Shown: in pieces, positions 1 through 45,435 of the stretch
Layout of the letters: each line of letters opens with the position of its first letter
How positions within the stretch are numbered: the first letter of the stretch is position 1
Assembly (NCBI GenBank): GCA_024276115.1
Contig: JAJRXV010000276.1
Span: 1-45,435 of the forward strand
Direction: 5' to 3'
Source: Deltaproteobacteria bacterium
GTDB taxonomy: Bacteria; Desulfobacterota; JAJRXV01
Length of the DNA stretch: 45,435 nucleotides
Position numbers and translations under genes: made by a program
The notes under the pieces: generated by a model
The model's input: only the letters and a program-made list of their open reading frames with translations
Told to the model about the DNA's origin: nothing
The model's database searches: none

Positions 1-1723
1 AAAAAAATCTAGCCGCCTCAAGAAGAGAAGAAAAGTTGTCGATGTCAAAGTAATATTTATTGACGTACGGTTCATGTAAGTTGAAATAGAAAAAACGTTC
101 CAGTTCTTGATGCAAATTGTATTCTTCAAGTTTTTTCACAGCGTCTTCTTTTTTTAGATTTTGCTTTGCGCGTAAAATAAGCCTCTCAAGCTCTGTCAGA
201 ACCATATCCTTCGCGTCGTCCAATTCATCGTAAGACCACTTACTTCCATCAAATAGCGGGGTCATCTCCTGCTTGAAGGTGAAAACATATTTATCACTGA
301 AACCTTCTTCTGACAAACTAACCAGCTTTTCTATTAAATCAAAGTTTTTCCACTTCCCAACAGTTTTTATTATATTCCCAGAATGCGTCATAAGCGCGAG
401 CCCGAAGGCGTTTTTGTCGTCAACCTCCTTCGCTTCTTTCTCCATCCTACGCGCCCAACTTATTACCTCTGAAAGCGGTGATTTATAATGAGCGATAACG
501 ATCCCGGCAGAGAAGGTCAGGTTCTTACCAGCGCCATCTTGTGCAACGTATTTATTAAATTTGTACCGCATTTTTTTGACGACACAAAACAGTTCATTGA
601 TATTGACAAAAGCCATTACATCATCACCACCGGCATAGATGAGCTTACCTTTGGATTCGTTATTAAATACTTTTTTTTGTACTTCTGTGCCAAACTTGCT
701 AAGGCGTTTAGATAAGCTTTTATGGGATTCCTCGCTATTATCTAGCCACTTCCCTGAAAGGTGCTTCCCCATATCATCGACATCGAGCATGATAAGAGCG
801 TAATACTTGTTGAGGCTTAAATCGTTATTCTTTGCTAATTCGCGATTTTCTTGTCTGATTTTAGGAAGATATTTAACAATACTTTCCAAACCATGCTTTT
901 TAAAATAATCTGGCGTTAAGTTTTTTTCATAAAACAGTTGCTCGTCAAAGTTACTATTAAAAAGATTCTTGTATGCGTTAATTTTGCCATCATCAAGCTT
1001 TTGCAATGTATAGCTTAACGCTATTCCAGCCGTAGATGGAAAGCTTTTATTACTTTTATCATAAAACCTCTTTGTAAAGCATACCGCGCACAAAACTTCG
1101 TTCTCCTCTATCCTTTTACAGCTATCAGCGACTTTAAACGCCGCGGTTTGTTTGCTCAACGCTCGCTTTGGAGCGTTCACGCACCTGTAAAAAACAAAAT
1201 CACGCTCACCGCAAAGAGAGCACTTAGCACCGGTCTCTGGATACTGCTCGAAAGTCCGAACATTCTTTACCGCGCCGAGCAGAGACTCAAGCCTGCTGTA
1301 ATCTTTATTGTAATCTTTAAATGGAAGAGTTACCCACGATACATTAAGAAAATTATTAAGTTGAAGCAGGCATTTTTCACACTGTTTTATAAAAAAAACA
1401 TTTTTTACTACCTTATCAATAGCTTCCCCAAAATATTTTATTAACTCTTTATTCATCTTATCTTTTATCGTTTTCCCAATCTCGTTGGCTTTATCCTTCG
1501 GTATTATAGCGATAAACCGGTTCGGGTTGGAAGGATAAGCTTTGCCATTTTGATGCGGGAAAATCATCTCATGCCCTTGTATTTTTTTTATTTCTTCAAT
1601 CGCCACTTGTATCAAATCCGAAAGTAGCTTGCTACCACCGAACAGATCGACCGTCTTCCGCGCCTGCGCGATGAATGACTGCACGGGGGATATAGTTAGT
1701 ATAAAAAGTGATTTATTATCCAT
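1..1723 (-). CDS. cmr2: Cas10/Cmr2, type III-B CRISPR effector subunit (3' end beyond window)
   Basis: The frame is open from an ATG at 1723 to the left edge (574 residues seen; not in the ORF track because its stop lies outside). It begins almost at once with SPVQSFIAQARKTVDLFGGS, the hallmark N-terminus of Cmr2. Zinc-binding cysteines follow (CEKC, CSLCG, CAVC). A palm segment contains LDVDDMG, and the nucleotide-cyclising palm motif YAGGDDV sits near residue 364. Then comes SAGIVIAHYKSPLSEVI, also typical of Cmr2. Cas10 proteins are the large subunit of type III complexes and make cyclic oligoadenylate at GGDD when target RNA is bound. I see no HD dyad ahead of the zinc region, so DNase activity is doubtful. 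The start overlaps the cmr1 stop by 8 nt, indicating translational coupling; cmr3-6 would be expected beyond the left edge. Confidence 0.93.
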   Translation of the reverse strand, partial: MDNKSLFILTISPVQSFIAQARKTVDLFGGSKLLSDLIQVAIEEIKKIQGHEMIFPHQNGKAYPSNPNRFIAIIPKDKANEIGKTIKDKMNKELIKYFGEAIDKVVKNVFFIKQCEKCLLQLNNFLNVSWVTLPFKDYNKDYSRLESLLGAVKNVRTFEQYPETGAKCSLCGERDFVFYRCVNAPKRALSKQTAAFKVADSCKRIEENEVLCAVCFTKRFYDKSNKSFPSTAGIALSYTLQKLDDGKINAYKNLFNSNFDEQLFYEKNLTPDYFKKHGLESIVKYLPKIRQENRELAKNNDLSLNKYYALIMLDVDDMGKHLSGKWLDNSEESHKSLSKRLSKFGTEVQKKVFNNESKGKLIYAGGDDVMAFVNINELFCVVKKMRYKFNKYVAQDGAGKNLTFSAGIVIAHYKSPLSEVISWARRMEKEAKEVDDKNAFGLALMTHSGNIIKTVGKWKNFDLIEKLVSLSEEGFSDKYVFTFKQEMTPLFDGSKWSYDELDDAKDMVLTELERLILRAKQNLKKEDAVKKLEEYNLHQELERFFYFNLHEPYVNKYYFDIDNFSSLLEAARFF

Positions 1724-2615
1724 TTAGAATTTTCTCTTTAAAGTTATTTTGTACATTCTTACACGTCTCAATATTATTTGTATTGGTATTTAATGTTGTA
1801 ATTATCGGGTGAAATTTACCTGAAATTTCAACTACAGAAACGTAAACAGGTGAAGCGAGCCGGGGATTAATGCCCCCAATATAGCTCTTGTTTCCATTAT
1901 TACAGCAGTCACTGCTTACTTTCCCTATTTTTGTTAATAAGTTATCCATATCATCATACGCACTACCTATTTCTATAGATCTGATATACGGATAACTATT
2001 ATTTGTTATATCAGGATTTATTTTATTAACTATTTTATTACCATCAATTTTATAGGTACCTTCCTTCACTTTCTCAAGTAAATCAAATATATGTTTTATA
2101 TAACTCTCGGATTCGGCTCCATTTATTATTTTAACGCTACCGTAACCCCTCCTTGTTTTCGTTCCGAGCCCGCCTAATAAAGTAGTCAACTCAAACAACC
2201 TCTCAAGCATTTTCTCGTCAAAGCTAATCCTATTAGTTAGTTTAATTTCATTTGTTAATTTCAAACAAATTTCTAATTCTTGCCCAATGCAGAATCCTTT
2301 TTTAAAAAAGCTTTTCTTAATCTTTCCGTTACGATCTGTTTTATTATATGTTTCGCCATCTCTATGAGTAAGCACTTTAATTCCTTTATGCCTTAATTCC
2401 CCATTAACCCTTATCACCACCTTACTCCGCCCCGCATCACTGCTACCAAAGATAGCGGCTTCATCGCTCTTAAGTGCCGCTAAATCCCCTTGGGCCTGCA
2501 CTGCACGCCACCAGAAGCGCAAAGCTCCCTTGATTGATGGCGGTCTCAGCTCAGGTGTCTTGCCGTCCGCACCGGTCATGAACATCGGTGTTATTATTTT
2601 GCAATTTATCGCCAT
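1716..2615 (-). CDS. cmr1: Cmr1, RAMP subunit of the type III-B CRISPR complex
   Basis: This 299-residue protein opens with a beta strand followed by TPMFMTGAD and then PSIKGALRFWWRA, the conserved start of Cmr1 (RAMP superfamily). A glycine-rich loop GGLGTKTRRGYGS near residue 150 is the RAMP RNA-contacting loop. Cmr1 caps the 3' end of the crRNA-bound backbone in type III-B complexes and belongs to the cytoplasmic interference machinery. It is a little short for the family but has both ends. It lies 4 nt after the cas6 remnant and overlaps cmr2 by 8 nt, so the three frames look like one transcription unit on the minus strand. Confidence 0.93.
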   Translation of the reverse strand: MAINCKIITPMFMTGADGKTPELRPPSIKGALRFWWRAVQAQGDLAALKSDEAAIFGSSDAGRSKVVIRVNGELRHKGIKVLTHRDGETYNKTDRNGKIKKSFFKKGFCIGQELEICLKLTNEIKLTNRISFDEKMLERLFELTTLLGGLGTKTRRGYGSVKIINGAESESYIKHIFDLLEKVKEGTYKIDGNKIVNKINPDITNNSYPYIRSIEIGSAYDDMDNLLTKIGKVSSDCCNNGNKSYIGGINPRLASPVYVSVVEISGKFHPIITTLNTNTNNIETCKNVQNNFKEKILNG

Positions 2616-2619
2616 TCTC

Positions 2620-2808
2620 TCACCCCACCCTCACGAACATTTCGTACATCCCCATACCGGCACTGGTACCCTTGCCGACATTAATGACGCTACCGAGTAT
2701 CAAGTGCGGCATGAACGGCGGAAGAGTCACCTTAGTAAAGGGAGTAAACTGTACCTTTAGTTTTGCAACTTTGAACTCGTCTAGTTTATTCATAGCATGA
2801 CCGGGCAC
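2620..2808 (-). pseudogene. cas6: C-terminal remnant of Cas6 crRNA endoribonuclease
   Basis: At most 62 codons (GTG at 2808 or ATG at 2793). The segment ILGSVINVGKGTSAGMGMYE matches the extreme C-terminal glycine-rich loop of Cas6 RAMP proteins, which usually run to 200-300 residues. Upstream the frame closes within a few codons (an in-frame TAA in AT-rich DNA) and I find no Cas6-like sequence in the neighbouring frames, so the N-terminal ferredoxin fold with the catalytic residues is missing. The tight junction with cmr1 suggests a former cas6-cmr operon whose 5' part was lost. It might instead be a short expressed RNA-binding piece. The family call is from pattern recognition only. Confidence 0.6.
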
Positions 2809-3348
2809 TGTTAAAATACATTTTAATTATTTAAATAATAATTATTAGTCTGAATATAGTCCACGTAATCTACAAAAAAGACGCATCTAACAAACATGAA
2901 TATCGAAGAATACGATTTCTTATCTATATAATATTATAACTTTATTTGCAATGAAATAATGTACGTGGTTTGCAAACATGAAATTCAAGGGTCGCTGAAT
3001 CAAAATCACAGCAACCCCCCCCCCCCCCGCGACAATTATCATTCTGATTAGTCCGCTTGTTTGCGACATGGGGGAATAAGCAGTTATAACAATAAGTTGA
3101 CTCGTTGCACGGAAATTGACCTAAAAAAAGCTTCCTATTTATTTTTTTTATGAACGTGGTTCTTGAGTCTGTAACTGGTTGATATACATAGTTTTTTACA
3201 GAGCATTCCACATTAGAGAGGGGTTGTTTAACCTCTGCACACCCTCCAGCAGTCAAGGTGAGGATAGCACAGGGGGATAAATACATCACCGATTTCGGGT
3301 CTAAATTCGCCGCTGGGATTGTCGCGCGGGAGTTAGAAGCACTCCTCG
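2809..3348. other. 540-bp stretch without a convincing gene
   Basis: This stretch separates the CRISPR fragment from the membrane-protein pair. It is AT-rich near 2809-2945 and contains a 14-base C run. The 115-codon minus-strand frame (2942-3289) runs through the G14 complement, is very Cys-rich and has no recognisable domain or good SD, so I do not call it. No CRISPR repeat-spacer pattern is present. Confidence 0.5.
3015..3028. repeat. C14 homopolymer tract
   Basis: Fourteen consecutive C residues lie in otherwise AT-rich DNA. Tracts of this length slip easily during replication and sequencing. No promoter or trusted reading frame spans it. Shorter C runs at 11338-11346 and in 16870-16878 belong to hairpins, but this one has no matching G run close by. 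Confidence 0.9.
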
Positions 3349-3969
3349 CTACAGTTCCACCTGCTCATTAGTCGCGGATACTTTTTTATTCTTTCGGCGT
3401 ATGAGATGCCAGGTCAGGAACAGCATTGAAAAAAGCGCGAAACCTTTAACCAAAAATGTCACAACTTCAAAATTACGTCCGATGTAAATAAGCGGTAGCA
3501 GTATCAGCCTGACGAGGCTCCGCAGTCGTTCGCGGTCAAGCGTCATCCTCGCCAGCAGGCTCTTGTCTTTCAGGGTGATGTACGTCTCTTTGTACCGCCG
3601 CTTTTTTATCTTTGTGCCGGGCGCGATAAAGCTGATCCGATCGAATTCCTGCCGCACCCCACGAGTGGGGTCATACTTGCGGTAGTGTAGCCCTGACGCT
3701 GTTATTGGACCATACGCGTAGTAATAGTCTCTAAACATTCGCCCTGCCCAGAATTTTACGAGGTGCATGTCCCGAAATTCACGGAGCTTGTTCAGCTCTT
3801 TAGGTACGTTAGGGTTGTTATACTTTGTTCGTTTATTCAGTGCTCGTTTTTTTTCTATTGCTTTTTGCCGCTTCACTTCTTTTGGGTTGGCAAACTGCTT
3901 GTACTCCGCGGCGTGACTGGCGGATGAAATAGAAAGTATCAGAATAATGGTCAGAAGCACCGTTCTCAT
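3349..3969 (-). CDS. Exported/membrane protein of unknown function
   Basis: I do not recognise a family. The start is taken at ATG 3969 rather than 4008, because this ATG overlaps the TGA of the upstream gene (ATGA) and is followed directly by a signal-peptide-like stretch, MRTVLLTIILILSIS, ending near ASHAA. The roughly 206-residue product is then very basic (repeated KR and KK; HYRKYDPTRG; IKKRRYKETY). It ends with one or two hydrophobic segments (LVRLILLPLIYIG and FALFSMLFLTWHLI) and a short charged tail. The coupling implies that it works with the upstream multi-spanning protein, perhaps as an envelope complex; this is inference. Confidence 0.7.
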   Translation of the reverse strand: MRTVLLTIILILSISSASHAAEYKQFANPKEVKRQKAIEKKRALNKRTKYNNPNVPKELNKLREFRDMHLVKFWAGRMFRDYYYAYGPITASGLHYRKYDPTRGVRQEFDRISFIAPGTKIKKRRYKETYITLKDKSLLARMTLDRERLRSLVRLILLPLIYIGRNFEVVTFLVKGFALFSMLFLTWHLIRRKNKKVSATNEQVEL

Positions 3970-4823
3970 TTTTGGAAGCCTCTGAGGAATATCGACCGCA
4001 ATCCCCACGACATGTGATAAAAGAGGTACGCGACAAAAGGTATACTAAACGATAGGATAGATGAGATGATAAACGCTTCTTCTTCTATCATAAAAAAACA
4101 TAGCACGAGTGCGTAGAATATACCGATGCTTAATATGCGCCGGTTCAGGTACTCCACCACCTCGCTTAATGCAAGATAAATCGAGAGCAACATTCCGACG
4201 ACTGTGCCTACTGACATGCCGAGTATCGATGCCGCGGCCGCAATCTCTAACGAGCCAACAGATACATACGCCACCTCAAGGAACAGGCGCCCATCGATCA
4301 CACCGATATGAACAAATCCGTAGATCATAACGATAAACACAGCGCCAAGTATACCGCAGAACATGCTGAGCAGTACCTTAAAAAAGTTCTGGATGTAGAA
4401 GAATGGCGCGTCGCCACGCAGATGCGTGAACGGCTCGGGGATGATGGTCGCCATCTCTTCTTTTTTAGTCAAGGTATCCGCGGGGAAAATATTTTCAGAA
4501 GCGAGGTGTTTCATCAACTGCCGCAACCTGTACATAAGGAGCTGGCGCAGCTTGGTTTTTTCCCACGGTAGAGAGATAGAGTTAATCTTCACAGTTACTT
4601 TATGCTCGTGCAATTCACCATAGTTTATGATGATCTTGTGCCTGATGTGGTTTGGATTGAGCGACATGACGCTACCACCAAGTAGCACAAGAGTCCCGTC
4701 ATCCTTATTATACTCCAGCGTTTCATACTGTAACAGAAAAGAAAAGTGCATCACAGCGTCGATAAACTTCGTTTCATCTATGTTATTTGTTGTGAACCTT
4801 CTTGAGAATCCTACTTTAAACAT
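3966..4823 (-). CDS. Multi-spanning inner-membrane protein of unknown function
   Basis: The product has 285 residues from ATG 4823, which has an ideal TTGGAGG Shine-Dalgarno. The longer start at 4877 is excluded because a TTGACA/TACATT promoter lies across it. The N-terminal ~130 residues are soluble and mixed alpha/beta, with the charged segment KTKLRQLLMYRLRQLMKHL. They are followed by about four hydrophobic helices, including ILGAVFIVMIYGFV, ILGMSVGTVVGMLLSI, ILSIGIFYALVLCFF and FSIPFVAYLFYHM. No signature of a known transporter or enzyme is visible. It is coupled to the next gene by an ATGA overlap. Confidence 0.75.
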   Translation of the reverse strand: MFKVGFSRRFTTNNIDETKFIDAVMHFSFLLQYETLEYNKDDGTLVLLGGSVMSLNPNHIRHKIIINYGELHEHKVTVKINSISLPWEKTKLRQLLMYRLRQLMKHLASENIFPADTLTKKEEMATIIPEPFTHLRGDAPFFYIQNFFKVLLSMFCGILGAVFIVMIYGFVHIGVIDGRLFLEVAYVSVGSLEIAAAASILGMSVGTVVGMLLSIYLALSEVVEYLNRRILSIGIFYALVLCFFMIEEEAFIISSILSFSIPFVAYLFYHMSWGLRSIFLRGFQK

Positions 4824-4844
4824 TTTGCCTCCAAATTTGCTCAA

Positions 4845-4873
4845 AATGTAGTCCAAATTGGAATTGTTGTCAA
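4845..4873 (-). promoter_or_regulatory. Sigma70-type promoter for the membrane-protein pair
   Basis: Read on the minus strand, this is TTGACA, a 17-nt spacer, then TACATT. The predicted transcript start near 4838 lies just before the SD of the gene starting at 4823, which fixes that start. Confidence 0.75.
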
Positions 4874-5129
4874 GCAATATTAATTTTTTGCCTGTAACTA
4901 CCCGATAATTTCACGCGACCGCCTCAATCGGGAATATTTTCTTTTTAAGCTTTCCGTAAATTTTAAGTCTAACTCGTATTTTAGCTTGAATTTACTCCGT
5001 TTTTTAATTATCTCGTGCTGCGCGTACGACTTTTTTTCCGTGCCACGTAATATTTTCGTACCTTGCGCATCTTGATGAAAAACCTATGCACGGTAGCAGA
5101 CGATGATATATAAAAACTTTAAAAACCTA

Positions 5130-5157
5130 TTGTTTTATTCAAAAAGTTTGCTACAAT
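5130..5157 (+). promoter_or_regulatory. Candidate promoter for the first MCP
   Basis: TTGTTT, 16-nt spacer, TACAAT. The -10 is good and the -35 weak. It lies in the ~470-bp intergenic region 4824-5293, which otherwise holds only the divergent promoter of the membrane pair and AT-rich DNA. Confidence 0.45.
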
Positions 5158-5293
5158 TAATCAATAAAAAAGAGTATTCTTTATCTTTATAGTTATTGCT
5201 GTAACTGTAGAGTTTAAGTTATTATTGAAAATGCACTGCAATACACATTTGTGTTTGCATTCGAAAACACCTATTCATTTTAGTAATGTAAAT

Positions 5294-6943
5294 ATGACGT
5301 GGTTGTCCAATATGAATATTAAATCTAAGCTTCTGGCTTCTTTTTCTTTAACCTCGGTTGTTATTCTGATAATGGGGTTGTTGGGTTTCTACGGTGTATG
5401 GTCTATGAGACAGGAGCAGAGCAAGGTTGAGCTGAAATACCTGCCACATCTCGCTCAACTGACAAAGATCGAGATCAACATGTGGCAGATGCTTGGTACC
5501 GAGCGCACAATTCTATTGACATCGAACGAAGATTTCGCGGCGGACCTTCTGTTTGATGATGAGGAAGAGGTAGCCGATGAAGGAGCTGTTGAAGAGGACA
5601 CGGTTTTTAAAGAGATAAATAAGTCAAGCAGGCTTTCTAGTGAAGTTGATGATGTAATCAAGAAGATCGAACGTGTTGAGTTTTCCCCCGATGAAAAGAA
5701 GATTTACTCTCAGTTTATCGTTTTGTACAGGTACTGGATGAATCTACACTTAGAGATACTCGAAGCCGACGATATAGACGCGCGTGAGATGTCTCAGGGC
5801 GAGGGGGAAGACGCCTTTAAAAAAGCAATCGATGCCCTAGAGTCCTTGATAAGGTTAAGTGAAAAAAATGTTTCAAGGGTGATTCAGAACTCGGAAGAAA
5901 AATATGATTTCACGAAATACTTGTTGCTGTTGGTCTTGCTTTTCGGTGTAACCGCCAGCTTGTACTTTGGTAATTTCATTTCGAGCAAGATAAGCTCAAA
6001 CATAAAGAAGGTTGTGTTTGTAATCAAAGATATTTCTAGTAGCAGTGACCTTACAAAACGCGTGGAAGTACATACTAATGATGAGATAGGTGACTTGGCG
6101 AACGTATTTAACCGCTTTGTCAGTGATTTTCAGGGCATTGTTAGCAACATAGCTTTAACCGCCTCAAATGTCGCCGCAAACTCACAGAAAATAGCGGGAT
6201 CAATAGAAGAAGCCTCACATAATGTTCTTCAGATAGTGCGAGACTCAGAAAAACAATCGAATACTTTGAATAGCTCTACAGAATCGATAAACGAAATAAA
6301 AAAGAAATTGACAGAAGTAAGTAACGCGACTCAAACAGCGACTGCCACAGCAAGCCGCGCTGTAGAAGAAGCTCATATCGGTGATGATGTTGTGAGTGAG
6401 ACGATAATAGGAATGGAGAAAGTCGTTGAGAGTTCTGAGAAGATAGGGCGAATCATAGATGTAATCAATGAGATATCAGAACAGACAGACCTGCTTGCGT
6501 TAAACGCCGCGATAGAAGCCGCGAAAGCTGGTGACCAGGGAAAAGGGTTCGCTGTTGTCGCCGACGAGGTTCGCAAGCTCGCCGAACGCTCAGGCAACTC
6601 AACTAAGGAGATCATGTCGCTGATCAGTGAGAGTACTGAGAGAATACACCTTGAAACGAAATATGCTAACAGTGCCGGGGAGTCGATAGCTAAAATAATA
6701 AAAAGTGTCAACTCGACTTCATCGCTGATATCAGATATTTCAAGCAAGACGACAGTACAGGCTGAAAAAACCGATGAAATAGCGATAGCCTTTGAGGAGC
6801 TTACTCAAATAAGCTCAAACAACACCGAAGCGATTGAAAAGCAACAACAACTGTTTAGTGAGTTAGATAAGAGAGCAGGAGATCTTGCTATTCTCGCGAA
6901 CAACCTTAGTCTCATGGTTGAACAATTCAAGGTGGAGGAGTAG
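5294..6943 (+). CDS. Methyl-accepting chemotaxis protein with acidic sensor domain
   Basis: This is a transmembrane chemoreceptor. An N-terminal membrane helix ([20 protein letters not shown]) is followed by a periplasmic helical-bundle-like domain of ~150 residues, a second membrane helix ([18 protein letters not shown]), a HAMP linker ([17 protein letters not shown]) and a cytoplasmic signalling hairpin. The hairpin tip, [18 protein letters not shown], is the CheA/CheW contact region. The periplasmic part carries an unusual acidic block ([19 protein letters not shown]). I prefer ATG 5294 or 5312 to the track start at 5225, because chemoreceptors normally begin just before the first helix; no start has a strong SD. 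The ligand is unknown. The gene converges on the next MCP. Confidence 0.9.
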
Positions 6944-7009
6944 TTTTCAGGTTGATTTGTCGTACACAACCCGAGACGGCTGTCTTACGGTTATATTATA
7001 CTTCGTTGA

Positions 7010-9670
7010 TCAAACCTTAAACTTACCTATCTCTCTATTCAAGACATCTGATTTATTTCCCAAAGTCTCAACAACAGAATCTAAATTGTCAATGATACGC
7101 CGGTTATCCTGCGCGTTTTCGTTGATTATCCTGATGTCAGACAGAACAGAATCACTCTGCTCCTGCTGGATTTTGACCGCCTTAATGATCTGTTTGACCA
7201 TTTGAGATATGTTAAGAGTTTCGGTGCTGATGTTCTGGCTGGCGAGCGTTTGTTCCCTTACAGCCGATTTCAGTTGATACGCGATCCCCTTGATTGACTC
7301 AGTCGCTTTAAGTATCATTGTGCTACCAACGTTTTGTTCTTTTGTCGCCGATGATATCTGCTTGACCATAGTAGCGACTTCATTCATCGACTTCATGACT
7401 TCTGTAGTCTTCTTAGATTGGATCACTGTTGACTCAGCTATTGATTTTACTCTAACAGTTGATTGCTCTGTGTTCTTGTGGATCTTTTTTAGCATCTCAC
7501 CGGACCCTACGGAAAGATCAACGCTCTTGGTGACGTTTTCAAAGCTTACTCTCATAACATCTATAGCGTTATTTGATTCTTTCTGAACAGACATGATGAT
7601 GTTAGCGATCTCTTTTGTAGAGGCCGCGGTTCGGTCAGCGAGCTCCTTGATCTCATCTGCGACAATAGCGAATCCCTTGCCGTGCTCACCGGACTGCGCG
7701 GCTATTATCGCGGCATTCAGCGCCAGCAGGTTTGTCTGCTCCGCGACATTATCTATTACTTCTAAGATATCGTCAATCGATGATATCTTTGAGCCGAGCG
7801 ACTGTATAACCGCACCAGCTCTGCCGACAGAATCCTTGATAAGGTTAATGCCCTTAATGGTCTCATTCACGGAATTCATGCCCGCGGTAGCGTCCTTTAT
7901 CGATTGTTCTGAGAGTTTAACTGTCTGGCTTGCGTTATCCTCTATTCTGGAGATTGCCCTATCGATCTGCTGCATTGAGTCTTCAGTGTCGTTCGTGATC
8001 ATACTCAACACACCTGAATGGTCAGAAACCTGCTTTATCGACGCGGCCATCTGGTTGATCGACATCGCGGCGCTCTCTACGGAGGTTGAGAGTATCGCGG
8101 AGTTCTTAGCAAGCTCCTTGACTGACGCGTCTGTCTCTAGCACAGCCGAAGAGCTATTTTCCGCTGAGGTTGAGAGCTCATTTACCGCGTCGGCGATACC
8201 CTTGGTAGAGATATTCATCTCCTCAATAGCGGATACAGTCGAGGCGACAGAGGAGATCTGCGAAGAAGTACTCCTAGTGACCTTTTTAGTCTTATCGACA
8301 ATATCGTGAGAGACCTCAGAAAGAGTTATCGATACGCCATTAATACTTGTTACTATCTCCTGAAGGTTTTCGACAAACTTGTTAAACCACATCGCCAACA
8401 TACCGATCTCGTTATTAGAGCTGATTACAATGCGCTCTGACAAGTCACCCTGTCCCATCGAGATCTCTTTTAATTTATCAACAACATTATTTATTGGGGT
8501 TATTATCAGTCTTATTATGTAGAGGCTCAGAGGAATCACGACTATGAGCATCAATGCTCCAATAATAGCGAAGGAGTATGTCATGTTTTTAACCGACGCG
8601 ATATAATCAGTGTTTAACAAGAGCAGTACAAAGCCGGCTTCAAACATATTTATTTCATCTTCGAATGGCTCTATCGGAGCCACCATGGATTTATAGACCC
8701 CACCCCCGATCAGCATCTCTCCACTAGTGTGTTTTTCAGTGCTAATACTATCATAGACACCGCTAAGATCAATGCCTCCAATCTCATCTGTAGCGATCGA
8801 CGATAGCGTCATAGAGGGCGATTTACTGATTATCATCAGGTCAATACCGGTCTTTCTCTTTATGTTGTCACAAAAGCGCTTATCAATATAGATTGAGCTC
8901 CGCACAATGCCTGTCGGTCGCATGAATGCGTTTCTTACCACATTGATCGAGTCGATCCTCAAGCCAAACCTCGGGTCTATGCTTTTATGTAAGTATACTG
9001 ACAGCTTTTCATCCTTTATCCTCTGGAGGATGTCAGGCGGCAGTAGTTCGCTTTCATCCCCGCCGGCAGGTGATGGATAATCATCCTCTTCATCTGAGCT
9101 GTCGACTTCATCGATATCGAACAGGTCCTGCGCGTGCGCGCTTGTCGGAGAAAGCAGGCTAAACGCTGTTTCTGTTTTAGTCTGTATACCATTATTGAGG
9201 TTCAGGAAAGCTCTCTTAGAGGGAATAAGGTATTTGTTTCTCGAAAACGCCAACTGCTTACCAGACCAATAATCATAAACAGCTAATTCATCTATATTTT
9301 CTAATTCGAGCAAGTAGTCGGTTGCCGTTTGAATAAGAGCTTTTCCCGCCTTACTTTTATCTTCTAGCGCCTCAACGATTATACCTATGTCACTTTCGAT
9401 AGCCCCGTTATTACCACCGGAGTTTCTATTACCATAATCCATTAAATATTCTACCATAATGTCCATCTCAATCTCAATGCCATTATGGCTCTTTTCAAGC
9501 CGCTCGATCAACTGCGTGTCTAATGTTGATTCGATATAGTTCATGGAAAAAAATATAGCTGTCAGGAATGGAACGATCGATACTGCTAGAAACCAGAATT
9601 TTATTGATGACTTGAGTGAATTGCGTACGCTTGGATATTTCAAAAGCCTGCTTATGATATTGCCAGCCAT
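7010..9670 (-). CDS. Large methyl-accepting chemotaxis protein (886 aa)
   Basis: An N-terminal membrane helix (FWFLAVSIVPFLTAIFFSM) is followed by ~330 periplasmic residues containing a Cache-like pattern and an acidic insert (DIDEVDSSDEEDDYPS). A second membrane helix (FAIIGALMLIVVIPLSLYII), a HAMP domain with GQGDLSERI, and an extended methylation/signalling helix region complete the protein. The tip reads [20 protein letters not shown], with Ile where most receptors have Glu (AAIEAA). Start ATG 9670 has AGGAG 5 nt upstream. It lies 27 nt after an exported protein gene and is probably cotranscribed with it. The domain assignment of the sensor is tentative; the receptor identity is firm. Confidence 0.93.
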   Translation of the reverse strand: MAGNIISRLLKYPSVRNSLKSSIKFWFLAVSIVPFLTAIFFSMNYIESTLDTQLIERLEKSHNGIEIEMDIMVEYLMDYGNRNSGGNNGAIESDIGIIVEALEDKSKAGKALIQTATDYLLELENIDELAVYDYWSGKQLAFSRNKYLIPSKRAFLNLNNGIQTKTETAFSLLSPTSAHAQDLFDIDEVDSSDEEDDYPSPAGGDESELLPPDILQRIKDEKLSVYLHKSIDPRFGLRIDSINVVRNAFMRPTGIVRSSIYIDKRFCDNIKRKTGIDLMIISKSPSMTLSSIATDEIGGIDLSGVYDSISTEKHTSGEMLIGGGVYKSMVAPIEPFEDEINMFEAGFVLLLLNTDYIASVKNMTYSFAIIGALMLIVVIPLSLYIIRLIITPINNVVDKLKEISMGQGDLSERIVISSNNEIGMLAMWFNKFVENLQEIVTSINGVSITLSEVSHDIVDKTKKVTRSTSSQISSVASTVSAIEEMNISTKGIADAVNELSTSAENSSSAVLETDASVKELAKNSAILSTSVESAAMSINQMAASIKQVSDHSGVLSMITNDTEDSMQQIDRAISRIEDNASQTVKLSEQSIKDATAGMNSVNETIKGINLIKDSVGRAGAVIQSLGSKISSIDDILEVIDNVAEQTNLLALNAAIIAAQSGEHGKGFAIVADEIKELADRTAASTKEIANIIMSVQKESNNAIDVMRVSFENVTKSVDLSVGSGEMLKKIHKNTEQSTVRVKSIAESTVIQSKKTTEVMKSMNEVATMVKQISSATKEQNVGSTMILKATESIKGIAYQLKSAVREQTLASQNISTETLNISQMVKQIIKAVKIQQEQSDSVLSDIRIINENAQDNRRIIDNLDSVVETLGNKSDVLNREIGKFKV

Positions 9671-9697
9671 AAGTACTCCTGTTCTGGGAAAGTTGTT

Positions 9698-10375
9698 CTA
9701 ATAATTTGGACCTTTAATAAATGGGAAGACCTTCTTCAACTTCTCTTGAATTGCTTTGTACTTCTTGGTGTAAAGAGCTTTGTCCGCGGGCTCCCCTCCC
9801 AAACCGGCTACTTTTGATGGTTTACCCATTGTCCCTGGGATTTCGCTCAAATGCTTGAGTATCGTCGAGTTAATATTTGTCTTGTGCTTCGCGTCGTACT
9901 TCTTGACATTGCCTTCAAATATCTCCACATAATACTCGTGATTAAGAGTTAACCTGCTTTTCGCGAATCTATAATTCTCAAAATTTTCGTTTAATGTTAT
10001 TTCGTACTTCTCCATCATTGACAAAAAAACAAGGTTTACAGTAGTCGCTATCAGTTTACCGAGATCCTTAGAGTCAAGGTGAGCGTTAAAGTCTGAGTAG
10101 AGGTCGGTATGTGAAAAGCGGTCAAGGTTTTTTATCGGTTGCATAACGTTATCATCCTCGACGATATTCCTTAACCTCTTCCAGTTATTTTCAAAATCTG
10201 TAATACCCTTCTTTTTCTTTTTCTTCATTATCTTCGCTTCAGTTATAATGCTGTGAAACATTGAGATAAGCGGGTCTTGCTTTTCGGTATAGCCGTAAGA
10301 AAAAGCATCTGCCGCAAAAGAAAAAATAATCAAAATAGAAAAAAACAAGTTAAAAATCAATGTCCGTGAGTTCAT
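9698..10375 (-). CDS. Exported protein of unknown function, upstream partner of the MCP
   Basis: 225 residues with a clear signal peptide (FNLFFSILIIFSFAADAFS, cleavage likely before YGYTEK). The mature part is mostly helical and charged, with a lysine cluster (IMKKKKKKGITDF) and no motif I recognise. It has a strong SD (AAGGAGGGG) and a near-consensus promoter 50-75 nt upstream. It sits first in a two-gene unit with the large MCP, so a periplasmic binding or adaptor role for that receptor is possible but unproven. Confidence 0.75.
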   Translation of the reverse strand: MNSRTLIFNLFFSILIIFSFAADAFSYGYTEKQDPLISMFHSIITEAKIMKKKKKKGITDFENNWKRLRNIVEDDNVMQPIKNLDRFSHTDLYSDFNAHLDSKDLGKLIATTVNLVFLSMMEKYEITLNENFENYRFAKSRLTLNHEYYVEIFEGNVKKYDAKHKTNINSTILKHLSEIPGTMGKPSKVAGLGGEPADKALYTKKYKAIQEKLKKVFPFIKGPNY

Positions 10376-10421
10376 TTGTCCTACCCCTCCTTAAAAAAAC
10401 AAAACTCAAAACTATTTCATC

Positions 10422-10449
10422 ATTTTACAACATTTCTGTCGGTTGTCAA
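10422..10449 (-). promoter_or_regulatory. Sigma70-type promoter for the exported protein and large MCP
   Basis: Minus-strand TTGACA, 16-nt spacer, TAAAAT. The predicted start of transcription is about 40 nt before the ATG at 10375. Confidence 0.75.
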
Positions 10450-10591
10450 CCAAAAAAAGAGTAAAATAGTTATAATTATTTATGTTTTAGGACGATGGTG
10501 ATTGTTGACCTATTCACAAAATGGAAATCCTGATATATTGAGCAGGCTTGATTTATGCCCGCAATACTTGAGACTTTGCTACAAATAATGA

Positions 10592-10680
10592 TGGTGCCGA
10601 AGAGGGGAGTTGAACCCCTACAAGATTGCTCTCACTGGACCCTGAACCCAGCGCGTCTACCAATTCCGCCACTTCGGCAC
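10592..10680 (-). tRNA. tRNA-Leu (anticodon CAG), CCA encoded
   Basis: The complement begins GTGCCGAAGTGGCGGAATTG and ends CTCTTCGGCACCA. The seven-base acceptor stem pairs perfectly (GTGCCGA with TCGGCAC). The D-loop contains GGTAGACGCG as in bacterial tRNA-Leu. The anticodon arm CTGGG-TTCAGGG-TCCAG places CAG at the anticodon. A variable arm and a T-arm with GGTTCAA follow. The length of 89 nt including CCA fits a class II tRNA. Confidence 0.96.
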
Positions 10681-10785
10681 ATACAAACTACAAACTACTA
10701 TATAGTGATTATAAAAGAATTTGTCAAGAAGATTTAAGAAGAGTATGAAGTTCATTTCCGCCGCGTTTTCCGATTTTCCGACTTC

Positions 10786-11141
10786 TTATGCTAACTTCAC
10801 CTTGTTCACCGCCTTCAACAGGTTAAAGCAGATCGCCTTGAACAATCTAAATTGAACCTGAACTCGGCTGCCACCTTTTTTAGCCCGATGTACGTCGCGC
10901 GGCCTGCTTTGAAGCGTCTTTTCAGCGTCCCGAACGCCTGTTCCACTTTGAAGCGCACCTTCGAAATCAGCTTGTTTCTCTGCTTTTTCCGCTTCGTCAG
11001 CGGCTTTCCCCGCACCGCTTTGCTCAAAATTCCATCTTTTATCCCACGCGATTTCAGGCTCTCGCGATTTTTCTTTGACGCGTAGCCCTTGTCTGTGTAA
11101 ACCCGCTCTGGATTTGTGTTTCCCAGCGCATTCTCAAGGTT
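10786..11141 (-). pseudogene. IS5-type transposase, 5'-truncated and frameshifted
   Basis: Reading the complement gives LGNTNPERVYTDKGYASKKN, then ISKVRFKVEQAFGTLKRRF and ATYIGLKKVAAEFRF, the C-terminal catalytic part of an IS5-family DDE transposase. The E of the DDE triad lies in KVEQAFG. A frameshift follows near 10850: the track frame ends in a spurious tail, while another frame continues the expected FKAICFNLLKAVNKV to a stop at 10786. The N-terminal half and the terminal inverted repeats are absent. This is a dead element upstream of the tRNA-Leu gene. Confidence 0.85.
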
Positions 11142-11331
11142 TTACTGTATGCCAAAAGTCGCCTCCAACGTGTTTAAGCTTTTACGAAAAAACATATATA
11201 TCGAACATTTACAAGCTTTATTGTGATAAAAGAAACGGTTTTTTTTAACATTTCCCCCGGTGCTGGCTATAAAATAATCAAGATCATAGCACGGTAGTAA
11301 TAAGTTGTGGGCGGGATGCGACACAGTCTGA

Positions 11332-11371
11332 GGGGGACCCCCCCCCTAAATTGCATTGGGCAACATGCCCA
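11332..11371 (+). repeat. Dispersed two-hairpin element, copy 1
   Basis: A G-run/C-run hairpin (GGGGG-A-CCCCC) is followed by TAAATTGCA and a second hairpin, TTGGGCAACATGCCCA (GGGCA-ACA-TGCCC is the stem and loop). It shares its order, spacing and most bases with copies at 43284 and 45136. The stretch 11142-11331 before it holds nothing recognisable. Confidence 0.75.
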
Positions 11372-11417
11372 TCATAAGCGATAATTTCTGAGGTTTTCCG
11401 TCTGAGCGTTTGCCACC

Positions 11418-11446
11418 TTGACATAACAGGATTACTGGCTTATACT
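11418..11446 (+). promoter_or_regulatory. Strong promoter of the trehalose operon
   Basis: TTGACA, 17-nt spacer, TATACT, one base from the sigma70 consensus. It is the only promoter-like site ahead of the five tightly packed genes 11495-16843. Confidence 0.85.
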
Positions 11447-11494
11447 TATTATTATTATTGTAGATTGAACTAATCATGAGAGGTGACGAGACGT

Positions 11495-12196
11495 ATGACG
11501 GCAAACGGTGAAAATGTTAAAAAAAAGCAGGTACCATTCGCGATAAAAGACTGCGCGCTCGCGGCGATAGCGGTGGGGCACCGGGCGCAGAATCTGCGAG
11601 AATTGCGTGACCACCTGATTCGGGTGCATTCGAGTTGCATCTACTATCACTTCTGGGGCGGGTTGTTGCGCCCGGGTTTTGATGACCCTGAGTACAACAA
11701 CGATTTCGCGAGTTGGGCTTATCACGGTCTTCACGACACACGCCTTGCCGAACAGCTTGGTGTGATCGATCCGACAGAGTTTAACGACCTTGAGGCGCTT
11801 AGGCAGGAGCTCGTGGATGTAGTTGAGGAGCGGCTCGACGAAAGCGAGATGGTGCCGTGGGCTCGGGCGGATCAGCAGTTTCACTTCATCCGTTCTAATA
11901 TCGTCGTGTTTGACACTCATAATCGTATCGAAACACCACCTGAACTTACAGCCGCGGTGCGGGACATGTCTGTCGGTAGTATTTTTTATCACTTTATCGA
12001 CGCGCGCCGCAGGACAAAAGACTCTGTTGATGATTTTGAGGCGTGGCTGACAGGGTTCGGCAACGAATACGAAAAACTCGCTGATCGTATCGCGAATATT
12101 GATCCATATTTTATTACGCTGGCTGAACTAAGGCAACAGCTTGTTACATTGCTTCGTCATTATTTTGACAGCAAAGCTAAAGGAGCCAAAAAATAA
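11495..12196 (+). CDS. DUF5752-type protein of the trehalose cluster
   Basis: About 233 residues from ATG 11495, which is better spaced from GAGAGG than GTG 11483. It resembles the DUF5752 proteins found next to trehalose glycosyltransferase genes; their role is not known to me. The sequence shows an internal duplication. Near residue 51 is CIYYHF, NNDFASW, LAEQLGVIDP, LEALRQELVD. Near residue 167 is IFYHF, VDDFEAWL, LADRIANIDP, LAELRQQLVT. The protein is soluble, with no signal peptide or catalytic motif. Its TAA shares one base with the treT ATG, so it is translationally coupled and probably helps or regulates TreT (inference). Confidence 0.85.
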   Translation: MTANGENVKKKQVPFAIKDCALAAIAVGHRAQNLRELRDHLIRVHSSCIYYHFWGGLLRPGFDDPEYNNDFASWAYHGLHDTRLAEQLGVIDPTEFNDLEALRQELVDVVEERLDESEMVPWARADQQFHFIRSNIVVFDTHNRIETPPELTAAVRDMSVGSIFYHFIDARRRTKDSVDDFEAWLTGFGNEYEKLADRIANIDPYFITLAELRQQLVTLLRHYFDSKAKGAKK

Positions 12197-13434
12197 TGTC
12201 ACTGCTAGATGATTACGCAAAAATTACTGGTGAGGCGGTTATCGGTCACCTAAAGCAGTTGGCCGCGCCGCTGAAAGGGATGAAGATCGTTCACGTTAAC
12301 TCCACGCGTGTTGGTGGTGGGGTCGCGGAAATCCTCACAAAGCTTATACCGCTTCAGCGGGAGCTTGGTATCGATTCGAGTTGGGAGATCATAACCGGTG
12401 AGGCTGACTTCTACCAGTGTACAAAGCGTTTCCACAATGCGCTCCAAGGCAGTCAGGTGAGTCTGCCGGACTCTCTGCTCAAGGTGTATGAGGATACAAA
12501 CGCGAAGTGCGCCGAGGAGTTGCGGAGCAAGCTTGAGGAAGCCGATTTCGTTTTTATTCATGACCCTCAGCCGGCGGCAATCCTAAAAAACTGCCCGAAC
12601 CGTAAGGGGAAGTGGGTGTGGCGCTGTCACATAGACGGTAGCCATCCTTACCGACCGGTGTGGAAGTATCTCAAGAATTACGTAGTTGACTATGACGCGA
12701 GTATTTTTTCGCTGGCGGTGTTTTCGCAGGTGTTACCGCACCCGCAGTTTCTTATACCACCGAGTATAGATCCACTGACCGAAAAGAACATACACCTGAG
12801 CAAAAAAGAGGTAAAAAAAGTATATTCACGCTTTAATATAGATCCGCACAAGCCATTCATCTTGCAGGTGTCACGTTTTGACAAGTTTAAAGACCCTGTC
12901 GGTGTCATAAGGGCGTACCGGTTTACGAAAAAATTCATCCCTGATATTCAGCTCGCGCTTGCCGGCGGAAGCGCTTCTGACGATCCTGAGGGCGAGATCA
13001 TGCTCAACGAGGTGCGTAACGCTGCCGCGGATGATCCTAATATACATGTCCTTTTGTTGCCACCAGACGCGCACCGCACTATCAACGCTCTTCAGCGTGC
13101 GTCAGACATAGTTTTGCAGAAGTCTATCAGGGAGGGGTTTGGTCTTACTGTGACCGAAGCGATGTGGAAGGGCAAAGCTGTCATCGGTGGCGATACCGGA
13201 GGCATCCGTCTACAGGTGATAAATCACCACACCGGTTTTCTGGTGAGTACGCCTGAGGGAGCCGCGCTTAGAATACGGTATCTGCTTCATCACCGGGACA
13301 AACTATTTGAGATGGGGCAAAAGGCGAAGGAATTTGTGCGTGAAAACTTTTTGATAACGAGACTTCTTCGTGGGCATTTGACATTGTTAGTAGGGTTGTT
13401 GCATGGCACAGAAGATAGAATAGAGTTAAATTGA
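12196..13434 (+). CDS. treT: Trehalose synthase TreT-like GT4 glycosyltransferase
   Basis: 412 residues, the usual TreT length. The N-terminal Rossmann half has IVHVNSTRVGGGVAEIL and FIHDPQPAAI. The C-terminal half has ILQVSRFDKFKDP and the GT4 E-x7-E element in REGFGLTVTEAMWKGKAVI, then GGDTGGIRLQV for the nucleotide sugar. TreT makes trehalose in one step from an NDP-glucose and glucose; the direction in the cell is not shown by sequence. Other trehalose-phosphorylase-like GT4 enzymes are possible, but the DUF5752 and Ots neighbours support trehalose. It overlaps the next gene by 4 nt (TTGA). Confidence 0.87.
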   Translation: MSLLDDYAKITGEAVIGHLKQLAAPLKGMKIVHVNSTRVGGGVAEILTKLIPLQRELGIDSSWEIITGEADFYQCTKRFHNALQGSQVSLPDSLLKVYEDTNAKCAEELRSKLEEADFVFIHDPQPAAILKNCPNRKGKWVWRCHIDGSHPYRPVWKYLKNYVVDYDASIFSLAVFSQVLPHPQFLIPPSIDPLTEKNIHLSKKEVKKVYSRFNIDPHKPFILQVSRFDKFKDPVGVIRAYRFTKKFIPDIQLALAGGSASDDPEGEIMLNEVRNAAADDPNIHVLLLPPDAHRTINALQRASDIVLQKSIREGFGLTVTEAMWKGKAVIGGDTGGIRLQVINHHTGFLVSTPEGAALRIRYLLHHRDKLFEMGQKAKEFVRENFLITRLLRGHLTLLVGLLHGTEDRIELN

Positions 13435-14216
13435 GAGTTTTGAATTCAAATATTGACATGTCTGTTTTTTTTTCTAAACTTGGCAAATCAAAAAAAACTG
13501 TTTTACTTATAGATTACGATGGTACTCTTGCGCCTTTTTGTGTCGAGCGCGATAAAGCTGTGCCTTATGACGGTGTGCGTGAGCGGTTGGATGCGATTAT
13601 CGCTACTGGTCGCATGCGCGTTGTCGTTATATCTGGGCGCTGGACTCGTGAGCTGATACCGCTTCTCGGGCTCAAGACACTACCTGAAATATGGGGATGT
13701 CACGGTTCTGAACGTCTCATGCCTGATGGAACCTACTATGCGGTGGAGTTGAGCGCCGAGGCAACGAGGATTTTTGCTGAATCTGACAAGTGGTTAGCTG
13801 ACGAAGGGCTTGAAGAGTTCAGCGAGAAGAAACCAAGTAGCAGAGCGCTTCACCTGCGTGGGGTAGAAGAAGACATCGCGAAAAAAATTAAAACGAAAGT
13901 AATTAAAGCGTGGGGCGGTATCGCGCGCATGAGTGAGCTTGACCTGCATGAGTTTGATGGTGGTATTGAGCTGCGGGTACCGGGCAAAAACAAAGGCGAC
14001 GCGGTGAACACTATCATGAGCGAAGCGGGTGAAGAGGCTGTAGTCGCGTACCTCGGTGATGACCTGACTGACGAGGACGCTTTTGAGGCGCTGAAGGGTC
14101 GGGGGCTTAGAGTGCTGGTGCGGTGGGAGTTCAGGTCGACCGCGGCTGATATATGGATTACGCCGCCGGGTGAATTGCTGGAATTTTTGGATAAATGGAG
14201 GAATGCCTGTGGGTGA
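13431..14216 (+). CDS. otsB: Trehalose-6-phosphate phosphatase OtsB
   Basis: A HAD-superfamily phosphatase. LLIDYDGTLAPF carries the nucleophile and acid/base aspartates near residues 28-30, VVVISGR is motif II, and VVAYLGDDLTDEDAFEAL holds the metal-binding motif IV, with a cap segment between them. Its length of ~261 residues is normal. It removes phosphate from trehalose-6-phosphate made by OtsA. Start TTG 13431 overlaps the treT stop (TTGA); ATG 13458 is an alternative that keeps all motifs. It sits between treT and the channel gene in one operon. Confidence 0.93.
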   Translation: MRVLNSNIDMSVFFSKLGKSKKTVLLIDYDGTLAPFCVERDKAVPYDGVRERLDAIIATGRMRVVVISGRWTRELIPLLGLKTLPEIWGCHGSERLMPDGTYYAVELSAEATRIFAESDKWLADEGLEEFSEKKPSSRALHLRGVEEDIAKKIKTKVIKAWGGIARMSELDLHEFDGGIELRVPGKNKGDAVNTIMSEAGEEAVVAYLGDDLTDEDAFEALKGRGLRVLVRWEFRSTAADIWITPPGELLEFLDKWRNACG

Positions 14217-15300
14217 GATAATAAAATATTTTGATAAGATTATTTTTGGGAATCCGCTGAGGCTTTGGGTTTTGGCGATAGGAATTACGCTAATATCACT
14301 GTTTCTGCTGAGAGGGCTAAAAAAAGTTGTCGCTCACAGTCTATCTGAGTTGGCAAAAAAAACAAAGACTAACCTCGATGATCTCGCCGCGAGTCTGCTT
14401 AACAAAACGAAGCCATTTTTTCTGCTATGTTTGTCGTTCTACTTAGGTACGCTTGTCTTGACTTTACCGGTGGGGGCGTTCGCGCTGGTCACTACTGTCG
14501 CGATAATCGCTTTTATCATCCAGGCCGCTATCTGGGGTAGCGCTACAGTGAGCCTATGGACAAAAGGATACCTAAGTCTGAAAGCTGAGCCGGGGGTGAG
14601 CAACAAAGCGACTATAAACGCGATAAGTTTTATTGTGAAGACCGCTATCTGGGTTGTGACATTCCTGCTTCTACTCGACAACCTTGGTATCGATGTCACG
14701 GCGCTTATCGCCGGGCTTGGCGTTGGTGGTATAGCTGTAGCGCTCGCGGTGCAAAATGTTCTGGGTGATCTCCTCGCGTCACTGTCGATAGTACTCGACA
14801 AGCCATTCGCTATTGGTGATTTTATAATCGTTGGTGATTATCTCGGCTCGGTGGAGCATATAGGTCTAAAGACGACACGTTTGCGCAGTCTCTCTGGCGA
14901 GCAGATAGTCTTCTCGAACAATGATCTCTTAAACAGCCGTATCAGAAACTATAAACGGATGTATGAGCGCAGGATAGTGTTTTCTTTTGGGGTGGTGTAT
15001 GAAACACCGGTCGAAAAGGTGGCGGCGATACCAAATATGGTGAAAAAAATAATCGAGGGGCAGGCAGACGCGCGTTTTGACAGGGCTCACTTTAATAAAT
15101 ACGGGGATTTTTCGCTTGATTATGAAGTTGTTTATTACGTGAAAAAACCAGACTATAATGTGTATATGGATGTTCAGCAGTGCATCAATCTTGATATGAT
15201 GCGGCAGTTTAAGGCTGAGGGGGTAGAGTTTGCTTACCCGACGCAAACACTTTTTATTAACAAGGGATCAACGGCGCAAGAACCGGCTGTTCATATATAA
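14209..15300 (+). CDS. MscS-family mechanosensitive channel
   Basis: Several N-terminal membrane helices (LWVLAIGITLISLFLL; FFLLCLSFYLGTLVL; AFALVTTVAIIAFIIQ; FIVKTAIWVVTFLLLL) lead into the pore helix GLGVGGIAVALAVQNVLGDL and the beta-domain segment KPFAIGDFIIV. This is the MscS signature. Such channels open under membrane tension and release solutes on osmotic downshock. Start GTG 14209 is chosen because GGAGG lies 7 nt upstream; ATG 14203 is too close to it. It overlaps otsB by 8 nt. A release channel cotranscribed with trehalose synthesis genes fits one osmotic-response unit. The track start at 14170 is a longer reading of the same frame. Confidence 0.93.
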   Translation: MGEIIKYFDKIIFGNPLRLWVLAIGITLISLFLLRGLKKVVAHSLSELAKKTKTNLDDLAASLLNKTKPFFLLCLSFYLGTLVLTLPVGAFALVTTVAIIAFIIQAAIWGSATVSLWTKGYLSLKAEPGVSNKATINAISFIVKTAIWVVTFLLLLDNLGIDVTALIAGLGVGGIAVALAVQNVLGDLLASLSIVLDKPFAIGDFIIVGDYLGSVEHIGLKTTRLRSLSGEQIVFSNNDLLNSRIRNYKRMYERRIVFSFGVVYETPVEKVAAIPNMVKKIIEGQADARFDRAHFNKYGDFSLDYEVVYYVKKPDYNVYMDVQQCINLDMMRQFKAEGVEFAYPTQTLFINKGSTAQEPAVHI

Positions 15301-15319
15301 CTATCAGAGGGTGACTTGA

Positions 15320-16843
15320 GTGATAGCAGAAGAACAAACAAAAAATCATCGCTTGGTTATCGTGTCAAACCGATTGCCGATCGTTTTGAAGAAACAAAAA
15401 AATGACTGGACGCTCGCTCAAGGTTCTGGCGGGCTTGTCACCGCGCTTGCGCCAGTGCTAAAAAACCGTGGCGGTTTGTGGATCGGTTGGCCTGGAGCGA
15501 CTGAAGCTGTTCCGGGGCTTAGCGATATGCTTAATAGCGTTTCAGATACCTTGGGCTATACCTTTGGGGCTGTGAACCTTACTGAAGCAGAGCTCAAGAA
15601 ATTTTATTATGGCTTTTCCAATGAGATAATCTGGCCACTCTTTCATGACCTCCAGACGCGGTGTAATTTTGACGTTGAATATTGGAAGAGTTACCTCGAT
15701 GTCAACTCAAAATACGCCAACGTAATAGCCAACTGCGTAAAGCCAGACGATTACATCTGGGTTCATGACTATCATTTGATGAGCGTCGGTAAGGAGCTGA
15801 GAAAGCTGAAAATCAACAGCAAGATGGGATTCTTTCTTCATATCCCGTTCCCGGCGCTTGATATTTTTGTAAAATTGCCGTGGCGTTTTGAGATTCTGAA
15901 AGCTCTACTTGAGTATGACCTGATCGGTTTTCAGACTCTGCGTGACAGGCGTAATTTTGTCCAATGTGTCCGTACTCTTATAAAAGACGTTAATATCCAT
16001 GGTAAAGGGCAGGTACTCAACTGCCGTGTCAATGACAGGGAGTCTCGGATAGGTGCGTTCCCGATCAGTATAGATTACAATGAGTTCGCAAGACAGGCTG
16101 GCGCGACCGCGGTTTCTGAAAAGGCGTGGTACATTCATGAGGACTTGCCGAGGCGGCATCTTATCTTAGGGGTTGACCGGCTTGACTACACAAAAGGAAT
16201 ACCAAACAAACTTGAAGCGTTCAGGACGGCGCTGATACGCTATCCAGAGCTATGCGGCAAGGTCACTCTCATACAAATAGTCGTACCGAGTAGAGAGGAT
16301 ATCCCGGAGTACTATGAGCTGAAGGAGGAGATAGACCGGCTCGTCGGTGAAATTAACGGGAAGTTCACACAGTCTGGGTGGGTTCCTATCCATTATATTT
16401 TCCGTAGCGTCAGTCGTGTAGAGTTGCTCGCTTATTACCGCACCTGTGAGACCGCGTTGGTAACTCCACTCAAGGACGGTATGAACCTTGTGGCAAAAGA
16501 GTTTTGCGCGGCAAGCGTTGATGAAAGCGGCGTGCTTATCCTAAGTGAGTTTGCCGGTGTTGCCACACAACTGCAAAAGAACGCACTACTGGTAAACCCT
16601 TATGATATCGAGGGAGTAGCAGAGACAATATATAAAGCCATTACGATGGATAAGGGAGAGCAACGAACCCGGATGCGTAAGATGCGTCGCTCGGTGAGGG
16701 AAAACAATATTTTCCGCTGGGTCGATTCATTTCTCAGGACGAGTATCGAGCAGGACCTAAACTCATTTCCTTTAGTAGCTGATTATATTCCACAAATTAA
16801 GACAGACGAAGATATCGCAATACCATTTAATACACTTTTGTAA
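15320..16843 (+). CDS. otsA: Trehalose-6-phosphate synthase OtsA (GT20)
   Basis: 507 residues. [13 protein letters not shown] and the G-loop-like GSGGLVTAL start the protein. [28 protein letters not shown] and [18 protein letters not shown] follow; the last supplies the Arg and Lys that hold the donor phosphates. Near the C-terminus [13 protein letters not shown] and [14 protein letters not shown] complete the GT20 set. The enzyme joins UDP- (or GDP-) glucose to glucose-6-phosphate. GTG 15320 is 19 nt after the channel gene. A degenerate hairpin element follows the stop and may mark the end of the operon. Confidence 0.96.
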
Positions 16844-16863
16844 ATATTTTATGCCAGTTCTAC

Positions 16864-16905
16864 GGGGCTCCCCCCCCCACGTCACCTTTATGGGTAGTGC
16901 CCTAA
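16864..16905 (+). repeat. Degenerate copy of the two-hairpin element
   Basis: A GGGG/C-run hairpin (GGGGCT then nine C) is followed after 13 nt by TGGGTAGTGCCCTAA. The order and spacing echo the three better copies, but the bases have diverged. It lies just after otsA and might act as its terminator. Confidence 0.4.
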
Positions 16906-16966
16906 ACCCACGTTAGGTCATCCTTTCTTGTTAATTTTTTTTTTCAATTTTTCATTATTTTCCCAC

Positions 16967-16994
16967 TTGACTTTATGTATATGTACGTTAATAT
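16967..16994 (+). promoter_or_regulatory. Candidate promoter of the chemotaxis operon
   Basis: TTGACT, 16-nt spacer, TAATAT, about 60 nt ahead of the cheA ATG. No flagellar sigma28-type site was noticed. Confidence 0.5.
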
Positions 16995-17057
16995 TTTAAT
17001 GAAGATGTTAGCTAAGTAGTTTTGTAAATTAAAAATTGGGGTGGATTATAATATCAG

Positions 17058-19181
17058 ATGAATAATTTTCTAGCTAATGAACAAGAAGAAATTATAGAGG
17101 AGTTCGTTCAGGAAACTCAGGACATGATCGAGCAGCTTGAACCAACTATTATTGAGCTTGGGCAGAGTTGTAGACCCGTAAACTGTTGGAAGATAACAGA
17201 ATGCGGCAATTTACCATGCCCGAGGTATGAAAAACAATATGATTTCCCATGCTGGTTGCATTGTGGTTATATTGAAAGCGTGAATATGTCCTGCCCTGCC
17301 ACCTCATCGAAGCAGGGTTGCATAGAATGTGATGTTTTCCAACTCACTAATGGGAATAACGCCACTATCAACGCTATCTTCCGTCTTTTTCACTCTATGA
17401 AAGGTAGCGCGGGATTTCTGGATATGAAAAACATATCAAGTGTCGCGCATTCCGCTGAAAATCTGCTTGACCTAATACGATCCGGTTCTATTAAAATGGA
17501 TTCGTCACACGTTGATATTCTATGTGATGCTTGTGATTTTTCGAAAGCCGCGCTTGAGTACCTGGTGGATAATATGGATGATGTCGGGATGCTTGACAGT
17601 GCGGCAGATGTTTCAGAAAAACTAAAGGTAGCCATTGTTGATGCGAAACGTAGATTAAGTGATTCCAGGGAGATTGCGCTTGCTGGAGGGGAAGCTAAGC
17701 CTGATAGCCCTCAAGATGTAAGCGCCACATCTCTTGAAGAACCAGATAATGTCACAGAGGAAGAGCCATTTACGATAACTACTGAGATGGTCGAGCAGTT
17801 TGTCGCTGAAACAGAGGAACTGTTACTTTCATTCGAGCAGGGATTGTTGAAATGGCTAAACGATCTTGATAATACAGATGTTGTTGCCGAGCTTTTCAGG
17901 AATATACATAGCTTCAAAGGAGACTGCGGTTTCTTTGGGTTCGAGTGCATTGAAAAGTTGACGCATGATATGGAGACAACGCTCGATGCTGTAAAAGCTG
18001 ATGTCAATATAGACAAACACAAGACAGCGAAAGTATTGCTGGAGTTTTGTGATGTTTTGAAGTCCGCGGTAAGTAATGTCGCTGATGGTGGAGATGGCGA
18101 TATAAACAACTTGCACCTGTACCTGGATGTTCTTGAAAGTCTTTTACCAAAAGGTTGGCTTGATGGGCAAGGAAATAATGAGGAAAAAGTGCCGGTTAGG
18201 CTTGGCGATATACTCGTGGAGCAGGGTGTCGTAGCGCCTGAGGATATTGAGGCCGCTCTTGAGGAACAGAGAAAGCCTATAGGGCAGATATTAATTGATA
18301 AGGGGGTTGTGACAGAGCCGCAAATATCAAAGGCGCTTAGGAAACAGGATGATATAAGACCGAAACCAGAAATGAAACCTAAAAGTGTAGCTCCAAAGAG
18401 TGTTAAGAAAGTAGCCAAACAACAGGATATAAGGGTAAGCCTGAACAAGCTTGACAGCCTCATAAACCTGATTGGTGAGTTGGTAATAGCCGAGAACGTG
18501 GTTGTGAACAATCCAGATTTAACCGGTCTTGAGCTTGAAAACTTCAACAAAGCCTCACAACAGATGGATAAGATAATCAGAGATTTGCAGGAGGTGTCGA
18601 TGGTGATCAGGATGGTGCCGGTTGCCGGGCTCTTCAGGAGGATGATACGCCTTGTTCATGATTTGAGCTCAAAAGCGGGTAAAAAGGTAGATTTTAAACT
18701 CATCGGTGAGGAGACAGAGGTAGATAAGACAGTAATTGAAATCATTACAGATCCTCTGGTGCATTTGATTCGCAATTCTCTTGACCATGGACTGGAGCAA
18801 CCTGATGAAAGAATCGCTACCGGTAAAACAGCTACCGGGCATGTCACGTTGACTGCCAGCCACGAAGAAGGTGAAGTATGGATTATAATCGAAGATGACG
18901 GCAGAGGTTTAAACCGTGAAAAAATAATTGAAAAAGCTATAACAAAAGGGCTTATAAATGGTGATGGCGTTGGGATGAGTGACAAAGAAATTTTCGCGCT
19001 TGTATTCCATGCTGGCTTCTCCACCGCTGAAAAAATAACTGATGTCTCAGGGCGTGGCGTCGGGATGGATGTTGTCAATCAGAACCTGCAAAAAATTAAC
19101 GGTAGAATCGAGATCCAGAGCAAGGCTGGGCACGGTACAAAGGTGACTTTGCGCATACCGCTTACATTGGCGATAATCTAG
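17058..19181 (+). CDS. cheA: CheA histidine kinase, P1-P4 part, stopped by an in-frame TAG
   Basis: The 707 codons encode two Hpt domains, with phospho-acceptor His in FHSMKGSAGF (H112) and NIHSFKGDCGF (H284). A linker with a repeated ILVEQGVV/ILIDKGVV pattern (about 380-430) follows, then the dimerisation helices and an HHK-type ATPase (N box LVHLIRNSLDHGLE; G1 EDDGRG; G2 GRGVGMDVV). A Cys-rich insertion (about 38-91; NCWKITECG, PCPRYE, PCW, GCIECDVF) sits inside the first Hpt domain. The frame ends at PLTLAII-TAG, where intact CheA reads on as a D/E-G-M-L run into P5. The next codons, in the same frame, encode that P5 domain (next entry). Without P5 the kinase could phosphorylate but not dock on CheW and receptors. 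Confidence 0.92.
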   Translation: MNNFLANEQEEIIEEFVQETQDMIEQLEPTIIELGQSCRPVNCWKITECGNLPCPRYEKQYDFPCWLHCGYIESVNMSCPATSSKQGCIECDVFQLTNGNNATINAIFRLFHSMKGSAGFLDMKNISSVAHSAENLLDLIRSGSIKMDSSHVDILCDACDFSKAALEYLVDNMDDVGMLDSAADVSEKLKVAIVDAKRRLSDSREIALAGGEAKPDSPQDVSATSLEEPDNVTEEEPFTITTEMVEQFVAETEELLLSFEQGLLKWLNDLDNTDVVAELFRNIHSFKGDCGFFGFECIEKLTHDMETTLDAVKADVNIDKHKTAKVLLEFCDVLKSAVSNVADGGDGDINNLHLYLDVLESLLPKGWLDGQGNNEEKVPVRLGDILVEQGVVAPEDIEAALEEQRKPIGQILIDKGVVTEPQISKALRKQDDIRPKPEMKPKSVAPKSVKKVAKQQDIRVSLNKLDSLINLIGELVIAENVVVNNPDLTGLELENFNKASQQMDKIIRDLQEVSMVIRMVPVAGLFRRMIRLVHDLSSKAGKKVDFKLIGEETEVDKTVIEIITDPLVHLIRNSLDHGLEQPDERIATGKTATGHVTLTASHEEGEVWIIIEDDGRGLNREKIIEKAITKGLINGDGVGMSDKEIFALVFHAGFSTAEKITDVSGRGVGMDVVNQNLQKINGRIEIQSKAGHGTKVTLRIPLTLAII

Positions 19182-19577
19182 GGGATGTTGCTGCGTGTTG
19201 GTGACACAAAATGTATCATGCCTATTCTCTCGATCCAAGAGACGTTCCGCCCCACACCAGACGCTATTATTGTTTCGCCCGATGGTCATGAGGTTGTTCG
19301 GGTACGTGAGAGTTTCTTTCCTATTCTACGCTTGCATGAAGTTTTGAAAAAAGAGCCCGACGCCAAGAGATTTGAGGATGGGATACTTGTTCTTGTCGAG
19401 TCGCATGATAAGCATTTCTGCTTATTTGTGGATGAACTGTTAGGAAAACAGCAGACGGTGATAAAAGGACTCTCAAAATATATTGGTAACGTAAAAGGAG
19501 TTTCTGGGTGTACAATACTTGGAACAGGTGAGGTAAGCCTTATACTTGACGCGACTAGCTTAATCGAGATTGTGTAA
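19182..19577 (+). CDS. CheA P5 (CheW-like) domain, separated from CheA by one TAG
   Basis: The frame is identical to cheA, starting with the codon after TAG 19179-19181. The ATG at 19185 has only GGGG immediately before it, a poor SD position. The 130 residues (LLRVGDTKCIMPILSIQETF, VRESFFPILRLHEVL, DGILVLVES, LFVDELLGKQQTVIKGLSKY, GEVSLILDATSLIEI) form a complete CheA P5 domain, which binds CheW and receptors. It may be made as a separate CheW-like protein, by read-through, or not at all. Sequence conservation looks intact, so the stop is recent, functional, or a sequencing error. Confidence 0.85.
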   Translation, partial: GMLLRVGDTKCIMPILSIQETFRPTPDAIIVSPDGHEVVRVRESFFPILRLHEVLKKEPDAKRFEDGILVLVESHDKHFCLFVDELLGKQQTVIKGLSKYIGNVKGVSGCTILGTGEVSLILDATSLIEIV

Positions 19578-19643
19578 TCCGGTTATGCCTTGATGGCACT
19601 AGATGTTTGAATATTCCATTTATAAAATAAGGAGGGCGAAGAA

Positions 19644-20165
19644 ATGACAAAAGTAGAAGATGTTAACAATGACCTTTACGATGAGGATGATGAAGACGCT
19701 CAGAAGGATAAGTATCTTACATTTCACCTTGCGAAAGAGGATTATGGTGTGGAGATACGGCATGTTACCGAGATCATAGGTATCCAGAGGATTACCGAGG
19801 TACCCGACATGTCTGATTTTGTGCGGGGAGTCATCAACCTGCGGGGTAAGATCATACCGGTTATAGATGTTCGGACTAGGTTTAAGTTGCCACCCCGGGA
19901 ATATGATGACCGCACATGTATCATTGTTGTTAATATCAATGATATGGCTGTCGGACTGGTTGTTGACGAAGTGAGCGAGGTGGCGAATATCCCTGAGGAT
20001 CAGGTCGAACCACCACCGCGGACCGGCAAAGGTACAAATGGCAGGTTCATTCAGGGGATGGGGAAGATAGGTGAAGAAGTCAAGATACTCCTTGATGTGA
20101 GTAAACTTCTTCATGATGAAGAACTTGACGCTATAAAAGACACAGCTACTGATACGGCGGCATAA
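19644..20165 (+). CDS. cheW: CheW chemotaxis coupling protein
   Basis: 173 residues. After an acidic N-terminal tail (NNDLYDEDDEDAQKD) comes the CheW SH3-like double barrel: YLTFHLAKEDYGVEIRHVTE, RITEVPDMSDFVRGVINLRG, KIIPVIDVRTRFKLP and VGLVVDEVSEV. CheW bridges CheA and receptors in the membrane array. The ATG has GGAGG 8 nt upstream (AAGGAGGGCGAAGAAATG). It follows the P5 fragment and precedes an MCP, so it is in the chemotaxis unit. Confidence 0.95.
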   Translation: MTKVEDVNNDLYDEDDEDAQKDKYLTFHLAKEDYGVEIRHVTEIIGIQRITEVPDMSDFVRGVINLRGKIIPVIDVRTRFKLPPREYDDRTCIIVVNINDMAVGLVVDEVSEVANIPEDQVEPPPRTGKGTNGRFIQGMGKIGEEVKILLDVSKLLHDEELDAIKDTATDTAA

Positions 20166-20201
20166 TCAGTATATGTTATTAACCCGGCAAGCTTTCACGC
20201 C

Positions 20202-20357
20202 ATGTCATTCGTCATTCCCGAAGGTTGCCACAACGTCATTCCCGAGGTAGTAATCGGGAACCTAGGACTAAACTCTAAGCAAAGCGAATAAACTTTGTTT
20301 AAGTTTAATGTGATGTTTGGGGCTGGATCCCCAATAGAAGCCTTTTGGGATGACATT
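20202..20357. repeat. Intergenic MITE-like repeat with GTCATyCC ends
   Basis: Left part CGTCATTCCCGA and an internal hairpin (TTCCCGAGGTAGTAATCGGGAA); right part GGCTGGATCCCC and TTTTGGGATGACA, whose complement echoes the left end. It has no coding capacity and lies between cheW and the MCP. It looks like a small inverted-repeat element, different in sequence from the 25377/34321 pair. Confidence 0.5.
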
Positions 20358-20445
20358 TTAAATAACGCGTGGTAATAATAAGTCCATGCGTTTTTCACTT
20401 GAATTTTATGATATTATTAGTTTACTCGTAAGGGGAGGATAGAAC

Positions 20446-23082
20446 ATGTTTGAAAAAATGAAAATGGGAAACAAACTTATAGGAGCTTTTATAATAATAA
20501 TTATAATAACAGCTATTGTAGGTTATGAGGGCTATCGTGGTCTGAATAAAGTGGGGGAGGGTTTTCAGCAAGTAGTGGACGCTTCTTCAGTAGTCAACGC
20601 GGCAATGGACATGAAGTTAGCTGTAACTGCTGATATGCAGATGATAATGGAGATTCTTGCCGCAGGTGACAAAGAAGAGCTTGACGCTGTATGGCAGGAG
20701 CATCAAAGTAACGTGGCGTATTTTGATAAACACACTGACGCTATTTTGAACGGCGCCAACACTGATGGTGGGGTGATATACGCAAGCAAATCAGATAAAC
20801 TGAGGGCTATGGTCAATGACGCTGACGCTTTTCACAACAATAAGTTTCAGCCAAACATTGAGAAACTAAGGGACTTGGCCGCTTCACACTTCATTACGGA
20901 AAAAGAAGTAGTTAGTAGTAGGGCTGATTTTATTACAGCGTACAATCATGTTATTACTCAGGCTGAAAAAATTGAAGGTTTGATCAAGGATAGAATTAAC
21001 AAAAAGATTGGAGGCGCTTCTAGCTCCGCGGCCAAAATACTAAGCACTGAAAACACTTGGGCGGATGTATCTATGGAGATAAAAACAACCATTACAAAAA
21101 GTCGAGGAATTATTGGTGACTCTTTGCTGGCGCAAAATATCGCTGAAGTTAGTGACTCGAAAAAAGAGTATGACTTAACAATAGCGGAGTTTGATAATTG
21201 GGTTAACGCTCTGCTTAATGGCGCTGAAACAACAGAAGGTAAAATCGCAAAGGTAACTGACCCAAAAATTAGAGAAATGATTGCTTTGATCAATAAGACG
21301 CATGACGAAGAGTTCCAAGTGAAAGCATCCAGTTTAATGGCTCTAACAAAAAACATGATTGAATCTAAACATGAACTTGGAGAGCTGGATAAAGCGACTG
21401 ATGAAATCGGAATATTAATGATCGGTCAGCTTGGGGAGATTGAAACAATTGCTAAAGGCGAAGCTCTTAACGCGAAAAACGCATCTGATAAGTCTAGCGC
21501 CAGTTCTGACAGGATAATGTTAGCCACGACATTTATTGGTGTTGTTATTGCTCTCTTCCTCGGCATATTCTTCTCAAAAAATATTAGTAAGATCATAAAT
21601 GCTTTGTTAGTAGAGAGTACGAAGCTGTCTGACGCGGTTGAGGCAGGAGATCTAAAAATACGCGCTGATGTTGATAAAATTAACTTTGAGTTCCAGGGCA
21701 TTGTAAAAGGAATGAACAATACTGTGGAAGCGTTTGTCAAACCTATCAAAATGACATCGGATTATGTAGGGCAGATAAGTAAAGGAATCGTCCCCGCGAC
21801 TATAACCGAAGAATACCGGGGTGATTTTAATGAAATCAAGGTAAGTTTGAATACTTGCATAGATGTTATGGGAGGTTTGCTCAACGAGACAAACGGTCTT
21901 ATCACGGCAGCTCAGGAAGGCGAGCTTGACGCGCGTGGTAACTCCCAAAAATTCCAGGGTAGTTGGTGTGAGCTTATTGGCGGTATTAATGAGATGCTTG
22001 ACGCCATTCTTGAACCTATCAGAGAGGCTAAGGTTAGCCTTGAGCACATGGCGGACAGTAATCTAACGAAGGGAGTTTCTGGTAATTATAGAGGCGATCA
22101 CGCGATAATTAAAGATGCTATTAACGCTTCGCTGACTTCTCTTAACGATATCCTTGGACAGGTGTCCATGGGGTCTCAGCAGATAACTGCCGGCGCTCAG
22201 CAGGTGTCTGACTCCAGCCAGTCTCTCTCGCAAGGGGCGACTGAGCAGGCTAGTTCCCTTGAGCAGATAACAACAGCTATGACCGAGCTTGGTTCTCAGA
22301 CCAAGCAGAACGCTGAAAACGCGACGCAGGCAAATCAGCTCTCTAAGCAGGCGCGTGATGTCGCCAATACTGGTAATAAGCGGATGCAGGAGATGACCGG
22401 AGCTATGGAAGAGATTAACTCATCGAGTAAGAGCATCTCCAAGATTATTAAGGTGATAGATGAGATAGCTTTTCAGACAAACCTGCTCGCCTTAAACGCC
22501 GCCGTAGAGGCCGCGCGTGCCGGTAAGCATGGTAAAGGATTTGCTGTTGTCGCCGAAGAGGTACGAAACCTTGCCGCAAGGAGCGCGAAGGCTGCCAAAG
22601 AGACCGCGGACCTGATAGAGGGTTCTGTCAAAAAGGTAGAGACTGGTGGTGAGATAGCTTCAAAAACCGCTGAGGCTCTTGGTGAGATTGTCTCAAGCGT
22701 TACTAAAGTGACTGATCTTGTCGGTGAGATTGCCGCCGCGTCAAACGAGCAGGCGCAAGGTATCACTCAGATCAATCAGGGGTTAGTGCAGATCGATCAG
22801 GTAACTCAACAGAATACCGCGAATGCCGAAGAAAGCGCGTCTGCCGCTGTAGAGCTGTCTGGTCAGGCGTCACAGCTACAAGGGATGTTGCAATCATTTA
22901 AACTTACCGGTGAATCCAATGTAAGAATGCTTGGTGGTGTTGAACGTTCCGCGGGGCAACATTATGAGCCAGAAGCGAAAGCCGCGATTTCGCATCATGA
23001 CGCGGGTATTGACAGAAGGGCCTCCATGGCGAAACCAAGCGATGTGATTGCTCTCGATGATAGCGAGTTCGGGAAGTACTAG
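20446..23082 (+). CDS. Methyl-accepting chemotaxis protein with HAMP array
   Basis: 878 residues. A first membrane helix ([20 protein letters not shown]) and a ~330-residue, mainly helical sensor region are followed by a second helix ([15 protein letters not shown]). Tandem HAMP-like modules come next ([72 protein letters not shown]), then the signalling hairpin with tip [20 protein letters not shown]. Tandem HAMP arrays are known from soluble and membrane receptors of delta-proteobacteria. The SD is excellent (AAGGGGAGG). It shares the chemotaxis block with cheW and cheR and is the likely partner of this kinase. A terminator follows. Confidence 0.95.
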
Positions 23083-23090
23083 AAAACATT

Positions 23091-23129
23091 AATGCCGGGG
23101 ACTATACGCATACTGTCCCCGGCATTTTT
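23091..23129 (+). terminator. Rho-independent terminator after the MCP
   Basis: A perfect 12-bp stem (AATGCCGGGGAC with GTCCCCGGCATT) and a 12-nt loop run into TTTTT. It separates the MCP transcript from cheR. Confidence 0.9.
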
Positions 23130-23189
23130 ATTAACCCGGTAACCAATTTACATAACACTCATGCTATTAAAAAAAACTGAGAGTAAACA

Positions 23190-24062
23190 ATGGATATGAC
23201 TTTACCTATGGATATTGCTGATAGCAACTATAAAATGAAACCTATGACTATTACAGAAAAAGAGTTCGTACTTATCAAAACTCTTATTTATGATCGTTTT
23301 GGAATCAATCTGTCGAATAAGAAAAAGTCATTTATTGTGAGCCGACTGCAAAAGCTTTTGAAAAATCATGGGTTCAGGACTTTTCATAGCTATTATGAGA
23401 GTATATTAGCTGACAAGAGCGGGAAAAGTCTTGTTGACCTAGCGGATTTTATTTCAACAAACTATACTTATTTTAATAGAGAAAAAGAGCACTTCAGTTT
23501 TTTTATTGATCGGGCTTTGCCATATATTGTTGAAAGCTTGCAGAAGAACAACCGCAACGATATCAGGATTTGGTGCGCCGGATGCTCAACTGGTGAAGAG
23601 CCATATATGTTGGTGATGTTGCTACTTGAGTTTTTTGCCGAAAAATATCCGCTTTGGGACGCGGGGCTCCTCGCGACTGACATATCATCACAGGTGCTTG
23701 AGACCGCTAAGGCGGGAGTTTATATGAGCGACCAAGTGTCGAGACTGCCTGCTTACTTGAAGCAGAAGTACTTCAGACCTCTTGGCGCTGACCAGTGGGG
23801 GGTAATCGATCAGGTAAAGCGTGAAGTAACTTTTCGTAGCTTTAATCTGATGAACAGATGCTTCCCGTTCAAAAAACCGTTTGATGTAATCTTCTGCAGA
23901 AATGTAATGATATATTTTGATCAAGTCACTCGCGATGCCTTAGTAAGCAGGTTTTACAATAACACTGCACCTGGCGGCTTCTTCTTCATCGGACACTCTG
24001 AGAGCCTACCAAGGGCAACCACTCCATACGGGTATGTTATGCCCGCGCTTTACCAGAAGTGA
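23190..24062 (+). CDS. cheR: CheR chemoreceptor methyltransferase
   Basis: 290 residues. An N-terminal helical domain (KEFVLIKTLIYDRFGINLSNKKK) is followed by the SAM-dependent methyltransferase domain, with IRIWCAGCSTGEEPYMLVM for SAM binding, LLATDISSQVLETAKAGVY, and FDVIFCRNVMIYFD, all CheR signatures. It methylates Glu side chains on MCPs for adaptation. The partner methylesterase CheB and the response regulator CheY are not in this window. It lies downstream of a strong terminator, so it needs its own promoter or read-through. Confidence 0.95.
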   Translation: MDMTLPMDIADSNYKMKPMTITEKEFVLIKTLIYDRFGINLSNKKKSFIVSRLQKLLKNHGFRTFHSYYESILADKSGKSLVDLADFISTNYTYFNREKEHFSFFIDRALPYIVESLQKNNRNDIRIWCAGCSTGEEPYMLVMLLLEFFAEKYPLWDAGLLATDISSQVLETAKAGVYMSDQVSRLPAYLKQKYFRPLGADQWGVIDQVKREVTFRSFNLMNRCFPFKKPFDVIFCRNVMIYFDQVTRDALVSRFYNNTAPGGFFFIGHSESLPRATTPYGYVMPALYQK

Positions 24063-24174
24063 TTTTAATACAAAAAATATGTTGTTAATCTTAATGATTC
24101 TTATCTGTTTCGAGTTTGCTGATAGCAAAAAAAGACCATCATGCCGATCAAATACACCCGAGGTTGCTAGAACC

Positions 24175-24203
24175 TTGACTTATGCGTACATTTGTTGTAA
24201 ACT
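24175..24203 (+). promoter_or_regulatory. Candidate promoter for the small lipoproteins
   Basis: TTGACT, 17-nt spacer, TAAACT, about 140 nt ahead of the first lipoprotein gene. The rest of 24063-24353 holds no recognised element. Confidence 0.5.
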
Positions 24204-24353
24204 TAAATAAATAGAGGACGTGGCATTTTGAAGCGTTATCTACGCTTTGCTGTGTACCCACAGGTGTACTTATCCACACTTACTTAACGATGATACCGAG
24301 GGTCGGCTTCTTCAGCACCTACATAATTAACCACAAATAAGGAGGACTCAAAA

Positions 24354-24728
24354 ATGCGTTTAAGTTTAAAATTATTTGCTTGTATGTTGTTACTTGTTTT
24401 TATTACCAGTTGCTCTTGTAGCAAGAAAAATGTAAAAAATGAGGCAACTATAGAGGGAGACCTGATCAAGAGTGTAAGCATCCGTGAGGCGGACTTTTTA
24501 GGGACAGATTCTCACATGTCTTCTTATGACAGCGTAGACTACCTGGTGAAGGGAATCGACATCAGAGGTGACAAGGCGAAGGTAAAAATGACCTACATGG
24601 TTAAGCCTAAAGCAGACGCGAGCGTAATGGAAGCTGATATCTATAACTTCTGGGAGCGTGAAAATGATAAGTGGGTCCTCGTATATGCCGGTGGCTCAAA
24701 AATGACTATGCTTGATGGCTGGTGGTAA
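24354..24728 (+). CDS. Small lipoprotein, NTF2/DUF4440-like pattern
   Basis: 124 residues. A signal peptide (FACMLLLVFITSC) carries a lipobox at FITSC, and an AAGGAGG SD supports the start. The mature part has the alternating strands and IYNFWERENDKWVLVYAG ending seen in small cone-fold (NTF2-like) proteins, and it stops in a Trp-Trp. The next gene shows the same order: lipobox, a kAKVKMk strand, an aromatic FW-charged-W-L strand, a Gly-Trp end. This suggests a tandem duplication. Function unknown; probably a periplasm-facing outer-membrane lipoprotein. Confidence 0.8.
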   Translation: MRLSLKLFACMLLLVFITSCSCSKKNVKNEATIEGDLIKSVSIREADFLGTDSHMSSYDSVDYLVKGIDIRGDKAKVKMTYMVKPKADASVMEADIYNFWERENDKWVLVYAGGSKMTMLDGWW

Positions 24729-24737
24729 ATACAAAAA

Positions 24738-24790
24738 GGTATAAAAGCATCCCCCTCTCCTGCCGTGGAAGAGGGGGATGCTTTTATACC
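24738..24790. terminator. 21-bp perfect hairpin between the two lipoproteins
   Basis: Arms 24738-24758 and 24770-24790 pair without mismatch (GGTATAAAAGCATCCCCC with its complement) around an 11-nt loop. The core is GC-rich and each 3' arm carries an internal T4. It could terminate from both sides or act as a processing/stability hairpin between two cotranscribed genes. Confidence 0.7.
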
Positions 24791-24834
24791 ACTTCTCCTC
24801 ATCTCAGGTTCGAATTGTGTTTGCTGGGGCAGAT

Positions 24835-25281
24835 ATGCGTCTAAAGCTATTGATCTGTATTGTGTTGGCGGCAAGTCTTTTTGCTTGCTCATACCGGATA
24901 GTGAAAACTACTGATAAAGAGTGGCGGGAAGTGCGCTTGCAAAAACGCGTACTTGAGTTCGATTTAAGCAAAAACAATAGCGATTATGACAAAATGTGGA
25001 GTTTTCGCAGTTCTGGGTTTCAGAAACTATTTACAAAAGAGTCATACTTAGAGTTTTTGCGTGGTCGTAGTTTTGAGTCATCTTATTATCAACGTGATGC
25101 CTCGATCATCTTGATAGAGCTCAACAATACTCGCGCGAAAGTCAAAATGAAGACTGTCACACTCTTTGAAAAATCATCCCCTCCTATAACCACTACTTCG
25201 TATGCTTTTTGGGTGTTCGAAGGTGATGACTGGTATTTACTTGAAAGCGAAAGCGCAACATCATCTCATGCTGGTTGGTGA
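24835..25281 (+). CDS. Second small lipoprotein, paralogue-like of the preceding one
   Basis: 148 residues from ATG 24835; the track start at 24778 lies inside the hairpin. A signal peptide with lipobox (ICIVLAASLFAC) comes first. Then ARVK-type strands: TRAKVKMKTVTLF is close to the upstream DKAKVKMTYMV, and SYAFWVFEGDDWYLLES matches the upstream aromatic strand. It ends SSHAGW. A duplication with divergence is the simplest reading. I do not know its role. Confidence 0.75.
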   Translation: MRLKLLICIVLAASLFACSYRIVKTTDKEWREVRLQKRVLEFDLSKNNSDYDKMWSFRSSGFQKLFTKESYLEFLRGRSFESSYYQRDASIILIELNNTRAKVKMKTVTLFEKSSPPITTTSYAFWVFEGDDWYLLESESATSSHAGW

Positions 25282-25376
25282 TATAAAAATGAATGACTAT
25301 GAAGCCATTAATTAAGAATTATAGACAACTTAACACCGTCATATTCCACAGCATTCTACTCTATTTACACACGACT

Positions 25377-25532
25377 AAGACTCCTGAGCGACTCCAAAAA
25401 CGTCGTCCTGAATTTGAGGCGCGCCTCTTATTTCAGGATCTGCTAATCCTAATAAATCCAGGTAGATCCCGAAACTAGTTCGGGACGACGGCAGTAGTTT
25501 TTATACATAAAAGCAGGTCGTGCAGGAGTCTT
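25377..25532. repeat. MITE-like inverted repeat, copy A
   Basis: 156 bp bounded by AAGACTCCTG and CAGGAGTCTT. The interior (CGTCCTGAATTT, TTTCAGGATCTG, TAATCCTAATAAAT, TAGATCC, GTTCGGGACGACGGCAGTAG, TTTATACATAAAA) is shared in order with copy B at 34321. A GAGGCGCGCCTC palindrome sits in the left half here but in the right half of copy B. Short frames drawn across it in the ORF track are not genes. The rest of 25282-25795 holds only the promoter listed next. Confidence 0.8.
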
Positions 25533-25724
25533 CGACTAGGAGTATTGCCGGCAAATCGGTACCGTGTGATTTTTGTCGATCAACTCTTTTTTCTCCTTTA
25601 TCGAAAAAATATATACGCAAGGTTAGCCCCTTTTACTTACCAACACTTACGCACTGTCAATGTAATAGCCGTCGTTTTGGGTGAGGTTCCTAAGTTAAAT
25701 GGAAATTTTTTTGACTTTTGGCAA

Positions 25725-25753
25725 TTGACAAATAGAGAATATGGTATTATATT
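25725..25753 (+). promoter_or_regulatory. Near-consensus promoter of the micropeptide gene
   Basis: TTGACA, 17-nt spacer, TATATT. The predicted RNA starts near 25760, about 55 nt before the TTG start codon. Confidence 0.8.
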
Positions 25754-25813
25754 AATATATAGATTGAACAAGATATGATTACTATTACACTAAAGATGAA
25801 GGAGGTGAGTAAT

Positions 25814-25876
25814 TTGAAAAGATTTATGATTCCAAGAACTGCGCATTGTGATGAAGGCTGCCGGATTTTGTCCTGA
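25814..25876 (+). CDS. 20-residue peptide gene with complete expression signals
   Basis: This is below the ORF-track limit. TTG 25814 has a textbook AAGGAGG 8 nt upstream. The peptide reads MKRFMIPRTAHCDEGCRILS, basic at its start and with a C-x3-C pair. The frame is also open back to an ATG at 25796 (26 residues), but that ATG has no SD. A consensus promoter lies upstream, and a terminator hairpin begins within the stop codon, so the RNA is about 140 nt and carries only this frame. It might be a secreted or modified peptide, a metal/redox micropeptide, or a dual-function small RNA. I recognise no family. Confidence 0.6.
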   Translation: MKRFMIPRTAHCDEGCRILS

Positions 25877-25903
25877 GCAAGACGCAAAACTGCTCATTTT
25901 TTT
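25874..25903 (+). terminator. Rho-independent terminator of the micropeptide gene
   Basis: Stem TGAGCA/TGCTCA around an 11-nt loop, followed by T7. The TGA stop codon is the base of the stem. Confidence 0.75.
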
Positions 25904-25937
25904 GTTTTGAATCGTAGTACAATATGAGTAGAAAAAA

Positions 25938-26162
25938 ATGAACATTACAGAAAATACATCTAGGATGCCAAAGATATTGAAAAGTAGCGATATTTCGCGG
26001 CTTTTAGAGGTATCCCCAGACGACATAACCCTTCTTGCCCGCAGAGGCTATTTACGTGGTTTTAAGAGCGGCAGGCAGTGGCGATTTAAGAAAAGGTATA
26101 TTCTTTCGTGGCTTAAGAATCACAGTATGGATGATATTTTGAGTCTGATTAAAGCCAGATAG
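25938..26162 (+). CDS. Small helix-turn-helix (excisionase/MerR-like) DNA-binding protein
   Basis: 74 residues. ILKSSDISRLLEVSPDDITLLARRGYLRGFK-GRQWRF-KRYILSWL follows the HTH_17/excisionase pattern: a helix, a turn, a recognition helix, then a wing with RxWRF. It has no effector domain, so it acts through DNA binding or as a partner. The SD is weak. Its TAG abuts the stop of the convergent PHP gene with no gap. It may regulate the micropeptide just upstream (inference). Confidence 0.8.
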   Translation: MNITENTSRMPKILKSSDISRLLEVSPDDITLLARRGYLRGFKSGRQWRFKKRYILSWLKNHSMDDILSLIKAR

Positions 26163-26810
26163 TCAAAGCTTTTTACTTACAATCTCTTTTGAGTTATTGA
26201 GCGTCTTTTCAATCTGCTGTTTCGTCAGCCCCGCGCCCAAAAGGACTTTTTTCGCATTGCTCGCGCTCAGCATATCACCGCACGAGTGTGTGTCACTGTT
26301 TAATACCATTGGTATATCATATTTCTTCGCCATTGCGGCTACATAGCCGTTTGTCAGGCTGTGCCCCTTGCGTGAAGTTATCTCAAAATATATTCCGTTT
26401 GCTTTCGCGAGTTCGCATGTCTCATCATCCACCAGCCCCGGATGCGCTAGAATGTCGATATCGGCCTGAACCGCGCATAAATTTGTACCGGTAGCTACCG
26501 GCTCGACGATAGACTCTCCATGAACGATTATCACTTTGGCGCCAAGGTCGCGGATCGCGGTGGCGAGATCTTTTATTGATGACGGTGGCGCGTGAGTGAT
26601 CTCAGCACCCGGGAGAACCGTTATGTTGCCGGATTTAGTAAGCTCTTTGGCGGCTTTGATGATGCGCGGCACCACAAGGTCGTAGTTAGATATATCAACA
26701 TGGTCGGTGATCGCCATAGCTTTGTAGCCGATTACTTCCGCGCGCCTGACGAGTTCAGACGGTATAAGCTCCCCGTCACTAAAAAAAGTGTGCATGTGTA
26801 AATCTATCAT
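26163..26810 (-). CDS. PHP-domain metal-dependent phosphoesterase (histidinol-phosphatase-like)
   Basis: 215 residues. The ordered PHP metal-ligand motifs are all present: DLHMHTFFSDG, ITDHVD, VLPGAEITH, VIIVHGES, ILAHPG and LNSDTHS. Such proteins hydrolyse phosphate esters with a trinuclear metal centre. The annotated substrate class is histidinol phosphate, but no his genes are nearby, so the substrate is open. It is the last gene of the minus-strand unit that begins with miaB, 47 nt after the response regulator. Confidence 0.9.
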   Translation of the reverse strand: MIDLHMHTFFSDGELIPSELVRRAEVIGYKAMAITDHVDISNYDLVVPRIIKAAKELTKSGNITVLPGAEITHAPPSSIKDLATAIRDLGAKVIIVHGESIVEPVATGTNLCAVQADIDILAHPGLVDDETCELAKANGIYFEITSRKGHSLTNGYVAAMAKKYDIPMVLNSDTHSCGDMLSASNAKKVLLGAGLTKQQIEKTLNNSKEIVSKKL

Positions 26811-26857
26811 GAATATCTCCTAAGTTATCCCTATCTTTTCCCATAATTAAAGAAAAT

Positions 26858-28438
26858 TTATAATGTTTCGATCAGAAGGTTGACGAAAAAATTCTTTATA
26901 CCCTCTTTATCTGTTGTGTTGTACTTGTATATTTCATTAATACCGTAGGTTCTTTTGATCTCGGTAAACTCCTCATCGCTCAATGGTGAATCGGTTATCA
27001 GCACCGGTTTTACGATTTTTTTTAAGTTGTTTTTAAAGAAATCGTATGCGTTGATTATATTATTTCTATTTTCACCGTCTTTTTCTGGTATGAGCAGTAG
27101 CACATCGATAATATCCTGAGAGAAGGCGGTCCAAAGCGGTTTGAAGCTGTCAAAGAGTGGCAGAGAGTAAAACATTATGTTCATCCCCTCAGTGAGTTTG
27201 AGTACCCCTAAGATACCAAGAAAGTCCGCACTATTTATGTCAGAAGCGGCAGGCATACTTGCTCTGCTGTTATTCCCCGCATCGTTCTGATCGAAGAAGT
27301 TTTCCTTTTGTAGCGAAAATTCCTTGAGGAGTAGAAACGTTTGGATAACCTTGGTCAGTATGGCATGATCGCCACCGAGCACGAGCACTTTTCCAAAACG
27401 TTTGTTCAAACGGTAGCTTTTTGCTCCCATAAGCCGCTTTTTTATCCTTACGAGGTGGTCAGGTGAAAGCAAGAAGGAAGCGCTTTCCCTTTTTTCGGTA
27501 TGCGGCATCTCCTCTAGCACCCCTTTTTGGAGGAGAACTGAAAGCGTTTTTAGTACCTCAAAGTCACAAAAAGAACAGTTATCGACGATACTTCTGATAT
27601 CACTGTAAAATTCAAGCATTATGAATATTTCTTGAGTGACTGGTTTGACATCTGTCATAGATTTTGGGTCGAGCTTTAGTTTTACGGATGTATCAAAGTC
27701 AGGGAAGTTACCCTTTATCCTTTGCCATTCATCCAGTTGCCGAAGGCCTTCCATCAGAAGGTTATCCGTAGTTTTTGATATTTTGGCGATTCCTTCTATC
27801 TCACCGGGACGGAAATCTATCGGTATGAAGTTGAATCGCCCCTCTCTCCAGGCGAGCAGGCGGTAGAAAGCTTTTTCGCCATAAATCTTATTGATCTTTG
27901 TGTTGATCACGGCGCCGTTTTTGATGTAAATAGTCCCGGTACCTTCTTGGGAAGCGATAATCAGCTTTCCGCTTTTTTTGTTCATACTGAAGACCTGAAG
28001 CAGGTCTACGAGCGATATCTGAGAAAGATGACCTGATGTCTCCTTCTCTATATGAGCCGCGTTGGGCGTTTTCTCGCTATGCTTAAAGTATTTTAGTATT
28101 TTCGACAGCACTTCATCGTAGTTGAACGGTTTAAGGATGAATGTGTCTTTCAGCTTGTTGAACGCTTCGACTGACTGCTGTTCGCGGCTGAAAAAGAGGA
28201 TAGGGATGTCGACCATCCGTGGGTTTGCCTGAAGTATTTCAGCGACTTTGCCACCAGATATAATCTTGAGGTCTACCTCCATCAAAATAAGATCCGGTGG
28301 GTCGTTCAGTATTTTCTGGAGCGCGATAGCGCCGTTTAGCGCGCTGTTAACGACAAAGCCGAGCGGTATCAAGGAGTCCTTGAGCCGGACAATCATCCGT
28401 TGATCCTCATCAGCTATCAGAATGTTTTTCTCTTCCAT
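26858..28438 (-). CDS. PATAN/DUF4388 response regulator with degenerate receiver
   Basis: 526 residues. The N-terminal receiver (ILIADEDQRM ... DLILMEVDL ... FFSREQ ... FILKPFN) keeps the acidic pair, Ser and Lys but has Glu54 where the phospho-acceptor Asp belongs. A PATAN/DUF4388 domain follows (SGHLSQISLVDLLQVFSMNKKSGKL, GTIYIKNGAVI, AFYRLLAWREGRFNF). The C-terminal part (KVLVLGGDHAILTKVIQ, later NIMFYSLPLFDSFKPLW) resembles a small-GTPase fold without a proper P-loop; that is a guess. It abuts the GAF gene exactly. Glu may mimic a permanently active state. Confidence 0.85.
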   Translation of the reverse strand: MEEKNILIADEDQRMIVRLKDSLIPLGFVVNSALNGAIALQKILNDPPDLILMEVDLKIISGGKVAEILQANPRMVDIPILFFSREQQSVEAFNKLKDTFILKPFNYDEVLSKILKYFKHSEKTPNAAHIEKETSGHLSQISLVDLLQVFSMNKKSGKLIIASQEGTGTIYIKNGAVINTKINKIYGEKAFYRLLAWREGRFNFIPIDFRPGEIEGIAKISKTTDNLLMEGLRQLDEWQRIKGNFPDFDTSVKLKLDPKSMTDVKPVTQEIFIMLEFYSDIRSIVDNCSFCDFEVLKTLSVLLQKGVLEEMPHTEKRESASFLLSPDHLVRIKKRLMGAKSYRLNKRFGKVLVLGGDHAILTKVIQTFLLLKEFSLQKENFFDQNDAGNNSRASMPAASDINSADFLGILGVLKLTEGMNIMFYSLPLFDSFKPLWTAFSQDIIDVLLLIPEKDGENRNNIINAYDFFKNNLKKIVKPVLITDSPLSDEEFTEIKRTYGINEIYKYNTTDKEGIKNFFVNLLIETL

Positions 28439-30007
28439 TTAGAGTTGCTCCTGAAGAAGATATTGGTTCTGTAACTTAAGTATCAGACTTTCTAAAAACG
28501 CCGAGTCAGAAGTGTGTATCCCTAGAAAATTGCCATTCGATCCCTTTATGGCCAGGAGCCCATAAGCGTACTCCTCATTGAGGTATATTATGAAATAATG
28601 CTCAGGTAAAAAGTTGTCAGAAGCAAAAATGTAAGTAAGGTTAGGAAATGTAAGCACTTTTTCACACTGAGACGTAATCAGAAAGAACCTCGCGCTTGAC
28701 CTCTCGAAGTCAGGCAACTCTTTTAGAACATTAAATATGTTTGCTGGTTCAGGAGTGCCGATATAGAGTATCCCTCTTCGCTCTGAGCTCAACGCTGTTT
28801 CATTCAGCAAAATACTCTCGATCCGTTTGATGATGGTTGGGTGAAACACCGCGTAACGAGTGACCCCCTTTTCATCCTGAATATCAGTGAAAGCTGTCCT
28901 TATATCAGTTAGTTTTCCGGTATCGTTTTCATACGAATAGTTGTTTTCATCTCCGAGCAGATCAGTGAGAATCTCCCAGAAGTTTTTTGACTTGCCTTTT
29001 ACTTTGTCAATAATACTGCCGCGAGCCCCTTTTACACGTGCTGACAGCGAACCAAACAGCTCTCTTTGCGTCTCCCCATCTTTTGGGAACGATACTGAAG
29101 TCATCCTGATCAAGACCGACATGTCAGCAGAATCGCTTTCTACAATCGCCCCGGCGATAAAAGAGTCAAGCTTTCTCAGCGTGATCAAGGAACCGAAATA
29201 ATCGGTTTCAGGTAGCATGATGAAATATTTATTGTCAGCCTCTTCAACAATAAAGTCGGTTTCTCTTATGACCCCATTTGCTTTGTCGAGAAGATTGTTT
29301 ACAAATTTGTCAGCAATTTCTTCAGATAGTGCGCGTTTGATATCATCAAGATTTTCAATGACTAAGTAGATGATGGAGAATGTTTTGCTGTAACGTTTTG
29401 CCCGTTTCAGCTCTATGGAAAAAAACTCGTGGAAATAATTTGCCGCGAGAGTTTTCTTATTATGCAGTCGCAGTGTAGAGTGCTTCGTTTGGGTTGATGT
29501 TTTCGCGTTACTGATCGCTATATCGATAAATTCCATCAACTGTATCGCGACACTCACGTCAGTTTTGGGGAAGCTTTCAAGTATTCGACGGTTTTTGACC
29601 TGCACAATTCCATAAAGTTTACCATTGTAATGGATCGGTAGCAGGAGCGACTTTGTGTTGACCGTCCTGTCTTCATTTATCTCATAAAACGCTTTACTGT
29701 TTACTTTTAGCTCATTCTTTACGTTTTCGCTTATATTCTTCCATTGAGGCGCTTCTTGCTCAGTGATGCCATCTGATTCAAGCATCCTGAATATGTTTTC
29801 GTTTTCTAAAAAGTATATTGCGCCTTTTTTGGCGTGCAGGCTTTTGAGCGTTTCTGTGAGAATTCTCTTATGTAGAACGCGCAGGTTTTTTTCGCTTACG
29901 ATCTTGCAACAAGAGTCAAGCACATATAAGAGCTCGTTCTTTTGAGGGTTTAAGAGCGCCTGTTTAAAAAAGTGATCAGTCTCTTGTGTGTTGTTGGTGA
30001 TTTTCAC
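28439..30007 (-). CDS. GAF and degenerate GGDEF signalling protein
   Basis: 522 residues, soluble. A GAF-like sensor (AKKGAIYFLENENIFRML, LLLPIHYNGKLYGIVQVKN) occupies about 60-165. A region built like a diguanylate cyclase follows (FFSIELKRAKRYSKTFSIIY, IRETDFIVEEADNKYFIMLPETD), but the GGDEF signature is replaced by EADNKYF, so it cannot be a normal cyclase. The ~170-residue C-terminal part is unassigned and ends in LQNQYLLQEQL. Its stop is directly followed by the ATG of the PATAN regulator, so the two are probably stoichiometric partners. Confidence 0.8.
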   Translation of the reverse strand: MKITNNTQETDHFFKQALLNPQKNELLYVLDSCCKIVSEKNLRVLHKRILTETLKSLHAKKGAIYFLENENIFRMLESDGITEQEAPQWKNISENVKNELKVNSKAFYEINEDRTVNTKSLLLPIHYNGKLYGIVQVKNRRILESFPKTDVSVAIQLMEFIDIAISNAKTSTQTKHSTLRLHNKKTLAANYFHEFFSIELKRAKRYSKTFSIIYLVIENLDDIKRALSEEIADKFVNNLLDKANGVIRETDFIVEEADNKYFIMLPETDYFGSLITLRKLDSFIAGAIVESDSADMSVLIRMTSVSFPKDGETQRELFGSLSARVKGARGSIIDKVKGKSKNFWEILTDLLGDENNYSYENDTGKLTDIRTAFTDIQDEKGVTRYAVFHPTIIKRIESILLNETALSSERRGILYIGTPEPANIFNVLKELPDFERSSARFFLITSQCEKVLTFPNLTYIFASDNFLPEHYFIIYLNEEYAYGLLAIKGSNGNFLGIHTSDSAFLESLILKLQNQYLLQEQL

Positions 30008-30046
30008 GAAATCCGTTCCCGGTTAATAAATGGCGTTATTTTGTTA

Positions 30047-30544
30047 TTACATCTTGTACTTTCCAAAATCCTCTGGTGAGAGATTATCAAGTATCTCAGC
30101 CCATTTCTTTTCTTCAAATTCTTTTTTTGTTTTGTCGTCTATCAAGCCTTCCCTGCCTGATTTGTTAATTACCTTTTCTTCAACAAATATCGGTGCTTCC
30201 ATACTGATTGCCAGCGCCAGCGCGTCAGAAGGGCGCGCGTCTACAACAATCACTTCTTTACCATTATCTATAAAGAGCTCGGCGAAAAAAGTACTCTCCT
30301 TTAAATCACTGATTATTACCTTTTTTAGTTCCGCGCCGAGAGCTTTGATGATGTTTTTTGTCAGAATGTGCGTCAAAGGTCTCGGAATAGATATCTTCTC
30401 CAGCTCAGCCGCAATAGCGCTCGCTTCTAGTATCCCTATCCATATCGGTACTATATTTTGTTCCTCGAGATCCTTCAGGATCACGATAGGTGTGTTTGCC
30501 AGCGGATCGATTGCTATCCCCGCGACTTTCATTTTTACCAGCAT
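30047..30544 (-). CDS. Bifunctional nuclease family protein (DUF151)
   Basis: 165 residues matching the DUF151/BFN family: VKMKVAGIAIDPLANTPIVIL, NIVPIWIGILEASAIAAEL, RPLTHILTKNIIKALGAEL and VVDARPSDALALAISMEAPIFVEE. Members have been reported to cut DNA and RNA, and many sit beside miaB in bacterial genomes. It lies 26 nt after miaB in the same orientation and is likely cotranscribed. Confidence 0.93.
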   Translation of the reverse strand: MLVKMKVAGIAIDPLANTPIVILKDLEEQNIVPIWIGILEASAIAAELEKISIPRPLTHILTKNIIKALGAELKKVIISDLKESTFFAELFIDNGKEVIVVDARPSDALALAISMEAPIFVEEKVINKSGREGLIDDKTKKEFEEKKWAEILDNLSPEDFGKYKM

Positions 30545-30570
30545 ATTATTTTCCCCATTATTATCTGTTG

Positions 30571-31905
30571 CTAAACCAGCTTCCCTAACAGGGAGTTTAA
30601 ATAACTTTCTTCGATATTAACGCTTACTATCTTACCTGTAAGGCTTTCATCCCCTGTGAAGTTCACAACGCGATTACAAGTCGTACGTCCTGTAATCATA
30701 TTCTCACCACTCTTGCTAGCTCCCTCTACTAGTATCTCCATAACACGTTTCTCGAGCTTTTTGTTCTCCTCGAGCTGTATCTTTTTCTGCAATGTCTGTA
30801 ACTCTTCAAGCCGCTCTGATTTTTCACTGTTTGAAACATCATCATCAAATGACGCCGCTTTTGTTCCGGGCCGCACCGAGTACTTGAACGAAAAACTGCT
30901 TATATACCGAACTTGACGGAGCAGGGCGAGTGTATCGTTGAAATCTTTTTTGCTCTCACTGGGAAAGCCGACAATCAAATCCGTCGATATTGTAATATTA
31001 TTACACACTTTTTGCAACTTTTCAACTTTTGATAAGTAATCTTCACGTGTATAATTTCGGTTCATCGATTTTAGTACGCTGTTAGAACCGGACTGCACCG
31101 GTAAGTGTATGTTATTACAGAGCTTGTCAATAGCGCCAAATCGGTCGATCAGTTCATCGGTCAGATCCTTAGGGTGCGAAGTCATTATCCGCAACCGTTC
31201 TAAGCCGTCAATTGCCGCTACCTTGTCAAGTAGTTTTGGGAAGTCGCTTGAGCTGCTTGCCGCGTCTTTGTATGAGTTGACGTTTTGCCCGAGCAGGGTC
31301 ACTTCCTTCGCGCCATGTTTGATAAGCGTGCGAACCTCATGGAGTATGCGTTCCTCGGGGCGGCTTCTCTCCCGACCTCGAACATAAGGGACGATGCAGT
31401 ACGCGCAGAAATTATTACAACCCTCGATTATGGTGACAGAGTTTTTCGCTCCGACCATGTAGCCATCCATTTTTTCATCGATTGTGTCGTCACGGATCAC
31501 GTTCGCGCCTACATCGACGTATCTGCCGCCGGTTTTCTCGATCTTTTCGATCATTTTCTTCAGATTAAGCACGTTTTTTGTTCCGAACACGAGGTTTACG
31601 TGCCTGTGTCTGCCAAGTATCTTTTTGCCGACCTGTTGGGCGACGCAACCACCGACCGCGATTATCAGATCCGGGTTCTTCTCCTTGTATGGTCTCAGCC
31701 TTCCTAACATGCTGTATACTTTATCCTCAGCCTTCTGGCGTATGCTACAAGTGTTCAGGACAATAATATCCGCTACGCCGATATCGTCGTTCAGGCTGTA
31801 CCCGAGTGATGATAGTTGGTGTGAGACGCGTTTTGAGTCATATTCGTTCATCTGGCATCCGAATGTTTTAATATATAGGTTCTTCATGTTTTGCTTTTGC
31901 TCCAT
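30571..31905 (-). CDS. miaB: tRNA A37 methylthiotransferase MiaB
   Basis: 444 residues. The N-terminal UPF0004 domain supplies one Fe-S cluster through C17 (TFGCQMN), C53 (NTCSIR) and C87 (GGCVAQ). The radical-SAM domain has GCNNFCAYC (C163, C167, C170) and PYVRGRERSR. A C-terminal TRAM-like region ends the protein. It adds the 2-methylthio group to i6A37 of tRNAs reading UNN codons. Start 31905 has little SD; ATG 31887 with GGAG upstream is an alternative. It is the first gene of a five-gene minus-strand unit. Confidence 0.96.
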   Translation of the reverse strand: MEQKQNMKNLYIKTFGCQMNEYDSKRVSHQLSSLGYSLNDDIGVADIIVLNTCSIRQKAEDKVYSMLGRLRPYKEKNPDLIIAVGGCVAQQVGKKILGRHRHVNLVFGTKNVLNLKKMIEKIEKTGGRYVDVGANVIRDDTIDEKMDGYMVGAKNSVTIIEGCNNFCAYCIVPYVRGRERSRPEERILHEVRTLIKHGAKEVTLLGQNVNSYKDAASSSSDFPKLLDKVAAIDGLERLRIMTSHPKDLTDELIDRFGAIDKLCNNIHLPVQSGSNSVLKSMNRNYTREDYLSKVEKLQKVCNNITISTDLIVGFPSESKKDFNDTLALLRQVRYISSFSFKYSVRPGTKAASFDDDVSNSEKSERLEELQTLQKKIQLEENKKLEKRVMEILVEGASKSGENMITGRTTCNRVVNFTGDESLTGKIVSVNIEESYLNSLLGKLV

Positions 31906-31924
31906 CCGCTAAAATTAGTATTTG

Positions 31925-31954
31925 ATTTTATGATATTTAGATTGGGTTAGTCAA
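31925..31954 (-). promoter_or_regulatory. Candidate promoter of the miaB operon
   Basis: Minus-strand TTGACT, 18-nt spacer, TAAAAT. The predicted RNA starts near 31918, just ahead of miaB. Confidence 0.6.
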
Positions 31955-32014
31955 GGGATATGTTACGAATGATGAATTATGAGTTAATAATGATGAGTTT
32001 CGACCCTTGGTAGT

Positions 32015-32866
32015 TTACAGGTTTTTCAGTCGGGGGTCAAGCGCGTCCCGTATCCCCTCACCGAGAAGATTGTAGCCGAGAACAGTGATAAGTATCGCGA
32101 ATCCAGGGAATAGAGAGAGCCACCACGCGAAGTCGATCGTCCGTTGACCTATCCGAAGGATGTTGCCCCAGCTTGGCGCGGGTAGAGGGACTCCTATCCC
32201 TAAAAAGCTGAGTGATGATTCTGTCAGGATAGCGCTGGCTACGCCGAGTGTCGCAGAGACCAACACCGGAGCGAGCGCGTTTGGCAGTATGTGCCGAAAG
32301 ATTATACGGAACTCTGGTACTCCTAGAGCTTTTGCGGCAAGTACAAATTCGCGCTGTTTCAGGCTCAAGAATTCCGCGCGCACCAGCCTTGTGACACCGG
32401 GCCAGCCTGTGAGTCCGATTATGGCCATTATATTAAATATATTTGGATCCAGAAAAGCGATAACCGCCAGTATCAGGAAAAATGTCGGAAAGCATAGCAT
32501 CAAATCGGTAACACGCATTATTATTGTGTCAACCCATCCGCCATAATAGCCCGAAATAGAACCGAGGATAATTCCTATAAAAATGGTGATACCTACAGAG
32601 ACAAATCCTACCATAAGTGATATTCTTTAACCAAATATCATTCTCGCGAATACATCCCTGCCGAGATCATCGGTACCGAACCAGTGGTCGACAGAAGGCG
32701 GGAGCAGTTTTAGTTTTAGGTCTATATATAGTGGGTTATGCGACGTGATGAATGGGGCTAAAAGCGCGATTAGAAAGAGAATAAGGACTATCAACCCACC
32801 AGAGGTCGCAAGCTTGTTTCTTTTGAACATCTCCCAAAAAACTTGAAACCTTTTTTTGACTTCCAT
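32015..32866 (-). pseudogene. OppC/DppC-type ABC permease interrupted by an in-frame TAA
   Basis: From ATG 32866 the frame encodes the OppC N-terminus (FKRNKLATSGGLIVLILFLI, HWFGTDDLGRDVFARMIFG), then TAA at 32627-32629. In the same frame it continues RISLMVGFVSVGITIFIGII, YYGGWVDTIIMRVTDLMLCFP and the ATPase-contact EAA loop REFVLAAKALGVPEFRIIFR, to the normal end LLGEGIRDALDPRLKNL. Family members read G-S/A-R-I-S-L at the break, so a single TCA-to-TAA change is plausible. The track shows the halves as 32627-32890 and 32015-32614. No OppB, binding protein or ATPase is nearby. Peptide or nickel import would be the family role. Confidence 0.88.
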
Positions 32867-33131
32867 GCGTACCCCAAGTGAAAATATCAATTAAATAATA
32901 ATAAAAAGGAATAATAGTATATTTTTAATTTGATTTTATCAAGATTTTTTTTTATAATAACAACAATACATACACGTGAAAGTGATCTGCGTAAGCGGGG
33001 ATGTGTTTATTTTGCTGTGAATCAGTGTAATCACTTGAAAGTAAAGCGATTTTTTCTGCGTAAAAAAAACAGTGGAATAATTCATACATGATTCTGGTGT
33101 GGTATGTTGCCTTCTAGTGGTGGTTTGCAGG

Positions 33132-33146
33132 CCAAAAGGGTTTATC
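33132..33146 (+). repeat. Direct repeat CCAAAAGGGTTTATC, possible operator
   Basis: Matches 14 of 15 bases with the copy at 33262-33276, in the same orientation, in the leader region of a phage-type repressor gene. Confidence 0.35.
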
Positions 33147-33261
33147 TGTTTATTTTTGTGTTAACGCTTTTAGTCTATAGAATTGTTATACTTAGGAATA
33201 TCGAACAGATTGTGCATGTTTGTGAGTGGTGTTTTTACTGGAATGATTCTTAATCCGCTAC

Positions 33262-33276
33262 CCAAAAGGGTTAATC
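33262..33276 (+). repeat. Direct repeat CCAAAAGGGTTAATC, possible operator
   Basis: Second copy, 130 bp from the first. It lies within a partly symmetric CCC-AAAA-GGG core, about 130 nt before the repressor start. Confidence 0.35.
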
Positions 33277-33402
33277 GGGAATAAAAAAAACATTTTATGC
33301 TTGATAAACGCAGTTTGCTGTGTTATAAACATTATCTTAATACAAGTTCATGTTATAGTTAGCAAATATTTTTATTTATTTATTTTTATGGGGGTTGTTT
33401 GG

Positions 33403-34146
33403 ATGAGGAAGAATTTAATTTATAAGAGGTTAATCGAGGTTCAGGGTGGGATGACTTTGCGCACTTTTGCTGAGAAGATCGGAATTGGTCAGTCAACCCT
33501 TCATAATTACCTAAAGGGCCGGATCCCAAAAGCGGACTTTATCGATCAGGTTTGTTCAGCGATGAACATCAATGAAAGATGGTTGCTTTCGGGTAAAGGA
33601 CCAAAGTACAGAAATGACTTGATCGAGGAGTCATTAAGAAATGTAAAGACTTCAATGGCCGCTCCGAATATAATAATTCAGGGCGACTCGGATTCGGGGA
33701 TGGGACCAGCAACACTCGACTCTGGTAACTATGTGCCGGTACCGCTAGTTGCTAGTAGCGCTATCAAAAAAGAGTTCAAGAATATCAATCCCGCTAAGGA
33801 TATTGAGACTCACCTTGTAGTTCCAAAAAATATGCTTTCTGAGGGAGGCAACTACTTCTGCTTCAAGCTGACAGAAGACAGTATGTCACCGATCCTTGAA
33901 AAAGATGATATCGTCGGTGTTAATTATACAAAACGTGATCCGAACACTTTACGTGGGAAGATGATAGCGGCTATGATTGATGAAGGTGTCATCGTAAGGT
34001 ACTTGAATTGGGATAGCGAAAACAATTATATTTTAGAGCCATATAACTTTTTTAAATTCAGGAAAGTGTATATATCTAAAGACAAAGAAGTCTCAATTCT
34101 CGGTACTGTCGAGTGGTGTTGGAAGAAAATTGAAAAAGTTATGTAA
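33403..34146 (+). CDS. CI/LexA-like repressor with XRE HTH and S24-type domain
   Basis: 247 residues from ATG 33403 (GGGGGTT upstream); the longer track start has a hydrophobic, improbable N-terminus. The N-terminal HTH (MTLRTFAEKIGIGQSTLHNYLKG) and INERWLLSGKGP are typical of phage-type repressors. The C-terminal S24 region has EDSMSPILEKDDIVGV with the Ser nucleophile position. The place of the catalytic Lys (usually V-K-R-L) reads GVIVRYLNW, with Arg, so self-cleavage is doubtful. A perfect terminator follows. No other phage genes are adjacent, so this is either a lone regulator or a relic. Confidence 0.88.
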   Translation: MRKNLIYKRLIEVQGGMTLRTFAEKIGIGQSTLHNYLKGRIPKADFIDQVCSAMNINERWLLSGKGPKYRNDLIEESLRNVKTSMAAPNIIIQGDSDSGMGPATLDSGNYVPVPLVASSAIKKEFKNINPAKDIETHLVVPKNMLSEGGNYFCFKLTEDSMSPILEKDDIVGVNYTKRDPNTLRGKMIAAMIDEGVIVRYLNWDSENNYILEPYNFFKFRKVYISKDKEVSILGTVEWCWKKIEKVM

Positions 34147-34172
34147 TATTGATTCATCTGTTTTTATATTTA

Positions 34173-34209
34173 GAAGTAATAAAGGGGCTTTATGCCCCTT
34201 TATTACTTC
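34173..34209. terminator. 16-bp perfect hairpin terminator after the repressor
   Basis: GAAGTAATAAAGGGGC pairs perfectly with GCCCCTTTATTACTTC around loop TTTAT. The A/T-rich flanks allow termination in both directions. Confidence 0.75.
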
Positions 34210-34320
34210 CTGCTGAGGAGTATTGCCAAATCGTCTTTAGCTAGAAATTCTAAAAAACCCCACACGAGCGTTCTAAGCTCTACCTGTCAGCATTTTCTAC
34301 TTCTTGTTTCTTTATTATTG

Positions 34321-34480
34321 TTAAAGACCCTTGCATGACTCTAAAACCGTCATCCTGAATTCATTTCAGGATCTGGTAATCCTAATAAATTCGAGTAGAT
34401 CCAGAAACCAGAGGCGTGCCTCAAGTTCGGGACGACGGCAGTAGCTTTATACATAAAACAGGCGGTGCTGGAGTCTTTTA
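34321..34480. repeat. MITE-like inverted repeat, copy B
   Basis: 160 bp with ends TTAAAGACCC and GAGTCTTTTA. The interior is nearly identical to copy A (CGTCATCCTGAATT, TTTCAGGATCTG, TAATCCTAATAAAT, TAGATCC, GTTCGGGACGACGGCAGTAG, TTTATACATAAAA). AGGAGTATTGCC occurs beside both copies (25538 and 34216). The rest of the 34210-34506 gap is empty. Confidence 0.8.
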
Positions 34481-34506
34481 TTATGCTACATTCATACGCC
34501 ATAAGC

Positions 34507-34534
34507 TTGACATTTATAAAACAAGCACTATACT
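34507..34534 (+). promoter_or_regulatory. Promoter for the cytochrome-like gene and wrbA
   Basis: TTGACA, 16-nt spacer, TATACT, 46 nt before the ATG at 34580. Confidence 0.75.
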
Positions 34535-34579
34535 TTTAATAAAGTATCATCATCATAATAATATTTTTGAAAGATATTT

Positions 34580-35128
34580 ATGAATAAAAATATAACAACA
34601 CGCACTATCATAATAATCATATTTCAAACGCTCTTTTGGGTCTCACTTCTATGTGCCAAAGATAATGTGACCTACGAAAAAGATATCTTACCGATAATGA
34701 AAGCAAAATGTTATAGTTGTCATGGTAGCGATTCTCCAACCCAACTGGATTGGAGGAAGGATATGAAAAAGTATACCGACGATGATATTGGTTCACGCAT
34801 GGATAGCTATGAGTTGTTGATGCACTTTATTGTTGGTGGAGATATGGGCGCTTTGACCAGACGGCTTGATGATGGTGAGAATACTGAGGATGGCACGCCG
34901 GGCGTTATGTATAAATACCTTGGCAGTTCTAAAAAAGCAAGAGATGAGAACCTGACAACCTTCAAAAAATGGATCGGGTACTGGTCACTTGAGTCAGCCG
35001 ATAGTATTAAAGAGAAAGCTGAGTTGGATTGGTTAGATAGTATGCTGAGCGACGAAGCCCCGGTAGAAGTAGATGTAGACGCTAAGGTAAAAGAGATTCG
35101 AGATAAGATAAAAGCCCCTAAGAATTAA
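34580..35128 (+). CDS. Exported c-type cytochrome-like protein
   Basis: 182 residues. A signal peptide (TIIIIIFQTLFWVSLLCAKD) precedes ILPIMKAKCYSCHGSDSP, one CxxCH heme site (C44, C47, H48). This context is like the short cytochrome domains of planctomycete-type proteins. A distal Met could come from VGGDMGALTRRL. The C-terminal third is acidic and helical. It probably carries electrons in the periplasm; the partner is unknown. The start has no strong SD. wrbA follows after 38 nt and may be cotranscribed. Confidence 0.82.
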   Translation: MNKNITTRTIIIIIFQTLFWVSLLCAKDNVTYEKDILPIMKAKCYSCHGSDSPTQLDWRKDMKKYTDDDIGSRMDSYELLMHFIVGGDMGALTRRLDDGENTEDGTPGVMYKYLGSSKKARDENLTTFKKWIGYWSLESADSIKEKAELDWLDSMLSDEAPVEVDVDAKVKEIRDKIKAPKN

Positions 35129-35166
35129 TCCATATTTTAATCTACATGCACATTAAGGAGAATGCA

Positions 35167-35778
35167 ATGAAGATCAATATCATTTTTTATAGTACCTACG
35201 GACATGTATATCAACTTGCTAACGCTATTGCTGAAGGTGTGGCACAGGTGGAAGGCGCGGACGCGAACATTTTTCAGGTACCCGAAATTCTCTCTGATGA
35301 GACAATAGAGATGATGCACGCGACTGAAGCGAAGAAAGCGTTTGCGCACGTTCGCACTGCGACTCTTACCAGCCTTTCTGAGGCGGACGCTATAATATTC
35401 GGTTCGCCTACGCGCTTCGGTATGATTGCCGCGCAGATGAAATCTTTTTTTGACTCTACCGGCGGGCTTTGGTTACAAGGAGCGCTCGTCGATAAGGTTG
35501 GCTCTGTATTCACTTCTGCCGCTACCCAGCATGGAGGGCAGGAATCGACTATTTTGAGCTTCCACACATCGCTTTTGCATCATGGTATGATTATTGTGGG
35601 CGTACCATATTCTGAAGGAAGGTTGATGGGTATTGAGGAGGTTTCCGGTGGTAGTCCGTATGGCGCGAGCACGATAGCTGGAGCTGATGGTAGCAGACAG
35701 CCAAGCGAGAATGAACTCGCGATCGCGAGTTTCCAGGGTAAACATGTCGCGGAGATAACTAAGCGTCTAAAAAGGTAG
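35167..35778 (+). CDS. wrbA: NAD(P)H:quinone oxidoreductase WrbA
   Basis: 203 residues from ATG 35167 (AAGGAG 8 nt upstream; the track start at 35146 precedes the SD). Flavodoxin-fold motifs are present: IIFYSTYGHVYQLANAIAEG for the FMN phosphate, FGSPTRFGMIAAQMKSFFDS, and SAATQHGGQESTILSFH with ADGSRQPSENELAIA, all typical of WrbA. It reduces quinones by two electrons with FMN, protecting against semiquinone stress. Confidence 0.95.
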   Translation: MKINIIFYSTYGHVYQLANAIAEGVAQVEGADANIFQVPEILSDETIEMMHATEAKKAFAHVRTATLTSLSEADAIIFGSPTRFGMIAAQMKSFFDSTGGLWLQGALVDKVGSVFTSAATQHGGQESTILSFHTSLLHHGMIIVGVPYSEGRLMGIEEVSGGSPYGASTIAGADGSRQPSENELAIASFQGKHVAEITKRLKR

Positions 35779-35884
35779 TTTTAATACACTAATTATTCTT
35801 GATGAATGTATTGCTTCAAGTGATTGACTTCGCTACTTTGTTGACACCTCATAAATATCTTAAAAAAAACTTGTAAAAAAAAAC

Positions 35885-35913
35885 TTGACAAAATTCAAAT
35901 GCTCATTTAAAAT
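35885..35913 (+). promoter_or_regulatory. Promoter of the tetR-efflux operon
   Basis: TTGACA, 17-nt spacer, TAAAAT. The -10 lies inside the palindrome listed next. Confidence 0.8.
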
Positions 35914-35920
35914 AAGCGTT
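35898..35920. promoter_or_regulatory. Likely TetR operator overlapping the -10 box
   Basis: AATGCTCATT-TAA-AATAAGCGTT is an inverted repeat, 8 of 10 bases matching per arm, centred on the -10. Position and size fit autorepression by the TetR protein encoded 40 nt downstream. Confidence 0.6.
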
Positions 35921-35961
35921 AGGTATGGTGTGGGAGGGATACACGAACCTAGGGGGGAATC

Positions 35962-36609
35962 GTGAAGAAAATACGGAAAGACGCTTTGTTGACTTGCCAA
36001 AACCTTATAGAGGCGGCAAGTGTTACCTTCGCGGAAAAAGGTTATCGTGACGCGACAGTAGCTGAAATATGCAGGAAAGCACATACGAATGTAGCGTCGG
36101 TAAATTATCATTTTGGGGATAAGGAGACGCTTTATCGTAAGTCATGGCGATATTCATTCAGGGAATGTTTAAAGAAATACCCGCCTGATGGCGGTGTGAG
36201 TGAGGATGCCAAGCCTGAGGAGCGTTTGAAGGGGCGCATCGTGTCGCTTGTCAGTAAAATGCTGGACAAGGATCTCAAGGCGTTTTCAATTTTGCAGAAG
36301 GAGCTGGCGCGACCGACCGGACTCTTGAAACTGCTGGTGGATAAGGAGGTTCAGCCTCTACAGGAAAAAATGACGGAGCTAGTAAGAGAGCTGATTGGTA
36401 AAGAGGTCTCAGAAGAGCGGGTGCAGGCATGTAAAACGAGTATTTTAGGGCAGTGTTTTCACGTTTTAATGATGAAACAGATAACTGTAAATATTCATGA
36501 TTTTGCTAATAATATCTGTTTTGATAATGTTGACGCTATATCAACGCATATTTTCAAATTTTCTCTCGCCGGCATCAAGGCGATCAGGGAAGAGGGATTG
36601 TCGCGGTAG
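35962..36609 (+). CDS. TetR-family transcriptional repressor of the efflux operon
   Basis: 215 residues, GTG start after GGGGGGA. The HTH region is LIEAASVTFAEKGYRDATVAEICRKAHTNVASVNYHFGDKETLYRKSWRY, a typical TetR N-terminus. The C-terminal ligand domain has a CerR/DUF1956-like look (FSILQKELARPTGLL). It lies 28 nt ahead of the efflux outer-membrane gene, so it probably represses tetR and the RND genes until an exported compound binds. Confidence 0.92.
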   Translation: MKKIRKDALLTCQNLIEAASVTFAEKGYRDATVAEICRKAHTNVASVNYHFGDKETLYRKSWRYSFRECLKKYPPDGGVSEDAKPEERLKGRIVSLVSKMLDKDLKAFSILQKELARPTGLLKLLVDKEVQPLQEKMTELVRELIGKEVSEERVQACKTSILGQCFHVLMMKQITVNIHDFANNICFDNVDAISTHIFKFSLAGIKAIREEGLSR

Positions 36610-36637
36610 GGTCGAAACTGAAAAAAGGTATAATATA

Positions 36638-38077
36638 ATGTTATGTTCGAGGAAATTCAAAATTAAAAAGTTATTGCTGAAATTGTTGCTTTGCATGTTG
36701 TTGCTAACCCCGATCTCATGTGCCACAACATCTGGCAAAAAACTCTCGGCGCCAGTCACGCTACCGGATAAGTTTTCAAAAACCGGTCAGGAGCCTTTGC
36801 ATAAAAAGTGGTGGCTTGCTTTTGCGGATTCAGAGCTCAGCCGCCTGATAGATAGCGCGTTGTCAGACAACCTGAACCTTCAGGTAGCCTGGGACCGTCT
36901 TGAGCAGAGTAGGGCAGTCGCGCGTAAAAGCGGAGCTGAGACTTTACCACGGGTTGACGGTAATATATCCGCCGCCAAAACGGTCGTTGACAACTCCGGC
37001 TCGAGCGCGGTGTATGGTGAGCAGTTTTCAGCAGGTGTGGTCGCTAGTTACGAACTTGACCTCTGGGGGCGGGTTGGCGCTACGAGTAATGCCGCGAAGC
37101 TTGATATGCTCGCCTCGCGCGAGAACCTTTACGCGGCTGCGATATCGCTTAGCGTTGAGGTTGCTACGGTCTGGTATAAGCTTATCGAGCAGAGAGGGCA
37201 GATCGAGCTTTTGGACAGGCAGATAAAAAACCACAAGGATTATCTTGAGGTCGTCACAGCTCGTTTTGCGCAGGGTATGGTGCCATCAGCCGATGTTCTA
37301 CAGCAGAGGCAGGCGCTAGAGGCCACGAAAGAATCAAAGATAAAGATAAAATCCAACATTAAATTATTTGAGCATCAGTTAGCAGTACTTTTGGGGAAAG
37401 TTCCAGGTACTTTGACAATTCCTGAGAGTGTTACTCTACCAAAGTTGCCGCCATTGCCAGAAAACGGTCTGCCGGCGGAGCTAGTGAATAACCGCCCGGA
37501 TATACAAAGCGCGTTTCTTATGGTACAGGCGGCGGACAAAAGGGTTGCCGCGTCAATCGCGAACCGATACCCGAGGTTAAGCTTGTCCGCGAGCATTGAA
37601 ACATCATCTACGAAAGTTTCAGATCTTTTTAAAGACTGGTTTGCCACACTGCTGGGAAACCTGCTTATACCGATCTTTGATAATGATTCTCGTAGCGCGG
37701 AGGTAGACAGGACAAAGGCGGCGCTGTCTGAAAGAATCAATAAATACGGACAGACTATCCTTCTGGCGTTGAGGGAGGTGGAGGACGCGATCTCCAGGGA
37801 GAGTTTTCAGGTCAAGAGGCTTGATAGTCTTGACAAGCAGATAGGGATGTCAAAAAAAGTTGTCGAGCTGACCAGAAATCGCTATAAGCATGGCGCGACT
37901 GATTTCCTCAGGTTGTTGAACGCGCTTTTAAGCTATCACTCTTTACAGAGGAATCAGTTGATGGCGCGAAGGGAATTGATCGAGTATCGAATAGGTCTTT
38001 ATCGCGCGCTCGCCGGGAGCCCGGAGATGAGCAGGAGCGTTGTAACTAGAGAAACAGGAGAAAGTAATGGTAGATAA
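36638..38077 (+). CDS. RND efflux outer-membrane lipoprotein (NodT/OprM type)
   Basis: About 479 residues from ATG 36638; the track start at 36497 lies inside tetR. A lipobox signal peptide (LLLCMLLLTPISC) is followed by WWLAFADSELSRLIDSAL and then two TolC-type repeats. These carry VAWDRLEQSRAVARKSGAE, ASYELDLWGRVG, LVNNRPDIQSAF, LSASIETSS and EVEDAISRES motifs of the outer-membrane channel. It forms the exit duct of the tripartite pump. Its 3' end overlaps the adaptor gene by 11 nt. Confidence 0.93.
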   Translation: MLCSRKFKIKKLLLKLLLCMLLLTPISCATTSGKKLSAPVTLPDKFSKTGQEPLHKKWWLAFADSELSRLIDSALSDNLNLQVAWDRLEQSRAVARKSGAETLPRVDGNISAAKTVVDNSGSSAVYGEQFSAGVVASYELDLWGRVGATSNAAKLDMLASRENLYAAAISLSVEVATVWYKLIEQRGQIELLDRQIKNHKDYLEVVTARFAQGMVPSADVLQQRQALEATKESKIKIKSNIKLFEHQLAVLLGKVPGTLTIPESVTLPKLPPLPENGLPAELVNNRPDIQSAFLMVQAADKRVAASIANRYPRLSLSASIETSSTKVSDLFKDWFATLLGNLLIPIFDNDSRSAEVDRTKAALSERINKYGQTILLALREVEDAISRESFQVKRLDSLDKQIGMSKKVVELTRNRYKHGATDFLRLLNALLSYHSLQRNQLMARRELIEYRIGLYRALAGSPEMSRSVVTRETGESNGR

Positions 38078-39758
38078 TAGAGTATCACAAAATAAAAACG
38101 ATCATGACATTGAAACTAAACCGAGGCAGGAAATGACTTGGAGAAGCATTTTGGTGCGTGTTGTATTTGGGTTGGTTGTTCTTGGCGCAGCTTGGTATAT
38201 TGCGGAGTATTGGACTAATAACAGACCGCGGGCAACGCGTAAGGAGGTAGTGCGGTTAGCGCCTCTGGTCGATGGTGAGGCTGTAGAGATAAAAACTTAT
38301 CGTGCGACTATAGACGCTATGGGTACTGTCATACCCGCCAGAAGCATGGATATCGCTTCGAGAGTAGGTGGTGAGGTTATGAGTGTTTCGGGTGAGTTTT
38401 TCCCCGGGGGGCATTTGAAGTCTGGCGACAAAGTGGTCGAGATAGACAAAACAGACTATCTGCTTAATTTAGAAGAAGCGAAGTACGCGTTGGAGAAAGC
38501 TTCGTTAGCGATTTTTCAGAGCGAGCTGGCTATTGAGCAGAACGTGTTGAGTATTGAACAGAGTATATTAACTATCGAGCAGAACGAGCTCGCTATAGAA
38601 CAGAGTAAACTGAAAGCCGGGCAAAGTGAACTCGCGATAGAACAGAGCGGTTTAAATATTAAGCAGAGGGAAGCGGATGTTATCAACGCTGAAAAGAACC
38701 TCGCGATCGAGAGAGGGCAGCAGGAGATAGCAAAACGTGAATTTAAGCTACTTGGTGAAAGTATAAAGGATTCTGATAGAGATTTGTTGCTTCGCAGACC
38801 ACAGCTTAAAGCGGTCGAGGCGGCGGTGAGTTCGGCGAAGGCTCGTCTAAAAGAGGTGAAGGTGGCGAAGAAAATCGCCGAATCCGCTAAAAAATCAGCC
38901 GAGGCGGGAGTGAGATCAGCTGAGGCAAAGAAGAGATCAGCCGAAGCGGCAAAAAAAACAGCTGAGGCAAAGAAGAAATCAGCCGAGGCGGCAAAAAAGT
39001 CTGCCGAAGCGTCGAAAAAACAAGCTAAGGTCGCAATTGAAAAAGCGAAACTGAATATAGAACGTACTGCGATACTCGCGCCGTTTGACGCGGTGATACA
39101 GGAAAAAAGAGTTGAACCCGGGTCACAGGTCTCACCCGGAGCGCCTCTTGCGAAGCTAGTTGCGAGCAGTGAATACTGGGTTCAGGTCGCTGTTCCGGTC
39201 GACAGGCTCAAGTGGATAAGTATACCTAAGTACAACAGTACAGAGGGGGCGCCCGTTTTGGTCTATCATGAGTCGGCATGGGGGAAGGGCGTGTTCCGCA
39301 CCGGAACTGTCAAGCGTCTCATGACATCAGTCGAGGAGAAAGGTCGGATGGCAAGGCTTTTGGTATCGGTCGAAGATCCATTTTCTATGAACCCTGAGAA
39401 CAAAGGAGAACCCGAACTGATACTCGGCGCGTATGTCAGGGTTGAGATAGCTGGGAATGAAATTCCAGAAGCGATCCGTGTGCCGCGTACAGCTTTTCAT
39501 AACAATAAAGAAGTCTGGATAAGGAAAGATGACAAAACACTTGATATTCGTGAAGTTGATATAATTTGGAGTAACAGAGAGTATGTTTTTGTTGAAAACA
39601 GCATAGAAAACGGTGAGTTTCTTATTGTCAGCGATTTGCCGGCCCCTGTTGCGGGGATGTCGGTTCGTCTACATGGAGAAGCAGTCGAGGCTCCCGCTCC
39701 TTCTTTAGAGGAAGTTGACGCGGATGATGTTATGAAGGGGTCGTATCATGGACGTTAA
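38067..39758 (+). CDS. RND periplasmic adaptor with unusually long heptad-repeat hairpin
   Basis: 563 residues, against roughly 350-420 for common adaptors. A single N-terminal membrane anchor (VVFGLVVLGAAWYIAEYW) comes first. The lipoyl half-motifs (MGTVIPARSMDIASRVGGEV, and later RTAILAPFDAVIQEKRVEPGS) flank the alpha-helical hairpin. The descending arm holds seven LxIEQSx heptads (residues 154-202) and the ascending arm seven KKSAEAx heptads (275-323). Beta-barrel and membrane-proximal domains follow. It links the inner-membrane pump to the outer-membrane channel. It overlaps its neighbours by 11 nt on both sides. Confidence 0.93.
   Translation: MVDNRVSQNKNDHDIETKPRQEMTWRSILVRVVFGLVVLGAAWYIAEYWTNNRPRATRKEVVRLAPLVDGEAVEIKTYRATIDAMGTVIPARSMDIASRVGGEVMSVSGEFFPGGHLKSGDKVVEIDKTDYLLNLEEAKYALEKASLAIFQSELAIEQNVLSIEQSILTIEQNELAIEQSKLKAGQSELAIEQSGLNIKQREADVINAEKNLAIERGQQEIAKREFKLLGESIKDSDRDLLLRRPQLKAVEAAVSSAKARLKEVKVAKKIAESAKKSAEAGVRSAEAKKRSAEAAKKTAEAKKKSAEAAKKSAEASKKQAKVAIEKAKLNIERTAILAPFDAVIQEKRVEPGSQVSPGAPLAKLVASSEYWVQVAVPVDRLKWISIPKYNSTEGAPVLVYHESAWGKGVFRTGTVKRLMTSVEEKGRMARLLVSVEDPFSMNPENKGEPELILGAYVRVEIAGNEIPEAIRVPRTAFHNNKEVWIRKDDKTLDIREVDIIWSNREYVFVENSIENGEFLIVSDLPAPVAGMSVRLHGEAVEAPAPSLEEVDADDVMKGSYHGR
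38526..38672 (+). repeat. Seven 21-bp repeats encoding LxIEQSx heptads
   Basis: Consecutive heptads LAIEQNV, LSIEQSI, LTIEQNE, LAIEQSK, LKAGQSE, LAIEQSG, LNIKQRE, with diverged but related 21-bp DNA units. They form a coiled-coil arm of the adaptor. Confidence 0.9.
38889..39035 (+). repeat. Seven 21-bp repeats encoding KKSAEAx heptads
   Basis: Consecutive heptads KKSAEAG, VRSAEAK, KRSAEAA, KKTAEAK, KKSAEAA, KKSAEAS, KKQAKVA. The DNA units are similar, consistent with growth by slippage or unequal exchange. They form the return arm of the coiled coil. Confidence 0.9.
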
Positions 39759-42700
39759 CTGGAAGAAGGGGCCTTTGGCGTGGATGACTGGTCACTCAGT
39801 AGCGGCCAACCTAATAATGGTAGCTTGTTTGGTCGGTGGGTTTATGTACGCGAAACAGATCAAGCAGGAGGTTTTCCCTTCATTTGATATTGAAATGGTT
39901 ATTGTCAGTGTGCAGTATCCAGGAGCAAGCCCTGAGGAGATCGAAAAAGGTATATTGCTGAGCATCGAGGATGCTGTCAGCGGGCTTGATGGTGTTGATG
40001 AGGTGAAATCGTCCGCGCTAGAAGGGTCAGGGCGAGTGACTATCGAAGCGATAATAGGCGCTGATATGCAGCAGCTGGTGCAGGATGTTCAGAAAGAAGT
40101 CGATGGGATTACTACGTTCCCAACTGATATAGAAGAACCGAGAGTAAGCTTCTTTTCTGGTGGTAAGCGGGTGATATCCATGGTGATATATGGAGACGCC
40201 AGAGAGGCGGCGTTGCGGGAGATAGCTGAGGAAGTACGTGATGACCTTTTGCAGGATAAGGGAATTACACAGGTGAAGCTCGGAGCTATACGTCCTTTTG
40301 AGATAAGTATTGAGATTTCACAAGAAAACCTGAGACGTTACAACCTTACTTTGGAGCAGGTAGCCGCCAGATTACGAAGTGAGTCTGTCGATCTCCCGGC
40401 CGGTGGTATAAAGACTGATGCCGGTGAGATATTGCTTAGGGTAAGTGAGCAACGTGACTACGGGTACGAGTTTGGGCGTATACCGATTATATCTACACCT
40501 GACGGCAGTCAGGTGCTTTTAGAGGATATCGCGCGGGTAAGTGATGGCTTTCAGGACTTAGATAAATACGCTTTATATGATGGCAAGCCCGCGGTGATGT
40601 TAAAGGTTTACCGGGTAGGTGACCAGACCCCTATTGAGGTTTCTGATACTGTTCATCAGTATGTCGAACAGTTGCGGAAAAATCTCCCAAAAGGGCTTGA
40701 CGCGAGCATACTCAGCGACAGGTCTGAGATGTATCGTCAGCGTGTCGATCTGTTGCTCAGAAATGGTCTGATCGGTCTGGTGCTGGTTCTCGTTGTACTC
40801 GCTTTATTCTTAGAGGTGCGGCTCGCTTTTTGGGTCATGATGGGGATTCCGATCTCATTCCTCGGATCTTTCTTGTTTCTACCGATGTTTGATATTTCAA
40901 TAAATCTAATCTCTCTCTTCGCGTATATTATCGCGCTCGGGATTGTTGTGGATGACGCTATTGTCATCGGAGAGAATGTTTACCACTATCGTCAGGATGG
41001 TATGCCACCTATTGAAGCGGCTGTAAAAGGTGTAAGGGAAATGCTTGTACCTGTAACTTTCAGTGTCCTGACAAATGTTGTAACCTTTATCCCGCTTGCT
41101 TTTGTACCGGGATTTATTGGTAAAATATTTAAATTGATACCTTTTGTGGTGATCTCGGTTTTTATGATATCTCTCTTGGAGTGCCTTTTTATCTTACCGG
41201 CGCATCTTGGTCATCTAAAAAACAAGAAGCGTGGAAGAATGATGACATGGTTACACAGCTTGCAACAGAATTTCAGTCACGCTTTCAAAAGATGGGTGAG
41301 AAAATATTATGGTCCATTTCTTGACTTTACACTGAGAAACAGATATCTGACGATTGTTGTTGCGATTTCTATATTGATGCTCGCCGTTTCTTACGCGAAA
41401 AGCGGGCGCATGGGGCTTGAGGTGTTCCCAAAGGTTGAGTCTGATTTTTCCTTGGTGACGTTGACATTACCATACGGTAGCCCCGTGGAAAAAACAGAAA
41501 AGCTCATTAAGTACCTGACTGCTAGCGCGCAGAAAGTAGCTGATGAGTCCGGGCATGGAGATGAGCTTGTTGATGGAATTTTCGCTGAAATTGGGAGTAG
41601 CGGTAGCCATACCGGTAATGTCACTGTTTATCTTGCCGCGCCGGAGATCCGCTCGAAGATCATGAGTACGGATGAGTTTACTGAACGTTGGCGAAAAGCC
41701 GCCGGTGAGATTGCCGGTATTGAGTCAATATTCTATCAGTCTGACGCTGGTGGTCCCGGCGCCGGGCAGGGCTTGACTGTCGAGTTGAATCACCGTAATA
41801 TTGATGTCCTTTCGAAAGCTAGCGCAGAGCTGGCGGAGGTGTTGAGCGGATACCCTAGAGTTTCAGATGTTGATGACGGATTTCAACCGGGTAAGGAACA
41901 GTTGGACTTTACTGTTACCCAGGAGGGGAAGAGCCTCGGTATTACCGCGAGCGATGTAGCCAGAAAGATCAGGAACTCGCTATATGGTCGAGAGGTGTTG
42001 CGTCAACAACGCGGTCGTAACAGTATTAAAATCATGGTGCGGCTACCTGAGTCGGAGCGTGTTTCCCTGCACACTATAGATGAGTTGATGATACGGGCGT
42101 CTTCAGGCGCCGAAGTGCCTCTAAGGGAGGTGACAAAGATAAAATATGGTCGATCATACACTGCTATCAATCGCAGGAGCGGCAGGCGGGTAGTGCTTGT
42201 CAGCGCTAATGTAAGTCCGAGAAGCAAGACCGGTGAGGTGTTGAATGATATGCTTCAAACGGCGCTACCCGCTTTGATGCAGAAATACCCCGGGTTGCGG
42301 TACAGCTTTGAGGGGGGTAACGCGAGTACGCGTGAAAGCCTTGGTAGCCTGAAAACCACATACCCTCTAGCGTTGCTTATCATTTACGCTATGCTTGCCA
42401 TACCATTTAGAAGTTACACTCAGCCGCTTATCGTTATGGTGAGTATCCCATTCGGTGTCATTGGGGCGGTTTTAGGGCATCTCATCATGGGGTATAGTCT
42501 AAGTATCCTTAGCATGTTCGGTATTGTCGCTCTATCAGGTGTTGTCGTTAACGATTCGCTGATTATGGTCGATGCGGCAAACCGTTTGAAGCGTGAAGGT
42601 GGCGGTTCGAGCCATTCTGTAATACACGCGGCTGGTATTCAGCGGTTCAGACCGATACTGCTGACTACATTGACGACCTGCGGTGGGTTGGCTCCGATGA

Positions 42701-42885
42701 TAATGGAGACTTCGCGCCAGGCGAAGTTTTTAATCCCGATGGCGATCTCACTCGGGTTCGGGATATTGTTCGCGACTTTCATTACTTTAATCTTGGTGCC
42801 TTCTCTTTATATGGTTGTTGAGGATAGTAATGATGCCGTAAAAAAAATTCCTTACATTGTAAGAAAAATTATTGAATGGAGATGA
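39748..42885 (+). CDS. RND efflux pump inner-membrane subunit (AcrB/MdtB superfamily)
   Basis: 1045 residues. N-terminal VFPSFDIEMVIVSVQYPGAS precedes the first porter domain. Membrane helix 4 carries the proton-relay pair in ALGIVVDDAIVIGENVYHY. A second half repeats the fold, with LEVFPKVESDFSLVTLTLPY, FGVIGAVLGHLIMGY, GVVVNDSLIMVDAANRL and the C-terminal bundle FRPILLTTLTTCGGLAPM. It exports substrates by proton antiport with the adaptor and channel upstream. The substrate range cannot be read from sequence. It ends the efflux operon. Confidence 0.95.
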   Translation: MDVNWKKGPLAWMTGHSVAANLIMVACLVGGFMYAKQIKQEVFPSFDIEMVIVSVQYPGASPEEIEKGILLSIEDAVSGLDGVDEVKSSALEGSGRVTIEAIIGADMQQLVQDVQKEVDGITTFPTDIEEPRVSFFSGGKRVISMVIYGDAREAALREIAEEVRDDLLQDKGITQVKLGAIRPFEISIEISQENLRRYNLTLEQVAARLRSESVDLPAGGIKTDAGEILLRVSEQRDYGYEFGRIPIISTPDGSQVLLEDIARVSDGFQDLDKYALYDGKPAVMLKVYRVGDQTPIEVSDTVHQYVEQLRKNLPKGLDASILSDRSEMYRQRVDLLLRNGLIGLVLVLVVLALFLEVRLAFWVMMGIPISFLGSFLFLPMFDISINLISLFAYIIALGIVVDDAIVIGENVYHYRQDGMPPIEAAVKGVREMLVPVTFSVLTNVVTFIPLAFVPGFIGKIFKLIPFVVISVFMISLLECLFILPAHLGHLKNKKRGRMMTWLHSLQQNFSHAFKRWVRKYYGPFLDFTLRNRYLTIVVAISILMLAVSYAKSGRMGLEVFPKVESDFSLVTLTLPYGSPVEKTEKLIKYLTASAQKVADESGHGDELVDGIFAEIGSSGSHTGNVTVYLAAPEIRSKIMSTDEFTERWRKAAGEIAGIESIFYQSDAGGPGAGQGLTVELNHRNIDVLSKASAELAEVLSGYPRVSDVDDGFQPGKEQLDFTVTQEGKSLGITASDVARKIRNSLYGREVLRQQRGRNSIKIMVRLPESERVSLHTIDELMIRASSGAEVPLREVTKIKYGRSYTAINRRSGRRVVLVSANVSPRSKTGEVLNDMLQTALPALMQKYPGLRYSFEGGNASTRESLGSLKTTYPLALLIIYAMLAIPFRSYTQPLIVMVSIPFGVIGAVLGHLIMGYSLSILSMFGIVALSGVVVNDSLIMVDAANRLKREGGGSSHSVIHAAGIQRFRPILLTTLTTCGGLAPMIMETSRQAKFLIPMAISLGFGILFATFITLILVPSLYMVVEDSNDAVKKIPYIVRKIIEWR

Positions 42886-43140
42886 TGAGAGAAAAAAATA
42901 AAATCAAATCTATTACGATAAAAAGTTGCTATTTGTCTATATATTTCTACATGTTACATGGCTTATCAACAAGCTTAACAGGACAGCAGTGATCTAAAAT
43001 ACCTAAAAAAATCAAGTATAAAAAAAACAAGCAAACCCGAAGCAGATTTGCTCCACTTCCAGCAAGTCATGTTAGAAGCGACATAGAACGCATAACTTTA
43101 AATTATTCATACATAATCCTCAATTCTTTCCACTTACGCC
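42886..43140. other. Intergenic gap after the efflux operon
   Basis: AT-rich with no gene. One weak hairpin with an A-run (43021-43052; GCAAA ... TTTGC) would terminate only minus-strand transcripts, of which I see none here. Confidence 0.4.
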
Positions 43141-43168
43141 TTGAAATCGTTAAAATATCGGTTATAGT
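43141..43168 (+). promoter_or_regulatory. Promoter of the galT leader transcript
   Basis: TTGAAA, 16-nt spacer, TATAGT. The RNA would start near 43175, giving a ~170-nt leader before galT. Confidence 0.65.
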
Positions 43169-43205
43169 TATTTCATTCAAGCCGTTATGAAGGGAGTGTT
43201 ACCAA

Positions 43206-43301
43206 ATGGCTAAGAATTATTATTTCAAAAAAAATGTTGCTGTAAGTACCCGTAAAAAGGGGGGTGCGAGCAGCGGGAGCGAAGGGGGAATTCCCCCTTA
43301 A
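43206..43301 (+). CDS. 31-codon ORF in the galT leader
   Basis: ATG 43206 has AAGGGAG 9 nt upstream. The frame reads MAKNYYFKKNVAVSTRKKGG, then a Gly/Ser-rich end, and its stop TAA falls just after the first hairpin of the two-hairpin element. It is the first frame on the predicted galT transcript. It could be a regulatory leader peptide or a small basic protein. No homologue is known to me. Confidence 0.35.
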   Translation: MAKNYYFKKNVAVSTRKKGGASSGSEGGIPP

Positions 43302-43322
43302 GTACATTGGGCAACATGCCCA
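43284..43322 (+). repeat. Dispersed two-hairpin element, copy 2
   Basis: GGGGGAATTCCCCC, then TTAAGTACA, then TTGGGCAACATGCCCA. This copy lies in the galT leader, ending 13 nt before the GGAGG of galT, so it could affect galT translation or early termination. Confidence 0.75.
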
Positions 43323-43346
43323 TGAAATAAATTTCTGGAGGCGCGA

Positions 43347-44357
43347 ATGTCAGAGCTGAGAAAAGATCCTGTTACAAGAGAATGGGTAATACTTGCCAAA
43401 GAGCGGGCGAAAAGACCCGACGATTTTATAGGGAATAAGCCTAAGGAGAAAAAAACGGCGCATGATCCAAAGTGCCCGTTTTGTGAGGGGAACGAAGCTA
43501 AGACACCTCCAGAAGTACTTGCGTATCGCCCACTGGATTCAAAGAAGAACACGAAGGGCTGGCAGCTTAGGGTCATCAACAACAAGTTCGCGGCGCTCAG
43601 CCTCGATGGTGACTTGAGCCGGAAGGATGTACAGCTATTCGACTCAATGCACGGGATTGGCGCCCACGAAGTGGTCGTAGAATCCACCGACCACTCAAAA
43701 AACATCGCGCTGTACGACATAAAAACCGTTGAGAATGTTCTCTGGTCATACTGCGACAGGTATCTGGCGCTAAAAAAAGACCCCCGTCTAAAGTACATAT
43801 CAGTATTCCGAAACCACGGAAAGATCGCTGGCGCATCGCTGGCACACCCACACTCGCAGATAGTCGCGACCCCGATGATCCCACAAAAAGTATGGCACAA
43901 AGTCACAGGTGTGGCGCAATACCGGGAGTACCGGGAACAGTGTGTCTATTGCCATATAATCGAGAGCGAGCTAAAAGAAAAATCGCGGATAATATCGAAA
44001 AACGGCAGCTTTGTAGCGTTGTCGCCATTCGCGTCACGATCACCATTCGAAACGTGGATCCTGCCACTAAAACACAATGCGTGCTTCGCCTACATGAACC
44101 GGTTCGAGGTGAGCGATCTCGCCGAAATACTAAAAGACACCATGTTGAAGTTATACAACTGCCTCGACGACCCGCCATATAATTACACTATGGTCACAGC
44201 TCCATGCGACACCGACAACCTGGACACATTCCACTGGCACCTTGAGATCGTACCGCGGCTCACGACGCCGGCTGGGTTCGAGCTCGGAACAAGTGTATAC
44301 ATCAACGTGACGCCACCAGAGGCGGCGGCGAAGTTTTTGCGGGAGACTAAGTGCTGA
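43347..44357 (+). CDS. galT: Galactose-1-phosphate uridylyltransferase GalT
   Basis: 336 residues, GGAGG 7 nt upstream. A zinc-site-like CPFCEG (C43, C46) lies near the N-terminus. The HIT-type active site ASLAHPHSQIVATP carries H167-P-H169-S-Q171, with the uridylylated His. FHWHLEIVPR (H296, H298) completes the family pattern. It exchanges UMP between UDP-glucose and galactose-1-phosphate in the Leloir pathway. Related UDP-sugar or ADP-sugar transferases share this fold, so the exact sugar is likely but not certain. galK and galE are not in the window. It overlaps the next gene by 7 nt. Confidence 0.92.
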   Translation: MSELRKDPVTREWVILAKERAKRPDDFIGNKPKEKKTAHDPKCPFCEGNEAKTPPEVLAYRPLDSKKNTKGWQLRVINNKFAALSLDGDLSRKDVQLFDSMHGIGAHEVVVESTDHSKNIALYDIKTVENVLWSYCDRYLALKKDPRLKYISVFRNHGKIAGASLAHPHSQIVATPMIPQKVWHKVTGVAQYREYREQCVYCHIIESELKEKSRIISKNGSFVALSPFASRSPFETWILPLKHNACFAYMNRFEVSDLAEILKDTMLKLYNCLDDPPYNYTMVTAPCDTDNLDTFHWHLEIVPRLTTPAGFELGTSVYINVTPPEAAAKFLRETKC

Positions 44358-45007
44358 TAAAGGGCATATTGCCCATAATGGTAGCGTTTATTTTTCTCAT
44401 AATGTACGGTGGTAACGCCTCTGCGAAGGAACCTATACCTCAACCCAGCGAGGAGCGGTCTCAAACTGAAACACCACCAGCAGAAAAAGAGTTGCTAGGG
44501 AAACCGCAATTCTGCGCCACAAGTCAGGTAGCATGTTATATGGCGCCATGTACAATACCAATTGCAATGCTCATTCCGTCAGGCATATTCGGCAATTACA
44601 ACTTCCATGGTGATGACAGGGACGGTTCTTTCTCCGGTGGATTGAGGTTTGGAATAGCATCAGCGCACCCTGGCAGAAACGACTTTGGTGCAGACCTCAC
44701 TTTTTCCCGGGTCAACCTGACCGGTGATACGGCAGAAGATGACCGTCGTATAGACTGCTTCAACCTGAACTTCCAATACGGATATAAATTGAGCGAACGT
44801 TTTTTAACACTGCTTGAACTCGGACCGGGGCACTACAACTCAGATCAGCAAGAAGACGCTATCGGGATCCGGGGCGCGGTCGGTTTGTTAACCCATTTAG
44901 GCGGGCAGTTTTATCTGGACGTTTCAAGCAATTACCATTATCTTTTTAATGATGAAAAAACAGATTTCTTTGAGTCGCGGGTCGGAGTTGACTACAAGGG
45001 CTTCTGA
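44351..45007 (+). CDS. Predicted outer-membrane beta-barrel protein
   Basis: 218 residues from GTG 44351, overlapping the galT stop. A signal peptide (ILPIMVAFIFLIMYGGNASA) precedes a Pro/Glu-rich linker and a four-Cys-containing segment (FCATSQVACYMAPC). Alternating strands then follow (SGGLRFGIASA, FGADLTFSRVNL, CFNLNFQYGYKL, FLTLLELGPGHY, FYLDVSSNYHYLF) to a terminal Phe in RVGVDYKGF, the signal used by outer-membrane assembly. It is probably a small porin-like or OmpW/OmpA-barrel-type protein. The link to GalT is positional only. Confidence 0.78.
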   Translation: MLIKGILPIMVAFIFLIMYGGNASAKEPIPQPSEERSQTETPPAEKELLGKPQFCATSQVACYMAPCTIPIAMLIPSGIFGNYNFHGDDRDGSFSGGLRFGIASAHPGRNDFGADLTFSRVNLTGDTAEDDRRIDCFNLNFQYGYKLSERFLTLLELGPGHYNSDQQEDAIGIRGAVGLLTHLGGQFYLDVSSNYHYLFNDEKTDFFESRVGVDYKGF

Positions 45008-45135
45008 TTTTCACTACCCCTATTTCTTTATAGGAATGTTGGTAAATAGCGAAATTACCCATTTTACGTAAAAACGTTTTTTGTAAGTTGCTGATATCAC
45101 GTGGTAGCTACTAATATCTAGATGCTCAGAAGCGT

Positions 45136-45174
45136 AGGGGCTTAAGCCCTTAAATTATATTGGGCAACGTGCCC
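45136..45174 (+). repeat. Dispersed two-hairpin element, copy 3
   Basis: GGGCTTAAGCCC palindrome, then TTAAATTATA, then TTGGGCAACGTGCCC. It sits between two convergent genes and could terminate either. Confidence 0.7.
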
Positions 45175-45176
45175 CT

Positions 45177-45435
45177 TCAATGACTTACAATCAAAAATCT
45201 ATTGAATATCCCTTTCTGCGCAAGAATTTCACGTATCTCTTGTAGTATTCCATGTGTTTCATTGCACTTCTTAAGTTCATCAAAAAGTTCTTTAATATAA
45301 TGTGTATCAAGTCTCAAATCCCTCATAACAAGATGCTTAAGAAGTTTTGAGGTGTCCATAGGCAACTCGCTTGCAAATCCTTTTTCCAGCAAGTTATTTA
45401 AAATAAAATCAACGGTATAATCTCCCGAAGATTTG
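45177..45435 (-). CDS. C-terminal end of an unknown protein (5' part beyond window)
   Basis: The frame is open to the right edge; the track start at 45392 is an internal TTG. About 85 residues are visible, helical and charged (DYTVDFILNNLLEKGFASEL, IKELFDELKKCNETHGILQE, ILAQKGIFNRFLIVSH). No family is recognised. Codon use is unremarkable. Confidence 0.55.
   Translation of the reverse strand, partial: KSSGDYTVDFILNNLLEKGFASELPMDTSKLLKHLVMRDLRLDTHYIKELFDELKKCNETHGILQEIREILAQKGIFNRFLIVSH

Follow-up and report, generated by a model that had tools for sequence, protein, structure and literature searches.

A widespread Cys/His micropeptide gene with an RNA fold at fixed distance that looks like a new kind of ribosome-pausing gene

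A gene for a short Cys/His peptide, with an RNA fold downstream at a fixed distance, is common to at least five phyla. From its sequence it looks like a new and widespread kind of ribosome-pausing gene, and with a probability of about 0.6 the module is a programmed ribosome-pausing gene that combines an arrest-type micropeptide with a roadblock in its own mRNA. A programmed pause at codon 16 is favoured because four lines of evidence would be accounted for together, namely the conservation of the coding sequence, the interchangeable folds behind it, the exact spacing between the two and the published geometry of ribosome pausing.

The gene in the window and in other genomes

The window is the whole stretch of DNA analysed, 45,435 nucleotides of a Deltaproteobacteria contig, and the gene lies on its plus strand at 25725–25903. 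All the signals described there in an earlier, sequence-only reading are present: a near-consensus sigma-70-type promoter at 25725..25753 (TTGACA from 25725, a 17-nt spacer, and TATATT up to 25753, with 11 of 12 consensus matches), a perfect Shine-Dalgarno sequence, AAGGAGGTGA, at 25799..25808, a 20-codon reading frame, MKRFMIPRTAHCDEGCRILS, at 25814..25876 with its TGA stop at 25874–25876, and a stem of TGAGCA (25874–25879) and TGCTCA (25891–25896) followed by seven T. The start is placed at the TTG codon at 25814, because the nearest relative, a genome of the same family, has GTG at the same place; an in-frame ATG further upstream, at 25796, has no Shine-Dalgarno sequence, and a purine run resembling one precedes the frame in nearly all the copies printed. 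Seen in one sequence these signals are unremarkable, since folding of the single window copy gave no signal (z-score +1.3) and promoter-like matches in the region equal the shuffled expectation, and it is conservation that makes the gene real. The lack of a folding signal is explained by the fold being a pseudoknot, which standard folding misses.

Over a stretch of 109 nt that comprises the Shine-Dalgarno sequence, the frame and the structure, the same-family relative has 86% identity to the window copy, with four synonymous codon changes and T to I as the sole internal amino-acid change, and nearly all the flanking DNA cannot be aligned, one weak 60-nt match nearby excepted. Loss of the frame within conserved flanks, which would speak against a functional gene, is thus the opposite of what is found. 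The profile search of related genomes that the sequence-only reading had proposed finds the core of the peptide (R[FYW]M-x-[RP]-x-x-A-H-C-x-[ED]-G-C) in about 46 of the 395 genomes of the window's phylum, which is Desulfobacterota-like (profile A1, E<1e-5). A broader profile, A4 (E≤1e-4 per genome), has matches in 44 of 145 Omnitrophota genomes, 33 of 200 genomes of the phylum of Moorella, 32 of 247 Actinomycetota and 23 of 133 Zixibacteria genomes. An exact-pattern scan of named genomes gave at least 116 matches, and those listed include Omnitrophota, Deltaproteobacteria, Zixibacteria, Actinomycetota, Auribacterota and KSB1 as well as the cultured Moorella stamsii and M. sulfitireducens. Plasmids gave no match by tblastn, and viral contigs none with the exact pattern.

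An alignment of 140 copies was collected from the pattern scan and other loci, and over these copies, in most of which the search pattern itself prescribes H, C, G and C, the core reads [KIVT]-[RKH]-[FYW]-M-[LIV]-[RP]-[RPAE]-[VIT]-A-H-C-[KSGD]-[ED]-G-C. Third codon positions vary in every invariant codon of the alignment, codon positions 1 and 2 of H, C, E/D, G and C do not vary, and Ser13 is encoded by both the AGY and the TCN family. That the frame is functional and coding, as had been claimed, is borne out by this codon pattern and by the profile matches in five phyla. Amino-acid conservation runs from R3 to C16 and breaks off after codon 16, with variable residues beyond, and conservation of the aligned copies ends at column 51. 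Codon 16, which encodes the last conserved amino acid, is TGC for the second Cys at 25859..25861 in the window and specifies Cys in 83 and His in five of the 88 pseudoknot copies described below. Variants found by the profile are HCxEGH (those five), RCSEGC and HCSSGC, and a divergent family, MRWMFPHATHCSTCGSxRW, was found by an RNA-based search; it occurs at L308–L321 in families f8 and f11 of the window's phylum, with pseudoknot and spacing unchanged.

The statement that the peptide lies outside known families also holds, as the window peptide has no match in Pfam (E≤1) or in NCBIfam, and the module is unmatched in Rfam at the gathering score, a permissive search giving only sub-threshold chance hits. 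A tRNA at 10595–10678 on the minus strand is the only gathering-level Rfam match in the window. In open-licence papers no description was found of the motif, of a pseudoknot with a leader peptide, or of an arrest peptide with a metal. A gene of 16–25 codons that occurs in several phyla is absent from the protein and RNA libraries searched.

The RNA fold and its distance from codon 16

Downstream of the peptide lies an H-type pseudoknot, GUC-CY-GGGCA-N-GAC-NNNAAAC-UGCCC. In the window its helix 1 is formed by GTC (25870..25872) and GAC (25881..25883), helix 2 by GAGCA (25875..25879) and TGCTC (25891..25895), and the A-rich crossing loop is GCAAAAC (25884..25890; consensus NNNAAAC). The fold was tested in the 117 distinct copies found by the peptide profile alone, as a guard against bias from the search pattern, and in 88 of them, at the same columns, helix 1 is complete and helix 2 lacks at most one of its five pairs. 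With two further sequences these gave a set of 90 in which 97.1% of the pair cells are formed and 28 cells carry two-sided changes against 3.5±1.6 in shuffles (0 of 500), where selection of the 88 for pairing inflates the percentage and, somewhat, the covariation counts; pairing falls to about 29–37% when the 3' partners are slid by one base. Compensatory changes are seen in both helices, helix 1 being GTC/GAC in 82 copies, GCC/GGC in three, CTC/GAG in two and GAC/GTC in one, and helix 2 having two-sided changes in four of its five pairs. The AAA of the crossing loop is invariant in 90 copies found without RNA in the query, and in other copies the loop carries an in-frame TAA. In L216 and L233 a second complete pseudoknot follows the first with no second peptide, and L236 and L283 contain an additional long hairpin that comes after the A-rich loop and displaces the 3' arm of helix 2.

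Most of the copies without the pseudoknot instead have a perfect hairpin of 6–12 bp that starts in columns 23–26, mostly in column 26, which is the first base of helix 1 in the pseudoknot copies. Nine of these belong to the sample from the window's phylum or to a related Desulfuromonadales genome and about seven to Actinomycetota, and the hairpins have no sequence in common. Several more exceptions are pseudoknots with a one-base indel, and about three copies have neither structure; L115, L259 and L307 keep the peptide with no fold at this position. A search with the RNA pattern only gave 54 matches, and upstream sequence was read for 30 of these, only four of which have no peptide or variant, most of the others being copies already known from the peptide. 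Of these four (L334–L337), three (L334, L335, L336) lead directly to a T-run and resemble terminators that make use of this fold.

The stem in the window had been taken for a terminator. Stem and T-run (25897..25903) are both there, and in the window genome helix 2 might, with the help of the T-run, also serve as a terminator, but the stem is helix 2 of the conserved pseudoknot and the T-run is not conserved: it is absent in the nearest relative, and six or more T in nine nucleotides, the U-run expected behind the GC-rich stem of an intrinsic terminator, occur in 17 of 140 copies. Termination of transcription was for this reason rejected as the main role. Likewise, the proposal that either the peptide or its small RNA is functional stands as far as the frame is coding, but what matters is the coupling of peptide and RNA structure and neither of them alone.

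The fold starts 8 nt after codon 16, also in copies where a stop codon intervenes (at codon 17 or 18 in 12 of 140 copies, at codon 19 in 21), and the distance is kept when the peptide gains one residue upstream, as in the variant MRWMFPHATHCSTCGS; the spacing is therefore not due to preservation of a reading frame. When codon 16 is held in the P site, the fold would stand 11 nt downstream of the first base of that codon. Counted from the first P-site base, the mRNA channel of the bacterial ribosome accommodates 11 nt of downstream sequence, and among the stem-loops tested those at 11–12 nt were the only ones to inhibit A-site binding (PMC7282821). Conservation of amino acids stops at codon 16 and that of the RNA begins with the fold; if codon 16 occupies the P site, the first point is therefore the P-site residue and the second the entry of the channel. 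A stop is reached by column 42 in 137 of 140 copies. Its position varies between codon 17 and codon 25 or later, which means that many copies have a fold that ribosomes must melt in the end. Column 42 is T, which gives TAA, in 42 of the 45 copies with no earlier stop against 60 of the other 95 (p=9e-5), and in the peptide-only set in 23 of 26 against 36 of 62 (p=0.006); judging from these counts, termination within the fold is under selection.

Promoters, neighbouring genes and possible outputs

Promoter-like sequences (at least 10 of 12 matches) stand just upstream of 36 of 110 loci against 3.2 in shuffles, an excess that is partly due to one Omnitrophota clade, and terminator-like hairpins are found within 100 nt in 26 of 116 loci where 0.6 are expected. 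At 87 of 102 loci the gene before the module runs in the same direction, and the next gene lies on the opposite strand in 24 of 96; since about a quarter of the copies precede an opposite-strand gene, a cis-regulatory output is not general. In Omnitrophota a gene for an Rrf2-family regulator follows the module within about 15–40 nt, and behind it come a dicluster ferredoxin and, in many cases, Hcp. The palindrome ATGATAC-N6-GTATCAT overlaps the promoter in 16 of the 25 Rrf2-linked Omnitrophota loci (L122, L150, L188, L217 and others) and is likely to be an Rrf2 operator. Zixibacteria have an ArsR gene before the module and MsrAB after it, and Moorella has Lgt before it and a terminator and then copA after it. 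Neighbours recurring elsewhere are P-type (E1-E2) ATPases with YHS or HMA domains, ArsP-like (ArsP_1) permeases, Metal_resist, hemerythrin and desulfoferrodoxin, with Rrf2 and Prismane/Hcp also among them. This enrichment partly reflects shared ancestry, the roughly 25 Rrf2 cases being essentially one clade, and the neighbours (Rrf2-Hcp, Cu-ATPase/YHS, ArsR-MsrAB) suggest a connection with metal or redox stress. A recurrent downstream gene (MGRLKNKLIAKLFTRFP...) at L131, L152, L186, L209 and L222 resembles by eye that of glycine-reductase protein B, and the same five loci have a geranylgeranyl-reductase-like FAD protein upstream.

The window copy is flanked by lipoprotein-like ORFs, HTH_17 and PHP, which are not obviously metal-related, and no metal or redox gene adjoins it. 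Control of the peptide by the HTH_17 gene that follows it had been suggested, but the HTH has no homologue (E≤0.01) in the same-family genome, where the peptide is retained, and the neighbours differ elsewhere, so this suggestion was given up. A MITE-like element of about 155 bp with inverted ends AAGACTCCTG...CAGGAGTCTT lies at 25377–25532 in the window and has about 40 near-full copies across the genome, 75–96% identical.

The same neighbours, with heavy-metal ATPase, YHS and ArsR genes frequent among them, could also be expected of a trans-acting metallopeptide, in which a released H-C-x-E-G-C/H peptide of 16–25 residues would bind a soft metal, Cu(I) or a different one, and so buffer or chaperone it, and the fold only limits translation or protects the mRNA. 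The interchange of His and Cys at position 16 agrees with this, as do the many stand-alone copies with their own promoter and terminator and a match of one variant to zinc-ribbon models, which is weak and below the cut-off (E=0.0014). The ligand pattern and the neighbours are suggestive of the class of metal-binding micropeptides, the binding itself being putative. We nevertheless consider this reading unlikely, as it leaves unexplained why the fold is fixed to the nucleotide from codon 16, with pseudoknot and hairpin interchanging there, and why conservation spans the whole chain from R3 to C16 and not the ligands only.

The nearby terminators, including the one in Moorella that sits between module and copA, might instead point to a leader peptide of ordinary transcription attenuation, where the position of the ribosome decides whether a downstream terminator forms. 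Here the probability seems low, as regulatory codons do not occur in a run, a co-directional next gene is missing at about a quarter of the loci, 11 of the 26 loci with terminators face an opposite-strand gene, and reading the sequences by eye brought up no pairing that would compete with the terminators.

A programmed pause and its comparison with known systems

In the favoured reading, a programmed pause, the ribosome would meet the fold at the mRNA entry channel once codon 16 has reached the P site, and halt there. The nascent chain of 16–19 residues would at that moment lie wholly inside the exit tunnel, with His11-Cys12-x-Glu-Gly-Cys/His16 adjoining the peptidyl-transferase centre, and the conserved R-aromatic-M...H-C-x-E-G-C chain might strengthen or tune the pause in the manner of arrest peptides. 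The thiol and imidazole ligands could make the pause responsive to a metal ion or to the thiol-redox state, and the replacement of Cys16 by His in the five copies was counted in support of this. The output is the most speculative part: in Omnitrophota the module leads the Rrf2-ferredoxin-Hcp operon and could control its translation or transcription, and at loci with no following gene an action in trans would be required, either of the paused ribosome or of the peptide after release. A bolder form, which we think doubtful, would make the module a programmed-stall gene that acts in trans and is old or has passed widely between phyla, with a stand-alone mRNA of about 150 nt under stress-regulated promoters, and with a parked ribosome carrying a metal- or redox-sensing peptidyl-tRNA as its product in place of a completed protein or a gene downstream.

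A pseudoknot or hairpin at 8 nt from an A-site codon, within the 5–9 nt typical of the stimulatory structure of a -1 frameshift site, has the classical layout of a stimulator, and the -1 frame commonly closes shortly behind codon 16 (by column 23 in 62 of 140 copies), yet a recoding site (frameshift, readthrough or bypass) that yields an extended product is highly improbable: the 140 copies have GGN TGY in place of a slippery heptamer, their -1-frame stops are scattered or missing (50 of 140 have none to column 71), and they have no extended product in common. Frameshifting was dropped as there is no common shifted frame, and insertion of selenocysteine at TGA was also dropped, codon 17 encoding any residue and the stops being variable. 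Hardly any weight falls on a structured regulatory RNA (an aptamer or protein-binding site) with an incidental ORF, for the high conservation of GTCC..GAC..AAAC and the tandem second pseudoknots are set against the strong coding conservation, the scarcity of peptide-less RNA-pattern matches and the substitution of plain hairpins with no common sequence for the pseudoknot.

Arrest peptides of the ErmCL and TnaC type act wholly inside the exit tunnel and are conserved up to the P-site residue, sometimes with a stop codon in the A site; they are cis-acting leaders, and a downstream roadblock structure is not a defining part of them. The micropeptide is likewise short enough for the exit tunnel and conserved up to its presumed P-site residue, although the sequences differ, and its tunnel-spanning conservation (R3–C16) ends at the putative stall codon; a downstream gene of the kind that such leaders control is present in Omnitrophota as the Rrf2 operon, whereas opposite-strand next genes are found at the 24 of 96 loci mentioned above. 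The stimulators of dnaX and HIV frameshifting are similar in that a structure 11–12 nt from the first P-site nucleotide pauses the ribosome (PMC7282821), but the micropeptide module differs from them in having no slippery site or common frameshift product. With a nascent chain apparently coupled to an mRNA roadblock at single-nucleotide spacing, programmed pausing would be directly testable in vitro, and the gene may point to a translational layer of the metal and redox stress response in anaerobes and uncultured phyla.

CruR and CutF are also among the closest known systems. CruR is a copper-responsive DUF2946 uORF of Bordetella (PMC9426467), and the likeness to it consists of a nascent peptide with a Cys motif, a translation pause, which here is inferred, and copper or metal genes nearby. 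CruR differs in having 145 residues with a CXXC and a RAPP arrest motif, in its predicted export and in heading operons (PMC9426467), and a fixed downstream RNA fold is not described for it; the micropeptide shows no sequence relationship to it or to the DUF2946 family of CruR and CutF, the window peptide being unmatched in Pfam at E≤1, and it has no RAPP or PP stalling motif, ending instead in H-C-x-E-G-C. CutF of the cutFOG operon (PMC9973294) is comparable in its CxxxC motif, in translation that resembles stalling and in a stem-loop of the mRNA behind the ORF, but it is exported, with about 90 mature residues and a proline-rich end, and its stem-loop hides the Shine-Dalgarno sequence of the next gene (PMC9973294), where the fold of the micropeptide module keeps a constant distance from one codon. 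CruR and CutF are similar to the micropeptide module in spirit, but are unrelated, larger proteins with different arrest motifs.
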